Part shown: positions 1-64,000 of the stretch, piece by piece
Layout: the number at the start of each line of letters is the position of its first letter
Numbering within the stretch: position 1 is the first letter of the stretch
Assembly (NCBI RefSeq): GCF_007748115.1
Contig: NZ_CP036289.1
Location: forward strand, 1,116,001 to 1,180,000
Origin: Bremerella volcania
GTDB taxonomy: Bacteria > Planctomycetota > Planctomycetia > Pirellulales > Pirellulaceae
Direction: 5' to 3'
DNA: 64,000 bases
The notes under the pieces: generated by a model
The model's input: only the letters and a program-made list of their open reading frames with translations
Told to the model about the DNA's origin: nothing
Databases searched by the model: none
Translations under genes and position numbers: made by a program

Positions 1-128
1 GGGTAAGGATAATCGGGGAATCTGAGGAAGGCTGGCTCCATTGACCTCCCTAGTGGTCCTTATCTAACCTTCTAGGGGTTCCAACTTTTTCATTCGTATC
101 ATCTTGCGATTTCTAGAAAGCCGACTCC

Positions 129-524
129 ATGGCGATCAAATACCATTACTTACGAGTCAAAGACGTGCAAGACGTCGTTGTTGCCGAATTCATCCAGTCT
201 TCAATCTTGGACGAAACTGCGATCGATCGCGTTGGGAAGGAATTCGAGCAACTAATTTTGGAAGCCGCCACGGCCAAGAAGCTGCTGCTTAACTTTCGTG
301 CCATCGAATACATGTCGTCGGCCATGATCGGTAAGCTGATTTTGCTGAATAAGAATTGCAAAAATGCGAAGATCAAGTTCAAAGTTTGCAATGTGACCGG
401 CAATATTCTGGAAGTCTTCCAGATTATGAAGATTGGCAAAGTGATCGACATCCAAAAGGACGAGAAATCCGCCATCGCTGCGTTCAGTGGGCCCTCGATC
501 GGCAAGTGGTTCGGGCTGAGCTAA
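129..524 (+). CDS. STAS-domain protein (anti-sigma factor antagonist-like)
   Basis: The 131-residue protein is essentially one STAS domain: an early beta strand, the motif YMSSAMIGKL at about residues 61-70 where STAS proteins carry the phosphorylatable serine, and a following helix and strand. STAS proteins switch partners by serine phosphorylation (SpoIIAA/RsbV type) or sit in lipid transporters (MlaB type). No kinase, phosphatase or sigma factor gene is adjacent, so the partner is unknown. The next gene on the same strand, after a gap of about 245 bases, is the HpnN-like lipid transporter, which makes an MlaB-like role conceivable but unproven. The domain call is fairly firm; the role is open. 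Confidence 0.8.
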   Translation: MAIKYHYLRVKDVQDVVVAEFIQSSILDETAIDRVGKEFEQLILEAATAKKLLLNFRAIEYMSSAMIGKLILLNKNCKNAKIKFKVCNVTGNILEVFQIMKIGKVIDIQKDEKSAIAAFSGPSIGKWFGLS

Positions 525-769
525 CTACGGCAATCTTCAAGTCGATCCAGTTTGTTTGTCTTGCCGTAGTTTGCATCCGGCAAGGCTGCGTGGGGGGAAT
601 CTATTTCCACCCTTCGAAAGTTGAATGCTTTTGCTAGCATTGCTGGACTGCCAGTTCGCTCTTAGCGCCGCGTAAGCGTTTGCGTAAGATTCTGCGAACT
701 TGGACACCATCCGTTTAGAAAGCGTCGAGTTGCCTGTGCGCCAAGCGTACTGTGCAGCTATCAGGGCAC

Positions 770-3607
770 ATGCCTAAGCATACTGAAACGTCAGAAGAGA
801 AATCGCTTCTCGCGAGGCCCTTGGCCTGGGGAACGCGTTTGGTAGTGCGCTTTCCGATCGTCGTGCTGTTGGCGGCCTTCCTGGTGGCGGGGCTCTGTGT
901 CTTCTACGCGACCAATCACCTGGGGTTCAAAACGAGTCGCTTGGATTTGATCAACCAGCGAAGCGGTTTCAACCAGCTGTGGCTCGAGTACCTCGACCAG
1001 TTCGGTGCCGATGACGATGTGGTCGTCATCATTGAAGGACCTGGCCGGGAAGAAATCGTCCCGGCGCTGGAAGACCTTTACACCCAACTGATGGCCCAAG
1101 ATCAATCCTTCTACGCCGTGCTGCACGAACGCGGTCTGAGCAAGGTACGCGAAAAGGGGCTGCACTTTCTGCCAGAGACCGACCTGACGAAGATCGATCA
1201 ACAACTGCAGCGTCTGCGTCCCGTGATGCAAGGGCAATGGGATTCGATGGGGGTCGGCCAGTTGGCCTACAACTTGAATCAGCAACTGCTCTTCGCCCAG
1301 CGTCAGCCGGAATCGTCCCAGGCCCAGATGATGGCCGAGCAAAGTCGCCAGCAACTAGACCGTTTGGCGAGCAATCTTCTGGCGGCGATGGGGCAGGGGG
1401 AATCGCAAGGCTCGGTCCTCGTGCCGCCTAACGATTCGCTCAATGCGTTGAGCCAGATCGACTCCGATTATTTTTTGGCCAATGAAGGACAGCTCGGGCT
1501 GATCTTGCTGCGATTGGTGAAAGACAAGTCGGAACTCGCCCAAGGGAAGGAAGCGATCGCGCAGCTGCGGAGCATTCTCGATCGGTTCCAGGTGAAGTAC
1601 CCCGGGCTCAAGTTTGGGCTGACCGGGCTTCCGGTGATGGAAAACGACGAGATGGAACGCAGCCAGGTCGATATGACCAAGGCCAGCGCCATCAGCCTGG
1701 TCGGCGTGGCCTTTTTGTTCATGGCCTCGTTTGGTGGATTGCGGCATCCGTTGTTAGCCGTCGTGGCCCTGCTGGTAAGTATCGCGATGTCGGTCGGCTT
1801 CGCGACGGCATTTGTCGGCCATCTGAATATCTTGAGCGTTTCTTTCGGCGTAATTCTGATCGGGCTGGGCATCGACTTTGGCGTGCACTACGTGGCGCGA
1901 TATCTCAAGGAAGCGGAAGAAAAGAAGACAGGCGATGCCTTGGTACAGACGGCTCGCGACATTGGCCCTGGGATCGTTACCGGCGGTTTGACGACGGCGG
2001 TCGCGTTCTTTACGGCGTCCCTTACCGATTTCACGGGCGTGGCCGAACTGGGCATCATCGCTGGGGGGGGCTTGCTGGTTTGTTTGATTGCGTCGATGAC
2101 CGTGTTGCCGGCCTCGATTCACCTGGCCGATCGGCATCGCAATCGATATCAACTGCCGAAGCCGCTGCATCTTGATTGGTGGGTATTGCCGCTGCTCAAG
2201 ACCCCCAAGATTACCCTTTTAGCTACGCTGGTGGTGGTGGCCCTTTTGGCGATCGGCGTGCCGAAGCTTCGCTACGATCACAACCTGCTGAACCTGCAAC
2301 CCAAGGGCCTGGAGAGCGTTCAGTGGGAAGAGAAGCTGATCAGCGACACCGATCGCAGCGTCTGGTTTGCCTTGTCGATTGCCGAGGACCGCGAGACGCT
2401 GCTGAAGCGTAAAGAGAAGTTCGAAGCGTTGTCGACCGTGAATCGTGTCGAAGAAATTGCCTCGCTCATGCCCGATAGCTCGCCGGAGAAACTGGTCATG
2501 ATCGAGGATCTCAATCGACGGCTGAAGAAACTGCCGGAGAACGTACCGACCATTTCCGTTCCGCAGGCCGCGCATCTGGGTCAGGTGCTGGCCGACTCGC
2601 AGCGGCTTCTTTCACCCGAAGATCCTGCCGCACAACATACCTATCGCCGCCTGGCACAAATCCGCGAACTGTTGCGCGGAATGCCTGAGCCGAAGTACAA
2701 CGCGATCATCTCTCAGTTCCAACAACGAAACGCAGGCGAGCTCCTTCAGTGGCTGCACTCGCTGGCGGTGATCTCAAACCCGGAACCTCCCACCATCGGC
2801 GACCTGCCGGAAGCCTTGGTTTCTCGATTTGTGGGCAAGAACAATCAACTGCTGCTGCGGATCTATCCCAACGCGAGCATCTGGGATATGGACGCGCTCG
2901 AAGGTTTCGTCAAGCAAGTCACTTCGGTCGATTCCAAAGTGACCGGTCAACCGCTGCAAACTTTTTACGCTTCGCGGCAAATGCAGCGGAGCTACATCCA
3001 CGCGGCGATTTACTCGCTGATTGCGGTGATGATCATTCTGTTGATCGACTTCCGCAGCATGACCAACACGATCTTGGCACTCACGCCGGTGGGGCTGGGG
3101 ATGCTGATGCTGTTTGGCATTCAGGGATTTGCCGACATTCCTCTGAACCCGGCCAATATGATTGTGCTGCCGCTGATCCTCGGTATAGGCATCGACGATG
3201 GCGTTCACGTGGTGCACGATTACCGGCGACAAAGCCGCGGGTACTCGCTGGGGGCTTCCACGGCGACCGGCGTGATCATCACCTCGCTCACCACGATGAT
3301 TGGTTTTGGAGCGTTGATGCTGGCCGATCACCGCGGTCTGGCCAGTCTCGGACGCGTCCTGACGATTGGCGTCGCGTGCTGTCTGTTCACTTCGCTGGTC
3401 GTTTTGCCGTGTCTGTTGACCATTCTTTCGGGCTTCCGCCGTGAAGTGCCGGAGATCGATTCGACCAGCTCGCCGGCACGGGAACGGCCTCGGGGACGCA
3501 AGCTGGCGAGCATTCCCGACGAGCCGAAATCGCACCCGCACAAAGAACCGTCTCGCGAGGATGCCGATTCGCGGGAGTCGCTGGATGAACCGAGGCCGAA
3601 GCGTTAA
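770..3607 (+). CDS. hpnN: HpnN-like RND/MMPL lipid transporter
   Basis: A 945-residue RND-superfamily permease with the MMPL layout: one N-terminal membrane segment, a large periplasmic domain, a membrane block, then a repeat of the whole unit. Matching motifs in the two halves are GIDFGVHY near residue 370 and GIDDGVHV near 810. In hopanoid-making bacteria HpnN moves hopanoids from inner to outer membrane, and this window holds hpnC, D, E, F, H and a likely G, which supports that reading. The C-terminal tail of about 50 residues is charged and Pro/Ser-rich. I place the start at the ATG at 770, with AGGG just upstream, rather than the in-frame GTG at 752. A different MMPL substrate cannot be excluded. 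Confidence 0.72.
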   Translation: MPKHTETSEEKSLLARPLAWGTRLVVRFPIVVLLAAFLVAGLCVFYATNHLGFKTSRLDLINQRSGFNQLWLEYLDQFGADDDVVVIIEGPGREEIVPALEDLYTQLMAQDQSFYAVLHERGLSKVREKGLHFLPETDLTKIDQQLQRLRPVMQGQWDSMGVGQLAYNLNQQLLFAQRQPESSQAQMMAEQSRQQLDRLASNLLAAMGQGESQGSVLVPPNDSLNALSQIDSDYFLANEGQLGLILLRLVKDKSELAQGKEAIAQLRSILDRFQVKYPGLKFGLTGLPVMENDEMERSQVDMTKASAISLVGVAFLFMASFGGLRHPLLAVVALLVSIAMSVGFATAFVGHLNILSVSFGVILIGLGIDFGVHYVARYLKEAEEKKTGDALVQTARDIGPGIVTGGLTTAVAFFTASLTDFTGVAELGIIAGGGLLVCLIASMTVLPASIHLADRHRNRYQLPKPLHLDWWVLPLLKTPKITLLATLVVVALLAIGVPKLRYDHNLLNLQPKGLESVQWEEKLISDTDRSVWFALSIAEDRETLLKRKEKFEALSTVNRVEEIASLMPDSSPEKLVMIEDLNRRLKKLPENVPTISVPQAAHLGQVLADSQRLLSPEDPAAQHTYRRLAQIRELLRGMPEPKYNAIISQFQQRNAGELLQWLHSLAVISNPEPPTIGDLPEALVSRFVGKNNQLLLRIYPNASIWDMDALEGFVKQVTSVDSKVTGQPLQTFYASRQMQRSYIHAAIYSLIAVMIILLIDFRSMTNTILALTPVGLGMLMLFGIQGFADIPLNPANMIVLPLILGIGIDDGVHVVHDYRRQSRGYSLGASTATGVIITSLTTMIGFGALMLADHRGLASLGRVLTIGVACCLFTSLVVLPCLLTILSGFRREVPEIDSTSSPARERPRGRKLASIPDEPKSHPHKEPSREDADSRESLDEPRPKR

Positions 3608-3788
3608 GTGCTTTTCTGGCATGGCCTTGTGGCGATAGCAAACGGTTCCGGGGAACTCTCGCCGAACCCCCATTAGGGCTTTCGGTTCGTCTTGAAATCG
3701 CTATACTAAATAGATTCTGAACCAGAATTTGGCGCAGACTCTTTAGTTTGCCCTCCATATCACGTATTTTCACCACAAGGTAAGAACC

Positions 3789-3887
3789 ATGGCCAAGCCA
3801 CATCGTAAGTTGAAGAAAGCCAATCACGGTGCCCGTCCTGCGAATGCGAAAGCTCGCAAGTCGAAGCGTAAGAACATCAAGACCTAA
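3789..3887 (+). CDS. 32-residue very basic conserved-looking small protein
   Basis: An ATG frame of 32 codons begins MAKPHRKLKKANHG and ends with TAA at 3885-3887. Thirteen of 32 residues are Lys or Arg, two are His, and none is acidic. AAGG lies 8-12 bases upstream of the ATG. It sits alone in a gap between the HpnN-like gene and fabZ. The composition is that of a small ribosomal or RNA-binding protein, comparable in style to bTHX or bL36 but not recognisably either. From memory, short proteins starting this way recur in planctomycete genomes; I could not check this. The function is unknown, and the gene is short enough for automatic callers to miss. Confidence 0.7.
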   Translation: MAKPHRKLKKANHGARPANAKARKSKRKNIKT

Positions 3888-3983
3888 GCAGATCTTGTTG
3901 GTTTTGACGTTCCGGCAGAAGATCTGGCCGACGTTGTTGAAATAACCCTGTTTTGTTCCTTTTCGGTAGCTGAAGGATTCACG

Positions 3984-4478
3984 GTGGCGCGAGAAGACCT
4001 GATTCTCGACCCTGCGTCGATCGACTTTGACAACGTAATCGCCGATCTCGAGGCGGTTCGGAAGACTAATCCTCAGCGATACGAGATGGAACAGCTTTCC
4101 GGCATCGTTTATGACGATGTCGAGGCAGGCATCTGTGCGGGATACATGGATATCGCGCAAGATGCTTTTTGGGTTCGAGGACACATGCCTGGTATGCCGC
4201 TCATGCCAGGCGTTTTAATGTGCGAAATGGCAGCCCAGGTCAGTACCTGGTATGTCGTGGTGCACGACTTGATGCCCGGCAAGCGAATGGGTTTCGGTGG
4301 CTTGGATGAAGTCAAGTTTCGTGGAATCGTTCGCCCTGGTGATCGACTGCTGTGCGTGCTTAAGCAGACTCGCTATCGCCCCAATCGGATGCTCGTGTGT
4401 GCCTTCCAGAGTTTCGTTGGAAACACGATGGTTGCCGAAGGCACGATCCGAGGCATTCCGTTGCCGGACCAGATCTGA
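3984..4478 (+). CDS. fabZ: FabZ-like 3-hydroxyacyl-ACP dehydratase
   Basis: A 164-residue hot-dog-fold dehydratase. The FabZ active-site stretch HMPGMPLMPGVL places the catalytic His near residue 66, and the acidic catalytic residue follows in MCEMAAQ near residue 80. FabZ removes water from 3-hydroxyacyl-ACP in fatty acid elongation. The GTG start at 3984 follows AAGGA at good spacing. The N-terminal 40 residues are somewhat longer than in typical FabZ. No other fab gene is nearby, so it may be a second, specialised dehydratase rather than the housekeeping copy. Confidence 0.85.
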   Translation: MAREDLILDPASIDFDNVIADLEAVRKTNPQRYEMEQLSGIVYDDVEAGICAGYMDIAQDAFWVRGHMPGMPLMPGVLMCEMAAQVSTWYVVVHDLMPGKRMGFGGLDEVKFRGIVRPGDRLLCVLKQTRYRPNRMLVCAFQSFVGNTMVAEGTIRGIPLPDQI

Positions 4479-4535
4479 CGCCGGTCCTGGGGTGCGGCCG
4501 CGACATTTGTGCCTGTTCTCTGCTGGTAACTCCCC

Positions 4536-5393
4536 ATGCTTTTCCCACTGATCGATGAAAACCCAACGCGCCGTTGGCCGTTCGTGACGGTGGGACTGAT
4601 CGCGATCAATACGTTGCTGCTGCTGGGGATGCTCGGGTTAGACCCCTTAGAGCATAACCGCTTGTTCCTCGAGTATGGTTTCGTTCCGCAGCGTTTTACC
4701 GAAGCGTTGCACTCGGGCGAGGCCGTTCAGATCGACCTGAAGGATCTGTTGCAAGATTCGCCTGAGGCTCGTGAGGTGCTCGATAAGAGCCAAGAGAACT
4801 CGATCGTCACCTTGCCTGGCACGATGTCGGCTGCGTTGGGAACGATCTTCTCCTCGATGTTTCTGCACGCAGGGATCGCGCACCTGGTAGGCAACATGTG
4901 GTTCCTGTGGATCTTCGGCAACAACGTGGAAGACCGTCTAGGGCATGTCCCTTACTTGTTGTTCTATTTGCTGGGGGGCATTTTCGCGGCACTGACCCAT
5001 TGGATCACGGCCACTTCGACCGGAGCGTTGATTCCGACGGTTGGGGCCAGTGGAGCCGTCGCCGTCATCCTGGGCGCGTACGCGGTGACTTACCCCAAAG
5101 CTCAGGTTCGCTGCGCGTTATTTCTGTTCGTCATCTTCTTCATGATCGACCTGCCGGCGCTGGTTGTCCTGGGTATCTGGATCGCGTTTCAACTGGTACA
5201 GGGACTGGGCGCCTTGCATGTGGGGCTCGACGGAGGCGTTGCCTGGTGGGCACACATCGGCGGGTTCCTCTTTGGCATGGCGATCATGCCGCTGCTGTCG
5301 CGGATGATCCCCGACACGACCTACTCCGCCGTTTTGAAACAGGAACGATCGTTCCAGTTTGATCCACGTCGTCACGACGAATTCCGTTTTTAG
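4536..5393 (+). CDS. Rhomboid-family intramembrane serine protease
   Basis: The 285-residue membrane protein carries the rhomboid signature: GASGA with the catalytic Ser near residue 172, and HIGGFLFG with the catalytic His near residue 239. An HxxxxxGNM-type motif (HLVGNMWFLWIFG) lies in the second membrane helix. Rhomboids cut single-pass membrane proteins within the bilayer. Between the first helix and the core is a soluble stretch of about 60 residues. It is followed on the same strand by trmB, which starts 22 bases after this stop codon. Confidence 0.92.
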   Translation: MLFPLIDENPTRRWPFVTVGLIAINTLLLLGMLGLDPLEHNRLFLEYGFVPQRFTEALHSGEAVQIDLKDLLQDSPEAREVLDKSQENSIVTLPGTMSAALGTIFSSMFLHAGIAHLVGNMWFLWIFGNNVEDRLGHVPYLLFYLLGGIFAALTHWITATSTGALIPTVGASGAVAVILGAYAVTYPKAQVRCALFLFVIFFMIDLPALVVLGIWIAFQLVQGLGALHVGLDGGVAWWAHIGGFLFGMAIMPLLSRMIPDTTYSAVLKQERSFQFDPRRHDEFRF

Positions 5394-5415
5394 TTTTATC
5401 GATTACCAATCCATT

Positions 5416-6063
5416 ATGGGCCGCAAAGCACTTCCCAAGCTGAAACCTGACGTCGACTTCTCCCAGCACTTTTTCGAGTCGGACATTCTCGAAACGCGCC
5501 CGGACCTGCAGTCCTACTTCCCCACGCAGCAGCCGCTAGAGGTCGAGGTGGGGACCGGCAAGGGGCTATTCATGAAGAATGCTTCGGGCCAATGCCCTGA
5601 GCATAACTTCCTGGGGATCGAGATCGCATTCAAGTACGCTCGGTTTGCCGGATACAAACTGGCCAAAGAAGGGCGCACCAACGCGATCATGCTGCATGGC
5701 GACGGGCAGAAGATCTTTCGAGAGACGATCCCCTCAGGCAGCCTGGAGGCCGTGCACGTCTATTTTCCCGATCCGTGGTGGAAGACCAAGCATCATCGTC
5801 GCCGCCTGATGAACGAAGAGTTCTGCCAACAGATTCAGCGTGTTTTGCGTCCCGGCGGCAAGCTGCACTTCTGGACTGACGTGCTGGATTACTTCGAGAT
5901 GGCCGTCGAAACGCTGCACCAGGCCACTACGCTTCAGGGGCCGATCGACGTCGAGGAATCGCCAGCCGAGCACGACCTCGATTACCGCACCCACTTCGAG
6001 CGGCGGATGCGGAAGAATGATATGGACGTGTTTCGCAGCCAGTTCTTGAAGCCGGGAGCTTAA
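5416..6063 (+). CDS. trmB: tRNA (guanine-N7-)-methyltransferase
   Basis: A 215-residue class I SAM methyltransferase of the TrmB family. The SAM-binding loop reads VEVGTGKG, and the TrmB-specific motif VYFPDPWWKTKHHRRR is intact. The product makes m7G at position 46 of the tRNA variable loop. I chose the ATG at 5416 (MGRKALPKLK) over the in-frame TTG at 5359, because the earlier start would run back into the rhomboid gene. The gene converges on purF. Confidence 0.93.
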   Translation: MGRKALPKLKPDVDFSQHFFESDILETRPDLQSYFPTQQPLEVEVGTGKGLFMKNASGQCPEHNFLGIEIAFKYARFAGYKLAKEGRTNAIMLHGDGQKIFRETIPSGSLEAVHVYFPDPWWKTKHHRRRLMNEEFCQQIQRVLRPGGKLHFWTDVLDYFEMAVETLHQATTLQGPIDVEESPAEHDLDYRTHFERRMRKNDMDVFRSQFLKPGA

Positions 6064-6092
6064 CGCCAGAGCTGCTCGCTCTTGAGAGAAAT

Positions 6093-6116
6093 CCCTCTCC
6101 CCTCGAAGGAGAGGGG
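6093..6116. repeat. Short CCCTCTCC/GGAGAGGG hairpin, fragment of the REP-like family
   Basis: CCCTCTCC at 6093-6100 and GGAGAGGG at 6108-6115 form an 8-bp stem with a 7-base loop. It sits between the converging ends of trmB and purF. The sequence matches part of the larger elements at 25335-25443 and 27838-27939. It may also act as a transcription stop for both genes, although it has no long T-run. Confidence 0.6.
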
Positions 6117-6127
6117 ACTGGAATTGG

Positions 6128-7747
6128 CTAGGCCCCGGTGGATTGGGCGGCTTGTTCTTCGGCTCGGCGTTCGTACGTACGGCTGTTGTTGGCTTCCTGG
6201 TCCTTCGTTTCCAGGGCAATCTGATAGAGCCGTTCGCCCCCTTCGGTTGGGTACTGGCCGGTGATGCATGCTTGGCAAAGGTCATCGCTCGAAAAGTTCA
6301 CGGCCCGGGCTATGGAGTCGACCGGCAAGTAGCGAAGCGAGTCCGCTCCAAGCTGCTGGGCCATCGCTTCCTGCATCTCTTCGGTCAGCAGGTAGCTGTC
6401 TCCCATGAACTTCGGCGCGAACAGCTCGCTGATGGTCGACATGTCGATGCCATAGAAGCACGGGGCGATGATCGGAGGACAAGCCACGCGAACGTGGATC
6501 TCTTTCGCTCCGCCACGTTCACGAAGTCGGTTGATCAAAACCTTCATCGTGGTGCTGCGGACGATCGAGTCCTCGACGAGGAAAATTCGCTTGTCTTCGA
6601 GCACTTCCCGCAGTGGAGTGTATTTGATTTCCGCGGCGCGGCGACGCTTGCTGCCACTTTCAATGAACGTTCGACCCGAATACCGGTTGCGGATCAGACC
6701 CTCTCGGGAAGGAATGCCAAGCTTGAAGGCCATCGCGTCGGCCGCGGCCTTGCTGGTATCAGGCACGGGAACCACGATCGTGTTGCCGTCGTCCAGTGGG
6801 ATGTCGTTTCGCTCGCGCTCGATGGCGGCGAGTTCTTCCCCCAGGTTCGTGCGGCTGACGTAGACGCTTTGATTGTCCAGCGTACTGGCCACGTTCGCGA
6901 AATAGATCCACTCGAAGAAGCAATGTGCCGTCCGCTTCGATTCGATGAACTGTTTGACCTCGATCTTGCCATCGGTGATCGTGACGGCCTGACCTGGCTC
7001 GACGTTGCGGATTTCGTCCTCTTCGAAGCCGATGTTGATCAACGCGACACTTTCGCTCGCCGCGGCGAACAGAGGTCCGGATACTGCATAACAAAGCGGC
7101 TTGATGCCGTAAGGATCGCGGGCCACGAGCATTTCGCCGTAGGCATTGAGCATGACCATGCTGTACGCCCCATCAAAACGCGGTGCCGCGCGTTTGAGGG
7201 CTTCGAACATGGTGATCCGCTTTTCACCGGTCATCTCACGGCTTAGCTCGTGCATGATGATTTCGGTGTCGGTCTCGCGGCTGAGATGGTGATCGTCGTC
7301 GGCCAGCAGTCGGTCGCGGAGTTCGCTGTAATTAGAAAGCTGCCCATTGAAGGCAAAGCTGAACCACTTGTGCTTCACCAGGTGGTGTCGCTCGAACGGC
7401 TGGGCGTAGCTGCGGTCGTCTTGCCCACAGGTTGCATAGCGAACGTGACCGATCGCCGCGCGGCCGGCGTATTCCTTCATGAGCGATTCGCTCTTGCCGC
7501 GGTGCGACAGGCGGAAGACTTCCTGGACGGTCCCGATGTCGCGGTGCGTATCGATCAGTTGGTTACGGTTAGGGTGAAAGGTGGTGAACCCAGCAGCCAG
7601 TTGACCTCGATTCTGGATATCGAGCAGCATTCGCGGCATGATCCGCGAGACTTCATTGGGGCCTTGATCAGGACAGAGAGGGCTTTCTTCGTCGCTGGGG
7701 AGGTGATAAATCGCCGCGATACCACATTCGTGGAAGAGTTCACTCAT
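6128..7747 (-). CDS. purF: Amidophosphoribosyltransferase
   Basis: A 539-residue PurF-type enzyme catalysing the first committed step of purine synthesis (PRPP + glutamine to phosphoribosylamine). It has an N-terminal class II glutamine amidotransferase domain with the nucleophile at Cys8 (ECGIAAI, exposed after propeptide removal). The C-terminal phosphoribosyltransferase domain has a PRPP loop [10 protein letters not shown], where VDDSIVRGTT is usual. The extra acidic loop after the first 20 residues and the altered PRPP loop suggest a divergent branch of the family. It is transcribed leftwards and shares a 384-base divergent intergenic region with proB. Confidence 0.88.
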
Positions 7748-8131
7748 AGAATTTCAGTTCGATCCTGCCGAGTTTACAGAGATCACCGTAGCGGGATCAC
7801 TACGAGAATCGCTGTAGCTAGGTCGCCGTGTATGGGGGCGTGGGCCGGAAATAGCAAGCACGCAATCATTCTAGGGGCGAAGATGCGAATCCTCAACCGT
7901 CGCCGACACGAACTCTCGGATTCCCCCAATCCTTTTAGGCAACTGGGTGGGAAGCATTTCCGGCAGGGCGGACTATCCTTGCATAAAGCCGATTCAATGG
8001 GGGATTCGACTCGGGGGATCGATTCCAAGGTGGGACAGTTCCTGAAAGCGTGAACCCCCATGGCAAGTGGCTCGTCAGGCTCTAAGATATCGTTACCAAC
8101 CTACTTAGTGCCTTCTTGAAACCTTGCCACC
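7748..8131. other. Divergent purF/proB intergenic region
   Basis: These 384 bases must hold the promoters and leaders of both purF (leftward) and proB (rightward). I see no convincing coding frame, strong hairpin, tRNA or known riboswitch. A leftward frame at 7783-8061 has no ribosome binding site or recognisable sequence and I do not regard it as a gene. Confidence 0.5.
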
Positions 8132-9274
8132 ATGACCGACTTGCTGCGGCAGGAAATCGCTACCTCGGCCCACACGATCGTCGTGAAAGTAGGGACGCGC
8201 GTTCTTACGACCGACCAAGGTGTACTTAGTGAGCAGCAGATCACCCAACTGGGGAGGCAGCTCGCTCAGTTGGCCGCGTCAGGGCGACGCATGGTGTTGG
8301 TGTCCAGTGGTGCGGTCGGAGCTGGAATGAGTCAGCTCGGTTTGACGCAGCGTCCGACCGACCTGGCTAAGCTGCAAGCCGTGGCGGCCGTGGGACAGGC
8401 CAAGCTGATTGAGCTATACGACCGCGTGCTGCGAGATAACGGCTGCCATGCCGCCCAGGTACTACTCACGGCGGAAGATCTCGACGACCGGACGCGTTAC
8501 CTCAACATCCGCAACACGCTGCTGAGCGTGCTCGATTTCGGCGCGATCCCGATCATCAACGAGAACGATACCGTCGCGGTCGAAGAGCTGATGCTCACGT
8601 TTGGTGATAACGATCGCCTGGCGGCTCGGGTGACCAATCTGCTGCGGGCCCCGCTGTTGGTCCTGCTTTCTGATGTTCAGGGGCTCTACAACGGATCGCC
8701 GGAACTGCCGGAGTCGAAGCTGTTGTCGGTCGTGCCCAAGCTGGATGAAGAGGTCATGGGCTTTGCCCGTGATAAGAAGACGGGGCATTCCAAAGGGGGC
8801 ATGGCCAGCAAACTGGAAGCTGCCCGAATGGTGACCTCGACCGGCGAGAACATGATCATCGCCTCGGGACGCCAGCCTGACGTGCTGCCGCGCCTTCTGG
8901 CCGGTGAAGATCTGGGCACGCTCTTTCTCGCTCAAGGCAAAGCGGTCACGCCACGCAAACGCTGGATCGGGTATTCGGTGCAACCACGCGGCGAACTGGT
9001 GGTCGATGACGGGGCGGTCAAAGCACTGGGAGAGAAGGGGAAAAGTCTTCTGCCGATTGGTGTTACCGAAGTTCGCGGAACGTTTCAGAAAGGGGACGTC
9101 GTTCGTGTCTGCAATGGGCAAGACCAGGAAATTGCCCGCGGCCTGACGAACTATACCTCGGAAGAGATCGCCAAGATCCTGGGCAAGCGAACCGACCAGA
9201 TCGAAGGGATTCTAGGGCATCACCCGTACGATGAGATCATTCATCGCGACAATCTGACGGTGAGCCGGGTCTGA
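8132..9274 (+). CDS. proB: Glutamate 5-kinase with PUA domain
   Basis: A 380-residue ProB, which phosphorylates glutamate in the first step of proline synthesis. The N-terminal amino-acid-kinase domain shows VKVGTRVLTT, SSGAVGAGMSQLGL, INENDTVAVEE and GDNDRLAA in the expected order. The last 100 or so residues are a PUA domain, as in most bacterial ProB. The length is typical. No proA lies next to it in this window. Confidence 0.95.
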   Translation: MTDLLRQEIATSAHTIVVKVGTRVLTTDQGVLSEQQITQLGRQLAQLAASGRRMVLVSSGAVGAGMSQLGLTQRPTDLAKLQAVAAVGQAKLIELYDRVLRDNGCHAAQVLLTAEDLDDRTRYLNIRNTLLSVLDFGAIPIINENDTVAVEELMLTFGDNDRLAARVTNLLRAPLLVLLSDVQGLYNGSPELPESKLLSVVPKLDEEVMGFARDKKTGHSKGGMASKLEAARMVTSTGENMIIASGRQPDVLPRLLAGEDLGTLFLAQGKAVTPRKRWIGYSVQPRGELVVDDGAVKALGEKGKSLLPIGVTEVRGTFQKGDVVRVCNGQDQEIARGLTNYTSEEIAKILGKRTDQIEGILGHHPYDEIIHRDNLTVSRV

Positions 9275-9547
9275 ATAGATCACCAGTCTTCTGGGGATTC
9301 AACGCCTGATATCGTTTAATCCTGAGCATTTGGAGCCAATTTGCGAAATAAATGGCAACGCTGGCTCGGTATGCGTGACAACCAAGTTGTCGAGGCGAAT
9401 TTCGAATCACGGCGATGGTCATTTCTTAGCAATGGGTCGCCAGAATCGGAGCGACTCGCTGGTCGTCCTGGAGATGACCTCATCCCATCTACTTGTCGAT
9501 GAAGGAACACTCTTGTCACACGCTTTATAAACGGGGGAAGATTTACC

Positions 9548-10105
9548 GTGATTGGTTACGAAATAACGGCCCGATGCCAAAAGCTGAATTATGCTCGGAC
9601 TTACAGCGGTTGGTTCGAGGGAGATCCAAAACTCGAGAGTAAAGCCAAAGAAGTCGCCGCGAAGGCGGTGGTTAAGCAAGTCGCCAAGCAAGGGGTCAAA
9701 CTGCTGGTCAGTGCCAGCGCGGGCAGCGTGGTGACGGTGGCCGACATCGTCTCGAAGCCGCTGCAAGGGCTCGGTTCGGCAGCGGGGCAATTGATCGCCG
9801 ACAATATCTTGAAAATCAATCGCATCCTGGCCGCCGAGGGGCTCTTGTTTAATGACATGGCCGTCAGCTTGACCGGCGACTTCGAAGGAGGCTACCGGAT
9901 CAACACCGACGAAGACCTGAAGAAGCTGCCTTACTTGTTGGCGCTGATTCCCGAGAAAGGAACGACCGATTCGTTCATGGGGGAATCGGTCCTGGAGATG
10001 ACCATGATGTCCCACATCAACTTTGCTCGATATTTGCGTCAGTTCCACTTGAAGATTGGATCGAAGCAGACGCTGTACCACCTGGAAGTCAATATCGACG
10101 TGTGA
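9548..10105 (+). CDS. Unknown 185-residue protein
   Basis: The GTG start at 9548 is preceded by GGGGGAAG at good spacing. The N-terminal 30 residues are polar. A Lys/Ala-rich helix (about 35-55) leads into a Gly/Ala/Ser/Val-rich weakly hydrophobic stretch (about 55-85) that could be an amphipathic or membrane-inserting hairpin. The remainder is mixed alpha/beta. There is no signal peptide and no family I recognise. It stands alone between proB and the convergent symporter gene. The frame is open over its full length and the codon usage resembles neighbouring genes, so I consider it real. Confidence 0.6.
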   Translation: MIGYEITARCQKLNYARTYSGWFEGDPKLESKAKEVAAKAVVKQVAKQGVKLLVSASAGSVVTVADIVSKPLQGLGSAAGQLIADNILKINRILAAEGLLFNDMAVSLTGDFEGGYRINTDEDLKKLPYLLALIPEKGTTDSFMGESVLEMTMMSHINFARYLRQFHLKIGSKQTLYHLEVNIDV

Positions 10106-10129
10106 TCGCGCTGGGGTCGTGGCGTTGTC

Positions 10130-10158
10130 AAAAAAAACGGGAGGCCGATGACCTCCCG
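10130..10158 (-). terminator. Rho-independent terminator of the symporter operon
   Basis: CGGGAGG (10138-10144) and CCTCCCG (10152-10158) form a 7-bp stem. On the minus strand the hairpin is followed by eight T residues (the A-run at 10130-10137). It lies 43 bases beyond the symporter stop codon. Confidence 0.8.
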
Positions 10159-10200
10159 ATGATGTTGGGTTTCCATTCTGTTGTCCGTCATGGCGGACGT

Positions 10201-12228
10201 CTACGAAGAACTCTTCTTCGGGAAAAACCGTTCCAAGTGTTCTTCGCTAGGTGGTTGCGTCATCAGCGATACGACGATCATCGCGACTGCCGCCGCCGGG
10301 ACCATCGTCGCCACCGGCATCATGCCGAAGACGGTGAAGTGGGGATTCAACGCCATGTCGCTCATGTAGAAGAACAAACACCACAGACTGATCGCCGTAA
10401 TCACGCAGGCATAAGCACCCGCCTTGGTGAGACGCTTCCAGTACAGAGCGGCGAAGACCAACGGGAACAAGCTTGAGAATCCGCTGAAGGTCCACACGCC
10501 CAGTGTGAACACGCGTCGCGGTTCGTACAGGCTGAGGATGTAGGTGACCGCCACGATCGCGATGATGAAGCAGCGTGCGATGATCAGAACCTGTTTGTCG
10601 GTGAAACGTTTCTTGCCGCCGTAATGGACGACGATGTCCTCGGTGAACATCGTGCCGATGCAAAGGAACTGGCTGTCGAGCGAAGACATGATCGCCGCCA
10701 GAACGCCTGCGGTGAGCAGACCGCTCAGGAACGGACCGCTCATGTTCGCCACCATGAACGGCAGCACCGCGTTGGGGTTGAAGTGGGGCGGAATCAATGC
10801 CCGCTCCGTGCCAGGCACGACTGCGGACGTCGCCCAAACGCCGACCAGCACACACGGAATCCAAACGATGGCAATGAACAGCGGGTGAGCCACCACAGGG
10901 AGCTTAAAGCTCTGGGCGTTCTTGGCCGTTAGCCAGTGCTGGAACAAGTGGGGAAACATGCCGACCGAGAGCGGAATGAACATGTACGTAATGAACACCA
11001 GCATCGACATCGCACGCGGTTCTTCAGGCGACCACTTGGTTGCCCGGTAGACGCCGGCGGTTCGCTTACGGGTCCATTTGGTTCCCAGTTCTGGCTTGTC
11101 GGGATTGATCAAGTCGTTGGGGTGACCCATGTTTTTGTTGTAGATGGGATCGGTGTAGGCGGCCAGAACGGCATCTTCGTTACGTTGATACTCGTTCAGT
11201 TCGTGACCTGTCATGACCTCCTTGTCCCACCACTGGGGTTTTTCTTTCGGCATGATGCGGTCGTCTTGCTCGATGTAGGCATCGTTTTTTTCGGCGATGG
11301 AAAGGTCGATCAAGTTGCTGGCCACGGCAAAGTTGGCTTCGGCTCGGGCTTTCCAGTTGCCGATTGGCGGGCCTTTGTAATCCGCGATCGCCTTTTCTTT
11401 TTGTTCAGGCGTCAGCAGTTCGCCGTTAGCCTTCTTGTTGGCATAGTTGTACTCGGCCAGCGACTGCCACGTGGCGAACGCTTTCTCGTATTTCTGTTCG
11501 TCCGACTCGGCGACCGATCGCATCAGCTTGGATGGGTTGCGTTTTTCGACGGCTTCGGACGCTGCTTGGACGCCTCCCAGGTTATCGGAAATGACCCAGA
11601 AGGTGATGATCCCCAAGATCATGAACACGATCGTCTGAAAGGCATTTGCCCACGCCGTACCACGCATGCCGCCGAAGAACACGTAGATCAGCACGACGAT
11701 CGAAATGACCAGGCTGCCCAGCCAATTCGGAACGCCGTAGTCGTATTCGGCAAACATGTTCGTGAAAGCACCTTCGCTCACCGCGCTCACCACGGTTCCC
11801 GAGGCCATCACGCCAATCAGCAGGTAAGGAATGACCAGCCCGACCAGGATCGGGAACAGCAAGATGCCGATCTTGTCGCTTTGCAGGCGGTCGCGGAAGA
11901 ACTGGATTTGCGTCGTGTAGCCATACTTCTTGCCCAGCGACCACAGCTTGATCCCCAGGACGAAGAAGCAGAGCGAGTGGATGATTCCGCTAGAGGACGC
12001 CAGCAAACCATACACGCCGACCCCTTCGGCATAGGCTTCGCCGGTCGAACCGACCAGCGCGAACGCGGTCATCGTGGTGCCGAACAGGCTCATCAAAAGC
12101 AAGAACGGACCAATCGAATGGCTGGCCAACATGTAGTCTTTGCTGGAGCCGCGAAACAGCATGCTGGCGAAGATGCCCAAGGCCAACAGCAAGACGAGAT
12201 AAACGCAGATGACAATCAACGGTACCAT
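10201..12228 (-). CDS. Sodium:solute symporter family permease with large soluble insert
   Basis: A 675-residue SSS-family permease (sodium-coupled uptake, LeuT fold). Membrane helices are regular at residues 1-225 and again from about 415 to the end. Between them lies a hydrophilic insert of about 185 residues, rich in Glu, Lys, Asn and Trp, which ordinary SSS proteins of 480-550 residues lack. The start ATG overlaps the stop of the upstream small membrane protein (TAATG), so the two are probably translationally coupled. This resembles the known pairing of a DUF3311/DUF997-type small subunit with a PanF-like permease. The substrate cannot be read from the sequence. Confidence 0.85.
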   Translation of the reverse strand: MVPLIVICVYLVLLLALGIFASMLFRGSSKDYMLASHSIGPFLLLMSLFGTTMTAFALVGSTGEAYAEGVGVYGLLASSSGIIHSLCFFVLGIKLWSLGKKYGYTTQIQFFRDRLQSDKIGILLFPILVGLVIPYLLIGVMASGTVVSAVSEGAFTNMFAEYDYGVPNWLGSLVISIVVLIYVFFGGMRGTAWANAFQTIVFMILGIITFWVISDNLGGVQAASEAVEKRNPSKLMRSVAESDEQKYEKAFATWQSLAEYNYANKKANGELLTPEQKEKAIADYKGPPIGNWKARAEANFAVASNLIDLSIAEKNDAYIEQDDRIMPKEKPQWWDKEVMTGHELNEYQRNEDAVLAAYTDPIYNKNMGHPNDLINPDKPELGTKWTRKRTAGVYRATKWSPEEPRAMSMLVFITYMFIPLSVGMFPHLFQHWLTAKNAQSFKLPVVAHPLFIAIVWIPCVLVGVWATSAVVPGTERALIPPHFNPNAVLPFMVANMSGPFLSGLLTAGVLAAIMSSLDSQFLCIGTMFTEDIVVHYGGKKRFTDKQVLIIARCFIIAIVAVTYILSLYEPRRVFTLGVWTFSGFSSLFPLVFAALYWKRLTKAGAYACVITAISLWCLFFYMSDMALNPHFTVFGMMPVATMVPAAAVAMIVVSLMTQPPSEEHLERFFPKKSSS

Positions 12229-12452
12229 TATTCGCCCCCTTCCGATTCTTGCTGGGCTTCTTCAATCAGATCGGACGGCCAGGCAAAGATGGTGGCGAGA
12301 AACCACACGAGGCCTGCTCCGACCGAGATACCAGCTTGCCACAGGAGCGTGATCGGCATGAAGCCACCAACCAAGGTACGATCGTCCCAGTACCAAAGAT
12401 CTTGATGGAGGATGATGAGGGCTACGACCAGTAGCCATACCACGTATCTCAT
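12228..12452 (-). CDS. DUF3311-like small membrane protein, symporter partner
   Basis: A 74-residue protein starting MRYVVWLLVVALI, with two hydrophobic segments and a Trp/Asp-rich loop (HQDLWYWDD) between them. This is the usual form of DUF3311-type proteins encoded just before SSS permeases. An earlier in-frame start at 12518 is possible, but AAGG about 10 bases upstream of 12452 favours the shorter form. Its stop overlaps the permease start by one base. Confidence 0.72.
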   Translation of the reverse strand: MRYVVWLLVVALIILHQDLWYWDDRTLVGGFMPITLLWQAGISVGAGLVWFLATIFAWPSDLIEEAQQESEGGE

Positions 12453-12715
12453 GGGTATGCGGCCTTCATGGTGGAGTGGGGCGGGCAAAACACGTTGAGA
12501 AGACAGTTGGTTAAACAACTATCGGCACATTCTAAACGCCCCCGCAGCGCGATGCCAGACCGAGTTGGTCACTTTTCCTCGGAGTTCAGGCGGTTGGGGA
12601 AGATCGTTTTGCATTGGAGATTTACCGGGAAGGCTGGTAGACTGAAATGCGTCATCCGGCCCGATTCCCGCCCTGGGATGACGCTTCCTGCCACCTTCTC
12701 GCGTGAGATTTCTTC

Positions 12716-14107
12716 ATGACCCATTCCCTCTCTCGTCGTCAGATTCTTGCCGCTTCGGTCTCCAGTGTTCTTCTGCCAGCCGCTTTGCAAGGTGCCGATT
12801 CGGCCAGCGATTCGCCCAACCAGCTAACCGAGCCCCAACGAACCATTCCCGTAGCCGATACAACCGACGTATTGGTATGCGGCGGTGGACCGGCAGGCAT
12901 TGCCACGGCAATTAGTGCCGCACGAACTGGGGCCTCGGTGCGAATTCTGGAAGCTCACGGCTGCTTAGGGGGCGTTTGGACCAGCGGCATGCTCTCGTAT
13001 GTGATGGATGCCGAAAAGCCGGGGCTCAATGCCGAGCTACCTCGTCGACTCGAGCAGATGGACGCCGTTCGTCACAGCGGTCCGAAGAATTACATCTACG
13101 ACGTCGAAAGCATGAAGGTCCTATTGGAAGAGCTGTGTGACGAGAACGACATCAAAGTGCAGTACCACACGCGGATCGTGGCCGTCGAGAAAGATGCCGC
13201 CAACCGCGTGCGTGGCGTGATCACAGAATCGAAGTCGGGACGCCAGGCCTGGCGAGCCAACACGGTGGTCGATACGACCGGCGATGGGGACGTGGGGGCA
13301 TTGGCCGGCTGCAAGTGGGAGTTTGGCCGCGAAGAGGATTGCCCCTGTCAGCCAATGTCGTTGATGGGAATCATCACGGCGAGCCCGGAAGCGCTTCAGC
13401 AGTTCGATCGGTTGAAGGGTGGCCAGACGAAGGACGAATTTCGAGCATTCATTCAGACGGCAGGTATCGATCCGTCGTACGCCAAGCCAACGCTCTGGTA
13501 CATGGGTGGCAGTGTTGCCGCGGTGATGATGAATCACGAGTACGGCGTGCGTCCGTTCGACGCGGGGGCCGTGACCGAGGCGACCATTCGTGCCCGCCGC
13601 GAGTTGTACGACATTTGCCGCGGATTGAAGGGGCTAGGCGGAGCTTGGAGTGACTGCCGCCTGGTGACGACGGCCGAGCAAATCGGCGTTCGCGACGGAC
13701 GACGCATCAAGGGACGCTATTTCGTCACCGTGGATGACGTCCGCGAAGGGGCCCGGCATGAAGACGCCATCTGTCGCAGCGAGTTCAGCGTCGACATCCA
13801 CGCGGCGACGCGAGAGGAAAACAAGAAGGCAGCCTACAGCGGCCAAGGCGTTAAGGCCAAGCCGTTCGACATTCCGCTACGGGCGCTGATCGCGTCTGAT
13901 GTGGACGGTCTGATGATGGCAGGCCGCTGCATCAGCGGCGATTTCTTCGCCCATGCCAGCTACCGCGTGACTGGCAATGCCGTGGCAATGGGCGAGGCGG
14001 CCGGGGTGACTTCGGCGCTGGCGGCGAAAGAAGGCTGCTTGCCGCAGGACGTCGCTTGGAAACCTATTTCCAAGCAGTTGGCGGAATTGCGTAAGCCGGT
14101 GGCTTAA
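12716..14107 (+). CDS. Tat-exported FAD-dependent oxidoreductase
   Basis: The 463-residue protein begins with a twin-arginine-type signal (SRRQILAA, then a hydrophobic core and an Ala-rich cleavage region near residue 26). The FAD-binding Rossmann motif GGGPAGIATAISAARTG follows. The body fits the FAD_oxidored family (PF12831), which is abundant in planctomycetes. The substrate is unknown. Near the C terminus, MMAGRCISGDFFAHASYRVTGN is a second conserved FAD-contact region of this family. Its stop codon overlaps that of the converging gene at 14104-14649. Confidence 0.85.
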   Translation: MTHSLSRRQILAASVSSVLLPAALQGADSASDSPNQLTEPQRTIPVADTTDVLVCGGGPAGIATAISAARTGASVRILEAHGCLGGVWTSGMLSYVMDAEKPGLNAELPRRLEQMDAVRHSGPKNYIYDVESMKVLLEELCDENDIKVQYHTRIVAVEKDAANRVRGVITESKSGRQAWRANTVVDTTGDGDVGALAGCKWEFGREEDCPCQPMSLMGIITASPEALQQFDRLKGGQTKDEFRAFIQTAGIDPSYAKPTLWYMGGSVAAVMMNHEYGVRPFDAGAVTEATIRARRELYDICRGLKGLGGAWSDCRLVTTAEQIGVRDGRRIKGRYFVTVDDVREGARHEDAICRSEFSVDIHAATREENKKAAYSGQGVKAKPFDIPLRALIASDVDGLMMAGRCISGDFFAHASYRVTGNAVAMGEAAGVTSALAAKEGCLPQDVAWKPISKQLAELRKPVA

Positions 14108-14649
14108 TCGCGGGTTACGATTTCCAGCAGTTCGACGGCAGGTTCGCCATTGCAATAGATGAGAGCCGTACGTCCGTAGACCGTTTCGTTCGGCTCAAGT
14201 CCCATCAGCTCGCGAAGTTCGCGGGCCGGTTGAATGTGCCACAAGCACGTCAGTTGAACTTCCCGCAGAACGTTGTGCTCGATGAGGACTCTGCCCAGCG
14301 GAATGCGTTCGCTTTTGATTTCGTTGGCCGGCTCTTCGTCCAGGAAGTCGCAATTCAAACGGACGATTCCGTACTGCACGACCTTCCCGTCACTTTGCCG
14401 AGTCAACAGGATCTTACGCGAGTAATACTGCCCTTCGGTTCGCTTCTGGAGAACCTTCACGTCAACGCTACAGCCGTGGAACTTCTCGACGGTAACGGTC
14501 ATGTGCTCGTTGTGGGCGAGCAGTTGATGGAACGGCGCTGGAGTTTGCTGGGCCGAGACTTCTTCGAACTGTCCCAGTTCCTCGGGCTTGTCGTAAAAGA
14601 GGGCGATCAGCTGGCTAAGCTCAGGCATCGTATGGCGAGACGGTTTCAC
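14104..14649 (-). CDS. Chorismate-lyase/UTRA-fold-like protein
   Basis: A 181-residue soluble protein starting at the GTG at 14649, with AAGGA seven bases upstream. The C-terminal half has the order seen in chorismate lyase (UbiC) and UTRA domains: IPLGRVLIE, then a YGRTALIYCNGEPAVELLEIV stretch in which the Arg and the terminal Glu would line the ligand pocket. UbiC releases 4-hydroxybenzoate from chorismate for prenylation. The gene lies directly downstream of a polyprenyl synthase, which fits prenylated-aromatic chemistry. This is a fold-level guess by eye; catalytic identity is not shown. Confidence 0.45.
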   Translation of the reverse strand: MKPSRHTMPELSQLIALFYDKPEELGQFEEVSAQQTPAPFHQLLAHNEHMTVTVEKFHGCSVDVKVLQKRTEGQYYSRKILLTRQSDGKVVQYGIVRLNCDFLDEEPANEIKSERIPLGRVLIEHNVLREVQLTCLWHIQPARELRELMGLEPNETVYGRTALIYCNGEPAVELLEIVTRD

Positions 14650-14715
14650 GTCGGTTCCTTTTGCTGCAAAGGGAAACGAAACTTGAGTTGGCCAACGGGA
14701 TCGATCAGGGTGGGG

Positions 14716-16563
14716 CTATGAGGTGGGCGCGGCCAAGGGGAATTCGAGTTGGGTGGTTGGGATGACGATCGTCGGTTTGTGTTCTTCCGTCGTTTCCAAA
14801 ATCGAATCGACTAGATAATACAACAATCGTCGGAAGGGTTCAGGGTCGATTTCATCAGCGATTTCTTCCGCTTTTGCTCGATATTTTTCGACCAGCTGCT
14901 GTGCGTCGTCGAAAACGCCTCCTTCGAGGTAAAGGCTTCGTACGCGCTGAATCTTCGCTGCGGCGGTCAAATCGGGATCATTCGCAATTCGGATGAGTTC
15001 GTTCTTGCGATCTTCCTTCAGGTTTTGCAAGGCCAGCGCCCACAGCACCGTCGGACGACCGCCGATGATGTCGTTTCCGGCGGAAAGTTTGTTATCCGAA
15101 TCGCCGAGCCAGTCCTTCAGGTCGTTCAAGATCTGGAAAGCGACGCCGACATGCCGGGCAAACTTTCGCATTTGGTCGCGATAGTCTTCCCTCGTTTTGG
15201 CCAAGGCAATCCCGCAGTGCAGGGCAGCCTCGAACGCTGGGGAGGTTTTCAACGCGTAAATTTTCAACGCGTCGATCGGAGTCAACTCTTTGCTGGCCGA
15301 ATCGCGCCACATCAACTCGGCCCCTTGACCTTCCGACAGACGCATGTGGGCTTCGGCCAATTGATCGAGAATCTTGGCGACCACTTCAGCACCAAGCGTC
15401 TTTACCTCGCGGCTGACCAATCGGTAGCCGAGCCCGATCATGTAGTCGCCCAGGTTGATCCCGGTCGAAATGCCGAACTGACGATGGACGGTCGGTTCGC
15501 CGTAGCGGAACTCGTCGTCGTCTTCAATGTCGTCGTGCACGAGTGACGCTTTATGGAACGTTTCAATGGCGAGCGCACTTCGCTTGACCGCGTCGTTATA
15601 GCCGGCCACGTGGGCGGCACCATCGGGGAGCGTTCCCTGGCCACCGGTGAGTGAATCGTAAACGGCGAGCGTCGTGAACGGACGCGAGTACTTTCCGCCA
15701 CGGCCGATGAAGTCGATGGCCAGACGTTCGGTTGCCGCGATGGGATCGAGGTTGGGTAGATCGCGCAGCTCGGCGCTGAGTGTCTCGGCCGTTTGTCGCT
15801 GCGGGGCGATCAGGCGGGTCAGCTCTTGGCGATCGAACATCTCCTGAGCGGCACGCATCAGGTGGACGTAGGTTGCGGTCTTCTGCTGCGGTTCGCGATG
15901 AGGAAGGTGGATCATGTCGAAGACCCACTGTTCGTCGACCGACGTGTTTCGGCAGTCGCTCGAATGCAGCGGCACGGCCATGCAAGGAATGCCGGCGAGC
16001 AGGATCTTATCGAACGCCTTTTCCAGTACGTTCAAGCAGGCAACGCCCACGACCGCATCGACGTATCCGCTCACCAGAATCTTCATCACGATCGGCGACC
16101 CCTCAGCGACCAGGACCCGGTAGCCGAGTTCTTCGGCTTGGGTGCGATAGTCGGCGATGCTGCATGCTCCGCAGGTTTTGCAGTCGAGGCCGAACTGATC
16201 GTAGTCGGCCGGGCAGCCTTCAGCATGCTTCAGGCAGTGCGGCAACAGGAAGAGGCGTCGCTCGGGTGGAATGGCCGAGACCTGATCGCGCCAAAAAGCG
16301 GAGGTCATCATCACCAGGGTCCAGCCGACGTACGCCTCAGGCAGGTTCATGTCGTCGAGTAGAGCACGGGTGATTTTCTCCATTTCGTCTTTGGAGAGAG
16401 GACGCGACTTGTCGAGCTTCTCGCAGATCTGATAACAACGATCCCGAATCTCTTCGCGCAGGGCCAAGCGATCAGGGACTTGCTTCAGGTGGGCAGTCTT
16501 GCGGCGGCGGGAAACCCGCTTCTTGGCACCACCGTTCGATTCAGGCTGGGAGGGGGAAGGCAT
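14716..16563 (-). CDS. DUF116 / polyprenyl diphosphate synthase fusion
   Basis: About 615 residues in two parts. Residues 100-220 match DUF116 (PF01976): HC, GCPADYDQFGLDC, TCGAC and later single cysteines give eight Cys in the pattern of a metal or Fe-S site. From about 285 onwards is a trans-polyprenyl synthase: GGKYSRP, the first Asp-rich motif LVHDDIEDDDEFR, and a second region reading LNDLKDWLGD. The product would be an isoprenoid chain such as farnesyl or geranylgeranyl diphosphate. The second motif lacks the full DDxxD. The start is the ATG at 16563, 12 bases after the cyclase stop, so the two genes are probably one transcript. Confidence 0.85.
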   Translation of the reverse strand: MPSPSQPESNGGAKKRVSRRRKTAHLKQVPDRLALREEIRDRCYQICEKLDKSRPLSKDEMEKITRALLDDMNLPEAYVGWTLVMMTSAFWRDQVSAIPPERRLFLLPHCLKHAEGCPADYDQFGLDCKTCGACSIADYRTQAEELGYRVLVAEGSPIVMKILVSGYVDAVVGVACLNVLEKAFDKILLAGIPCMAVPLHSSDCRNTSVDEQWVFDMIHLPHREPQQKTATYVHLMRAAQEMFDRQELTRLIAPQRQTAETLSAELRDLPNLDPIAATERLAIDFIGRGGKYSRPFTTLAVYDSLTGGQGTLPDGAAHVAGYNDAVKRSALAIETFHKASLVHDDIEDDDEFRYGEPTVHRQFGISTGINLGDYMIGLGYRLVSREVKTLGAEVVAKILDQLAEAHMRLSEGQGAELMWRDSASKELTPIDALKIYALKTSPAFEAALHCGIALAKTREDYRDQMRKFARHVGVAFQILNDLKDWLGDSDNKLSAGNDIIGGRPTVLWALALQNLKEDRKNELIRIANDPDLTAAAKIQRVRSLYLEGGVFDDAQQLVEKYRAKAEEIADEIDPEPFRRLLYYLVDSILETTEEHKPTIVIPTTQLEFPLAAPTS

Positions 16564-16575
16564 AGGCAAGGTTGC

Positions 16576-18462
16576 TTAACTCGATTCTCTCGTTCCACTT
16601 CCGCTAAAGGCATCGCCGCGCTCATTGGCTTGTAGCGCCCGGCACACATGGGCCAGCGCACTGACCGTCATGATCCGCGGGTAGAGCTTTTCATAATACC
16701 ACAGCTTAGAGAAGTAAAAACCGATTGGCGAACATTCGATATGAGAATTTTCTTCGACCCGGCGGCATAACCAATCGATGGCTTTGTCCAGGCCTGGGTA
16801 GTTTTCTATGCCCTTATTGTCGCAGAGTAACCCCTCAATGGCCAGCGAAGTCTCCTCGACGCTGCTTTCATATCGTCCATTGGTGGCATCTTTCACGGCC
16901 TGACCGCCGCCGAAACCGCCGTCTTCATTCTGTTGATTCGCAAGCCAGGCGAGGGCTCTTGCGGGATACTTGGCGGGCTCGAAATCGGTGAAACCGAGTT
17001 CTTCTGGAGCGACTTCCCCAGAGGTGGGAAAGTAGACATCCCGGTAATAGTTCAAGACCTTTACGGTTCCATAGATTGGATTGTCTTCCTCGGGGCGATC
17101 TTGATTGCCAAACCAAAGGGGTAACCAGTGGTCGTTTTGCTGTTGGCTCAGAAAATAGAGCGGCCCGTAGCGGACGTTTCCCCGTTCCCACAATTCGCAG
17201 GAAAACCAGGCAAATAATCCTCGCAATGCGTGCGCCGTTATGTCGCATCCACTCCGATCAAAGGGTTGAGTTCCCCAGCCTCGACAGAACGTTGGCCAGC
17301 CATAATCTCGGTTCTGCAGGTCGACTAACCAGGTGCAACCGTTATCGGCCGCGGTTCGGATTCGCTCTTGTGTGGCCTGGTCGAAGTTGCCGCGATCGTA
17401 GAAGTATCGCAAGGCCAAAAGTGCCCCCGGCGTATCGTCTGCATCCGGCACACTACCACTTAAGTCCGTCCATCCCCAACCGCCAGGGGCTGCTCCGGTA
17501 AAGGGATGAATCTCCTTGGTTTGACAGTCCAACAGCCACTCCAGGCATTCCGGCGTGAGGTGCGAGTTGTCGTCTTCAAGCACCGAAAGCGCATTGATCG
17601 AAAGCGTGGTGACCCACGTTGCCAGGTTGGTATCGATGGGCCAGCTGCCGTCCGAGCGAACGCTCTCGCGGATGAACCGCAGGCCGTTCTGGGCGACCTG
17701 ACTGTTGGCCCTGCCGGTCGACGCCAGGCTCATTACGACAAAGCTTGTCAAAGGGATCGCTTCCAGGTAGCCGCCACTTTCCGGCTGCATCTTCGTGAGG
17801 ACATTGGCCGCGGAATTGAAGGTGGCACCGCGGATCATTCGCATGACCGGGTTCCATGGTTTGTCGTGGTAGTACTTCGCCTGGCCAATCGCGACAAGTG
17901 CCGGGATCGCATAGCTGACGACCGGCAGTTGAATGAACTTGTAAAACGACTGCGGCAGGACAGCTGCCTCGAAGGGAAGGGGAGCGACCTCTTTCCAAGA
18001 GACTAGTCCGGCGAGCGCGTAGTTCGTGAGGATCGGAACCGCAAACGTTTTGTCCTTGCCGTAACGAGCACGCAGTCCGTCGATTCCCCCTTTCTTTTTG
18101 ATGTAGTCATTTGCCGCCGACAGGACACTTGGGTTTTTCTCGGCATCGCCCGTGAGTGTCAAAGCCGCGACGGCTAGCATGGTGGTTGCGATGTTGGAGT
18201 AACTCAGTTCGGTATCGCCCCACCCACCGTCGGCGTTTTGATGATCGAGCAGATACTGGACACCCCCACGTATGAGCGACATATCGGCATCGCTGGATTG
18301 TGAGCCATTTCGCAAAGACAGTTGCAAAGCGCTGACGGCGGTGGCGGTCGATAAGGCCGACGTGGAAAGCTCGCCGATCCAGTGCCCGGATGGGTCTCGC
18401 TCGTTGAGGAGATCTTGTTTGGCGATTTCGTAACAGAAGCGAACTCGGGCAGGGTCGATCAT
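16576..18462 (-). CDS. Squalene-hopene-cyclase-like terpene cyclase (second copy)
   Basis: A 628-residue class II terpene cyclase homologue, close in length to bacterial SHC. The protonating motif is present as PDADDTPG (Asp near residues 340-343), and several QW repeats are visible (QNADGGWGD, QNRDYGWP, QNEDGGFGGG). It differs clearly from the other cyclase at 38276-40387. The start is the ATG at 18462, since the in-frame extension to 18525 reads as non-homologous sequence. It lies 12 bases upstream of the prenyl synthase fusion and is divergent from a radical SAM gene. It may cyclise squalene or another polyprenyl substrate; the product cannot be predicted. Confidence 0.82.
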   Translation of the reverse strand: MIDPARVRFCYEIAKQDLLNERDPSGHWIGELSTSALSTATAVSALQLSLRNGSQSSDADMSLIRGGVQYLLDHQNADGGWGDTELSYSNIATTMLAVAALTLTGDAEKNPSVLSAANDYIKKKGGIDGLRARYGKDKTFAVPILTNYALAGLVSWKEVAPLPFEAAVLPQSFYKFIQLPVVSYAIPALVAIGQAKYYHDKPWNPVMRMIRGATFNSAANVLTKMQPESGGYLEAIPLTSFVVMSLASTGRANSQVAQNGLRFIRESVRSDGSWPIDTNLATWVTTLSINALSVLEDDNSHLTPECLEWLLDCQTKEIHPFTGAAPGGWGWTDLSGSVPDADDTPGALLALRYFYDRGNFDQATQERIRTAADNGCTWLVDLQNRDYGWPTFCRGWGTQPFDRSGCDITAHALRGLFAWFSCELWERGNVRYGPLYFLSQQQNDHWLPLWFGNQDRPEEDNPIYGTVKVLNYYRDVYFPTSGEVAPEELGFTDFEPAKYPARALAWLANQQNEDGGFGGGQAVKDATNGRYESSVEETSLAIEGLLCDNKGIENYPGLDKAIDWLCRRVEENSHIECSPIGFYFSKLWYYEKLYPRIMTVSALAHVCRALQANERGDAFSGSGTRESS

Positions 18463-18625
18463 GCAGGCACAAACAGGCAGATGGGCAAGCGGACAAAGGT
18501 CCTTGCATCGTAAATGGCTTGGCAAAACGTGTCCATCGTCGGCGTGGTTTCCACTGACTTTTGCCGCCTATTGGGTTAGAATAAGTGGCTGCACGTCTCC
18601 CCCTCGATCCCTCCAAGGTATCTGC

Positions 18626-19930
18626 ATGTATTTCCGTCTGGCGAAACGCGCTCTTCTGGAAACGGACAAACGTCTCGTTGCCAAGTTCCTGTGGCTGATG
18701 GGCTATAAGGGGCTGCGCAGCGTTCAGAAGCACAAAGCTCGTCTTAAACGGGGTGAGTTCTTTCCGCCGTTTCTGTACATCTCGGTCATTAACAGCTGCA
18801 ACCTGCGTTGCCAGGGGTGCTGGGTCGACGTTTCGGCCAAGCAGTCGAAGCTCGATCTCGATGCGATGGATCGGATGCTGGGCGAAGCCAAAGCGATGGG
18901 GAACGCCTTTTTTGGAATCCTCGGCGGCGAACCGTTCATGCACGCCGACATCCTGGAGATCTTTCGCCGGCATCAAGACGCTTACTTCCAGGTCTTCACC
19001 AATGGGCACTTCATTACTGACGAAGTCGCCAAGGAACTACGCAAGCTGGGGAACGTTACCCCACTGATCAGCATCGAAGGGACCGAGATCATCAGTGACG
19101 TGCGTCGCGGTCGCGGCGGCGTGTACAGCAAGTCGATGGAAGGGATTCACAACTGCATCAACAACAAGCTGCTAACCGGCGTGTGCACCAGTTTGTGTCA
19201 GTCGAACTATGACGATCTGCTGCGAGAAGAGTGGATCGATCGGCTGATTGAGATGGGGGTGTTCTACTGTTGGTATCACGGCTACCGCGTGGTCGGGCCG
19301 GTGCCGAATCCCGATCTCGCGCTCACGCCAGAGCAGCAACTGGCAGTGCGGAAGTTCGTCGTCGAGATGCGCACGAAAAAGCCGATCGCCATCATCGACG
19401 CCTACCACGATGCCGACGGTAACGCACTCTGCCCGGCGGCGACCGGGTTCACGCATCACATCAGCCCCTATGGTGATATCGAGCCGTGCCCGGTGATTCA
19501 GTTCGCGAAGGAATCGATTCACGACGAACGTCCGCTGCGTCAGGTATTCAATGAGTCGGAGTACCTGCGTGACTTCCGCGAACTGGCCGCGAAGAACACC
19601 CGCGGCTGCATCATCCTGGAACGACCGGATCTGCTGGGGGACTTTGCCCGGGAGCATGAAGCGAAAGACACGACCGTGCGAGGCGAGGCGTATCAGGAAC
19701 TCGACGTGCTCAAGTCGAATCCCTCGCAATACAATCCGGGGAATGAAATTCCGGAGAAAAGCTGGGTCTACTGGTTGTTGAAGAAGTATGCGTTCCATGA
19801 CTATGGGGCATACAAGAAGAACTTCAATATCGAGAACTGGCAGCCGACGATTCATCAAGGAGGAACGTCCTCGACGGCAGCTCCTGATAACCTGGTTCAG
19901 CTGCAAGTCGATTCGTCCAGCAAGGCGTGA
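18626..19930 (+). CDS. Radical SAM protein with SPASM-like C-terminal region
   Basis: A 434-residue radical SAM enzyme. The iron-sulphur motif CNLRCQGC has cysteines at 58, 62 and 65, followed by FFGILGGEPFMH, the GGE motif that contacts SAM. A later Cys-containing region (ALCPAATGF, then IEPCPVIQF) resembles the SPASM/twitch auxiliary cluster. The ATG at 18626 follows AAGG at the right distance. Extending upstream to 18461 would overlap the cyclase gene. It is divergent from the second cyclase across 163 bases, so co-regulation in a terpenoid pathway is plausible. It is not HpnH, which is encoded at 37158-38279. Confidence 0.82.
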   Translation: MYFRLAKRALLETDKRLVAKFLWLMGYKGLRSVQKHKARLKRGEFFPPFLYISVINSCNLRCQGCWVDVSAKQSKLDLDAMDRMLGEAKAMGNAFFGILGGEPFMHADILEIFRRHQDAYFQVFTNGHFITDEVAKELRKLGNVTPLISIEGTEIISDVRRGRGGVYSKSMEGIHNCINNKLLTGVCTSLCQSNYDDLLREEWIDRLIEMGVFYCWYHGYRVVGPVPNPDLALTPEQQLAVRKFVVEMRTKKPIAIIDAYHDADGNALCPAATGFTHHISPYGDIEPCPVIQFAKESIHDERPLRQVFNESEYLRDFRELAAKNTRGCIILERPDLLGDFAREHEAKDTTVRGEAYQELDVLKSNPSQYNPGNEIPEKSWVYWLLKKYAFHDYGAYKKNFNIENWQPTIHQGGTSSTAAPDNLVQLQVDSSSKA

Positions 19931-19935
19931 ATTCG

Positions 19936-19964
19936 TTGAACGCCGTTTCGATTCTCACTAAACT
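19936..19964 (+). promoter_or_regulatory. Possible sigma-70-type promoter for the phosphatase gene
   Basis: TTGAAC at 19936-19941 and TAAACT at 19959-19964 are separated by 17 bases and lie about 80 bases upstream of the ATG at 20046. Each box matches the consensus only moderately. Confidence 0.35.
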
Positions 19965-20045
19965 AAAGCTGTTGTCTGGCCGGCAGGCTTAGCCAGTTGT
20001 TTTCAGCGATTGCCCCGACCTCTTCTCCAGCCTTCGGAAATCTTC

Positions 20046-20936
20046 ATGCGCATCGTTGCCTGCCTACTGCTTCTTTCCCTGGGATCAACCTCCCTGGGGC
20101 AAGATCCATCGAAGCTTCCCCACGGAGAGCATCTGCCAGGGGTTGATAACGTTTTGAAGGTAACCCCGCATGTCGTCAGCGGGAGCCAGCCGCATAGCGA
20201 AGAGGGTTTTAAGACGCTTAAGGAGTTGGGCATCGATGTGATTGTCTCGGTCGACGGGGCCACGCCGGACGTCGAAAATGCCCGCAAGTATGGCATGCGC
20301 TATGTTCACGTGCCGATCGGCTACGATGGCATCTCGGACGAAGCCCAGGCCACGCTTAAACGCGTCATGAAGGATTTCAAGCAGGATAAGATCTTCTTCC
20401 ATTGCCATCACGGCAAGCATCGCGGTCCGGCTGCCGCTGCAGTTGCTTGTTACGAATCCGGCGATCTGACGGAGAACCAGGCCCTCGACTTCATGCGCAG
20501 CGCCGGCACCAGTTCTGACTACGCGGGACTGTGGAAAGAGATCACCGAGTTCAAACCCATTCCGATCACCACCGAGCTTCCGATGCTGGTTGAAGTGGCC
20601 GAAGTCGAATCGATTGCCGCGGCAATGGCGAAGATTGATCGCATCTACGATCATCTCGTGCTGTGCGAAAAGGCCGCTTGGAAAGCCCCGCCTGAACATG
20701 CCGACCTCGACCCAGCCCAGCAGGCCTTGCTGATGCAGGAAGGCCTGCATGAAACGGGACGTTTATTGATGGATGATCAGTACGACGCGAAGTTCCGCCA
20801 GATGCTGACCGAAACCGAAACGCTGAGTAAGAAGCTGAAGCTACAGATTGAAGAGGGGCAAACGTTAGAAGCCTCGAAGACGCTTAAAGCGGTCAAGGCT
20901 TCCTGTTCGGCCTGTCATAGCGATTACCGCGACTAA
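20046..20936 (+). CDS. Secreted phosphatase with C-terminal haem c motif
   Basis: The 296-residue protein starts with a signal peptide (MRIVACLLLLSLGSTSLGQ). Residues 30-170 look like a dual-specificity/tyrosine phosphatase: HCHHGKHRG carries the CX5R signature with Cys120 and Arg126. The final 120 residues are helical and end in CSACHSDYRD, a CxxCH haem c attachment site followed by YR, as at the C terminus of cytochrome c-prime four-helix bundles. Export matches haem attachment outside the cytoplasm. The domain pairing is unusual. The acid/base Asp of the phosphatase is not obvious, so activity is uncertain. The extended upstream frame to 20010 is not needed. Confidence 0.8.
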   Translation: MRIVACLLLLSLGSTSLGQDPSKLPHGEHLPGVDNVLKVTPHVVSGSQPHSEEGFKTLKELGIDVIVSVDGATPDVENARKYGMRYVHVPIGYDGISDEAQATLKRVMKDFKQDKIFFHCHHGKHRGPAAAAVACYESGDLTENQALDFMRSAGTSSDYAGLWKEITEFKPIPITTELPMLVEVAEVESIAAAMAKIDRIYDHLVLCEKAAWKAPPEHADLDPAQQALLMQEGLHETGRLLMDDQYDAKFRQMLTETETLSKKLKLQIEEGQTLEASKTLKAVKASCSACHSDYRD

Positions 20937-20942
20937 CGCAGG

Positions 20943-20957
20943 GTCCGCTGTGCGGAC
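20943..20957. terminator. Hairpin between converging genes, terminator-like
   Basis: GTCCGC-TGT-GCGGAC forms a perfect 6-bp stem in the 30-base gap between the converging stops at 20936 and 20967. There is no proper T-run on either strand, so termination is only suggested. Confidence 0.35.
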
Positions 20958-20966
20958 AAGGTTGGT

Positions 20967-22220
20967 TTAGCGAGATCGGCTCGAGGAACTTTCGGTCTCG
21001 ATTTTGACCATGTTCAGGACACCCTTCTGGGCGTCGAGTTCAAACTTGAACTGCCCCAGGAAGCTCATGCCCAGCAGGGGAGCGGCGTTAACGGCCGTAG
21101 GACTGAGCACGGCGCACTCGACGTCTTTCACGGTGAACTTGCCCACGCGAACCATGGGAATGGTTTTCAGGTTGGCTTTGATCTGACTGCCGTCGGCCAA
21201 TTCGAGAATGATCTCGGGATCTTCCGAGGTCACTTCAATTCCGCATTTGGCTGCCATGGTATAGGGAAGGCTGATCAGGCTGGCACCCGAGTCGACGTGC
21301 ATTTCGACGTTGTGTTCTCCGTTGAGGACCACCGAGACCATCATTGCGTTCCCACCATCGTCCCGCAACGGAATCTCTTCCGAGAGAATGGAATCTTCCA
21401 TCGACTTCAGCCGGATGAGCGCGCTCTTGAATGCGGTCGATGCGCCTAGCTCGTACGAGTTGTCCGGGTCGCTGTTGAGTTGGCTGACGGTTTTCTTGAC
21501 GTCCGGGTCAGCGGCGAGTTCCGCGTAGCGATTGTTGATCGCATCGGCCTGTTTTCTCAGAGCAAGGATGTGTTCGATGTAGTCCTCGCGCGCTTTGCTG
21601 GCTTCCGCCCGCGCGGCTTTGGTCGCCTTTTCGATTCCTTCCAACTGCTGCTCCATCAAACGAATTTGAGCGACGTTGGCATTGATGGCACCCACCAGGC
21701 GGTTGTTCAAGGTGATGTCGTTGGGACCGAGTTGAGTCAATTGGGCGTTGAACTGGACGTTGGCCTGGGTCATCTGCGTCATGCGGGCCCGAATCATCTC
21801 TTCCTGCTTTTTGATCGTGGCCAGTTCTTTATCCTTGGTGAAAAGGACACGCTTCAGCTTGCTCGAATCGCGTTCGTCCTTGCTGAACTTTGTTTCGTCG
21901 TCGAGGATCAAACCGCGGCTCAGCGCACGCAGGCCTTTCGCTTCGAGCGCCTTGCGGGGATCACCTTCCATGGCGCCTTCGGCCTCTGGCATGTCTTGCG
22001 ATTTGATGAACTGCTGATCTTCGGTGCTGAGTCGATTCAAGGGAACCGTGATGACCTGGCCGTCGGCTCGCTTGAGTGCGACTTTGTCGCCGTCGACCTT
22101 GACCAATTCGGCTTCGACGCTGTAACCGCCGTCCGCACTTTTCCAGGTGCGTGCCGAGGCAATGGATGCGACCAACAATAGAAGTACGGCGGTCAGCGAC
22201 ATGGATGCTTTCAGCGGCAT
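20967..22220 (-). CDS. SHD1 plus coiled coil plus retropepsin-like aspartic protease, exported
   Basis: The 417-residue protein has an N-terminal signal peptide ending near residue 23. An SHD1-like domain follows (RTWKSADGGYSVEAELVKV to LSTEDQQFI), a domain common in planctomycetes. A long Gln/Lys/Glu-rich coiled coil covers about 110-260. The C-terminal domain carries VDSGASLISLP, the single DSGA active-site motif of retropepsin-type proteases, near residue 310. Such proteases work as dimers, which the coiled coil could provide. The ATG at 22220 follows GGGAG, while the frame continues upstream to 22430 without a good start. It lies downstream of the ferredoxin gene across 184 bases. Confidence 0.78.
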   Translation of the reverse strand: MPLKASMSLTAVLLLLVASIASARTWKSADGGYSVEAELVKVDGDKVALKRADGQVITVPLNRLSTEDQQFIKSQDMPEAEGAMEGDPRKALEAKGLRALSRGLILDDETKFSKDERDSSKLKRVLFTKDKELATIKKQEEMIRARMTQMTQANVQFNAQLTQLGPNDITLNNRLVGAINANVAQIRLMEQQLEGIEKATKAARAEASKAREDYIEHILALRKQADAINNRYAELAADPDVKKTVSQLNSDPDNSYELGASTAFKSALIRLKSMEDSILSEEIPLRDDGGNAMMVSVVLNGEHNVEMHVDSGASLISLPYTMAAKCGIEVTSEDPEIILELADGSQIKANLKTIPMVRVGKFTVKDVECAVLSPTAVNAAPLLGMSFLGQFKFELDAQKGVLNMVKIETESSSSRSR

Positions 22221-22404
22221 GACGACTTCTCCCTGCCTTATGGGCTTCGACCGAGTCATTTGTGGTCGACGAATAGAAAAGTGAAGTAATAAGAACGGAA
22301 TTTCAGAGCGAGTATAGTCGAACCACTTTCGTGAGGCAAACTCATTTGGGGGGCTTGCACATACGGCGATCCCCAACCGAGCTAAGTGCCGGGACTGGTC
22401 TGCT

Positions 22405-23481
22405 TTAGATGTCCAAATCGTCGACTGCATCGATCAGGTCGTCGAGTTCGTCTTTGGCGCGGTCGTCTTTCTGGGCTTGACGTTTGGGTACGCCGACGGC
22501 TTCCCCGACCGCTTCACGGCCTGCCAATAGAAGCTGTTCGTCCCGTTCCCGAACCGCCGTATCGAGCGACTTTTCGTCTTCCTTGGGCTTACCGAACAGC
22601 TGCGAGAGATCGATCTTCAAGCCGCCGCCGGCCACCTCATCGCTGCCTGCGATCGTGGGCGTCTTGTGCTGTGGGAAGATGATCGCGTTTTCCGGACAGA
22701 CGCGGCTGCAAGCGGGGCACCCCTTGCGGCAATTGTCCGGCATTTCGACCAGAATGGTCTCGGCCCCGTCGACGCCGTACACACCGAACAGGCAGAAGTC
22801 GATGCACTCCATGCAGTTGGTGCATCGGCTGTAATCGATCACTGGGTACCAGCGGCGCGTGGCATCTTCTTCGATGCGGAAGGGCTCGATGACCGCCGGC
22901 TTTTCAAGCTCGCCACCTTCTTTCAAGGCAGTGTCGTTTGTCGGGTTGGCAACACGTTCCAGTTGTTGCGGCGTAGGAGAAGGAGCCGCACCGAGTCCAC
23001 CCAACTGAACGACCTGGGTCGAGATCTCCTTCTGAATGCGTTTGACCTCGTCCACGTAGTCTGCGACCTGGTTCGACACGCGGAGGTCGATGCAGTAGAT
23101 CAAGCGATTGGGAAGAGGGCGGTTCTCGATGACGCGCAGCTTGTCTTCGTCGGCCGGTTCGTCATCCAGTAAATCGTCTTCGTCTTCATCCGTTTCGTGA
23201 ACCAGCAAGGTCGTTCCTTCCTGGCCGCGGATGTTATTCCTGTCGAGCGTCCAGCGGGTAGCTCGTTCGTACAGCCACGAGATAACCACGAAGTCGGTCG
23301 TAATCGCTTGCAGGCCCATGATCCCAGGACCGTCGGCTTTCAGGTCGTATAAGTGGGGAACGATCGTGACCTCGATGCCAGGCTCGAACAGCAGCGACGC
23401 AACGATATCTTCTTCCAGCTTGCGTTTGGCTGGATTGTTGCTTTGGCCTTGGCTGACGACGACCGTCAAACGTTTGGGCAT
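22405..23481 (-). CDS. Ferredoxin-type protein with two 4Fe-4S motifs
   Basis: A 358-residue soluble protein. Residues 1-130 form an alpha/beta domain interrupted by a run of Asp/Glu (about 97-113). Two cluster motifs follow: CTNCMECIDFC (Cys 220, 223, 226, 230) and CRKGCPACSRVCP (Cys 251, 255, 258, 262). The C-terminal 80 residues are charged. It would carry electrons between partners. It is the last gene of a tight leftward triad, starting 4 bases after the GcvH-like gene, so it probably serves the radical SAM enzyme or the lipoyl carrier. I do not recognise the N-terminal domain. Confidence 0.8.
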   Translation of the reverse strand: MPKRLTVVVSQGQSNNPAKRKLEEDIVASLLFEPGIEVTIVPHLYDLKADGPGIMGLQAITTDFVVISWLYERATRWTLDRNNIRGQEGTTLLVHETDEDEDDLLDDEPADEDKLRVIENRPLPNRLIYCIDLRVSNQVADYVDEVKRIQKEISTQVVQLGGLGAAPSPTPQQLERVANPTNDTALKEGGELEKPAVIEPFRIEEDATRRWYPVIDYSRCTNCMECIDFCLFGVYGVDGAETILVEMPDNCRKGCPACSRVCPENAIIFPQHKTPTIAGSDEVAGGGLKIDLSQLFGKPKEDEKSLDTAVRERDEQLLLAGREAVGEAVGVPKRQAQKDDRAKDELDDLIDAVDDLDI

Positions 23482-23485
23482 GGAG

Positions 23486-23941
23486 TTACTCGTTCAGTTG
23501 TCCCTTGATGGTCCGCTGGGTGATTTCCCAGACCGACGCAAGGTGCTCGATATATTGGTGCGGGTCGAGCAGCGTTTCGCCGCTGCCGTTAATTTCGTAG
23601 AGCCATCCTTCTCCGTACATATCGACGTTAATCCTCGAAGGGTCGCTCATCAACTCGGGGTTCAACCGCGCCAGAACACCGGGAATGGGGGGATAGAGTT
23701 CGCTTTCAGCTTTGCTGCTTTCAATAAAGCCGATCTCTTGACCTTCGACAATTTTAGCACCTTCGTCAACCTGCCACTCCAGGAAATAGACATCCTGGAG
23801 CAGACGCACCGCGTAAGCAGAAAACCCGAATCGGTAGGCATCTCCGCTTCGGGTCGCCCAGCAGTGGTTTTTGGCGTATTGCCGGTCGGTGGGGAAGCGG
23901 GCCTCGAATTTCCCCATCATGAAGACCAACTCGTCGCTCAT
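23486..23941 (-). CDS. GcvH-like lipoyl carrier protein
   Basis: A 151-residue protein with the biotinyl/lipoyl fold of the glycine cleavage H protein. GFIESSKAESELYPPIPG surrounds the candidate lipoyl Lys77 with the usual E-x-x-K spacing and the following PxxG. No gcvT or gcvP is present in the window, and the sequence around the carrier Lys differs from housekeeping GcvH, so it may be a dedicated carrier (LbpA-like proteins are a known precedent). Its ATG overlaps the stop of the radical SAM gene by one base (TAATG), implying coupled translation. Confidence 0.82.
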   Translation of the reverse strand: MSDELVFMMGKFEARFPTDRQYAKNHCWATRSGDAYRFGFSAYAVRLLQDVYFLEWQVDEGAKIVEGQEIGFIESSKAESELYPPIPGVLARLNPELMSDPSRINVDMYGEGWLYEINGSGETLLDPHQYIEHLASVWEITQRTIKGQLNE

Positions 23942-25251
23942 TAGGTGTACCGCACTCCCTGGAACTGCGGTTCAAAGAACGGCGGCAGCAGGCCATCGGC
24001 CCGCAGCAAACCGTCCCGAGTCAGTTCGATGCGATCTCCGTTGATCGTGACGAAGCCTTCTTCTTGGTACTGTTTCCAGATATCGGACCATTTCTCGAGG
24101 ATCTCGACTCCAAACTTCTGGCGGAAGTAGTCGGCATCGAGGTAACCCCGCTTGAGCAGCAAGATCGTTTCCCGGATGAGTAGTTGTTCCGGCGTCGGAC
24201 GATAGGCTCGCTTGAGGGGGAGTTCTCCCTTGTCGAGCAGCGTGCCGGTGTAGTCGGCCCACTCGGTCTTGTTCTGGTAGTGAATGCCGCTGATATGACC
24301 AAAGCTCGCCACGCCGGTGGCCAGAAGATCACTGCCGCCGAACAGGTTGTCGCGGTAACTGAAATTCACTTTGCTGGGGTCTTTGACCATCGTGTAGGCG
24401 CTGCTGACGCTGTAGCCCGCTTTGGCCAGTTCATCGAACGCATAGCTGACCCAGGCTCGCTTCATAGGCCAGTCGGCAACCGGCGTTTCGATCTTGTTCC
24501 CCAGGATGTCCTGCGAGTAGACCGTATTAAACGGCAACTCCATCTGGTAGATGGTCACGCTCTCAGGCGAGAACTCGAGGACCTTCCTGATGTTCTCTTT
24601 CCACGTGTCCCACGTCTCGCCGACCATACCGGCGATCAGGTCGATATTCACGTTGGGAAACTTGGCGGCCTCGATCCATTCCCAAGCGGTGTAAACCTCC
24701 TTGGAAAGGTGAGCCCGGCCGTTCTCTTCCAGGATGTGGTCGAAGAAGTTCTCGACGCCCAGGCTCAGCCGGGTAACGCCCATGTCACGCAGGGCTTTCA
24801 CCTTCGATTCGCGAAGGGTGCCAGGCTCGCACTCGAAGGTCACTTCTTCGGCCTGATCCCAACTGATGCTCGTACGCAGGCGGTCTTCCAGGCGCTTTAG
24901 TTGTTTCGGGCTCAGGAACGACGGGGTACCACCGCCAAAGTAAACAAAGCGGAACGGTCGCCCTCCCATTGCTTCGGTCTGGCTGACCAGTTCGATTTCC
25001 TTTACCAAGGCCGAAACGTACGTTTCGACTTCCTGGGCGTTCTTGTCGGTGTAGACGCGGAAGTAACAGAACTTGCAGCGCTTGCGGCAAAAAGGGACAT
25101 GCAAATACAAACCCAGCGGCACGCCTTCGCGCGGAGGGGAATGCATCGCCGTGTTGAGGTCGTCGGCGTACGCTTCGCTCCACTGCGAGAACGGCGGGTA
25201 GTTGGAAATGAAGTAACTACCGACTTCGGTCTTGGTGGAATCGGTGGCCAT
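23941..25251 (-). CDS. HemN/HemW-like radical SAM enzyme
   Basis: A 436-residue radical SAM protein of the coproporphyrinogen-oxidase-like group: YLHVPFCRKRCKFCYF gives the Cys55-x3-Cys59-x2-Cys62 cluster site, and FVYFGGGTPSFL is the SAM-binding GGGTP. A C-terminal HemN-like helical domain follows. Family members include oxygen-independent HemN, the haem chaperone HemW, methyltransferases and cyclopropanases, and the sequence alone does not decide. Housekeeping HemN usually has a fourth nearby Cys (CxxCxC), which is absent here. It is the first gene of a triad with a GcvH-like carrier and a ferredoxin, so it may act on a carrier-bound substrate. Confidence 0.82.
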   Translation of the reverse strand: MATDSTKTEVGSYFISNYPPFSQWSEAYADDLNTAMHSPPREGVPLGLYLHVPFCRKRCKFCYFRVYTDKNAQEVETYVSALVKEIELVSQTEAMGGRPFRFVYFGGGTPSFLSPKQLKRLEDRLRTSISWDQAEEVTFECEPGTLRESKVKALRDMGVTRLSLGVENFFDHILEENGRAHLSKEVYTAWEWIEAAKFPNVNIDLIAGMVGETWDTWKENIRKVLEFSPESVTIYQMELPFNTVYSQDILGNKIETPVADWPMKRAWVSYAFDELAKAGYSVSSAYTMVKDPSKVNFSYRDNLFGGSDLLATGVASFGHISGIHYQNKTEWADYTGTLLDKGELPLKRAYRPTPEQLLIRETILLLKRGYLDADYFRQKFGVEILEKWSDIWKQYQEEGFVTINGDRIELTRDGLLRADGLLPPFFEPQFQGVRYT

Positions 25252-25334
25252 GAATCAATCTTGCTTTCTGCTAAGGTGAACTTGCCAATAGCTGGCGTTA
25301 GCGAAAGGGTGTTTTGGTTAATTATCAAACTCTT

Positions 25335-25443
25335 GTCCCCTCGCCCCCGTCTGCGGGGGAGAGGGTTAGGGTGAGGGGGCGAAGCGAAAACCAGCTTCAT
25401 CAACCCTCACCCTAGCCCTCTCCCTTGGAAAGGGAGAGGGGAC
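25335..25443. repeat. REP-like palindromic intergenic element (copy 1)
   Basis: The element is bounded by GTCCCCTCGCC on the left and GGAGAGGGGAC on the right. Inside are the inverted stretches GAGGGTTAGGGTGAGGG and CCCTCACCCTAGCCCTC, and it folds as paired hairpins. A second copy lies at 27838-27939 and a fragment at 6093-6116. It separates the radical SAM triad from the PQQ propeller gene and could stop or attenuate transcription. Confidence 0.85.
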
Positions 25444-25449
25444 ATGATG

Positions 25450-26574
25450 TTATTTCTTCTCGGCGAAGCAGTACAACACGCCTCGCTCGGTGGCAATCAG
25501 CAGGCAGCCGTTCGAGACGGCCGGGCCAGCGGGGAAACCGCTCTTGGCCTCAAATTGCCAAACTTCCTTGCCGGTACTCAGGTCGACAGCACGAACGCGA
25601 CTGTCGGCGGAACCAAAGTAAACGCGAGTGCCAGCTACGATCGGTGAACTATTGATTTTGCCTCGGGCTTTAAAGGTCCATTGTTCTTTTCCCGTTGCAA
25701 GATCCAGTGAAACGAGGTTCTTGCTGAACGAACCGAACAACACCCGATCGGGAAGCACCGCGGCACTCGCGCGAATCTGCTGTCGGTTGCGCTCGTCTTG
25801 ATACTGCCAGACGACCTTCAGGTCTTTCCAGTTGATGGCGAAAAACGATCCGGCTTCCGTACCGAAGTACGCCACATCGTCACGCACCGCAGGGGCTGAA
25901 CCGGTTGGGCCGTCGATTGGTACCGTGCCGATTGGTTCCCCCTTGTCCAGGTCAATCACGTGCAGCTTGCTGTCGCAACCGGCGACGAATCCACGATTGG
26001 AAACGACCGTCGGCATGCAGCGGATTTGATCGTCGATCTCCACTTTCCAGACCAGCTTGCCATCCTCTTTGTCCAGGCAATAGAGGTGAGCGTCTTGCGA
26101 TCCGATCAAAATTTTATCTTGGTAGAAGTTGACGCTGCCGTTGATTTCCAGGCCGGCTTCAAACTTCCAGATGAGCTTACCGTCTTCCGCATTCAGGCAG
26201 TGCAGCACGCCGTCGATGTCACCGACGTAGATTCGCCCTTCGCGATAGGCAGGCGAACCCATGAACCCAGAAAGCTGATCGACGTTCCCTTCGTAGGTCC
26301 AAACCTTCGAGCCATCTTCGAGCTTCACGGCGTAGACGCGCCCGTCGAGGTCGCCGATGTAGACGATCCCATCCACGACGATCGGGGTTGCCTCGAAGGC
26401 GCCGTTCTCGATTTCAAGCTTCCATCGGACGTCCAGGTTGTCCGAAAGAGTCTCGTCGGAAACACCTTGAGCGAGGGCGTTACCACGATACAGGGGCCAG
26501 TCCGCGCGCAGCTGAGCGACGGCTGCGATTGCGAAAAGGATCGCGGTCAGAGGGATCGTCAGTTTCGATTTCAT
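25450..26574 (-). CDS. Exported PQQ-type beta-propeller (outer-membrane BamB-like) protein
   Basis: A 374-residue protein with a signal peptide (MKSKLTIPLTAILFAIA, cleavage near ADW). It consists of repeated propeller blades of the WKxE / AVDLxTGKEVWxF type, for example VYAVKLEDGSKVWTYEG, YCLDKEDGKLVWK and VRAVDLSTGKEVWQF. Such propellers bind PQQ in dehydrogenases or act as scaffolds such as BamB. The short length and lack of a cytochrome domain suggest a scaffold or a PQQ-like reader. The ATG at 26574 starts the signal peptide, and the upstream frame is non-homologous. It lies 83 bases downstream of the alcohol dehydrogenase. Confidence 0.85.
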   Translation of the reverse strand: MKSKLTIPLTAILFAIAAVAQLRADWPLYRGNALAQGVSDETLSDNLDVRWKLEIENGAFEATPIVVDGIVYIGDLDGRVYAVKLEDGSKVWTYEGNVDQLSGFMGSPAYREGRIYVGDIDGVLHCLNAEDGKLIWKFEAGLEINGSVNFYQDKILIGSQDAHLYCLDKEDGKLVWKVEIDDQIRCMPTVVSNRGFVAGCDSKLHVIDLDKGEPIGTVPIDGPTGSAPAVRDDVAYFGTEAGSFFAINWKDLKVVWQYQDERNRQQIRASAAVLPDRVLFGSFSKNLVSLDLATGKEQWTFKARGKINSSPIVAGTRVYFGSADSRVRAVDLSTGKEVWQFEAKSGFPAGPAVSNGCLLIATERGVLYCFAEKK

Positions 26575-26657
26575 GGCGGAATCCTTGAAAAAGGGGCCGT
26601 TGGAACGAAGTCCCTTCATTTTACTCCAAGGCCAGGGCCAAGGCACATCGCAGGCAG

Positions 26658-27812
26658 TTACTGCATGGCCGATCGGTAAAGCTTCGAGAATTCGCCGGCA
26701 TCAACATCTCGAGGATTAAAGTTCCCGGTCCATTGCTTGGCCGCGTCGGCGGAAAGGGTCTCGAGCTTTTCACCGTTGATCGACAGTTGATTCAAGTTGG
26801 TCGCAAGCCCCGCCGTATCGACCCAGCTTTGCACCAGGTTGGCTAATCCCTCGGCGCCTTGTTCTGGTTGGGGATAGTTGGGCAAATCGACCGGGATCAT
26901 AAGCAAGTCTTGGTAAAGCTCGTTAAATGCTTTGCCGTTGTAGCGAATCACCGACGGAAGCATCACACCTACGGCCTGGCCATGCACCACGCCGTAGTGA
27001 GCCGTCAAAGGATTGGCCAACGCGTGCGCGGCGCCGAGCATCGAATTCTCAATGGCTAATCCGGCGAAGCAGGCACCCAATTGCATCGCTCCGCGGGCCT
27101 CGACGTCTTCCGGGCTGGCGAGCACCTTGGTGAAGTTGCCTGCCAGCAGACGCCACGCTTCACGGCTGAAGCTCAGGCTCACTTCGTTACGCTTCTTCGT
27201 GACGAACGTTTCCAACGCATGACTGATCGCGTCGATACCGGTCAGGGCCGTAACCTTTTGCGGCTGGGTTACGGTTAGCTTGGGATCGAGCAGGGCAATA
27301 CGGCAGGCCGCTTTCTTATCACCGCAGGCCATTTTGACGTGCGTTTCGGCGTCGGTGATCAAGGCGAACGATTGGGCTTCGCTTCCTGTTCCGGCTGTGG
27401 TCGGAACGGCGATCATCGGAAGCATCTCCTGGGTTGCCTTGCCGACGCCCCAATAGTCCTTCATTTCACCGCCGTTGGTTAGCAGGAAATTGATCCCCTT
27501 GGCACAGTCCATCGCGCTGCCGCCACCCAGACCGACGATCAACTCAGGCTCGTGCTGCTTTGCGAACTCAACGCCATGGGCGACGTTGACGGTCGAGGGG
27601 TTCTCTTGCACGCCGTCGAACAGAAAAGCCTGGACGCCGGCCGATTCCAGACAATCGATTCCCCGCTGGGTATGACCAGCTTTAATAACTCCAGGATCGC
27701 TGACCAGCAGCGCTCGCTTCGCGCCGAGCTCTAAGGCTAGTTCGCCGAGCCGCTGAAGGCTATCCGGACCAAACACAATCCGTGTGCGTGGCTGGAAGTC
27801 GAATGGAATCAT
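26658..27812 (-). CDS. Iron-containing (group III) alcohol dehydrogenase
   Basis: A 384-residue member of the Fe-ADH family. The NAD-binding motif GGGSAMDCAKG and the metal-ligand region (AISHALETF, GAAHALANPLTAHYGVVHGQA) with its conserved His residues are intact. It interconverts alcohols and aldehydes. The start is the ATG at 27812 (MIPFDFQPRTRI). The longer frame runs through a repeat element. It follows a LuxC-like acyl reductase in the same direction, and together they could take an activated acyl group to an alcohol. Confidence 0.9.
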   Translation of the reverse strand: MIPFDFQPRTRIVFGPDSLQRLGELALELGAKRALLVSDPGVIKAGHTQRGIDCLESAGVQAFLFDGVQENPSTVNVAHGVEFAKQHEPELIVGLGGGSAMDCAKGINFLLTNGGEMKDYWGVGKATQEMLPMIAVPTTAGTGSEAQSFALITDAETHVKMACGDKKAACRIALLDPKLTVTQPQKVTALTGIDAISHALETFVTKKRNEVSLSFSREAWRLLAGNFTKVLASPEDVEARGAMQLGACFAGLAIENSMLGAAHALANPLTAHYGVVHGQAVGVMLPSVIRYNGKAFNELYQDLLMIPVDLPNYPQPEQGAEGLANLVQSWVDTAGLATNLNQLSINGEKLETLSADAAKQWTGNFNPRDVDAGEFSKLYRSAMQ

Positions 27813-27837
27813 GCCTCGGGATCCTGTTTCATTCCGG

Positions 27838-27939
27838 TTCCCTTGCCACCGTCTGCCGGGGAAAGGGTTGGGGTGAGGGGCAAACGGTGTACCCGCATCG
27901 CCCCTCACCCTAGCCCTCTCCCCAAAGGGGCGAGGGGAC
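27838..27939. repeat. REP-like palindromic intergenic element (copy 2)
   Basis: Inverted GGTTGGGGTGAGGG and CCCTCACCCTAGCCCTC arms, ending in a GGGGCGAGGGGAC edge, match the element at 25335-25443. It fills most of the 155-base gap between the acyl reductase and alcohol dehydrogenase genes. Confidence 0.85.
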
Positions 27940-27967
27940 TTGAGCAAGAGGCAAGCTCTGTTGAATA

Positions 27968-29410
27968 CTACGAAGCCGCGACCTGAACCGGAGCCGATTG
28001 ATAGGCTCGGCTGCGGAAGAGGAACTCGATGATGTTCCCTTCGTGCGGCTGCAGCCAATCAACCTTGTGCGTCGGAATCGGACCGATGTTCAAGCGGTCG
28101 ATGTGCGTCGCGTTAACTAGTTGGCGAGCAAACTCCTCGTTGCCAGTGATGGCCGTGCAAATCAGTGAGTAACCGATCTTCTGGATCATCTCTTCCTGAG
28201 GGCACTCGACCACGGAGACGAACGGGAACATGTACTCTTTGCTGGCGACTTGTTTCTCTGGATTCTCCGCGTGAACGACCATCGGCTTGAGATAGTCGCA
28301 GCGTTCCATCTGAACCAGGCGATCGCCGTACGATGCGGTGTAGTCGGTTACGCCATCTTCGGCCAGGTCGGACTCAATCATGCCCCATACCGCCGGAGCC
28401 ATGCCAGGCATGGTGAACGCTGCCAGTGCGGCCTGGTCGTCGGTTGGGTCTTTAATCTCGGTCGGGCCGATCTTCTCAGCAATCGCTTGAGCGATTTCCC
28501 TGGTGTGACGCGAAGCCCAAATGCCTGAGGCATTGATGCAGCTTCGTCCGCTGTTGGCGAAAACGCTTTGTACCATCAGGTCCAAGTACTGCGGCCAATC
28601 GTCAACCACGTCATCGGCCAGCAGGATCTTGCTGAAGCCTGGGCCGTGCGGCTGAACCTTGGGGTTACCGGCGTACTGATCGATCGTCTGCTGGCCGCCG
28701 AAGACCATCGCTCGATCGACTGACGAGAGCAGCGAAGCACCCACGTCGCCACCGGCACCGGGATACAAGCTGAATGCTTCGGCAGGCAAGCCTGCTTCGA
28801 CCATGGCAGAGAAAATCCGGTACGGCGTCCATGGCTCCTTTCCACCTGGCTTGAGTACCAGACCAAGTTGAAGCGCGACGGCCGGAAGCCACAGGGTATG
28901 CACCCCGGGTGAATTGGAAGGCAACACGGCGCCGAGTACCGGACTTTGAACTTGATAGCTGAGCATGACGTCGCGGCCGGGTTCTTTCCCGTAGCCACGA
29001 GCCAGGATGTTGAGATCGAGCCCGCGGGTGAGCGAGTCGAGAATTTTAGGCATGTTCTGCAGCACGAAGGCATTCTTCTGCATGTTCGAGCGGCACATGT
29101 GTTCTGGCAGGCCGGTCGTGGCGCTTTGAGCATGCACAAATGCTTCAGGCGTCTGCGAACCATCACCGATGGGCAGATCGGCTTCCAAGTAAAGCTTGCC
29201 GGCGACAGCCAGCTTCTCCAGAATCTCTTCCGGGCTGAATTGCAGAAGAGCATCGCGAGCGGACTGGGCTTTACGCATGTCTCGCTTGAGGATGCCCCCA
29301 CCGACCTGGCTCAGCTGTGCGATGGGCTCGCCGGTACGGAAGTGGACGACGTCTTCTTTTTCGAGCGAGTCGTAGGGCTTGCCCCAACGGATAGCAGGAA
29401 TGTTCAGCAT
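27968..29410 (-). CDS. LuxC-like acyl reductase (aldehyde dehydrogenase superfamily)
   Basis: A 480-residue ALDH-superfamily protein. The catalytic Cys is near residue 291 in ANSGRSCINASG. The upstream nucleotide-binding stretch reads AVLPSNSPGVHTLWLP, then LKPGGKEPWTPYR. The order and spacing resemble acyl-CoA/acyl-protein reductases of the LuxC group rather than aldehyde oxidisers. It would reduce an acyl thioester to aldehyde. The next upstream gene is a LuxE-like acyl-protein synthetase and the next downstream an Fe-ADH. The chain length of the substrate is unknown. Confidence 0.78.
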   Translation of the reverse strand: MLNIPAIRWGKPYDSLEKEDVVHFRTGEPIAQLSQVGGGILKRDMRKAQSARDALLQFSPEEILEKLAVAGKLYLEADLPIGDGSQTPEAFVHAQSATTGLPEHMCRSNMQKNAFVLQNMPKILDSLTRGLDLNILARGYGKEPGRDVMLSYQVQSPVLGAVLPSNSPGVHTLWLPAVALQLGLVLKPGGKEPWTPYRIFSAMVEAGLPAEAFSLYPGAGGDVGASLLSSVDRAMVFGGQQTIDQYAGNPKVQPHGPGFSKILLADDVVDDWPQYLDLMVQSVFANSGRSCINASGIWASRHTREIAQAIAEKIGPTEIKDPTDDQAALAAFTMPGMAPAVWGMIESDLAEDGVTDYTASYGDRLVQMERCDYLKPMVVHAENPEKQVASKEYMFPFVSVVECPQEEMIQKIGYSLICTAITGNEEFARQLVNATHIDRLNIGPIPTHKVDWLQPHEGNIIEFLFRSRAYQSAPVQVAAS

Positions 29411-29457
29411 GATTGGCGTCCGTTAATTCAGTTGTGTGATTTTATTTTCGTCTTTTT

Positions 29458-29635
29458 GCCACAGAGAACACAGAGGTCACAGAGCAGAAAAAGAAGGGGG
29501 ACCACGGATTTCACGGATAGACACTGATAATGATCGATTTGCTGAAAGCAAATCTCTATTTCTTATCCATGCTCATCCGTGTAATCCGTGGTCAAAAAAA
29601 ACTCTTCTCTCTGTGACCTTTGTGTTCTCTGTGGC
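29458..29635. repeat. MITE-like inverted-repeat element with nested arms
   Basis: Outer arms at 29458-29484 and 29609-29635 (GCCACAGAGAACACAGAGG against its complement with one or two mismatches) enclose inner arms at 29501-29518 and 29575-29592 (ACCACGGATTTCACGGAT). The 178-base element can fold into one long hairpin, with no coding capacity. It lies between the acyl-protein synthetase and reductase genes. From memory, similar CACAGAGAACACAGAG repeats are scattered in several phyla. Confidence 0.85.
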
Positions 29636-29654
29636 TAGTGTCTTTTTCTATTCG

Positions 29655-30782
29655 TTAGTACACACCAACGGTGGTGCTGCTGGCGAAGCCGTGGAATGGT
29701 CGTACGCCGCTGACGCCTTCCCACGGGTAGGTGAGATAAGGCATCTCGCGTTCCCCTTCGTCTCGTTCCAGGAAACCGGGGACGAAGAACTCTTTGGTCA
29801 GCGTCGTCAGTTTGACGCGACCTGTCTCGCCGTAAGGAACGGACTGGTAGGGGTCGTCGAACGAAACGACTTCCGTTACGGCCCGCGGCTGCGGAGCGTA
29901 GTACGAGATCTTATAGCCATCTTCGGGCGTGACCGGCTTGCTGCATGCCAGACCCATCAGCGTGTTGCCGTAGGTGGGGGTCATGTAGATGCCGCTTTCT
30001 TCCGGACCACCACCGAAGAGTTCTTCGATGCAGTAGCGGGTCCACTGTGGCGTAAACTCGGTACCGCCGCTGAAGATGCCGGTGATGCCGACGTCGGCCA
30101 GGGTGGTGCCTTTGTCTTCGAGGCCCAGGCACAGCGATTCGATCAGCTTGGGAGTGCCAAACATGCACTTCACGTCGTGACCGGCGGTGAGGACCGTGAT
30201 CGCCTGATCGATGCAGTGTTTCTTGTACGCTTCCAGTTCGTCCATCTTGCCGCGCTTGATGAGCTTGACCACCCAGCGTGGATCCAAGTCGATGCAGAAG
30301 CTAATGCCGCCGCGTACCTGGGCTAGGTGTTCGACCGCCAGACGCAAGCGACGCGGGCCGGAAGGGCCAAGCATCAACCAGTTCGAGCCTTTAGGAAAAT
30401 ACTTGTCTGGCAGCGTTTCGCTGAAGAGGGAATAGTCGGTGCGGAAGTCGTCGATGGCGATCCGGCTCTTGGGGATGCCAGTGGTGCCGCCGGTTTCGAA
30501 AACGTAGATCGGCTTGTCGGCATAGGCCTGGGGAACCCAGCGACGAACCGGACCACCGCGAAGCCATTCGTCCTCGAACAGTGGGAACTTCTTCAGGTCG
30601 TCGTAACCTTTCACTTCGGTCAGCGGATCGAAGTTGAACTCTTTCTTCTTTTCGAGCCAGAACGGGCAACCGGTCGACTCGTGAAAATGCCACTGGACGA
30701 TCTCGTAGGTGTGAGCGTCGAGCTTGTCCTTGGCGGACTTGACCGCCGCTTCAACTTCTGGGGTTAGCGTGTCGCTTGCCAT
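29655..30782 (-). CDS. LuxE/PaaK-like acyl-protein synthetase or acyl-CoA ligase
   Basis: A 375-residue member of the adenylate-forming superfamily, shorter than full ANL ligases and in the size range of LuxE. The ATP-binding P-loop-like motif is FETGGTTGIPKSR. Downstream, IFSGGTEFTPQWTR and TYGNTLMG occupy the positions of later adenylation motifs. It would activate a carboxylic acid as acyl-AMP and pass it to a thiol, probably for the LuxC-like reductase. In LuxE the acceptor is the enzyme's own Cys, and I cannot assign that residue confidently here. It is the first gene of the leftward 22-31 kb series. Confidence 0.75.
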   Translation of the reverse strand: MASDTLTPEVEAAVKSAKDKLDAHTYEIVQWHFHESTGCPFWLEKKKEFNFDPLTEVKGYDDLKKFPLFEDEWLRGGPVRRWVPQAYADKPIYVFETGGTTGIPKSRIAIDDFRTDYSLFSETLPDKYFPKGSNWLMLGPSGPRRLRLAVEHLAQVRGGISFCIDLDPRWVVKLIKRGKMDELEAYKKHCIDQAITVLTAGHDVKCMFGTPKLIESLCLGLEDKGTTLADVGITGIFSGGTEFTPQWTRYCIEELFGGGPEESGIYMTPTYGNTLMGLACSKPVTPEDGYKISYYAPQPRAVTEVVSFDDPYQSVPYGETGRVKLTTLTKEFFVPGFLERDEGEREMPYLTYPWEGVSGVRPFHGFASSTTVGVY

Positions 30783-30940
30783 GATTCCAATTCAAGCCAA
30801 CAAGGGAAGGATAGAAGGGACTCGCCGCGGACGACGCTTCGACCGGCGGATCGAGCAGAGGGATGTGACTCTACGGATGGTACCGAGAAAAACTTGTTCT
30901 GACAACCTTTGGTTGCCCGAGTATTATTTTCGCGCAACAA

Positions 30941-30967
30941 AAAAACCTGCAAATCGACAGGTTTTTT
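30941..30967 (-). terminator. Terminator of the leftward gene at 31014-31478
   Basis: AAAAACCTG (30941-30949) and CAGGTTTTTT (30958-30967) form a stem with an 8-base loop. Read leftwards the hairpin runs into seven T residues. It begins 47 bases after the stop at 31014. Confidence 0.8.
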
Positions 30968-31013
30968 CTTCTGGATCAGGAAGCTTCGCACGCGTTTAGG
31001 GTGCAAAGTTTTA

Positions 31014-31478
31014 TCAAGTATTCGTCTTGGTCGCTTGAACCGGAGCCCCCAGTTGGGCGAGCATCTGGAGAACGCCGTTCAGGTGGGCGATGCGGGGACC
31101 GAACCGATCGACGAACTCATTGAGCATGAATTCGCTATCGATCATGTCGTCGGCCGAGTCGTCAACTTCGTTGGCCAGCGTACCGAGGAAGTCGGCGTGA
31201 ACCTTACTGAGTGCTTCCGCCGCCAGACGGCACTTCTCGGCCAACTCGGGATGGGCTTTACGCCATGCATTGAGCTCTGCCGTACGCTGTTTCTGCGTAT
31301 GGACCTGCTGCTGGAGCATCTCTTCCATCAACAGCGTCTGACGTTCCTGAAGCTCAATCATCCGCTTGAGCAGGGCATTCGTTTCTTCCGTGTGAATGGT
31401 TTGCTGCATGGGAGATGGGTTGGAGGAGACGTCGACGTGGGTGAATAGGGTAGAAAGATCTTTCGGGTCGAGCGACAT
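31014..31478 (-). CDS. Unknown helical protein, 154 residues
   Basis: The ATG at 31478 (MSLDPKDLSTLF) is preceded by GGAG. Residues 35-85 are Gln/Glu/Leu-rich and read as a coiled coil (LLKRMIELQERQTLLMEEMLQQQ). The C-terminal half is also helical and acidic, ending in a Leu-rich helix. There is no signal peptide or known motif. It is a single-gene transcript with its own terminator. The frame continues upstream to 31556 without a good start. Confidence 0.65.
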   Translation of the reverse strand: MSLDPKDLSTLFTHVDVSSNPSPMQQTIHTEETNALLKRMIELQERQTLLMEEMLQQQVHTQKQRTAELNAWRKAHPELAEKCRLAAEALSKVHADFLGTLANEVDDSADDMIDSEFMLNEFVDRFGPRIAHLNGVLQMLAQLGAPVQATKTNT

Positions 31479-31705
31479 AGGTTTGTGGTTCTCCTGGTGG
31501 GTCAAGTTTCTCAGTATACTCACCGGCCCCATAGACTGTCGAGCATTTCGTTTCAATGCTGGCTACGCTAGCGGCGGGATATCCGCCGTTACGATTGTTA
31601 AAGTCCACCTTTCTGAAACACCGATTCTCAAGATTGGGCCGCGCGCCCAAGCTGCCCCAACACGATATGCTGTCATGAAATGCAAATGGGCGAGATGGAG
31701 TGCCT

Positions 31706-32284
31706 ATGTCGAATCGGAACGAAAAATCAGTGCCCACCTTAGGTTTCCTTACCGTGGTGGAGCATACCACTGGTGGTTTATTTGGTGGACTCTTAGTCTT
31801 GAATTTGGCAGGACGTCCATTGGAATTCCACTGCACAGCACCGGTAAAGGCGAACCGTGCTCAGGAGATTCTTTATGGTCCTACGCTGAAGCCGTACCTC
31901 TTTGGCGAGCAGATTGGTGGTGCTCTGCTGGCGAAGCTCAAATCGCCGACCCTGGCGGTCTGCACCGACAGCGAGCATGTTCTGTCACTTCGCGATCACA
32001 TCGACATCCCGGTTGCCTTGGTTCCCCCAAGCTGTGTCGAAGACGCGGTAGCTACGGAATCTTCCCCTGAATATCCAAACGAGACCGCTCAACTGGCCGT
32101 GGCTCCCCCCCACATTCGCTCCTTTCAACTGGGAAGCTACGAAGTCGCTGTCCGTGCCCAGCACGAGGCGGACCGCGTTACGCTGGAGAGCATGTGGCAA
32201 GAGAAGTCGATCGATCTGGATCTGAACGAGCCTTTCACGCGTATCCGCGAAGCGATCGAAGAAGCGCACGGAGTGGGAAAGTAA
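31706..32284 (+). CDS. Unknown 192-residue protein upstream of an SNF2 ATPase
   Basis: The ATG at 31706 starts MSNRNEKSVPTLGFLTVVEH. The N-terminal half is a mixed alpha/beta region (TLGFLTVVEHTTGGLFGGLLVLNLAGRPLEFHCTAPV), a pattern of roadblock-like or small regulatory domains but not assignable. The C-terminal half contains an Arg/Glu-rich helix. It precedes the SNF2 gene by 52 bases on the same strand, so the two are probably co-transcribed and may interact. Confidence 0.7.
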   Translation: MSNRNEKSVPTLGFLTVVEHTTGGLFGGLLVLNLAGRPLEFHCTAPVKANRAQEILYGPTLKPYLFGEQIGGALLAKLKSPTLAVCTDSEHVLSLRDHIDIPVALVPPSCVEDAVATESSPEYPNETAQLAVAPPHIRSFQLGSYEVAVRAQHEADRVTLESMWQEKSIDLDLNEPFTRIREAIEEAHGVGK

Positions 32285-32336
32285 CACGCACCGGCGACGC
32301 TCCCCAGGCAAATGGAACCAAACTGAGGCTAAGAAA

Positions 32337-34100
32337 TTGACGGACTCCCTCGAAACGACCTCGCACGATCTCAACATCAAGACCGAGGTCATCCCGCTCG
32401 GCTGGACAGCCGCGCTCTCTCGCGCCCCGCAAGTCGCGATCACGTCCGAGAACTTCAAGTCGCAGCGTCCCAAAGTGGTTTCGCTTACGTGTGGCGGACC
32501 TAGGATCGGCGTGAAGAGCTTCGTCTTTCCCGAGGCCCCGGCATGGCTCCAGGCACTCGAGAAGAAGTCGCCTCCCAAGAAGGAAGCCGCTAATGAGTCA
32601 ACCGCCGAAGGGGAATCGCCACGCAAGCCGAAGGCCAAGCGGGTAACTCATATTCGCCCGCCTGGGGATGTCATCAAGCTTGAGGACCGGCTGTACTATC
32701 TGCTTCAGCCGTCGCTCGAATCGTTGGTATCAAGCGGCGCGATGGAGTTTCCGTTCGAGCCGTTTCCGTACCAATTCGAGGGGATCGCGTTTCTCTATCC
32801 GCGGCATGCGGCCGTCATGGCCGACGAGATGGGGCTCGGCAAGACGATGCAATCGATCAGCACGATGCGAATGCTGCTTCGCGCGGGAGAGATTCGCAGT
32901 GTGCTGTTGGTCTGTCCCAAACCGCTGGTATCCAACTGGAAACGCGAGTTCAACCTGTGGGCACCTGAGATTCCGATCAGCGTGATTGAAGGGGACTCGG
33001 CCAAGCGAAGCTGGCTTTGGCGAGACAATCAAACCCCGGTGAAGATCGCCAACTACGAGCTGCTGATGCGCGATCAGGAACTGGTCAGCGAAGAAGGGGG
33101 GCTCCACTTCGACCTGGTCGTGCTGGACGAAGCCCAACGCATCAAGAACACCAGCAGCACGACGGCCGAGATCGCCAAAGGGATTCCCCGCACACGAAGC
33201 TGGGCCCTGACCGGGACGCCGATCGAAAACAGCACGGACGACCTGGTGGGTGTGTTCGAGTTCCTCGCCCCAGGGCTGCTGACCAAGGGGATGAACATCA
33301 AGGCCATGAGTTCCACGGCCGGCGAGTACATCATTCGCCGCACCAAAGATCTGGTAATGACCGACATGCCGCCGCGGCTCTATCGCGATGCGGAACTCTA
33401 TCTTTCGCCGGCTCAGCAGGAAGCGTACGAAATCGCCGAGAAGGAAGGCATCGTTCGTCTGGAAGACATGGGGCAGGAACTGACCGTGCAGCACGTCTTC
33501 GAATTAGTTTTGCGGCTCAAGCAGATCTGCAATTTCGATCCGCTGACGGGCGAAAGCGCTAAGATGGATCAATTGAAAGCAGATCTGGAGGAAGTCGCCG
33601 CCAGCGGTAAGAAGGCCATCCTGTTCAGCCAGTGGACGCGTACGATCCAAGAGATCCGCAAGCACGTCGAGCCGTTCGGCCCGCTCGAGTACCACGGCAA
33701 GGTCCCGCACAAACAGCGGGAAGGGGTGATCGATCAGTTCAAGCACGATCCTTCCAAGCACGTCATCTTGATGAGCTACGGGGCCGGCAGCGTGGGTTTG
33801 AACCTGCAGTTCTGCGAGTACGTGTTTCTGTTCGATCGCTGGTGGAACCCGGCGATTGAAGATCAGGCCATTAATCGGGCTCATCGCATCGGAGCCGCCG
33901 GCGCCGTCACCATCAGCCGCTATCTGGCCGTAGGAACGATCGAAGATCGCATCAACAAGGTACTGGAAGAAAAGAGAGAACTGTTCAACAGCTTGTTCAG
34001 CGAGACGGGTGAGCCTGCCAAAGTGGGCTTCTCGAAAGACGAAATCTTCGGGCTGTTTGACCTGCGAAGTCCCAAGGGGCCGATTCGCTTCGCGGCGTAG
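32337..34100 (+). CDS. SNF2-family DNA-dependent ATPase/helicase
   Basis: A 587-residue SF2 helicase of the SNF2/RapA group. Motif I is DEMGLGKTMQ near residue 165, motif II DEAQ, motif III LTGTPIEN, motif V GSVGLNLQ, and motif VI INRAHRIGAAG. All seem intact. The first 130 residues are a non-helicase domain with a Lys/Pro/Ser linker, not recognised. I see no SWIM zinc finger. The TTG start at 32337 is the most upstream plausible start after the preceding gene. The role is chromatin or nucleoprotein remodelling in general; the specific target is unknown. Confidence 0.88.
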   Translation: MTDSLETTSHDLNIKTEVIPLGWTAALSRAPQVAITSENFKSQRPKVVSLTCGGPRIGVKSFVFPEAPAWLQALEKKSPPKKEAANESTAEGESPRKPKAKRVTHIRPPGDVIKLEDRLYYLLQPSLESLVSSGAMEFPFEPFPYQFEGIAFLYPRHAAVMADEMGLGKTMQSISTMRMLLRAGEIRSVLLVCPKPLVSNWKREFNLWAPEIPISVIEGDSAKRSWLWRDNQTPVKIANYELLMRDQELVSEEGGLHFDLVVLDEAQRIKNTSSTTAEIAKGIPRTRSWALTGTPIENSTDDLVGVFEFLAPGLLTKGMNIKAMSSTAGEYIIRRTKDLVMTDMPPRLYRDAELYLSPAQQEAYEIAEKEGIVRLEDMGQELTVQHVFELVLRLKQICNFDPLTGESAKMDQLKADLEEVAASGKKAILFSQWTRTIQEIRKHVEPFGPLEYHGKVPHKQREGVIDQFKHDPSKHVILMSYGAGSVGLNLQFCEYVFLFDRWWNPAIEDQAINRAHRIGAAGAVTISRYLAVGTIEDRINKVLEEKRELFNSLFSETGEPAKVGFSKDEIFGLFDLRSPKGPIRFAA

Positions 34101-34128
34101 TGAAATTCGCTAAGAGGCATCATTCGAG

Positions 34129-34554
34129 CTACCGCGTCTTGACCCGGAAGTGGCTCACGTAGATATCGCTCAATTGACCATCCTCGATCAGGCGATTCAT
34201 TTCCATGAGCAGGCGTCGACGGAACATGATCAAGTCGGGGTCTTCGAGTTCTTCGATGGTCGATTCACGGGAGACGATCATCACGCGATCGCGAATCCGG
34301 ATCTTCTTCTTTTCCAACTCCGCTTGAAGCCCTGCCAGGTCGTTTGGCTCGACCAGGCCGGCCAACGAGAAGTCAAAACGCGTTTGCGTGTTCGCGGCGG
34401 GATCGTAGGCGCGAAACGCATAATCGCCGATCGCAATCTCTTGCGGTGGAAGAGCCGGTTTCTCTTCATTCTGAGCCGCCGCGTCCATCTCGGAGCTGCT
34501 GCAACCGGCAATCAGCAATAGAACGACCGAGCTGGCCAAGGCAAGGCGTACCAT
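34129..34554 (-). CDS. FliL-like lipoprotein A
   Basis: A 141-residue lipoprotein with a signal ending in the lipobox LIAGC. The mature part follows a FliL-like order: a strand (AIGDYAFRAY), a beta region, then IRIRDRVMIVSRESTIEEL, DPDLIMFRRRLLMEMN and a final strand IYVSHFRV. FliL is a flagellar stator-associated protein, but no flagellar genes are nearby. The start overlaps the stop of lipoprotein B by one base. It shares with B and C the pattern LxDP(D/E)L followed by a helix and a last hydrophobic strand. Confidence 0.65.
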   Translation of the reverse strand: MVRLALASSVVLLLIAGCSSSEMDAAAQNEEKPALPPQEIAIGDYAFRAYDPAANTQTRFDFSLAGLVEPNDLAGLQAELEKKKIRIRDRVMIVSRESTIEELEDPDLIMFRRRLLMEMNRLIEDGQLSDIYVSHFRVKTR

Positions 34555-35048
34555 TAAAATCGCTCCAAGGTGACGTCCGAGAATACGAATCGCTTGATCG
34601 CGCCCCGGCCAATCGTTTCTTCGGTGTAGTCACGCAGTTGCGAACGGATTAGTTGAAGCTCTGGATCGGCCAAGTCGATCAGGTTTGCATGACGACACGT
34701 GCGGATGATCTCGTCGGAGAGTTCTCCTTTACGCTCTTCCAGGTAGGTCCGGACACGCTGCTCATGTTCCTTCGCCACCAGGCAGTGCAACTGGTAATGC
34801 AGCGCGACGCTCTCCTGGTACGTATCGAAGTCTGGGTGCCTGCTCGGATCGTCGGCGATCAGAACCGTGATCGTGAAATACCCCAGATCGATTTCGACCC
34901 AGTCTCGCTTTTCCAGCGAGAGCAACAGTTCCTCGTCGGCCGACGCCGACTTCTCGCACCCGAAGATGGCAATGCTGCCCAAAAGGATCAGCAGCAGGGC
35001 CCAGGCTTTTTGGTCGATCGAATTGGTCCAGTGGAAAGCGGCTTGCAT
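34554..35048 (-). CDS. FliL-like lipoprotein B
   Basis: A 164-residue protein starting at the ATG at 35048 (MQAAFHWTNSIDQKAW), with a hydrophobic segment ending in the lipobox IAIFGC. The mature region repeats the pattern of its neighbours: EIDLGYFTITVLI near the start, LADPELQLIRSQLRDY towards the end, and a last strand FVFSDVTLERF. It has an extra charged helix (VAKEHEQRVRTYLEERKG). It is translationally coupled to lipoprotein A (TAATG) and divergent from lipoprotein C. Confidence 0.62.
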   Translation of the reverse strand: MQAAFHWTNSIDQKAWALLLILLGSIAIFGCEKSASADEELLLSLEKRDWVEIDLGYFTITVLIADDPSRHPDFDTYQESVALHYQLHCLVAKEHEQRVRTYLEERKGELSDEIIRTCRHANLIDLADPELQLIRSQLRDYTEETIGRGAIKRFVFSDVTLERF

Positions 35049-35286
35049 CGAAGCGTAACTCGTTACCGGGAAAAAGGTTTCGTGCACGTTCGAAAAGATA
35101 GGCCATGTCGTCGAATCGTCGAACGGAAACACATGAATTCGCACATTTCCGCAGGACTTACCTTGCGGTTCGTACGGATTGTGTCGCAAGTCTATTAGGG
35201 TGAAGGAGTTATGAGGTAGCGTGAGAGGCCGGAATTGCGACCTAGACTTGAGTGTACGTCGATTTATTCGAAAAGAGCCGCACGTT

Positions 35287-35766
35287 ATGTCTCAGATTCG
35301 CAATTCGCTCGCAGCGCGACTCTCCCCTTGGTTCAAGGCTACCTGGGTGCGAATTGCTGCGCTGGCAGCGTTTGTTTTCCTGGTCGGCTGCGGCACGCCT
35401 TATCCTCAGAAAGAACGGGCCGCCAAGGACATGCCCGACGCTTTGGTACCCGTTGAGGTCGACCTGGGGAAATTTGAGTGCACCATCCCCAATGACAAGA
35501 CGAACAGCACCATCCAGATCGACTTCCACGCATTCGCCAAGATGCCGAGGTATAAATCTCAGGAACTCGAGCCACTCCTAGAGTCGCATCAGAGTCGCTT
35601 TCGGCATGACGTTTTATTGCGGGTACGAAAGTTCGATCGTCCCACACTCAACGATCCCGACCTGGCCCAATTGCGAGAGGCCCTGCTGGCCGCAGTTGGT
35701 GAGGTCCTCAAGGAAAACAAGATTGAAATGGTTGGCTTCTACCATTTTCAATTCCTGGAAGAATAA
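35287..35766 (+). CDS. FliL-like lipoprotein C
   Basis: A 159-residue protein starting at the ATG at 35287, with a signal whose lipobox is FLVGC. The mature part starts with VEVDLGKFECTI and continues RHDVLLRVRKFDRPTLNDPDL, then a helix and the strand YHFQFLEE. It is divergent from A and B over 238 bases, which presumably hold promoters for both sides. Similar length, lipidation and motif order suggest the three are paralogues. Confidence 0.62.
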   Translation: MSQIRNSLAARLSPWFKATWVRIAALAAFVFLVGCGTPYPQKERAAKDMPDALVPVEVDLGKFECTIPNDKTNSTIQIDFHAFAKMPRYKSQELEPLLESHQSRFRHDVLLRVRKFDRPTLNDPDLAQLREALLAAVGEVLKENKIEMVGFYHFQFLEE

Positions 35767-35783
35767 CGCCGCCAGCTGACCAT

Positions 35784-35810
35784 AAAAAAGGGACTCGCAG
35801 TGCGAATCCC
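35784..35810 (-). terminator. Terminator downstream of scpB
   Basis: GGGACTCGC (35790-35798) pairs with GCGAATCCC (35802-35810), with one G-U pair when read leftwards, followed by six T on the minus strand. It lies about 45 bases past the scpB stop. Confidence 0.7.
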
Positions 35811-35856
35811 CTATAAGCTTTGGTCAGGGGGAAGAAGCCCCCAGGACAACGGGAGA

Positions 35857-37002
35857 TTACTCCTCTTCGTCGTCGCCCCAGTCGTCTTCTTCATCGTCGT
35901 CGTCGAAGTCGTCTTCTTCGTCGTCTTCGTCTTCCCAATCGTCGTCGTCTTCGACTTCTTCCCAGTCGTTCTCTTCGTCGTCCGACTCGTCAAGGTCGTC
36001 TTCGTCTTCGAACTCTTCATCGTCTTCGAAGTCTTCGTCCCAGTCCTCATCGTAATCGTCTTCTTCGTCGTCATCCTCGTCTTCATCTTCATCGGGGACT
36101 TCGTCGTCGTAGCCGTCGTCGTCTTCGTAGAGTTCGTCTTCTTCGTCTTCGATCGGAGGGGCTTGGGCCGACGGCTGTGCCGGGCTCAAGAGGGCCGTGG
36201 CGGCTCCCTCGGCGACCAGGTCGTCGTTATCGATGGCAGGGCTTTGTGGGGCAAGTGTGATCGTCACCGATGTCTCCTTTTGATCGTCAACCTGACTGGC
36301 CGCAGACGTGTCGGTCTCGGCTTCGAATCGTCGAAACTCATCTTTTCGGGGCAAATCTTCCAGGGACCGAAATCCGAACGTTCGCAGGAAGGCGGGCGAA
36401 GTCGCATACAGGAAAGGTCGTCCCAGTTCCTCGCTTCTTCCTTTGATCTGGACTAAATCCCGATCCATTAACTGACGAATTATTTCGCCGCAGTTTACTC
36501 CGCGAATCGCCTCGACGTCGGCCCGCAGGACCGGTTGTCGGTAAGCGATGATCGCTAGCGTTTCCATGGCCGGCGTCGATAACCGCGTGGGGTCGTCTCC
36601 GCCAACGACTCGCCGAACCCAGTCGGCAAATTTTCCCCGAGTCAGCAGTTGGTAACCGCCAGCCAGCTCTTCCACGCGGAACGCTCGGTTAGCCGCGTCG
36701 TAAAGCTTATTCAGGGAACGCACTAGTGTACGGGCTTCGGTTCCATCCGCCAAGTTGGCAAGCTGGGCCAATTTACGGGAAGTTAGCGGTTGTTTGGCAA
36801 GGAACAAAATGGTCTCTAACCGCTGCATCCGACGGTTCCGTACAACCGGACCTTTGGCCTTTTTCGGCTGTCGTTGCCGTTTTCTTCGGTAAACTCGGGT
36901 AAGAATCTTGCGAGCATTTCCAGAACTGCTTGCGCAAGAAGTGCCTGGACCCCAAGGACGGGCCGTATGCCGGTTCACAAAATGGGAGTTCCGATGCCGC
37001 AA
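35857..37002 (-). CDS. scpB: ScpB-like SMC partner with very acidic C-terminal tail
   Basis: Winged-helix segregation protein ScpB, which binds ScpA and SMC in the condensin complex. The core is clear (LETILFLAKQPLTSRKLAQL, then TLAIIAYRQPVLRADVEAIRG and LYATSPAFLRTFGF). A linker is followed by about 100 residues composed almost only of Asp and Glu with scattered Trp, Tyr, Phe and Gly, and no Lys or Arg. The start is uncertain: the frame opens at a TTG at 37002 and a conservative ATG lies at 36828. A basic stretch between them may be real. The repetitive tcgtcttcg DNA at 35860-36150 is just the acidic codons. Confidence 0.82.
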   Translation of the reverse strand: MRHRNSHFVNRHTARPWGPGTSCASSSGNARKILTRVYRRKRQRQPKKAKGPVVRNRRMQRLETILFLAKQPLTSRKLAQLANLADGTEARTLVRSLNKLYDAANRAFRVEELAGGYQLLTRGKFADWVRRVVGGDDPTRLSTPAMETLAIIAYRQPVLRADVEAIRGVNCGEIIRQLMDRDLVQIKGRSEELGRPFLYATSPAFLRTFGFRSLEDLPRKDEFRRFEAETDTSAASQVDDQKETSVTITLAPQSPAIDNDDLVAEGAATALLSPAQPSAQAPPIEDEEDELYEDDDGYDDEVPDEDEDEDDDEEDDYDEDWDEDFEDDEEFEDEDDLDESDDEENDWEEVEDDDDWEDEDDEEDDFDDDDEEDDWGDDEEE

Positions 37003-37157
37003 CTAGGAATGCCCTACGAAGAAAACTACCACAGAGTCCTACTTTCTAGCGGAACGCGGGCAAAGGTCAAATGGTGATAGCAGTTTGGCAGAAAGATGTT
37101 ACTGAAAACTGGGCGAGCCTTGCGGGGCTTGGCTTTGCGTACTCGTCGTAGGCAGCC

Positions 37158-38279
37158 TTACTGCAGCACCGGCAATTCGTTGGGTTTGCGTTCAGGCCGC
37201 TGCGGCGTCTCTGCTTCGTCGAAACGCTGATCTGTATCCAAGTCGCCGAGAGGGCGGTTCTGCTTGGGTGCCCCAAACAGAGTCAGCCTGGCCGTTTTCA
37301 CCAGTCCGCTCAGTGAAGAGAAAGTTGCATCGACGGCGCTCGGTTCGTAACCGCTATGGACCATGCAGTTGGCGCACTTGGGGTTGCCGCTTTGGGTGCC
37401 GTAGTTGTCCCACTCGACCTCTTCCAATAGCTCGGCAAACGTTTGCGTGTGCCCTTCGTCGACCAGGTAACATGGCTTCTGCCAGCCGAAGATGTTGTAG
37501 GTAGGGTTTCCCCACGGAGTGCACTCGAGGTCGTAGTTCCCTTTGAGGAACTCAACAAACAGCGGGCTTTGATTGAACTGCCAGGCCTTCTTCGGAGCGG
37601 ACAAAATCTCGCGAAACAGGCGATACGTTTGATTTCGCTTGAGGAAGTGATCCTGATCGGGGGCCTTCTCGTAGCTGTAGCCTGGGGAAAGCATCATCCC
37701 TTCGACGCCGAGTTCCATCATCTCGTCGAAGAAGCCGCGAATCCGTTCCGGTTGGGCTCCATCGAACAGCGTAGTGTTGGTCGTGACGCGGAAGCCTTGC
37801 TTGAGGGCCGCTTTGATCGCGCTGACGGCGATGTCGTACGTTCCTTCCCGGCAGACGGCGTGGTCGTGTTCTTCACGCGGGCCGTCCATGTGAACCGAAA
37901 AGGTAAGGTACTTGCTCGGCGTGAACTGCGAGAGCGCCTTCTCGAGCTTCAGCGCGTTCGTGCAGAGATAGATGTACTTCTTACGCTTAATCAGTCCCTC
38001 GACGATCTCCGGCATTTGCGGGTGCAGCAGAGGTTCGCCGCCTGGGATGCTGACGATGGGGGCTCCGCACTCATCGACTGCCTGAAAGCACTGCTCAGGG
38101 GTGAGCTGTTTACGGAGGATCTCGACCGGGAACTGAATCTTGCCGCAGCCGGCACAGGCCAGGTTACAGCGGAAGAGTGGTTCGAGCATCAGGACCAGCG
38201 GGTAACGCTTGCGGCCGAGAAGCTTTTGTTTGAGGACGTACGACGCGACGGTCCACATTTGCGAGATTGGGACACTCAT
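37158..38279 (-). CDS. hpnH: Adenosyl-hopane synthase HpnH (radical SAM)
   Basis: A 373-residue radical SAM enzyme with [14 protein letters not shown], the HpnH form of the CxxxCxxC cluster site, and [11 protein letters not shown] for SAM contact. HpnH joins the 5-prime-deoxyadenosyl group to diploptene, the first step of C35 hopanoid side-chain building. Its ATG overlaps the stop of the squalene-hopene cyclase by 4 bases (ATGA), so product and user are translated together. The C-terminal 40 residues are Pro/Arg/Glu-rich and look dispensable. The start upstream of 38279 is not needed. Confidence 0.92.
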
Positions 38280-40387
38280 CGCGATCCTTCTTTCGTTTCG
38301 CTCGATTTTTTGGCCCACGTGGCCAAGGCCAGCAGTGGGAAGTAGATGCGGTAATAGTGGTAGCGGAGATAGAAGACCTGGGGGAAACCGGTGCCGGTGT
38401 AAGGCTCTTCGTCCCAGGTACCGTCTTCCTTCTGCGTCGAAAGGAGATAGCTGATCCCCCGGCGAACGGCATCGCTATCTTCATGGCCAGCAGCCATCAG
38501 GCCCAACAGCGCCCAGGCCGTCTGCGATGGCGTGGGCGTGCCGATTCCTTTGAGGTTGGGGTTCTCGTAGCTGTCGCACGTTTCGCCCCAGGCACCGGAC
38601 TGCTGCTGGGTGTCGATCAGCCACTGGGCTCCACGCTGGACGGCCTCGTCGTCGGTTGGAATCCCTACCGCGGTCAGTCCTACCAGACACTGCCAGGTGC
38701 CATAGACGTAGTTGACCCCCCAGCGGCCAAACCATGATCCATCTTCGTACTGATTGTCGCGGATGTAGGTAATCGCTTTGCGAACCACGTCCCCCAGCTT
38801 GCCGCGGCTGTTTTGGTTCACGCCGAGCAGACCGTACGCCTCAATCACGCGGGCCGATAAGTCTGGCCAGCTTGGATCGATCATGGCGTTGTGATCGGCG
38901 AAGGGGACCTTACACAGAAACTCGGCGTCGTTGTTCTTATCGAAGGCGCCCCAGCCGCCGTCGTGGTTCTGCATCTCGGCGCTCCAGGCCAGGGCCCTTT
39001 TGGTGGCACCGGAGACCTTATCGAGCAGCACGGCCTGACTGACGGCATCGTCGGCCGAAACCTTGTTCGAGGTGGTGACGATCGTGGTGTTTTCCCACGA
39101 TTGACCAGGGTGCACTTCCAACGAAACGCCGCACTCGGCCAGTTGCTCCTGCAGGGCCATCAAGGCCATCGCGGTATCGTCGAGATCGGGATAGAACTCG
39201 TTGTTGAATTCGAAGTACCAGCCGCCAGGCTCGCAGCGGACGTTGTTGGTCCAGTCCCCTTGGTCGCGAACTTCCTTGGAAAGCATCCAGTCGATCGCTT
39301 TCCGCATTCTTGGTTCGTCGGCTCCATGGCGAGCAGCTGCCAAGGCACGCAATGTGATGGTCGTATCCCAGACGGGGCTCTTGCACGGCTGAATGCGTGT
39401 CGTGCCGGCCTCTTCATCGTGAAGCATCAGCTTGTCGATCTCGTCCCAGCAGTACCTTACCGCTTGGTGGTCGTCGTCGTAGCCGAGAGCCTTGAAAGCG
39501 ACGATGCTCCAAAGGATCGGCGGGAAAATCGCCCCCAGGCCGTCACTCTTGGGCATGCGATCGAGGATCCACTTTTCGCACAGCTTGAGTGCACGTGATC
39601 GCAGGGGACGAAGTCGCAGCTTTTCGATTTTCTTCAAACAACGATCGGCCGTGCGAAAGAAACGATCCCACGTGAATAAACCCTTCGCTTTTTCCTGGCC
39701 AGGGCAGCGAAGTTCTGGCCACTGGTGGGGCTGCTTGATAAACAGTTCTTTGATCGAGCATTCTTCCGAGCGATCGACGACCGGTCGCAATGCCCAGCAG
39801 ATCGCCAGGGGAATGAAGATCGTGCGCGACCAACTGCTCATGCGGTAAATGTTCAGCGGGAACCAACTGGGCAGCAGGATCATTTCCGGCGGAATGGCTG
39901 GGCAGATCTCCATGGGGATCTGACCCAATAAGGCCAGGTACAGCCGAGTGAAGCTGTTCACGGCGTCGGCACCGCCCGCTTGCAGGATGGCATCCCGGGC
40001 TTTGATCATATAGTCGGCCGATGCCTTGTGGCCGGTGAGCTTCAGGGCGAAGTATGCCTTGACGCTCGAACTGATGTCGATCTTGGCTTCCGGGTACTGA
40101 GCCCAGGTGCCGTCTTCACGCTGTTGCTCAAGGAGCTTCTTAGAGAGACGCTGGGCGACGTCCGATTGTTCGCGGCCAGCCCACGCCAGCAGCAAAAGGT
40201 ACTCACTTTGAAGGATCGAGTCCCCTTCGAGTTCGGCACACCAATACCCTTCGGTGGCTTGCTGGGAGAGTAGCCAGTTCGAGGTGCGCTCCATGGCAGT
40301 TGAAAGCGTAGGAGCGTTGCCGACGCGCTGCGCGGCGTCTCCATCGGGTCGCCGATCTCGGGCGAGTGAGGAGGATCCATCCATCAT
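38276..40387 (-). CDS. shc (hpnF): Squalene-hopene cyclase
   Basis: A 703-residue class II triterpene cyclase that folds squalene to hopene at the cytoplasmic membrane. The proton-donor motif is YPDLDDTA (Asp401, 403, 404). Many QW repeats are visible, such as [17 protein letters not shown] and [11 protein letters not shown]. Length and order match the HpnF family. The Leu between the first two Asp replaces the more common Val. It is coupled to hpnH by a 4-base overlap. A more divergent homologue is encoded at 16576-18462. Confidence 0.94.
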
Positions 40388-40473
40388 GGCTAATTCATCA
40401 CGGACTAAGGGGGAAGAATCAGTTCGTCCAAGCCTTCAGCCTATGCCAGAATGACAATCGGAGCAAGCCAGAC

Positions 40474-42648
40474 CTACGGGCCGCTGGCCGGTAGAACACG
40501 ATAAATGACGACCGTGGGGTTCTCTGGATTGCCCAATTGATACTCGGTTGGCTCCAGAACGCCCTGACTTTCCATTTGCGCAAACAAATCTCGGGTGACG
40601 TCACTCGGAAAGCCATAATTCCCGGGACTACGGAATCGCTCGATTTCGCCCCAGTGTACATAGATCCAAGCGATGTTGGCTTCTGCTAAATGAGCCTGGC
40701 GCTCTTCTTTGGTCATATTGACCAATTGCGTCATGGTCGAGTCGTTGAAGCAGGTGTGATAGAAGACCGGAGGCTGTAAGTAAAAAAGTGCCGCATCTCC
40801 CGTTACTAGGACGGCATCGCCTGGGGCGACGTTCTCATTCAAATAAGCGATTGCCCCGGAAGTGTGAGATTTTGCCAGCGCATCGAGCGAAACGAAGATT
40901 CGCGGATCGAGCTTGATCGACTGCGTTTGATTCACCAGCATCAGCGCGGCGAAGAGACTCAGCCCCAGCCAAATGCGCAATGCCACTCGTCCCGCTATAA
41001 ACGGAGCAATCTTCTGAGCTCCGATGCCAGCCAGCAGGCAACCCAACGGAATCGCCGGGATGAGAAATCGTTCCAGACGATGCGAAAGCCCCCACCACAC
41101 AATCCAGCACGTGGCCAACAGAATCACCAAAGGGATGACCAGCTTTCGACTGGGGGAGAAGAGCCCGCAGATGGCCAGGGGAACAATCGCCAGCCCTGCC
41201 CAGGGGCTACGGCCAAAGGGCGTCATGATTCCACTTGCGAGTTGGCTCATGGAATAGCGATTGCCATCCGCATTGATCGGAACCTGGTGGGCTCGATTCC
41301 ACTGCTCGATTTGATCTTCCGAGCGAACGTCGGTTGGGAATACATTTCCAGCCAAAGGAAAGACAGGGTTACCGGTATCGATCGTGTTGCGGATCAGCCA
41401 AGGTGAAATGACCATGGTAACCGCAACCACATGCATCAGCAGCAGACGCCAGTCGCGACCAGCCGCAAACACCCAGAACGCAAAGACCGGCAGCACCACG
41501 ACCAGCAGGGCAGGGTACTTCACACTGAACGCCATACCGGCCATCAGACCCGAGAGAATTGCCAGCCCGTCGCGGTGACCTTCTTTCTGTGGGTCATTCA
41601 GGACGATCAGTACCGGGTAGGCCGCCGCCAGGGTGAAGAACGCCCAGACCCCGTCGACCAGCCCGGTTCCACTTTGATAGGTCAGCCAAGGAACCGCAAT
41701 TGCCGCAACAGCCGCGGCGCGACCACCCCACACTCCCATCAAACGTTTCCCGGCTCCATAGAGAAGCCCAGCCGTCAGCAGCGTAAACAGACCGATGATC
41801 AACTTGCCCACTAAGGCCCCGGTCAGCCAGGCCTGTTTGCCAGTCAGAACGACCATCGGCAGCAAGGCCCACATTTCCGCACCCATCGGCATGCCGCTGT
41901 AAACATTATTGGGCAGCACGCGGATCTGGCCGATGATGTGCCACTCTTTGGGCACCAGCAGGTGATATTCCAGTACGTCGTATTCATATGGGGGCAGAAT
42001 CGAAACGCCAATGATGAACAAACACAATGGAGCCGCAGCCAACAGCCACCACCACGATTCTCCCTCGGGCTGCTCCGTTTTGGGGTCTTCGAGTTCCACT
42101 TCCCTTTCGCGTGGTGCGAAGAGTTGCTTCTTCCAGGCAGCCCCAAGCGCGACGAAAAGAATGGCCAGCGAAAGGACCATGGCAAGCGGTCGATCTAGCA
42201 GACCGCACATCCCCAGCACGGCGGTTGCCCACGAGACGATCGTCAGCCCGATCGCTAGCCGCATGACGATACCATCGACGCGGCCAAAGAAATCGAGCAG
42301 TTTCAGGCGGACTAGCAGGAATTCACCCAGGGCGTAGCTGAACAGCAGCATCACCGCCGTGATGAGTATCACCCCGAGTCGATCCAGCAGACCCAGTGGC
42401 ATTTCCCCCCCGCCAAACCACAAGCTGATACTTTCCGGCAGCAACAGAAGACCAGTCTGCACCAGCATGCCACGCGTGGGCAGATAGGCCGTTTCCCCTG
42501 GCTGAGGTGCCGGCCATGGCATGGGAACGGAGAGGTACCACAGGGCGTAAACGATCGCTCCAACGATGAAAATCCATACGCACAGCGGTGCTTCCCAAGG
42601 AGAGGAAGCGTCTTTCGGCATTCGTTCAGGGCGTTTTTTGCGTGACAC
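40474..42648 (-). CDS. GT39/PMT-like polytopic membrane glycosyltransferase
   Basis: A 724-residue protein with at least ten membrane helices and a C-terminal soluble domain of about 150 residues. An acidic loop, PPYEYDVLEYHLLVPKEWH, after an early helix resembles the catalytic loop of dolichyl- or polyprenyl-phosphate sugar transferases (GT39/GT83, ArnT-like). The donor would be a polyprenyl-phosphate sugar and the acceptor is unknown. It lies upstream of the cyclase across 86 bases in the same direction, so transcriptional linkage with hopanoid genes is possible. Confidence 0.7.
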   Translation of the reverse strand: MSRKKRPERMPKDASSPWEAPLCVWIFIVGAIVYALWYLSVPMPWPAPQPGETAYLPTRGMLVQTGLLLLPESISLWFGGGEMPLGLLDRLGVILITAVMLLFSYALGEFLLVRLKLLDFFGRVDGIVMRLAIGLTIVSWATAVLGMCGLLDRPLAMVLSLAILFVALGAAWKKQLFAPREREVELEDPKTEQPEGESWWWLLAAAPLCLFIIGVSILPPYEYDVLEYHLLVPKEWHIIGQIRVLPNNVYSGMPMGAEMWALLPMVVLTGKQAWLTGALVGKLIIGLFTLLTAGLLYGAGKRLMGVWGGRAAAVAAIAVPWLTYQSGTGLVDGVWAFFTLAAAYPVLIVLNDPQKEGHRDGLAILSGLMAGMAFSVKYPALLVVVLPVFAFWVFAAGRDWRLLLMHVVAVTMVISPWLIRNTIDTGNPVFPLAGNVFPTDVRSEDQIEQWNRAHQVPINADGNRYSMSQLASGIMTPFGRSPWAGLAIVPLAICGLFSPSRKLVIPLVILLATCWIVWWGLSHRLERFLIPAIPLGCLLAGIGAQKIAPFIAGRVALRIWLGLSLFAALMLVNQTQSIKLDPRIFVSLDALAKSHTSGAIAYLNENVAPGDAVLVTGDAALFYLQPPVFYHTCFNDSTMTQLVNMTKEERQAHLAEANIAWIYVHWGEIERFRSPGNYGFPSDVTRDLFAQMESQGVLEPTEYQLGNPENPTVVIYRVLPASGP

Positions 42649-42799
42649 CGGGCGATTGGCTTTGATGGGCTGACGTGGCTGCTTGGGGCGACTATGCTAA
42701 GCTTCTTGAATCAGTATTTACCTACACCAAGCATGGCCCGTAAATTCTAACGGGTTTCCTACCACCTCGCCTAACCCCCGTGCCGCTGGGATAGAATTC

Positions 42800-43828
42800 A
42801 TGGCCGCCTCCCCATCGCGACTTTCCGGAATCTTCACCCCCAATATCGTTCCCCTGGATACTCATGGTGATATTCACGAGGCCGAACTGCGGCGCTACGT
42901 CGACTGGTTGATCGAAAAGGGAGTTCACGGGCTCTATCCCAACGGCTCGACCGGTGAGTTCCTGCGATTCACCGTGGAAGAGCGTCGCCGGATCATCGCG
43001 ATCATCGCCGATCAAACCCGAGGGCGCGTCCCGATCCTCGCCGGTGCCGCTGAAGCCAACGTCAAGGAAACACTCAAAGCGTGCGAAGCCTACCACGAGA
43101 TGGGCTGCCGCGCAGTGGCGATCGTTTCGCCGTTTTACTACAAGCTGAGCCCCTCGGCCGTATACGCCTACTTCAAGGAAATCGGCGACAATACACCCAT
43201 CGACGTGACGCTATACAACATTCCGATGTTCGCCTCGCCGATCGACGTGCCAACCGTTCGCCGCCTGGCCGAAGAGTGCCCGCGGGTTGTGGCGATCAAG
43301 GATTCGTCTGGCGACTTGCCACACATGATGCGAATGATTTCGGCCGTTCGTCCCGTGCGTCCTGACTTCAGTTTCATGACCGGCTGGGATGCGGCCCTGA
43401 TGCCCATGCTGCTGATCGGTTGCGATGGCGGTACCAATGCGACCAGCGGCGTCGTTCCGGAGATCACGCGCCGTCTGTACGACCTGACGCTGCTGGGACG
43501 AATCGACGAAGCCCGCGACCTGCAGTACCGGCTGCTGACGCTTTTCGACGCAATGATCCAGAACTGCGAGTTCCCCGAAGGTTTCCGCGCCGCACTCGCA
43601 CTGCGCGGCTTCAAGCCTGGTAGCGGCCGCCAGCCGCAATCCCCCAGCCAGAAGTTGGAAGTGGAGATCCTCCGCAAGGAACTGCAGTGCCTGCTCTCGG
43701 CCGAAGGCTTCGTGAACGAGCCGGTGGGTGGCTGCCCGGCCGGTCAAACCTCGGCCAATCCCGACGACGTGGCACGCATTGTTGCCGGTGTTGTGGAAGA
43801 ACTGCGACGTTTGGGACTGGCGACGTAG
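42800..43828 (+). CDS. DapA/NanA-family aldolase
   Basis: A 342-residue TIM-barrel protein of the dihydrodipicolinate synthase family. It has [11 protein letters not shown] for pyruvate binding, the Tyr in LYNIP and the Schiff-base Lys in [10 protein letters not shown]. The C-terminal 60 residues extend beyond the usual 290-300 residue enzymes. Members include DapA, N-acetylneuraminate lyase and keto-deoxy sugar aldolases. With no lysine genes adjacent, the substrate is unclear. It is divergent from the GT39-like gene. Confidence 0.85.
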
Positions 43829-43905
43829 TGGTTGATTAGCCTGCGTTTGGGATGCCTGTATCGCTGCCCCTCTCTGAACATCTTCTTTTCGTTGAGGATT
43901 GGTTC

Positions 43906-44700
43906 GTGAGTTCGATAACCAGAAGAGCAAGTTTGGAAATGGTGTACGCAACATCGTGGAAATGGCTTGGGTGCGGCTTCTGTTGCCTTATTGGGCTGGT
44001 AGCCGGCACATCATGTAGTCCGCCACAGGCCCGCCCGACGATCCAGGATGTGAGGCAAGCACTCAACGACGGTGATGAAGATCGAGTCGAAGAGATCCTT
44101 TCTGCTTACCTTGCCGAGCATCCCGATAGCGTGGAAGCACTTCGGGGTCGGGGTGGCATGTACGCCGTGTTGGGCGAAATGGATCAAGCATTGGAAGATC
44201 TGAACCGAGCGTTGAAGATTGCCCCGGATGATGGCGTTGCCTTGAACAATCGAGCTCTTGTATTCAAGGAGATGAACCGCAAGGATGAGGCCATCGCAGA
44301 TTACGAAAAGGCCATTGTCTGCGGTTTTGACGAAGCCAGCTTGCGCAACAATCTTGCCATTCTTTACTCTTCAACCGACAGGAAACAGAAAGCGGTTGAA
44401 CACTATGGGGAAGCGATTCGCTTTGATCCCTCGGACGTCGTATTCTATCTGAACCGTGGCGCGTGCCTGGTAGACCTGGGAGAAATCGACCCAGGAATCG
44501 CGGACTTTACCTCGGCCATTACTTTGGCTCCAAATGATTATCGGGCTTACGCGTTGCGATACAACGCCTACGTTGAAAAGGGGGAGTTGGACAAAGCGCG
44601 ACCCGACGGAGAGAAGGCTCATCAACTAAACCCCGATTGGAAGATGTGGGCGAGTGCCGATCCTTCTTCTGCCGACAACACGCAAATTCAGGAAGACTGA
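43906..44700 (+). CDS. Secreted or membrane-anchored TPR protein
   Basis: A 264-residue protein with an N-terminal hydrophobic segment (CGFCCLIGLVAGTSC) that could be a signal peptide or weak lipobox. About five TPR units follow, for example LEDLNRALKIAPDDGVALNNRA and AVEHYGEAIRFDPSDVVFYLNRG. TPR arrays bind other proteins. The GTG at 43906 with GAGG upstream is my preferred start; ATG 43939 and an earlier ATG at 43852 are alternatives. No partner is evident. Confidence 0.75.
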   Translation: MSSITRRASLEMVYATSWKWLGCGFCCLIGLVAGTSCSPPQARPTIQDVRQALNDGDEDRVEEILSAYLAEHPDSVEALRGRGGMYAVLGEMDQALEDLNRALKIAPDDGVALNNRALVFKEMNRKDEAIADYEKAIVCGFDEASLRNNLAILYSSTDRKQKAVEHYGEAIRFDPSDVVFYLNRGACLVDLGEIDPGIADFTSAITLAPNDYRAYALRYNAYVEKGELDKARPDGEKAHQLNPDWKMWASADPSSADNTQIQED

Positions 44701-44764
44701 CTGGTAAAAAGGACGGGGTTCTATTCTCCTCCTCAACAAGCTCTCTTCAAAACGCGTCAAGAAA

Positions 44765-44795
44765 CAAAAAAGGGCGTTCCACTCTGGGAACGCCC
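44765..44795 (-). terminator. Terminator between converging TPR and secreted-protein genes
   Basis: GGGCGTTCC (44772-44780) and GGAACGCCC (44787-44795) form a perfect 9-bp stem. Leftwards it is followed by a T-run, serving the gene at 44821-45624. Its position between two converging genes would allow use from both sides. Confidence 0.85.
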
Positions 44796-44820
44796 CTTCG
44801 CCCTCCTGGGATTTGGGTCG

Positions 44821-45624
44821 TTAGGGGAGGATGTACCGCAGGCTGTTGCGGATCGGTTGGCCTTCGGTATAAACCTTCGGCTGGCCTAAGAGGCCACGTC
44901 CGACGTACGAGTTGTCGTTCATCGGGATGATCGGCAACACAGGCCGGAACGTCGTGCGGTCGACCGGGTACACGGCGGCATTAGGAACCGGGACTGGGCC
45001 AGTCACGATGGGTGTCTGAATCACCGGTGGGTTGTTGTAAGCGATCGTCGTGACAGGACGATTGACGACAACCGGGGTGCCAATAGTGGTCACGGGAGCC
45101 GAATACGTTGCCGGGGCCGTGTACTGAACTCGCTGCACGCCGTTGTTAATCGAGTGCCACGGGTTCGGGTTTACCGGTTCGACGTAATAGGAAGTTTGCG
45201 TCTGGTAGGCGGGATACTCGACGCGGCGAACTTCCTGCTGGATTGGCTGCGGGTTGTCATAGATCACGGTGCGGGGCTCATTGGAGTACTGCACGACGGT
45301 CTGTTGCGGCTGGCTCTCGACGACGGTGCGCGAAGGTGTTTCGACCGGCTGACCGACGTACGTTCGCAGAACGGTTTCCTGCTGGTTGATCGGCGTGATG
45401 GCCGAGGCACGCTGCACGGTGGACGAAGGATCGGCGGTGCCGTTGGAGGACGAAAGCTCGATCGCTCCGGGATCTTTCAAATCACCAGGAGCCGCCAAGC
45501 GGGTCAGGGGGCGGTCTTCGTTGTAGGTGGCGTCGACCCATTTGATCGTCGGTTCATCCTGCGCGTAAAGCAGGGCGGGGGCCGCAAACATAACGCAGGC
45601 GGCAAGCGTGGTCTTCCTGAACAT
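44821..45624 (-). CDS. Secreted Pro/Thr/Val-rich low-complexity protein
   Basis: A 267-residue protein with a clear signal peptide (MFRKTTLAACVMFAAPALLYAQ). The mature sequence is rich in Pro, Val, Thr, Gln and Tyr with loose VQYS/RTVVE/QPQQ patterns and no Cys, typical of extended extracellular or cell-surface proteins. There is no recognised domain. It ends in a slightly better-ordered segment (NSYVGRGLLGQPKVYTEGQ). It has its own terminator. Confidence 0.75.
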   Translation of the reverse strand: MFRKTTLAACVMFAAPALLYAQDEPTIKWVDATYNEDRPLTRLAAPGDLKDPGAIELSSSNGTADPSSTVQRASAITPINQQETVLRTYVGQPVETPSRTVVESQPQQTVVQYSNEPRTVIYDNPQPIQQEVRRVEYPAYQTQTSYYVEPVNPNPWHSINNGVQRVQYTAPATYSAPVTTIGTPVVVNRPVTTIAYNNPPVIQTPIVTGPVPVPNAAVYPVDRTTFRPVLPIIPMNDNSYVGRGLLGQPKVYTEGQPIRNSLRYILP

Positions 45625-45949
45625 GGGGAACCTCTTTTCTTCTCACAGGGTCATTTGGGGAACGCTCTATCATATTGCAACCGCTATGCCGAGAAGGCAA
45701 ATAATTAGCGAAAGCGGCCTGACAGCATCCCTAGCCGCCAATGCCAGCAAGACCGCGCAAGTCGAACATGCGGAAATGGTTGCTGACGGTCCGCAGCGAG
45801 TGAAAAGCAGCGCAAAGAGTAAAGTGCCAGCGTTTGGTCACTCGCCGCCGGCAAACGGATCTTGTAACAGTTACAACGCGTTTCGCAGCTTGTTCCACGC
45901 GGCTGATGGTTGGCGATTCCCAAAATGGTTTCGTATCGACCAAGCATCG
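45625..45949. other. Intergenic region without recognised genes
   Basis: These 325 bases lie between the secreted-protein start and the NhaC stop, both leftward. The right part would be the NhaC 3-prime region and the left part the promoter of the secreted protein. A small palindrome GTAACAGTTAC is at about 45865. Short leftward frames (for example 45731-45943) have no ribosome site or familiar content. Confidence 0.45.
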
Positions 45950-47584
45950 CTAAGATTCGGCTTCGATTTCCGCCGCGAGCGTTTCCGGGTTCTTGCCCAA
46001 CAGGAAAAGCGTTCCCGCCATCGCCCCGACACCCAAGACATGACACAAATAGACTGGCACACCGTAGGCAACCGGAACGGTCCCCAGGATCACCGATAGC
46101 ACGGCCCCGAGAATCGCATAGGGCATCTGCGTGCGAACATGGGCCATATGATCGCAGCCGCAACTTTGCGACGACAGGATCGTCGTGTCGGATATGGGGG
46201 AGCAGTGGTCGCCGAAGATCGCCCCGGCCAGCACGCTGCCCACGACCGATAGCAGGACCGGATCGGCGACGTCGAGGGGCTCTCCGTCGCTGGTCAACAT
46301 GCCAGCGGAGAGGGAAACGGAAAGTGGTACAAGAATACCCATCGTGCCCCAACTGGTGCCGGTCGAGAACGCCACGGCAGCGGCCAGAATGAAGACGGTT
46401 GTGGGGAGCATTTCGATCGGCAAATTCGCTTCCAGAAGCTGTTTCAGGTACCCGGCCGTGTCGAGACCGTTGAGGGTCATTGCCCCTGTTTCCTCATTGA
46501 ACGTTGGGGGCTCGGTTTGAGCCGCCAACGAAGCTGCCAGCCAAAGAATCAGTAGGGCCGGAAGCATCGCGCGAAAACCCTTCAGGATTGCCCGCCCCAT
46601 TTGACCGACCGAGAGTAATCGCTGAGGTGCGATGAGCAGGACCGCGACGGCCAGGCTGATTGCCGAGCCGTAGAGGAGTGCTTTGTACGAGTCGCCTTGG
46701 CCGATGATCTGCAGCAGAGAAGGTTCCACCTCTTCGCCTGTGGCGGCCTGGTATCCGGTCCAATGCAATATGGCGATCACGGCGATCAGCATGGTGCCCA
46801 CTGGGATCGCGGCGTTCAGCCAACTGGAACTTTCCGGCAAGGTGCCTTCATCGTCGGATGCCGCATTTCTGGCCGGTCCCTGGCTGAGCATGGCCACTTC
46901 GGCTTTCAGCATCGGGCCGAAGTCGCGCCGAGTCATGGCGACCAGGGGAACCAGCAGCAGCGCCCACCACGAGTAGAAACGATACGGAATGCTCTCGACA
47001 AACAACAGGAAAGCGTCTGGTTTCTCAGAACCGGAGATTTGGTTGATTCCTTCTTCAATGAAGCTGATCTCCGTCGCGACCCATGTCGATATTAATGCCA
47101 AGCCAGCGACTGGGGCCGCAGTCGAGTCGACGATGTAGGCAAGTTTCTCTCGGGAGATTTTCAGGCGGTCGGTCACTTCCTTGAGCGTTCCGCCCAAGAG
47201 CAGCATGTTGGCGTAGTCGTCAAAGAAGATCGCCAGCCCCATCAGCCATCCGGTGACCTGACCTTTAACCCGGGTGTTGGCAAAGCAAACGATTAGGTTC
47301 ACTAGTCCTCGCATGCCGCCGGAAGCGGACACGACGCCGATCATTCCGCCGGTCAGAAGCGTAAAGAGGTAGACCTGAACTTTGTCCCAGTCCGTAGCTT
47401 TCACCCACAAGTAGTCAGCGCAGGCCGACCAGAGCCCGGTAATCGGGTTGCCGCCTTGCAGGATGACGGCACCCACGACGATACCAAACAGCAAGGAAAG
47501 AAGCGTCCGCCGCGTAAGAATCGCCAGAGCAATCGCAACCAACGGAGGAACCAGGCTCAACCATCCGAAAGGGTGCGGATCCAT
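45950..47584 (-). CDS. NhaC-family Na+/H+ antiporter
   Basis: A 544-residue polytopic protein of the NhaC/ion transporter superfamily. Characteristic membrane segments include GWLMGLAIFFDDYANMLLLGG (an Asp pair in a helix) and GTSWGTMGILVP, and later GAIFGDHCSPISDTT, a family hallmark. It would exchange sodium for protons, or a small organic solute as in malate-lactate antiporters. It starts 3 bases after the histidine kinase stop, so the kinase and antiporter are probably one operon. Confidence 0.88.
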   Translation of the reverse strand: MDPHPFGWLSLVPPLVAIALAILTRRTLLSLLFGIVVGAVILQGGNPITGLWSACADYLWVKATDWDKVQVYLFTLLTGGMIGVVSASGGMRGLVNLIVCFANTRVKGQVTGWLMGLAIFFDDYANMLLLGGTLKEVTDRLKISREKLAYIVDSTAAPVAGLALISTWVATEISFIEEGINQISGSEKPDAFLLFVESIPYRFYSWWALLLVPLVAMTRRDFGPMLKAEVAMLSQGPARNAASDDEGTLPESSSWLNAAIPVGTMLIAVIAILHWTGYQAATGEEVEPSLLQIIGQGDSYKALLYGSAISLAVAVLLIAPQRLLSVGQMGRAILKGFRAMLPALLILWLAASLAAQTEPPTFNEETGAMTLNGLDTAGYLKQLLEANLPIEMLPTTVFILAAAVAFSTGTSWGTMGILVPLSVSLSAGMLTSDGEPLDVADPVLLSVVGSVLAGAIFGDHCSPISDTTILSSQSCGCDHMAHVRTQMPYAILGAVLSVILGTVPVAYGVPVYLCHVLGVGAMAGTLFLLGKNPETLAAEIEAES

Positions 47585-47587
47585 CCG

Positions 47588-48310
47588 TTACTCGCTCTCG
47601 CTAGTGGCTTTCGGCGACAGGGGAATTTCCAGCACGATCCGGGCACCGGGGCCATACGCCGTGTCGACGTAAGTATCACCCCCGTGTGCCTGGGCGATCG
47701 TCCAGCACTTGGTGAGCCCGAAACCGAGTCCTCGGCCTGCTTCGCGCCCGCTGTGAAAGGGATCGAACACGATCTCAGCCTGATCGTCTGGTATGCCGGG
47801 ACCATCGTCCTGAACCGCAATCGTAGCGACTTCATCATCGGTCGCCAGTGTCACCTCAACTTTCCCACCGCTTTTCAATGCTTCGAGCGCATTGCGAATG
47901 AGTGCACAGGCTGCCAAGGTGATCAAGTTGGCGTCGGCCGTCAGATTCGTATCGTGCTCCGTGGTGATCAGCTTAAGTTCGGTCTCTTGCTGTTGGGCCA
48001 CTGGAAGCATCTGTCCGACCGCGTCTTTGGCGACGACACTCAATTGGCACTGGCTTAACTGAGGCTGCGGAGGTCGTGCGAATAGCATCAGGTCAGCGAT
48101 CATTTCGTGCCCACGCATCGCTTGGGCATAGATGGTGGCCAGTTCGTGTCGGCGATCGGGATCGGTCTCGCCGACTAGCAAGGCCTGGGCACGGCTGGCG
48201 ATGTTGGCCAGCGGGTTGTTGATCTCGTGACTGGCACCGTAGGCTAGACGTTTTAAGCTGTTCAGCTTTTCGTCACGCAGATCACGTTCCGATTCGATCG
48301 AGTCGGCCAT
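47588..48310 (-). CDS. Soluble sensor histidine kinase without input domain
   Basis: A 240-residue protein made only of the kinase core: a HisKA-type segment with the phospho-acceptor His28 in GASHEINNPLANI, then a HATPase domain with DDGPGIPDD (G1 box) and GRGLGFGLTKCW (G2). There is no membrane helix, PAS or receiver domain. It must receive its signal by protein contact. The HTH-receiver regulator lies 112 bases upstream and the antiporter immediately downstream, suggesting a small ion-stress response unit. Confidence 0.87.
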   Translation of the reverse strand: MADSIESERDLRDEKLNSLKRLAYGASHEINNPLANIASRAQALLVGETDPDRRHELATIYAQAMRGHEMIADLMLFARPPQPQLSQCQLSVVAKDAVGQMLPVAQQQETELKLITTEHDTNLTADANLITLAACALIRNALEALKSGGKVEVTLATDDEVATIAVQDDGPGIPDDQAEIVFDPFHSGREAGRGLGFGLTKCWTIAQAHGGDTYVDTAYGPGARIVLEIPLSPKATSESE

Positions 48311-48329
48311 AGGAAGAAGTCATAACATC

Positions 48330-48409
48330 CCGTAGGGTGCGAGCAATGAAACGCATCGCACCGAGTTGGTATTTCTGGTGCGATTCGCTGCGCTGTTCGC
48401 ACCCTACGG
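48330..48409. repeat. Imperfect 33-base inverted repeat
   Basis: Arms at 48330-48362 and 48377-48409 start and end with CCGTAGGGTGCGA and its complement, with about seven mismatches in the middle and a 14-base loop. It fills the gap between the regulator and kinase genes. The CGTAGGGTGCG edge is, from memory, common to small repeats in many bacterial genomes. It could attenuate read-through into the kinase gene. Confidence 0.8.
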
Positions 48410-48422
48410 CATTCCTGATCGC

Positions 48423-49001
48423 TTAGGAATTCACCGATTCCATGTCCAGCATGTTGCAGGCCTTGTCGACCAATGCTTCGACCGAGAACGGCTTCTGCAT
48501 GAATTCGTTGGCCCCGCAGGCCATCAGGTCGGCGACTTTGTCTTGTTCGATCATGCCGGAAATACACAGGATTTTGACGTCTTCCATCGTCTTGTCCATG
48601 CGAACGCGTTGGCAGACTTCCTTGCCGTTGATGTCCGGGAGCATGATGTCCAGCACGACGATGTCCGGGTGGAATTCCTTCACCAGCATGCCGGCGTCGA
48701 AGCCGTTGTTGGCGGTTCTCAGTTCGAAGCGGCCGTCGCGTTCAAACGCGTCGACCAGCAGTTCGACCAGGTCGACGTCGTCGTCGACGATCAGAGCTTT
48801 ACGCTTGCCACTTTCCAAAGCATCGGTCGGGATGCCGTTCTCACGCATGAAGTTGTAAAGCTGATCACGCGGGATGCGACGAAACCGGCTACCTGGGACG
48901 CGAAATCCTTTCAATTGCCCTGAGTCGAAGCAACGAATGATGGTCTGTTGACTGACCTTGCAGATCTTCGCTGCTTCACCGGTGGTAAAGACTGTTTTCA
49001 T
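48423..49001 (-). CDS. Response regulator with N-terminal excisionase-type HTH
   Basis: A 192-residue fusion. Residues 1-55 are a MerR/excisionase-type winged helix (FTTGEAAKICKVSQQTIIRCFDSGQLKGFRVPGSRFRR). Residues 68-190 are a CheY-like receiver with the acidic pair in VDDDVD, the phospho-acceptor Asp118 in VVLDIMLPD, and the Lys in MQKPF. HTH before receiver is the reverse of usual response regulators, though this order occurs in planctomycetes and some other bacteria. A strong promoter lies about 230 bases upstream. Confidence 0.9.
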   Translation of the reverse strand: MKTVFTTGEAAKICKVSQQTIIRCFDSGQLKGFRVPGSRFRRIPRDQLYNFMRENGIPTDALESGKRKALIVDDDVDLVELLVDAFERDGRFELRTANNGFDAGMLVKEFHPDIVVLDIMLPDINGKEVCQRVRMDKTMEDVKILCISGMIEQDKVADLMACGANEFMQKPFSVEALVDKACNMLDMESVNS

Positions 49002-49431
49002 GTGCTGTCATCCTATCCCTAGCGTGTTTGGCTACCAATGCGATAAGTGAGTTTGGAGGCCGCCACGTTTTCCTGAGCATCCTCGCGCTCCGCGCATCCG
49101 TGTCAAACGAGTACATCCCGTTTAAAACTCTGATTTTCTGGAAGGTGTGTAATCGTTGCACCCCGCGATAAATGAGTATTTCCGCTCTTCATCCGGATAT
49201 ACCCTGTTTACCGAATTTGCCAGATGCCGGAATTATACTGTCCTAGATTGCCACGTCAAGATTGATGTTGATGTCGTAAGTTTATATGCGACAACACTTT
49301 GTGGCACAAAGTAAAACCCTGCCGAATATTTTGCCTAATCACAATCCAAAAGCTTTCAAGGGCAAGCCTTCGGGAATTTGCGGACTTTTTGATTGCTTGC
49401 TAGTGATAGCAACCCTATCAATAACCCCAAG
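49002..49431. other. AT-richer intergenic region with long regulator leader
   Basis: The 430 bases between mnmG and the regulator gene hold the promoter listed separately and a leader of roughly 220 bases ahead of the regulator ATG. The right half (49260-49430) is AT-rich and shows nothing I can name. No tRNA or coding frame is convincing. Confidence 0.5.
49232..49259 (-). promoter_or_regulatory. Strong sigma-70-type promoter for the HTH-receiver gene
   Basis: Read leftwards, TTGACG (complement of 49254-49259), a 16-base spacer and a perfect TATAAT (complement of 49232-49237). Transcription would start near 49225, giving a leader of about 220 bases. This is the closest match to consensus I saw in the window. 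Confidence 0.7.
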
Positions 49432-51270
49432 TTAGGAGGATTTTGCCCCCATCCGACCATCGAGATAAACCAGTAGCAAGGCAATGTCAGAAGGGGTGAT
49501 TCCGCTGATCCGTTCGGCCTGAGCGACTGAGGTGGGGCGAATTTGGCAGAGCTTTTCGCGGGCCTCGGTTCGCATCTGGCTAAGGCGCGTAAAATCGAAA
49601 GACTCAGGAATTCGCTTGTGAGAAAGACGCTTTTGCCGCTCGACCTCAACTTGCTGACGAGCGATGTAACCTTCGTAACGAATGTCGTAGGTGACTTGGA
49701 GGGCGGCTTCGTCGGTGATTTCCTTGAGGGTAGGGGCTAGTTCGCAGACCTGCTCCCACGACGAATCATTCCGCTTCAGGATGTTCGCCAGGAGAGTGCC
49801 TTCGTGCCGGGTACCGCCCAGGACTTCCATTGCGACGTCGATCTGTTGCAGCTTTCGCGTGAACGCTTCCCACCGATGAGCCGGGATCAGGCCACGCTGG
49901 TGCGCAAGTGGGGTTAGCCGGCGGTCTGCGTTATCTTGGCGAAGCATCAAGCGGTGCTCGGCCCGGCTGGTAAACATCCGGTACGGCTCGTCGACGCCGC
50001 AGGTAACCAGGTCGTCGATCAGTACGCCGATGTAGGCTTGTTCACGCCCCAGTACCAACGGCTCTTCTCCACGACCTTCCAGTGCCGCGTTGATACCGGC
50101 CATCAAGCCTTGGGCGGCGGCTTCTTCGTAACCCGTGGTTCCGTTAATCTGGCCCGCAAAGTAAAGACCGGTGACGTCCTTCGTCTGCAGCGAAGGCCAT
50201 AACTGGTCGGGCGGGCAGAAGTCGTACTCGACCGCGTAGCCATACCGCATGATCTGGGCATTCTCGAGACCGGGAATCAGCTTGAACATCCCGTCTTGAA
50301 CGTCTCGCGGCAAGCTGGTCGAGATGCCGTTGACGTAGACTTCGCGCGTGTTGAAGCCTTCTGGTTCCAGGAACAATTGGTGCCGATCTTTGTCGGCGAA
50401 GCGAACGACTTTGTCCTCGATGCTGGGGCAATACCGAGGTCCCCGCGAATCGATCTGACCACTGTACATGGGGGCTCGACTCAAGTTGGCTCGGATGAGG
50501 TCGTGCACCTTTTCGTTGGTGTAAGTGATATGACACGGCATCTGTTCGAGATGAAGCTTTTCCGTGAGATATGAAAAAGCCTGTGGGTCATCGTCGCCGG
50601 GCTGAAGTTCGGTCTTGTCGAAGTCGATCGAATTGAAATTCAAACGAGCTGGCGTCCCTGTCTTGAAACGATCGAGCCGGAAGCCGAGTCGATTCAGAGC
50701 ACGACTGATGCCGCTGGAAGTACCCTCGCCCCCGCGACCTCCCGGCGTCTTCGTTTCGCCGGTATGCATGATCGCGGAGAGAAACGTGCCGGTAGTCAGC
50801 ACGACGCGCGGTGCGGCATAGATGGCCCCGCCATGCACGCTGACGCCGGTGATTCGCTTTTTGCCGTCGATTTCTTCGGTCAGCAGATCGCTGACGATCT
50901 CTTGCCTCAGGTCGAGGTTCGCTTGATCTTCAACGGCCAGCTTGACCCAAAACTGGTAGGCCTTCTTATCGGCTTGAGCCCGGGGGCTGTGCATCGCTGG
51001 CCCCTTGCGGCGATTGAGCAGCCGAAACTGGATGCCGGTAGCGTCGATGGCCTGCCCCATGATGCCACCCATGGCATCGATTTCTCGAACGATCTGCCCT
51101 TTGGCGATTCCGCCGATGGCCGGGTTACAGCTCATTTGGGCGACCGTGTCGAGATTGGTCGTCAGCAGGGCCGTTTTCGCTCCCAGCCGCGCAGCGGCCA
51201 TGGCGGCCTCGGTACCCGCGTGCCCGGCTCCGACGACAATTACGTCATATTGATAACGACACTCCGACAT
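49432..51270 (-). CDS. mnmG: tRNA uridine-5-carboxymethylaminomethyl modification enzyme MnmG
   Basis: A 612-residue FAD protein that, with MnmE, makes the cmnm5 modification at wobble U34 of tRNA. The N-terminal Rossmann motif is [12 protein letters not shown]. The family signatures [12 protein letters not shown] and [16 protein letters not shown] are intact, and the C-terminal helical domain is complete. The ATG at 51270 follows AAGG, while the slightly longer frame to 51285 is less likely. No mnmE is present in the window. Confidence 0.96.
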
Positions 51271-51356
51271 CCAATCACCTTGCAATCGACCTGCTTCATG
51301 AGCGAAGCTTGTATTGTAGATGCCTCCGCGCCCGATCGCGAAGGGGCGAAATTCAA

Positions 51357-51462
51357 GTTTTCAGCGTGAAGTGCCCGTTTTCAGTGGACCTGTGCGGTGC
51401 CCCGCATAGGTCCACTGTCGTGGCTTTCAATCGCTGAAAACGGCACACTTCACGCTGAAAAC
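51357..51462. repeat. 106-base near-perfect palindrome just before the HpnG-like gene
   Basis: Outer arms GTTTTCAGCGTGAAGTG (51357-51373) and CACTTCACGCTGAAAAC (51446-51462) are perfect complements. Next come CCGTTTTCAG and CTGAAAACGG, then an inner TGGACCT/AGGTCCA hairpin. The element ends 6 bases before the ATG of the phosphorylase gene, so it covers the site where a ribosome binding site should be. It looks like a small mobile repeat or an RNA hairpin able to control translation. Confidence 0.85.
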
Positions 51463-51468
51463 TATCCG

Positions 51469-52350
51469 ATGCTCCTACGTTACCTCGTTTCCAACTTTCT
51501 CCGGCAGCAAGGCCAAACAGTCGTGCGAGACTTTGTTTCGCAGCAACTGGCCGAACACAACTCGGAGGAAGTCGCCCCGGAAGATGTCCCCAAGCCAGAA
51601 GTCGTCGTTCTGTTTGCTTTGGGAATTGAGTCCGCCGGATTCAAAGAGTCGCTCGATTCGCCGACGCCCATCAAGATGGAGAAGCGAACGGTCACCGTTG
51701 GCAAGTTGGGGGATCGGGTGGTGGGGGTCGTGGAGACCGGCGTCGGACGGAAAGCAGCCGCGTCCGCGGTCCGCGATGTGATCGAAATCGTCGGGCCGAA
51801 ATGGATCGTCTCGGCAGGCTTTGCCGGTGGGCTGGTTTCGGACTTGAAGCGTGGTCATGTGGTCATGGCCAACAGCGTTGGGGATCTGGATGGGAATGAG
51901 GTTGGCATTTCCCTCAACTTGACTGCCGAGCAAATTGAAGCGACGCAAGGCCTGGCTAGTGGCAAGCTATTAACGGTCGACCGCATCATTCGCACGGTCG
52001 AAGAGAAGCGTGAACTCGGCGAAAAGCACACGGCGGTAGCGGTCGATATGGAGACCCTGGCAATCGCCCAGGCATGTCACGAGAAACAAACCAAGCTAAT
52101 CTCCGTTCGCATCATTTCCGACACGGTCGATCAGCCGCTGCCGAAAGACCTGGAGAAGTTGATGAGCCAGAAAACGACGTCCGGCATGCTGGGTGCCGCC
52201 GCGGCGACGATCTTCAACCGGCCTGGCAGCATCAAGGATATGTGGAACCTGAACGCAATGGCGAATAAGGCAAGCGACAAGCTGGCCGGCTTTCTGGGTG
52301 GCGTTCTTCCACAGCTTGATTTTGCGGTGCGAGACGAGGACGAGAGCTAG
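51469..52350 (+). CDS. hpnG: Nucleoside phosphorylase-family protein, candidate HpnG
   Basis: A 293-residue protein of the PNP/MTA-SAH nucleosidase fold: VVETGVGRKAAASAV, SAGFAGGL and AVDMETLAIAQ are the family's base- and ribose-binding stretches. HpnG releases adenine from adenosylhopane to give ribosylhopane. The gene lies 464 bases from hpnE and the window also encodes HpnH, so this identity is the best guess, but generic nucleosidases share these motifs. An N-terminal helix and a C-terminal 40-residue extension are extra. The ATG at 51469 is chosen because the longer frame to 51397 runs into a palindromic repeat. Confidence 0.6.
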   Translation: MLLRYLVSNFLRQQGQTVVRDFVSQQLAEHNSEEVAPEDVPKPEVVVLFALGIESAGFKESLDSPTPIKMEKRTVTVGKLGDRVVGVVETGVGRKAAASAVRDVIEIVGPKWIVSAGFAGGLVSDLKRGHVVMANSVGDLDGNEVGISLNLTAEQIEATQGLASGKLLTVDRIIRTVEEKRELGEKHTAVAVDMETLAIAQACHEKQTKLISVRIISDTVDQPLPKDLEKLMSQKTTSGMLGAAAATIFNRPGSIKDMWNLNAMANKASDKLAGFLGGVLPQLDFAVRDEDES

Positions 52351-52742
52351 TCTGCTGCGTGAATCGTGCTCACGTAGGCTAGAATCGCCGCCGAAGCCAG
52401 AAAGATCACCCACTCTACGCCAGCGAGCGCGTATGTCGTCGTCCCCATGCCGGTGAAGAGAAAGAAACTGATGGCTCGGAAGATGACTGCCGTGCCGTGA
52501 ATCAGCACGCATGCGATCAGGATCGGCCGGATTGCGTCGGTCATTACCAGCGGCATGAGAAAGATCAGCCCCCAGGCAAACTCGAGACCACCATACACGG
52601 TGAAATACTCCGACTGCCCGCTGCCTGGCTCGAGATCGAATCCTACCGACTTCGAGGTTTGCGCCGGTGCCACCGCGCACCAGATTCCGAGGATGAGATA
52701 GGCAGCGCCAACGATGGCCAAAAAAATGCGAGCAGCGAACAT
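52347..52742 (-). CDS. Small four-helix membrane protein (DUF4345-like)
   Basis: A 131-residue protein beginning MFAARIFLAIVGAAYLILG with four hydrophobic helices and short loops, including an E-F-A-W motif in GGLEFAWGLIF. The pattern matches small DUF4345-type membrane proteins. Function unknown. Its stop overlaps the end of the converging HpnG-like gene by 4 bases. The frame upstream of 52742 is not homologous. Confidence 0.7.
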   Translation of the reverse strand: MFAARIFLAIVGAAYLILGIWCAVAPAQTSKSVGFDLEPGSGQSEYFTVYGGLEFAWGLIFLMPLVMTDAIRPILIACVLIHGTAVIFRAISFFLFTGMGTTTYALAGVEWVIFLASAAILAYVSTIHAAD

Positions 52743-52813
52743 TATGGTCCTCTTTCGGTTCCTAACCGGATAAATCATCCCCAGTAGGAAATAACCGCAA
52801 AATGGTTTCCGAG

Positions 52814-54253
52814 CTAACGGAGCCGCTCCTCTTTTCCCAGGCCCCAAAGCATTCGCGAAAGCAAGCTGACCGGCAGATCGGCATCCCCGACCGGCTCGTG
52901 GTAGTCGTATTTGCGAAGAATGGCTTCCGCGGCGAGGTACCCACTGCGGACGGCGCCTTCCATGGTGGACGGCCAGCCGGTTTTGGTCCAATCGCCCGCC
53001 AGGGCCAACCCAGGCAAGATGGTCCCTTGCGTTGGTCGCAGTCCTTCCATCGAAGGAGTCGCCGCGAAGACGGCCTGCTTTTCCGTCACTACCTGGTAGT
53101 CGAGAAGGTACGGTGCTGGCTGGGACCCAAATGCTCCGACCAACTCGCCCAAGATATGCCGAGAAAGCTCTTCGTGCTTCACGCCAGCCAAGTCATGCGA
53201 GGCACTGATGACGACCTGGTAATAGTGGCCGGTCGTCTGTTTGAATTGCCGGGCCCCGTGGTTGAACACCCACTGGCTGGTGCGATCCAACAGCACCGCA
53301 TGCGGCAGCTTGGTCAGTGGACGGTCAAGCCAGAGATGAACGCTGGAAATAGGCGAAGAGTCAATTTCGTCCACGTTATCGAGCTTCGGCATCAAGTTTT
53401 TGAGGATGGGGGAGAAGAGCTTCGGAGATTGATGCCAAGGGACGGCAGCGATGAAGTTCTCGAAGGTTGCCTCGCTCCCTTGTCCGAAGCGGACGTTGAA
53501 TCGCGAGTTGAAGTACGCGACTTGACGAACGGGCGATTGCCGGTGGAAGCGTACGCCGCGTTCTCCCAGCCTTTGAGCGGCCTGTACGTCGAAGATATCT
53601 TGCAGTGGAATTCGCGGTACGTAGATTTGGTAGGCGCGTCGATGCCGCAGGAAGCCGTCGACAAAGACCTTTCGTGCCGCCACGAAGGAGACCTCGGTAA
53701 GGGGGGCGCCAAGCGCACTCACCAAAACGATCTCCCAGAAACGGCGGATGGAGGCCTCCGATTGAAGTTGTTCGATCAGCCAATCGTGCATCTTCCGACC
53801 GGCGTACTTTTCAACCGCGGACGGAGGAGCCATCTCCCACAAGGCGGCCGCGATTCGCTTCTGATCCGGCTTGGAAAGGTATGTCTGGCGACGAAAGGCG
53901 CCGGCTAAATGAATGGGAGCCGGCAGCCAACTGCTGGCCTCGAACGGGTGTGCTTTGCCATCGCCATCAATAAAGTGCAGGCGCGTATCGCGCCGGAAAC
54001 ACTCTTCCAACTCCAAGCGTTGGCAGAGCCCCAGAAAGTTCGTGCAGCACCCCATGGCCACGTGCTGACAGCGATCGATCAGCGAGGGATGGTCCGGGTC
54101 TTGATAGGCCCCGGCACGCCCCCCGAGCGAACGCTTTGCCTCGAATAAATGGATCTCGAAGGGAAACCGCGAAAGTGCCTCGGCGACCGCGATGCCGGCC
54201 AGGCCTCCTCCGACGATGGCGACGCGTTGCCCGCGCATGGCGCTGGTATCCAC
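52814..54253 (-). CDS. hpnE: Hydroxysqualene dehydroxylase HpnE
   Basis: A 479-residue FAD-dependent amine-oxidase/phytoene-desaturase-fold enzyme: VAIVGGGLAGIAVAEAL near the N terminus, GGRAGAY soon after, and LAGDWTKTGWPSTMEGAVRSGYLAA for the C-terminal FAD contact. HpnE reduces hydroxysqualene to squalene as the last step after HpnC and HpnD. The GTG at 54253 overlaps the hpnD stop (TAGTG) and has GGAGG seven bases upstream, so I prefer it over the ATG at 54238 or the extended frame to 54340. Confidence 0.92.
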   Translation of the reverse strand: MDTSAMRGQRVAIVGGGLAGIAVAEALSRFPFEIHLFEAKRSLGGRAGAYQDPDHPSLIDRCQHVAMGCCTNFLGLCQRLELEECFRRDTRLHFIDGDGKAHPFEASSWLPAPIHLAGAFRRQTYLSKPDQKRIAAALWEMAPPSAVEKYAGRKMHDWLIEQLQSEASIRRFWEIVLVSALGAPLTEVSFVAARKVFVDGFLRHRRAYQIYVPRIPLQDIFDVQAAQRLGERGVRFHRQSPVRQVAYFNSRFNVRFGQGSEATFENFIAAVPWHQSPKLFSPILKNLMPKLDNVDEIDSSPISSVHLWLDRPLTKLPHAVLLDRTSQWVFNHGARQFKQTTGHYYQVVISASHDLAGVKHEELSRHILGELVGAFGSQPAPYLLDYQVVTEKQAVFAATPSMEGLRPTQGTILPGLALAGDWTKTGWPSTMEGAVRSGYLAAEAILRKYDYHEPVGDADLPVSLLSRMLWGLGKEERLR

Positions 54254-55137
54254 TACGGAACCTCCGCTTTCAGAGGTCTCCTCGATCCCAATGGCATCCG
54301 CGACATGGCCAGCCGCGCAAACAGCTTCACTTTGCGCCAAGAACCGACTTGAATCTTCCGCCGGAGCACATCTTCCGGAGTTCGGGCTATCTGATTGAGT
54401 AGATCGTGGTACGTCTCCGTCATGGCGTCAAAAATTCGCCGACCATCCGGATGAAGGTCATTGCGGAGGTCTTTGGCTTTGGTGAAAAGCTTTTCCGCGC
54501 GGTCGATCTCGAATCGCATCAGAGGCTTGAAGCCTGGCGTGAGTTGCCCTTTGAGAAGAGACTCCTCTGGTACTGCATGGCGATGGAGGTCATCGAGCGG
54601 GATATAAATTCGCCCTCGCTGGGCGTCTTCGTGGATATCGCGGAGGATGTTCGTCAGTTGAAACGCCACGCCAGCGGCAATGGCCGCGTCTCGATCGAAA
54701 TTCGGACGAACGCCCCAAACCGGTAAACAACTCAAACCAATCGCCGATGCAACCTGGTAACAGTAATGATGAAGCTCGTCGAAGTTGGCGAAACGCGTAC
54801 GTGACAGGTCGCTTTCGACTCCTTCGATCGATTCCAGGAAGTACTGTTCGGGGATTTCATACCGGCGAATCGTATCGACCAACGCCAGCAGGCGTGGATC
54901 GTTGAAATCACCTCGCAGGGCAGAATGGAAATGGTCTCGCCATGCTCGGAGACTGGCCTTTTGGTCTGAACCCTCCTCATCGGCCAGGTCATCCGTATGA
55001 CGGAAGAACGCGTATAGGGCATACATCGCCTGGCGTTTCTCGCGGGGAAGGAACCAGAACGAGAGTAGGAAATTCGAGCCAGACTGCTTGGAAAATTGGC
55101 GGCACAGGGAGTAGCTGGCAGATAGGTGATCGGTCAT
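54253..55137 (-). CDS. hpnD: Presqualene diphosphate synthase HpnD
   Basis: A 294-residue member of the trans-isoprenyl synthase head-to-head group. The two Asp-rich motifs are DDLADE (from Asp49) and DIHEDAQRGR. HpnD condenses two farnesyl diphosphates to presqualene diphosphate. It lies in the order hpnC-hpnD-hpnE with a 4-base overlap to hpnC and a 1-base overlap to hpnE. Start and length match the family. Confidence 0.94.
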   Translation of the reverse strand: MTDHLSASYSLCRQFSKQSGSNFLLSFWFLPREKRQAMYALYAFFRHTDDLADEEGSDQKASLRAWRDHFHSALRGDFNDPRLLALVDTIRRYEIPEQYFLESIEGVESDLSRTRFANFDELHHYCYQVASAIGLSCLPVWGVRPNFDRDAAIAAGVAFQLTNILRDIHEDAQRGRIYIPLDDLHRHAVPEESLLKGQLTPGFKPLMRFEIDRAEKLFTKAKDLRNDLHPDGRRIFDAMTETYHDLLNQIARTPEDVLRRKIQVGSWRKVKLFARLAMSRMPLGSRRPLKAEVP

Positions 55138-56081
55138 GCCGGCACCTCATAGGCATCGGCGCGGAACTGCTTGTTGCGGACGCGGATTTCCCACCAGGCC
55201 TGAGCCAAGAGCTTGACCTTCGTCCCTTTGCTGACCTTCGGGCGATGGCTCCACGTGTCGAATCGCTGTTGGCGAATCTGCCGCAAAATGGTTTGTCCAC
55301 CCCGGACGAACAGGGCGATGTCGACCTTCAAATTCGAAGGGAAGTAATCGACGATCGGTTCGCCGGAGGCCAGCAGTTGTTCGGCGCGGCGGACCTGGAA
55401 TTCAATGAGTTCGCGAAAGGCATCCTTTTCGGCACAAGCAGGCATGTCGTCGATGGAAAGATCAAATCGCTGGAAGTCTTCGGCCGGGATATAGATACGT
55501 CCCTTGTCGAAGTCGCGGCGGACGTCTTGCCAGAAGTTGACCAGTTGGAGGCCGGTGCAGACGCGGTCGGAATAGACGACCGCCTCGGGGCTGTAGCAGT
55601 GCCCGAGGTACATCACCAGTCGGCCCACCGGATCGGCCGAGTTTCGGCAATAGGCTAACAGCTCGCGGTAGGTGTTGTACCGCTTTTTGGTCTGGTCCTG
55701 GCGAAACGCGATGAGCAGATTACGCAGCGGAGTAATGGGAATCTTGAATTCTCGAATGGTACGCTTCAGGGCGATGAACACCGGATGATGGGCCTCCTGC
55801 TGGTAGCACGATTCGAGTTGCTCTTCCCACCAGGCCAATAACTTGAGCCCTTCAGCGTCGGTGGTGGTCTCGTCCGCTAAATCGTCTGCCCAACGGCAAT
55901 ACGAATAGATGGCAGCGAAGTGGGGGTGCAACTCAGTGGGCAGAAACCAGCTGATCACTGAGAAGTTTTCGTAGGACGATGCCGTCAAATCTTGGCAATA
56001 GGCATAGGCTTCGCTCGTGCTGGGGGTTTGCCAACTGGCGGTCGGTCCGTAGTTTGCCAATTGGTACTGAAATGGAGTCAC
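55134..56081 (-). CDS. hpnC: Hydroxysqualene synthase HpnC
   Basis: A 315-residue HpnD paralogue with ADDLADE (Asp66-70) and DVRRDFDKGR as the two metal-binding motifs. HpnC converts presqualene diphosphate to hydroxysqualene. It is the first gene of the operon, divergent from ispH over about 210 bases, so precursor supply and squalene synthesis may share a control region. The C-terminal domain ends in a typical membrane-associated helix pattern. Confidence 0.94.
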   Translation of the reverse strand: MTPFQYQLANYGPTASWQTPSTSEAYAYCQDLTASSYENFSVISWFLPTELHPHFAAIYSYCRWADDLADETTTDAEGLKLLAWWEEQLESCYQQEAHHPVFIALKRTIREFKIPITPLRNLLIAFRQDQTKKRYNTYRELLAYCRNSADPVGRLVMYLGHCYSPEAVVYSDRVCTGLQLVNFWQDVRRDFDKGRIYIPAEDFQRFDLSIDDMPACAEKDAFRELIEFQVRRAEQLLASGEPIVDYFPSNLKVDIALFVRGGQTILRQIRQQRFDTWSHRPKVSKGTKVKLLAQAWWEIRVRNKQFRADAYEVPA

Positions 56082-56290
56082 GAGTTATCCGGGAAAGCTG
56101 GAAGTGTGTTGCTGCCAAATGGTATTCGCGGGTAGCGAAGTGGATTGCAAACTGCAAATTTTGCGCAATTTCGAGTCGAAGGAAAGTCCGTTTTCCCCCT
56201 GGGCGGTGCTGGCACCGGCTCAGGCGGCTGCCCTAGGCCCTACTGATGGGTTGCGGTAAGATGCATGGTATGGAGGAGGTTTCCAATCCA

Positions 56291-57229
56291 ATGAAAGTGA
56301 TTTTAGCAAGTCCCCGTGGGTTTTGTGCGGGGGTGAACATGGCGATTGAGTGCCTTGACCTGGCCCTCAAGACCTTTGGTGCCCCTGTCTACGTCTACCA
56401 CGAAATCGTCCATAACAAGTACGTCGTCGAAACCTTCAAAAAGAAGGGGGCTATTTTCGTGGACGACGTCCAGGAAGTCCCTCCGAAGTCGATCCTCTTG
56501 TTCAGTGCCCATGGTGTTTCGCCCGAGATTCGCAATGCGGCCAAAGAGCGTGACTTAACCGCGATCGATGCAACCTGCCCCCTAGTGACCAAGGTGCACT
56601 TGGAAGCGATCAAGTTCGCCAAGCTGGGTTACACGATCTGCCTGATCGGACACGAAGGACACGACGAAGTCATCGGCACGATGGGGGAAGCCCCCGAGGC
56701 GATCGTCCTTGTCGAGACAGAAGATGACGTCGATCGGCTGGAGATCGCCGATCCTGAAAAGTTGGCATACCTCACCCAGACAACCCTTTCGGTGGACGAC
56801 GCTACGCGGATCATCAATCGTTTGAAGGGGCGTTTCCCGTCCATCAAGGGACCTCCTAAGGCCGACATCTGCTACGCGACTCAAAACCGTCAGGAGGCGG
56901 TGCGGATCCTCGGAACGGAAGCTCAATTGGTACTGGTCCTCGGCAGTCAGAACAGCTCCAACAGTCAGCGTTTGAAGGAACTCGCTCAAGAAAGCGGAAC
57001 GCCGGGCTACCTGATCGACGGTGCCAGCGACATCCGGCCAGAATGGTTTGATGGCGTCGAGGGCGTTTTGGTAACCGCCGGGGCGAGTGCTCCTGAAGAT
57101 GTGGTTCAGGAATGTCTCGACTACCTGGTCGAGAAGTTCGACGCCAAGATCGAAGCTCGCAGCATCCGCGAAGAAGAAGTTCACTTCCCGCTGCCGAAAG
57201 AACTTCGCAAGCTAGTACAACTCAGTTAA
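56291..57229 (+). CDS. ispH: 4-hydroxy-3-methylbut-2-enyl diphosphate reductase
   Basis: A 312-residue IspH (LytB), the last enzyme of the MEP isoprenoid pathway, giving IPP and DMAPP. The three iron-sulphur Cys are at Cys12 (RGFCAGV), Cys95 (ATCPLV) and Cys194 (DICYATQNRQ). The start is the ATG at 56291, with GGAGG 11 bases upstream. An ATG at 56270 is a weaker alternative. It faces away from hpnC, and is the only MEP pathway gene in the window. Confidence 0.96.
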   Translation: MKVILASPRGFCAGVNMAIECLDLALKTFGAPVYVYHEIVHNKYVVETFKKKGAIFVDDVQEVPPKSILLFSAHGVSPEIRNAAKERDLTAIDATCPLVTKVHLEAIKFAKLGYTICLIGHEGHDEVIGTMGEAPEAIVLVETEDDVDRLEIADPEKLAYLTQTTLSVDDATRIINRLKGRFPSIKGPPKADICYATQNRQEAVRILGTEAQLVLVLGSQNSSNSQRLKELAQESGTPGYLIDGASDIRPEWFDGVEGVLVTAGASAPEDVVQECLDYLVEKFDAKIEARSIREEEVHFPLPKELRKLVQLS

Positions 57230-57267
57230 ACGCAGGCGAATTCGAGCGATTGCGTTGAAACAGAAAA

Positions 57268-57304
57268 CAAAAAAAGCCACGGATCTTGGATCCGTGGCTT
57301 TTCT
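57268..57304. terminator. Bidirectional terminator between ispH and the DUF1080 gene
   Basis: AGCCACGGATC (57275-57285) and GATCCGTGGCT (57289-57299) form an 11-bp stem with a 3-base loop, with A/T runs on both sides. It lies between the two converging genes. Confidence 0.9.
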
Positions 57305-57329
57305 CTTGTCGTTCGCGCCAGGCGTTCTG

Positions 57330-58553
57330 TTATTCGCTTCGCTTGACGGGCCAGCGTTCAGGCAGTTCCTGGATCTGGAAGTTGCGAAAGAGAACGTCGG
57401 TCGTCGGGTCGTGTCCTTGCAGAATGATCGACCCGGCGGTTAGGCGTTGCCCGCGACGTGGGTTTTCATCCGGCTTCCGCTGGTCGGTCCAGTCGGTGAC
57501 CTGATAGCCGTTGACCCAAACCGAGATATGGGCACCTTCCGCGATAAGGGTCTTGGTCAGCCATTCCTGGTCCTTGCTGACTACTTTTCGGGCGACGCTG
57601 CGGCGGAAGATGGCCCCCGTACCGCTATCGAGAGGCTTGGTCGGGTCGCCCCCTTCGATGCCGTTGTGGATCTGGCTTTCATACCCCATCATCTTGTCGC
57701 CGGGGATGCTGCGGAAGAAGACGCCTGAGTTGAGGTTCTCGGCGTTGGTCTTGGCCTGCATTTGCAGAACGAAATTAGCATAGAGACCTTCCGTTTCCAG
57801 TTGGCCTGGGCCGTCTTGAGCGTGGATGGCACCTTCTTCGGTAACGCTGAACTTGGTAGCCATCTCTGGGTACTGTTTCCATCCGGTCAGGTCTTTACCG
57901 TTGAAGATCGACTTCAGCCCCAACGGTTTTAGGCTGACGTTACGGAATTGGATCTTCCCGTCGTTATGCTGTAGCCCGATAAATCCTTTGCCGAGATAAG
58001 TTGGGTCTTCCAGGGTCGAAACGACCTCGCCATCCAGTTTCACTTCCAGGACGGGACCTTGGACGCGGACTTCAAACGTATGCCACTCACCTGGCGGGCA
58101 GTCAGGCGTGACTTTCTCGCGACCGACAAAGCTGCCGGTGGGAAAGGAATTCGAGGGTGGAGCGATATTCAATTCGTAGCAATCGTAGGTGGGGCTCTTC
58201 GGCTTGGGAGAAGTTCGCAGGAAAACGCCGCTGTTGGTGTTCTCCTCGGCCAGAAAATCGACGCGCAAAATGTAGTCCGCAAACTGGGTGGTCGTGCAAA
58301 GCAGTCCGATCTCGCCGTCGGTGGCTTGAATGGTTCCGTCAACGACTTTCCAATCGGTCTTGGTGACCTGGTTCCACCCGAAAAGGGTCTCTCCATCAAA
58401 CAGGGAGATCCAACCCTCTTCGATTTCTTCCGGAGTAAGCCCTGGCGTTTGAGCCCAAAGGTTGCCAAGGGGCATCATCCAGCCCAGGGCCAGCGTTAGC
58501 AGGAGAACCAAGATCGTGGGAGGTTTAGGGCGGTCGAGATGATCAACTGGCAT
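57330..58553 (-). CDS. Secreted protein with two DUF1080 (3-keto-disaccharide hydrolase-like) domains
   Basis: A 407-residue protein with an N-terminal signal (about residues 13-35). Two DUF1080 lectin-fold domains follow: WISLFDGETLFGWNQ starts the first and KSIFNGKDLTGWKQY the second. Both contain the ENxNSGVFxR motif. DUF1080 proteins bind or cleave carbohydrates and are numerous in planctomycetes. The two domains differ in length, and the second has the SGTGAIFRR element typical of the family. The substrate is unknown. Confidence 0.88.
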   Translation of the reverse strand: MPVDHLDRPKPPTILVLLLTLALGWMMPLGNLWAQTPGLTPEEIEEGWISLFDGETLFGWNQVTKTDWKVVDGTIQATDGEIGLLCTTTQFADYILRVDFLAEENTNSGVFLRTSPKPKSPTYDCYELNIAPPSNSFPTGSFVGREKVTPDCPPGEWHTFEVRVQGPVLEVKLDGEVVSTLEDPTYLGKGFIGLQHNDGKIQFRNVSLKPLGLKSIFNGKDLTGWKQYPEMATKFSVTEEGAIHAQDGPGQLETEGLYANFVLQMQAKTNAENLNSGVFFRSIPGDKMMGYESQIHNGIEGGDPTKPLDSGTGAIFRRSVARKVVSKDQEWLTKTLIAEGAHISVWVNGYQVTDWTDQRKPDENPRRGQRLTAGSIILQGHDPTTDVLFRNFQIQELPERWPVKRSE

Positions 58554-58739
58554 GGCGTGAAAATCCTGGGCGGGAAATGAAGGACCTTAAGTGGCTAATA
58601 GGTGGAACACTCTAACCTAAAGAAATCATTAGGGTTTGGGAAGATCCGCGGGGTTTGCTCTGGCGGTGACGTAAGGTAGGTTAAAGATCCGTAGCAATGC
58701 GAGCGGCCAGTGAAATGCTCGCGATCTGGAGAACGCGTC

Positions 58740-60647
58740 GTGGACGAGAAGCTATACCTACTCTATTTTGCCGGCATCCTGGCCCTGGGCATCACTGCCC
58801 AGTGGCTGGCTTGGCGTCTACGGCTTCCCTCCATTTTGCTACTTCTGGGCTTTGGCTTCATGGCCAGTTTTTTGCCCGATGGCCCTGACGAAATCATTGG
58901 ACGTGAAGTCCTGTTCCCGATCGTCTCCCTTTCGGTCGCTGTCATTCTGTTTGAAGGGGGGATGAGCCTGCGCTTCGCCGAACTGCGTGAGGTAGGTCCG
59001 GCACTCGGGGGACTGGTTACTATTGGGGCCCTGGTTGTTTGGGGATTGGCATCCCTAGCTGCGCACTTTTTGATTGGCTTTTCGCCTGCGATTTCGGCCG
59101 TGGTCGGTGCCATCGTGGTGGTAACTGGGCCGACGGTCGTGGGACCGCTGTTAAGCCATATCAGACCCTCGCGAAAGATTGGCTCGCTGGCTAAGTGGGA
59201 AGGAATCGTCATCGACCCCATCGGCGCGGTACTGGCGGTGCTCGTGTTCGAGTTCATCATGCAGACTGGCGAAGGAGCGACCTGGGCTACTCCAATGTGG
59301 TCGATCGCCAAGACGATCGGCGTTGGTGTCGTTCTGGGGGTGGTGACTGCCTACATGATGATCTTCGCACTCAAGAGCTACTGGATCCCCGATTTCCTGC
59401 ACAATGCATTCATCCTGGCGGTCCTACTAACCGTCTTTGCGATCTCGAATTACATTCAAACCGAGTCCGGTCTGTTGACGGTAACCGTGCTGGGGCTACT
59501 GATGGCCAATCAGAAGCACATTCCCGTCCGGCATATCTTCGAGTTCAAAGAGAACCTCCGCGTTCTGTTGATCTCTTGCTTGTTCATTGTGCTCGCGGCG
59601 CGAATCTCCCTTGGCACGCTCTTGGAAGTGGGCTGGATGGGTTTGTTGTTTGTCGCCGTCCTGATAGTCATCGTTCGCCCGGCCTCCGTTTTTCTGTCGA
59701 CGATGGGCAGCAGCTTGAACTGGCGGGAAAAGGTCTTTCTTTGTTTCATGGCTCCCCGCGGGATCGTGGCGGCTGCGGTCGGTTCGATCTTCTCCTTTGA
59801 ACTCGCGCACCAGGCCGATAATCTCGATCTCGGTACGATCGGCGGCATCCCGGAGGGATCGCTCGTCGTGCCGGTCGTGTTTATGGTGATCGTGGGAACG
59901 GTCACGTTTTACGGTCTGACCGCCGCGCCAGTTGCCCGTTGGCTGGGACTGGCTAGCCCGGCACCGCAAGGGGTGCTAATTGCCGGGGCCGATCGCTGGA
60001 TCCGAGAGCTCGCCGTGGTGATCAAGAGTGCCGGCTTCCAAGTGATGCTGGTCGATACCAACTTCCGTAATATCACGGCGGCTCGCATGCAGAACTTGCC
60101 TGCCCAGTGTGCAAGTATCCTCTCGGATTTCGTCAGTGAAGAACTTAACCTGGGCGGCATCGGGCGTCTGCTGGCCGCCACTCCGAACGACGAGGTCAAC
60201 TCGCTTGCCTGCATGGAGTTCACCCATTTGTTCGGTCGAAAAGAGGTCTATCAAACCAGTCCGTGGGATTCCGGATCTGGCAAGCGGCAATCGGTATCGG
60301 ACCACTTGCGCGGACGCGTGATCTTCGGGCATGGGCTCGATTTCTATAAGATCGCCCGCCGTGTGACCGCCGGGGCTCAATTCAAGAAGACGACGATCAC
60401 CGAAGAATTCACCTACCACGACTTTCAACAAACCCATGGCGAATCGGCGACGCTGTTATTCGTGATCCCGGAACCGAATCGCCTGAGAATCGTCACGGCC
60501 GACGACAGTTTCGTGCCGAAGGCAGGGCAAACGATCATCGCCCTGATTGATCCTCGGCCCGAAACGGATAGATTCCCCGCGAAGTCAGACGATTCCGAAT
60601 CTAACGAGGCGGAAGAATCGCCAGCGAAATCTGCGGAGTCGGAATAG
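58740..60647 (+). CDS. CPA1-type Na+/H+ antiporter with C-terminal nucleotide-binding domain
   Basis: A 635-residue protein. The first 400 residues form about 12 membrane helices with the antiporter motifs VTGPTVVGPLL and a conserved Asp in GIVIDPIGAV. After about residue 410, a TrkA-N/RCK-like domain (GVLIAGADRWIRELAVVI, then MLVDTNFRN) and a TrkA-C-like part follow. This combination matches planctomycete and cyanobacterial NhaP-type antiporters with ligand gating. The GTG at 58740 follows GGAG. Its last 47 bases overlap the converging gene at 60601. Confidence 0.88.
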   Translation: MDEKLYLLYFAGILALGITAQWLAWRLRLPSILLLLGFGFMASFLPDGPDEIIGREVLFPIVSLSVAVILFEGGMSLRFAELREVGPALGGLVTIGALVVWGLASLAAHFLIGFSPAISAVVGAIVVVTGPTVVGPLLSHIRPSRKIGSLAKWEGIVIDPIGAVLAVLVFEFIMQTGEGATWATPMWSIAKTIGVGVVLGVVTAYMMIFALKSYWIPDFLHNAFILAVLLTVFAISNYIQTESGLLTVTVLGLLMANQKHIPVRHIFEFKENLRVLLISCLFIVLAARISLGTLLEVGWMGLLFVAVLIVIVRPASVFLSTMGSSLNWREKVFLCFMAPRGIVAAAVGSIFSFELAHQADNLDLGTIGGIPEGSLVVPVVFMVIVGTVTFYGLTAAPVARWLGLASPAPQGVLIAGADRWIRELAVVIKSAGFQVMLVDTNFRNITAARMQNLPAQCASILSDFVSEELNLGGIGRLLAATPNDEVNSLACMEFTHLFGRKEVYQTSPWDSGSGKRQSVSDHLRGRVIFGHGLDFYKIARRVTAGAQFKKTTITEEFTYHDFQQTHGESATLLFVIPEPNRLRIVTADDSFVPKAGQTIIALIDPRPETDRFPAKSDDSESNEAEESPAKSAESE

Positions 60648-60999
60648 ACTTCTCGAGCGGTACGAGTTCCTTGATCTCGACGGTCAGGCAGCACCGAGCG
60701 TTTAAATGGCTTTTGACTTCCACGGCATGCTTCTGGGCCGCTGAGAACTCGCCGAGGCTGGCATCATCGATCCAGGCCTCGGCCAGAAACGGCAGATCAA
60801 TCAAGTGAAGCTGTACCTGGCTGCCGTCGTCGATGCCCGTCGGCCGGTGAAACCAACGCCTGAGGACGACCGTTCCCTCACCCGCCGTTTGCAAGATCTG
60901 AGGCCACGAAGCTGGTAGCTTGACGCGTTTGGGCTCGTCCTGGCTGCCTGCGGTCATTTCCCAGGGGCCGTTGAGTCGAATTATGTAGGGTTCTGTCAT
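60601..60999 (-). CDS. Small protein like the GH2 sugar-binding jelly-roll domain
   Basis: A 132-residue protein starting MTEPYIIRLNGPWEM. Strands and motifs (RLNGPWE, KLPASWPQ, VLRRWFHRP, LPFLAEAWIDDASLGE) mirror the N-terminal jelly-roll of family 2 glycoside hydrolases, but no catalytic barrel follows. No signal peptide. It overlaps the antiporter end by 47 bases tail-to-tail. It could be a cytoplasmic carbohydrate-binding protein or an isolated fragment that has been retained. The frame continues upstream without homology. Confidence 0.6.
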   Translation of the reverse strand: MTEPYIIRLNGPWEMTAGSQDEPKRVKLPASWPQILQTAGEGTVVLRRWFHRPTGIDDGSQVQLHLIDLPFLAEAWIDDASLGEFSAAQKHAVEVKSHLNARCCLTVEIKELVPLEKSIPTPQISLAILPPR

Positions 61000-61003
61000 A
61001 AGC

Positions 61004-61041
61004 AAAAAAAAAGCGGACACACCTAAGCCAGTGTGCCCGCT
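61004..61041 (-). terminator. Terminator of the prepilin-like gene
   Basis: AGCGGACACAC (61012-61022) and GTGTGCCCGCT (61031-61041) form an 11-position stem with one mismatch. Leftwards it is followed by nine T residues. It lies 35 bases past the stop at 61076, and just before the start of the small jelly-roll gene. Confidence 0.9.
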
Positions 61042-61075
61042 ACTGTTTCCTCGAAAGTTTCCGGCTTGGATATCC

Positions 61076-62839
61076 TTAATCTGGCAGGAAGTCCGCCACG
61101 ATCGTATCTTGTCGCACCTGGCGAGTCCCTTCCTCGATGGCTCGGACCGTGATCGAAACGGCACGGAGGGCTTTGGAATAGGGGGGCTCGGTTTCCAACT
61201 CACTCGCTTCGCCAGCGTCACTGGTATCGGTATCGGCAGTAGGATTCAGGTTGACGGCAAAATGATCGTCGACGATGCCATCGCCGTCGTCATCAAAGCC
61301 GTTGGTGCCTTCGTCGGGGATGGTATCGGTGCCCGAGGCGTCCTGGTTGACACCGTCGACTTCGTACAGGTAGGGCCATGTGTCGTAGTAGGCGAAGGTG
61401 AGAATTGACGAACTGGGGGTTGCTTTCAGCATCGACGGATTCTGCAGGAAGAAATTATTCTTGAGATCGTCGATGTCAGCCGGAAAGGTCGAGCCAAAGA
61501 TGGGCGTACTCTTCAGGTTCGTGCCCGAGCCTGTACTAACGATGCTACGAAGTTGCGATTTTGTATTCGGAGCGTCTTCAAACGATTGGTTGTAATAGTT
61601 CGTCAGAGTCGTCGGCGTATTGCGATTCCAATTCAAGTCGACGAAAGCCCCCGGCATCGAATTGGTAGAACTGCCAGAGCTATAGCCTGGGTCGCCAGGC
61701 GAAAGGGTCAATGTTGGAGACGTGCCTGAGTCGTTAAGTACGGGGGCAATCGGATCGTAGACGCGGACGTCAAATGCCAACGTGTTGGTGAGCATTACGT
61801 CTTCGCCCGTTCGATCGCGATCATTGGTGCCGGTTGCACTTAGTTCCAAAGCTCGATTCAGCTGCTCGAACGACATCAACGCATGCGGGCGGAGGGGCGC
61901 TGGATCGAAAGTGCCTGAAGCCGGCACATAAACCTGAAGGCTCACTCCGGTTTCAACTGTCTGCCCGTCGGCAGAGTAGGGGGCGTGTGCGACGCGTCGA
62001 TGGCGAGATTGCAAATCTTCCAGCGAGTTGGTTGCCCATTCCACGCGGTTGGCCGACCACATCGATAGATCGTAATAATTCATGGCCTCGAAGTAGGTCA
62101 TGTTGTAGGAGTTCGGCGGAGCGTTGATCGGCAACGCGTTGGCGACGTTGTCCATATACCCCAGGTGAATGTCGGGACGAATCAAGAGAACGCGGCGATA
62201 AAGCGTGACCGTTTCGTCCGCATCGCGTCGATTTGTTTCACTCCACGTATTGAGGTTGGTGTCTTCAAGTGGTGTGTGTTTGGTGAAGTAAACGATCTCG
62301 GCATAGTGCGAGGTGATGGTCGTGAACTGCGTGGTGTCGGAACGATCCACCCAGTACTTGTACGGCGTACCGTCCAGGTAGTCGCTTCGCAGCGTTCCTT
62401 GAATGATTCCGACAAACGGTTGGTCTTTGCTGTAAGCCGTGAAGCAGATGACGTCATCCGCATCGCCCCCTAAGGAGCCGTTGTGGGGGTCGGTGGTGAC
62501 CGTAGGATCGTCACCGATAATGTCGAACGCCGCGAAATCAACATCCCGATCAGGACCTTCGATGATTTCAAAATAACCCTGATTGGCACCCGGCTGGACC
62601 CACGGCAAGACATCGACCGAAACGTTGTCCAAGTCGTGCTGTAGATGGCTGGAGACGCTACGAAGGTTGCCGGAAAGCTCGATGGTTGCTCGTGCGTCCC
62701 GCATCGCCGTGCCCATCATGCCGAAGATTTGGGCCACGGCGGCAAACATAATCAAGGTCAACGCCGTCGCCATCAACATTTCGACGAGCGTCAGTCCGCG
62801 CGTTTGGGTAGTGATGTGCGGTGTACGAATATTCCACAT
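61076..62839 (-). CDS. Prepilin-type pseudopilin-like protein (PulJ/GspJ-like N terminus)
   Basis: A 587-residue protein with a type IV prepilin signal: TRGLTLVEML, giving cleavage between Gly15 and Leu16 with Glu at mature position 5, followed by a hydrophobic helix. The body is a large acidic, Asp/Thr/Ser-rich extracellular region. Near the C terminus, DEGTNGFDDDGDGIVDD is a calcium-binding repeat of the dockerin/thrombospondin-3 kind. Planctomycetes encode many such pseudopilin-like proteins. Its role in secretion or surface structures is not known. The ATG at 62839 is chosen because the extra 12 upstream residues add nothing to the signal. Confidence 0.85.
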   Translation of the reverse strand: MWNIRTPHITTQTRGLTLVEMLMATALTLIMFAAVAQIFGMMGTAMRDARATIELSGNLRSVSSHLQHDLDNVSVDVLPWVQPGANQGYFEIIEGPDRDVDFAAFDIIGDDPTVTTDPHNGSLGGDADDVICFTAYSKDQPFVGIIQGTLRSDYLDGTPYKYWVDRSDTTQFTTITSHYAEIVYFTKHTPLEDTNLNTWSETNRRDADETVTLYRRVLLIRPDIHLGYMDNVANALPINAPPNSYNMTYFEAMNYYDLSMWSANRVEWATNSLEDLQSRHRRVAHAPYSADGQTVETGVSLQVYVPASGTFDPAPLRPHALMSFEQLNRALELSATGTNDRDRTGEDVMLTNTLAFDVRVYDPIAPVLNDSGTSPTLTLSPGDPGYSSGSSTNSMPGAFVDLNWNRNTPTTLTNYYNQSFEDAPNTKSQLRSIVSTGSGTNLKSTPIFGSTFPADIDDLKNNFFLQNPSMLKATPSSSILTFAYYDTWPYLYEVDGVNQDASGTDTIPDEGTNGFDDDGDGIVDDHFAVNLNPTADTDTSDAGEASELETEPPYSKALRAVSITVRAIEEGTRQVRQDTIVADFLPD

Positions 62840-63093
62840 GCGATGTGCATCCTGTTGGTTACGCCTGAATTTCAAGTCTGCCCAGGACCGAAGTCAGGTT
62901 TGCCGTCCTCGCAGGCCATTGGGGCAGCCGCGCGAGCTTTGGAGATAAGTTGCTTGTCGACTAGCTGGCGAAAGAATCGCTGGAAACCTTTAGTATTCCA
63001 GCTGGTTAAGTATAGGGCGCCCCTGCCCAATATTCCACCGGGAATGTGCCGAAGCGTCAAGCGTTTTGATGGATTGGATAGCTCTGGTGGGGG

Positions 63094-64000
63094 TTAGGCA
63101 CGCTTGGACTTGATGACGTCGGCAATGATGTCTTCCAGCGAATGCCGGGGAGCGTAATCGATGCAATTCTTGATCTTGGTCAGATCTGGAACGCGGCGCG
63201 AAATATCCTCGAATTTTGCGTTAAAAGCTTCTTCATACGTCTGAAACTGGACGTCCAACCCAGGATTGGCCTGATCGATGACCATCTTGGCGAGTTCTAG
63301 GATGGTCACCGGGCGGTCGCTGCCGATGTTGAAGACTTCGCCCAGTGCGGCATCGGTTCGCATGAGTTGAATCACTGCTCCGATCACGTCGGCCACGTGC
63401 GCGAAGCAGCGAATCTGACTCCCATCGTGATGAACGATCGGGGACTTACCGGCCAATGCCGCATCGACGAAGCGAGGCAGCACCATTCCGTAGGCCCCGG
63501 TCTGCCGTGGTCCCACGACGTTGAAGAATCGGCCAATCACCACCGGCGTCTTCTTCTGATGCCAATAGGCCAGGGTGAGGAATTCGTCGATCGCTTTAGA
63601 TGCGCCGTAACTCCAGCGTGGACGCGTTGTTGCGCCGAATACCAAGTCGTCTTCTTCGGTCCAGGTATCCTTGGGGTTCTTGCCATACACTTCTGAAGTG
63701 CTGGCCATGAACATGCGAACTTCGTCCCCTTCGGCATTCCGCCGCTGAATTTCCGCCAGCAGTAGTTCCGTCGGGTAGATGTTGCGTTCGATCGTTTGGA
63801 TCGGCTCTTGGTTGATCAGGGCCACACCGACTGCGGCAGCCAGGTGATAAACCTCGTTGGCTTCGTTGACCAGGTCACGAACGAGCGTCCTGTCCGAGAC
63901 GGTACCGTGGACAAACCGAAAATTGGGGTTTGCCAGGAGATGCTCGATGTTTCGCTTCGATCCGGTCGACTCGTCATCGACCACAATGACCTGGTTGCCA
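63094..64000 (-). CDS. NAD-dependent sugar-nucleotide epimerase/dehydratase, 5-prime end outside window
   Basis: An extended SDR-family protein cut at the window edge: the frame stays open to 64000 (GNQVIVVDDEST), and the Gly-rich Rossmann motif must lie beyond. It has the active-site ASTSEVYGKN and WSYGASKAIDE (Tyr-x3-Lys), then FFNVVGPRQTG and HVADVIGAV. It acts on a UDP- or GDP-sugar, resembling UDP-glucuronate decarboxylase or UDP-glucose 4-epimerase. The C terminus is complete at 63094. Confidence 0.88.
   Translation of the reverse strand, partial: GNQVIVVDDESTGSKRNIEHLLANPNFRFVHGTVSDRTLVRDLVNEANEVYHLAAAVGVALINQEPIQTIERNIYPTELLLAEIQRRNAEGDEVRMFMASTSEVYGKNPKDTWTEEDDLVFGATTRPRWSYGASKAIDEFLTLAYWHQKKTPVVIGRFFNVVGPRQTGAYGMVLPRFVDAALAGKSPIVHHDGSQIRCFAHVADVIGAVIQLMRTDAALGEVFNIGSDRPVTILELAKMVIDQANPGLDVQFQTYEEAFNAKFEDISRRVPDLTKIKNCIDYAPRHSLEDIIADVIKSKRA

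Follow-up and report, generated by a model that had tools for sequence, protein, structure and literature searches.

The gene trio encoding a HemN-like radical SAM enzyme, an H-type lipoyl carrier protein and a ferredoxin in Bremerella volcania is the seam that joins two gene sets found repeatedly across many Planctomycetes, which together probably make an undescribed terpenoid-type product. Judged from sequence, the chances are evenly balanced that the trio is the radical, carrier and electron module of one larger planctomycete pathway leading to a cyclised, modified terpenoid-type lipid. The grounds for reading it as a module are gene order, co-occurrence, motifs and a carrier clade separate from GcvH. 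The window analyzed here is the whole 64,000-nucleotide stretch of B. volcania DNA that contains the trio.

All three genes lie on the same strand (Table 1). The coordinates and junction letters confirmed the three open reading frames, the 1-base overlap and the 4-base gap reported in the initial annotation: the final base of the TAA stop codon of the HemN-like gene is the first base of the carrier ATG, and the carrier stop codon is followed by CTCC and then by the ferredoxin ATG. With start codons picked by a simple rule, spacing could be measured at 42 trio loci, and in 29 of them the HemN-like and carrier genes overlapped or were separated by no more than 20 bases, so the tight spacing is not unique to the B. 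volcania genome; the carrier and ferredoxin genes were this close in 13 of 43. Promoter and terminator scans gave no excess over shuffles. A role in anti-phage defence was rejected: padloc models matched neither the three trio proteins nor the AMP ligase, and a neighbouring aspartic protease had one weak match (E 1.6e-4).

The proposal that the three genes belong together held up when their co-occurrence was surveyed. Using E-value limits of our own choice (1e-15, 1e-25 and 1e-80, of which 1e-25 may miss distant carriers in other classes), all 38 genomes with a carrier among 59 genomes of the class also had the HemN-like enzyme and the ferredoxin, the HemN-like match covering only residues 1 to about 250 of the 436 in six genomes of family f80. 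Carrier and HemN-like enzyme were both present in 38 genomes, the carrier alone in none, the HemN-like enzyme alone in five and neither in 16 (Fisher 1.9e-10, uncorrected for kinship); for carrier and ferredoxin the corresponding counts were 38, none, three (ferredoxin only) and 18. Co-occurrence tracks family lines, being found in f1, f2 and f80 and missing from f79. The trio is contiguous in 19 of the 38 genomes. The carrier gene adjoins the ferredoxin gene in 32, and in 13 of these, all belonging to family f2, the HemN-like gene is located away from the pair; four genomes keep the HemN-like and carrier genes together with the ferredoxin gene elsewhere, and two have all three apart.

Among 80 ferredoxin loci, the best-ranking of 477 confirmed relatives and therefore biased toward close kin, 43 show the order HemN-like, carrier, ferredoxin. 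The available sequence upstream of the ferredoxin gene is shorter than 3 kb at 15 of the 80, and the order was present in 36 of the remaining 65. Blastopirellula marina DSM 3645 (L103) has the trio. A length filter left 40 of the 43 trio loci for the motif counts given below. At 18 of the 80 loci a carrier was not found by tblastn, and none was called at nine (L082–L090, several of them on short contigs) of 14 further ferredoxin-type loci (L082–L095). One additional locus, L096 (G133:C21), contains a distant paralog and not the ortholog. In a sample of the phylum, the trio was contiguous in 3 of 24 genomes with this ferredoxin type and a HemN-like ortholog, a seeming rarity that did not hold in the class sample or at the 80 loci.

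The surroundings of the trio genes fall into two sets, recovered from 20 ferredoxin/carrier loci (out of 37 genomes with the ferredoxin) and 20 HemN-like loci (out of 31). Cluster A consists of the carrier, CobW, the ferredoxin, a second radical SAM protein, a DUF116-prenyl synthase and a DxDD cyclase, and cluster B of the HemN-like enzyme, an iron-containing alcohol dehydrogenase, an aldehyde dehydrogenase, an AMP ligase and others. With locus genes called by a home-made rule and a clustering that merged the ferredoxin with family f20, the FAD enzyme with f11 and the ABC with the GT4 proteins, the ferredoxin/carrier loci contained the DUF116-prenyl synthase 17 times, the cyclase 15, CobW 14 and the second radical SAM protein 13 times, and the HemN-like loci contained the alcohol dehydrogenase 15 times, the PQQ protein 12, the aldehyde dehydrogenase 10 and the AMP ligase 9 times. 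Both clusters are fused in long rows in L102, L117, L126, L132 and L178, and cluster B genes flank cluster A also in L055 and L092. The initial annotation had seen the trio as a minimal machine of its own. This is disfavoured by the recurrence of carrier and ferredoxin in a terpenoid-type cluster and of the HemN-like enzyme in an acid-activation and reduction cluster, and by the separate HemN-like gene in the 13 genomes mentioned above. Other observations speak against a single pathway: two loci without a called carrier (L085, L086) have the prenyl synthase and the cyclase, and some genomes (G079 and G065, 89 and 84% complete) have cluster A with the carrier and no HemN-like ortholog that we could find.

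Table 1. Trio genes and their cluster A and B neighbours in the window (positions from the open reading frame list)
Feature	Start	End	Strand	Remarks
Conserved protein f11, often near HemN-like gene	14104	14649	-	No Pfam or NCBIfam match
DUF116 fused to polyprenyl diphosphate synthase, cluster A	14716	16569	-	DUF116 with seven invariant Cys
Squalene-hopene-cyclase-like protein, cluster A	16576	18525	-	DxDD motif
Second radical SAM protein, cluster A	18461	19930	+	CNLRCQGC; listed NCBIfam matches below cut-off; conserved from about residue 56
2[4Fe-4S]-type ferredoxin with N-terminal flavodoxin-like/Rossmann-type domain (predicted), 358 aa	22405	23481	-	Fer4_7, 8-Cys
H-type lipoyl carrier protein, 151 aa	23486	23941	-	GCV_H match, Lys77 in E-S-S-K-A
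HemN-like radical SAM enzyme, 436 aa	23941	25251	-	Radical_SAM match, C55-x3-C59-x2-C62
PQQ/BamB-like beta-propeller protein, cluster B	25450	26646	-	
Iron-containing alcohol dehydrogenase, cluster B	26658	28058	-	Frame extended at the N-terminus by about 80 non-conserved aa
Aldehyde dehydrogenase family, cluster B	27968	29410	-	Cys in GRSCIN
AMP-forming-ligase-like protein, cluster B	29655	30782	-	Every family match below cut-off
Sodium:solute symporter, also seen repeatedly at some cluster B loci	10201	12228	-	
DUF3311 small protein adjoining symporter, likewise repeated at some cluster B loci	12228	12518	-	

The DxDD motif is present in 23 of 23 cyclases, the window cyclase scoring below the NCBIfam squalene/hopene cyclase cut-offs, and the Asp motifs of prenyl synthases are present in 26 of 27. 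Within the window we found no relatives of CobW or of the toroid, desulfurase-like, FAD, thioesterase, PaaK, glycosyltransferase, ABC or FtsX proteins; CobW, the only one of these sought genome-wide, is encoded elsewhere in the genome.

The carrier matches GCV_H above the cut-off (E 1.2e-19), and its predicted lipoylation site, Glu74-x-x-Lys77-Ala, lies in an E-x-x-K-A context found in 24 of 24 carriers and at 40 of 40 trio loci, which supports the earlier assignment of a lipoyl-type Lys in a GcvH-like protein. The family match and the lipoyl site are shared with GcvH of glycine cleavage, but the carrier scores below the NCBIfam gcvH cut-offs (TIGR00527, 76.4 versus 115.85 bits; NF002270, 86.7 versus 117 bits) and falls in a different clade. 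In a tree of Planctomycetota alone, the 24 carriers split from 18 GcvH proteins of the phylum with a support of 100/98; 20 GcvH regions had been taken, and two could not be used. The genome was searched for gcvH, gcvP and lipA: another gcvH with gcvP frames is located about 190 kb from the trio, and lipA lies elsewhere next to a gene of the LplA/LipB family, which has two more members, one of them in the gcv operon. Because of the clade split and the separate gcvH and gcvP genes, the carrier is not the housekeeping GcvH; the phylogeny suggested in the initial annotation, run here against GcvH of the phylum, places it outside the GcvH clade.

LbpA is described as a GcvH-like lipoyl protein that serves sulphur oxidation and is encoded in a dedicated gene cluster, a likeness to our carriers, and most LbpA share two strictly conserved Cys, one close to each end of the protein (PMC6067878). 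The 24 carriers differ in having no Cys position in common, and this Cys pair is absent. No sHdr gene was found among the window proteins scanned, and the CCG domain (PF02754, the one sHdr marker sought) occurs genome-wide in frames of 278 and 1012 aa, none of them in the window; the 278-aa frame appears LutA-like by eye and adjoins a LutB-like frame. The two-Cys comparison and the other contexts of the CCG domain disfavour an LbpA identity.

The HemN-like protein has a Radical_SAM match (E 1.1e-21) and a HemN_C match of 22.3 bits, below the cut-off of 24. Its C55, C59 and C62 (CxxxCxxC) are invariant in 17 alignment rows, and the motif is present at 40 of 40 trio loci. By sequence alignment, Y49, Y104, R161, D204 and T233 correspond to the SAM-II residues of the class C methylase NocN; the first four are invariant in the 17 rows, and Ser225 of NocN is replaced by the invariant T233. 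At the SAM-II positions, residues of matching type also occur in E. coli HemN, except at the position of Tyr104. The enzyme thus resembles class C methylases (NosN/NocN, TbtI, C10P) in the CxxxCxxC motif, the SAM-II stacking Tyr and the NocN-type methionine-pocket residues. It differs in that a profile search of solved structures placed E. coli HemN first (195 bits, aligned over the full-length profile) and NocN second (129 bits, aligned over the radical SAM part alone), and the available parts of the sources mention no lipoyl-type carrier for these methylases. A superfamily is shared with HemN, HemW, ChuW/HutW and the STM4012 family, but the trio enzyme scores below the NCBIfam cut-off in each case. 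Its best NCBIfam matches are STM4012 (187 of 380 bits) and HutW (187 of 400 bits), and the HemN and HemW equivalogs score 174.1 and 163.7 bits against cut-offs of 324.95 and 205.4. A haem-pathway HemN or HemW identity was rejected on these scores.

Fer4_7 and related models match residues 208–270 of the ferredoxin. The 8-Cys pattern C-x2-C-x2-C-x3-C plus C-x3-C-x2-C-x3-C, present in 30 of 30 ferredoxin rows longer than 210 aa and at 40 of 40 trio loci, agrees with the two-cluster ferredoxin predicted in the initial annotation, which did not mention an N-terminal domain. This domain is modelled as flavodoxin-like or Rossmann-type with weak PDB matches; the model of the whole protein has a mean pLDDT of 64 and is poor except in this domain and in portions of the ferredoxin core. 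Stand-alone relatives of the domain (family f20) have four invariant Cys in nine rows, and the window domain has no Cys at these positions. HdrA was considered as a possible origin of the domain and of f20, and no HdrA row was present among the matches listed from a PDB sequence search of f20 and a fold search with both models; in these searches the matches of the N-terminal domain were weak and flavodoxin-like, Rossmann-type or unrelated.

From these assignments we infer the following scheme. The prenyl synthase would provide a polyprenyl diphosphate, the DxDD cyclase would close the rings, and an acid function would be activated by the AMP ligase and then reduced by the aldehyde and alcohol dehydrogenases. 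The cell's ordinary lipoylation enzymes would modify Lys77, and the carrier would offer a thiol-bound substrate, or its own dithiol, to the HemN-like enzyme. With two SAM molecules, this enzyme may place a one-carbon unit onto an sp2 carbon or carry out another modification there, and the ferredoxin would supply the electrons needed to cleave SAM and to reset the dithiol. A flavoenzyme, a glycosyltransferase and an ABC exporter, encoded at other loci and not in the window, might finish and transport the product. The lipoyl arm could act as a substrate tether, an electron relay or a sulphur relay. As a tether, the H-type lipoyl protein would be dedicated to carrying substrates in a terpenoid lipid pathway driven by radical SAM enzymes, with thioester or thioether intermediates on the dithiol arm passing between the HemN-like one-carbon-inserting enzyme, the second radical SAM protein and the acid-reducing enzymes; we put this forward tentatively, as a possibility that falls well short of an even chance.

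A somewhat doubtful alternative is that the carrier tethers nothing and relays electrons, its dithiol/disulfide linking the ferredoxin with the radical SAM enzymes or with another reductive step. The adjacency of carrier and ferredoxin, with or without a HemN-like gene, and the four invariant Cys of the f20 proteins fit such a role, but the window domain lacks those Cys, the closest spacing is between the HemN-like and carrier genes, and these two stay joined in the four genomes with the ferredoxin gene elsewhere. Sulphur handling, in which a cysteine desulfurase loads the carrier with sulphur for radical SAM enzymes to put into the terpenoid, seems unlikely: a desulfurase-like gene (Aminotran_5) does occur in cluster A at six loci, and the GcvH-like LbpA carriers work in sulphur oxidation (PMC6067878), but the window has no such gene, only four of the six members have the expected Cys motif, and the Cys pair described for most LbpA is missing.

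The initial annotation had also considered that the trio builds or changes a lipoyl-like cofactor, the HemN-like enzyme or the ferredoxin acting on the lipoyl group of the carrier. There is a precedent in the radical SAM proteins LipS1/LipS2 of the LipS1/LipS2-sLpl(AB) system, which are described as lipoyl synthase adjoining GcvH-like acceptors (PMC10332631). We consider this quite unlikely here, since the genome has lipA and three genes of the LplA/LipB family at other places; moreover, the NCBIfam matches of the HemN-like enzyme are HemN-type, neither radical SAM protein matches a lipoyl synthase model among the matches listed, and the trio neighbours are terpenoid and acid-reduction genes. 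It is very improbable that the trio consists of housekeeping spare parts, namely a second GcvH for glycine cleavage, a haem HemN/HemW-type enzyme and a ferredoxin that are neighbours by chance. The GCV_H match and the first rank of E. coli HemN among solved structures would agree with this, but the clade split, the scores below the gcvH, hemN and HemW cut-offs, the gcvH and gcvP genes elsewhere and the co-occurrence in 38 of 38 genomes do not.

Searches of an open-licence library listed no paper that, judged by its title and the beginning of its abstract, describes the trio or the cluster, which accords with the earlier remark that no pathway with exactly these three genes is known. Planctomycetes are known for unusual lipids, and few jobs are known for free-standing lipoyl proteins. 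The occurrence of a distinct carrier clade in several planctomycete families, where it accompanies a HemN-like enzyme and is tied to genes for terpene cyclisation, points to a pathway not yet described, which can be tested in cultured relatives such as Blastopirellula marina DSM 3645. If the terpenoid-type pathway is real, lipoic-acid carriers would gain a role beyond glycine breakdown and sulphur oxidation, and a dedicated substrate carrier, if this reading is true, would add a further metabolism to those served by free-standing lipoyl carriers.

The initial annotation had described a HemN-like radical SAM enzyme, an H-type lipoyl protein (hereafter the carrier) and a ferredoxin as closely spaced genes. 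Indeed, we found the three ORFs where it had placed them, the HemN-like and carrier genes having one base in common and the carrier and ferredoxin genes lying 4 bases apart. By Pfam, the enzyme matches Radical_SAM (HemN_C is sub-threshold), the carrier GCV_H, and the ferredoxin dicluster ferredoxin models. Lys77 of the carrier lies in the context E-S-S-K-A; all 24 aligned carriers have the lipoyl-type Lys, as do all 40 of those at the trio loci retained (out of 43). Relatives of the ferredoxin occur in Blastopirellula marina (69%) and Adhaeretor mobilis (58%). The model of its additional N-terminal domain shows a fold of flavodoxin or Rossmann type, for which the PDB gave no firm match. This domain is apparently related to f20, a stand-alone planctomycete protein family with four invariant Cys (9 rows), and has no Cys at those four positions.

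We then asked how the carrier relates to GcvH, searching the genome for gcvH, gcvP, lipA and the LplA/LipB family. A second gcvH in the same 6.50 Mb genome (contig C1:1333169-1333537, ~190 kb from the trio) precedes two gcvP-type frames and a gene of the LplA/LipB family; lipA lies elsewhere, adjoining another LplA/LipB-family gene. The initial annotation had called for a phylogeny against GcvH and LbpA. In a tree limited to carriers and GcvH proteins of this phylum, the 24 carriers separated from 18 GcvH (support 100/98); 20 GcvH regions had been taken, two of which yielded no sequence fit for alignment. The carrier also scores under the NCBIfam gcvH cut-offs. The split, the separate gcvH and gcvP and the sub-cut-off scores rule out a housekeeping GcvH, from which the carrier is distinct; that the trio consists of housekeeping spare parts is very improbable. 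The closest precedent for a dedicated GcvH-like carrier is LbpA of the sHdr sulphur-oxidation system. According to an excerpt of PMC6067878, most LbpA proteins are marked by two Cys, and the carrier differs in missing both; the single sHdr marker sought in the host genome indicates other contexts. A role as sulphur relay appears improbable.

Co-occurrence was counted in a class sample of 59 genomes (E limits 1e-25 for the carrier, 1e-80 for the HemN-like enzyme and 1e-15 for the ferredoxin), where the three were present in 38, 43 and 41 genomes, respectively. The carrier was found with the HemN-like ortholog in 38 genomes and never without it (HemN-like only, 5; neither, 16), and likewise with the ferredoxin (both, 38; carrier only, 0; ferredoxin only, 3; neither, 18), so that 38 of 38 carrier-bearing genomes have both partners (counts uncorrected for kinship). 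By family of genomes, the carrier was present in 10/10 of f1, 13/14 of f2, 12/13 of f80 and 0/14 of f79, which has none of the three genes. All three genes lay in steps of <4 kb in 19 of the 38 genomes (f1, f78 and f80), the carrier was linked with the HemN-like gene only in 4 and with the ferredoxin gene only in 13 (all f2), and all were apart in 2. This pattern makes the carrier the hinge of the trio.

Among the best 80 of 477 confirmed ferredoxin relatives in genome contigs, tblastn found the carrier at 62 loci, and the order HemN-like, carrier, ferredoxin at 43; counting just the 65 loci whose upstream sequence reaches 3 kb or more, 36 have this order. Genes overlapped or lay <=20 bases apart at 29 of 42 trio loci for HemN-like/carrier and at 13 of 43 for carrier/ferredoxin. 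Across 40 trio loci, the three proteins show correlated pairwise distances (r 0.72-0.82), as common descent alone would also produce. In a phylum sample of 149 genomes, counted by hand with cuts at 65 and 439 bits, the ferredoxin type occurred in 37 and the HemN-like ortholog in 31, with both in 24 against 7.7 expected by chance; only 3 of these 24 have a contiguous trio. No carrier was called at 9 of 14 further ferredoxin-type loci (L082-L095); two of these nine, L085 and L086, have the prenyl synthase and cyclase described below, and genomes G079 and G065 have cluster A including the carrier without a HemN-like ortholog. Co-occurrence supports the proposal that the three genes belong together, but the loci where no carrier was called, and genomes G079 and G065, speak against a strict unit.

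A comparison of gene neighbourhoods across the phylum, 20 around ferredoxin/carrier loci and 20 around HemN-like ones, revealed two clusters. Cluster A comprises carrier, CobW GTPase, ferredoxin or its split form, a second radical SAM protein, a fusion of DUF116 with polyprenyl synthase, toroid cyclase-type proteins (one or two) and, at some loci, a protein of Aminotran_5/cysteine-desulfurase-like type. Cluster B combines the HemN-like enzyme with varying sets of PQQ-like propeller, Fe-ADH, ALDH, AMP-forming ligase, halogenase/geranylgeranyl-reductase-type FAD enzyme, protein family f11, thioesterase, PaaK-type ligase, glycosyltransferase, ABC/FtsX exporter and symporter. The DxDD motif is present in 23/23 cyclases, both Asp motifs in 26/27 prenyl synthases, and DUF116 has seven invariant Cys (21 aligned rows). 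The window carries members of both clusters from 10201 to 30782, with the trio as the seam; relatives of CobW, toroid, desulfurase-like, FAD, thioesterase, PaaK, glycosyltransferase, ABC and FtsX proteins were not found within it, and a CobW relative is present elsewhere in the genome. Long fused rows also occur at L102, L117, L126 and L132, and at L178 (a Gemmata MAG), where the second radical SAM gene was not detected.

Positions of the trio and of neighbouring features in the window
Feature	Position	Strand	Remarks
HemN-like radical SAM	25251-23941	-	ORF
H-type lipoyl protein (carrier)	23941-23486	-	ORF
Ferredoxin	23481-22405	-	ORF
Conserved 181-aa protein	14104-14649		often close to HemN-like gene; no match in Pfam or NCBIfam
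DUF116 fused to polyprenyl diphosphate synthase	14716-16569		the seven invariant Cys fall in the DUF116 part
Protein with weak matches	20010-20936		phosphatase-like and cytochrome c'-like, below cut-off
Clan AA aspartic protease	20967-22430		with SHD1 domain
GC-rich interspersed repeat, two copies	25335-25424, 27837-27923		own inverted arms; each copy in a gap between cluster B genes
Two nested inverted repeats	29458-29635		located between the ALDH and AMP ligase genes; arm lengths of 27 and 31 nt

The weakly matching protein and the protease separate the ferredoxin gene from the remaining cluster A. Among the papers listed for DUF116, no title appeared relevant. More distant second HemN-like paralogs occur in two genomes, at L097 (9324-10685) and L098 (9018-10367), with 41 and 43% identity; most of cluster B is missing around them, and the L097 paralog adjoins a gene that clustering placed with the FAD enzyme and f11.

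In the PDB, the HemN-like enzyme matched HemN best and the class C methylase NocN second. NocN holds its SAM-II by Tyr34, Tyr96, Arg153, Asp196 and Ser225 (excerpt of PMC12871812), which align, in NocN order, with Y49, Y104, R161, D204 and T233; none of these five varies among the HemN-like rows (17 aligned of 29); E. coli HemN has the same residue types at these positions except for His in place of Tyr96. This match favours two-SAM chemistry, with class C as a putative assignment. The tight coupling of the HemN-like and carrier genes suggests that the lipoyl arm would carry the substrate, or a dithiol required by the enzyme, to the enzyme, with the ferredoxin as the putative electron source. 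Alternatively, the carrier itself could be an electron relay, which we consider unlikely, or the trio could serve cofactor assembly, which seems quite improbable. Presentation on the lipoyl arm is the preferred reading, about as likely as not.

No description of the trio or of either cluster was found in the open-licence literature, judged by titles and abstract starts. The system combines known folds with a carrier clade distinct from GcvH, in a putative pathway of which no description was found.
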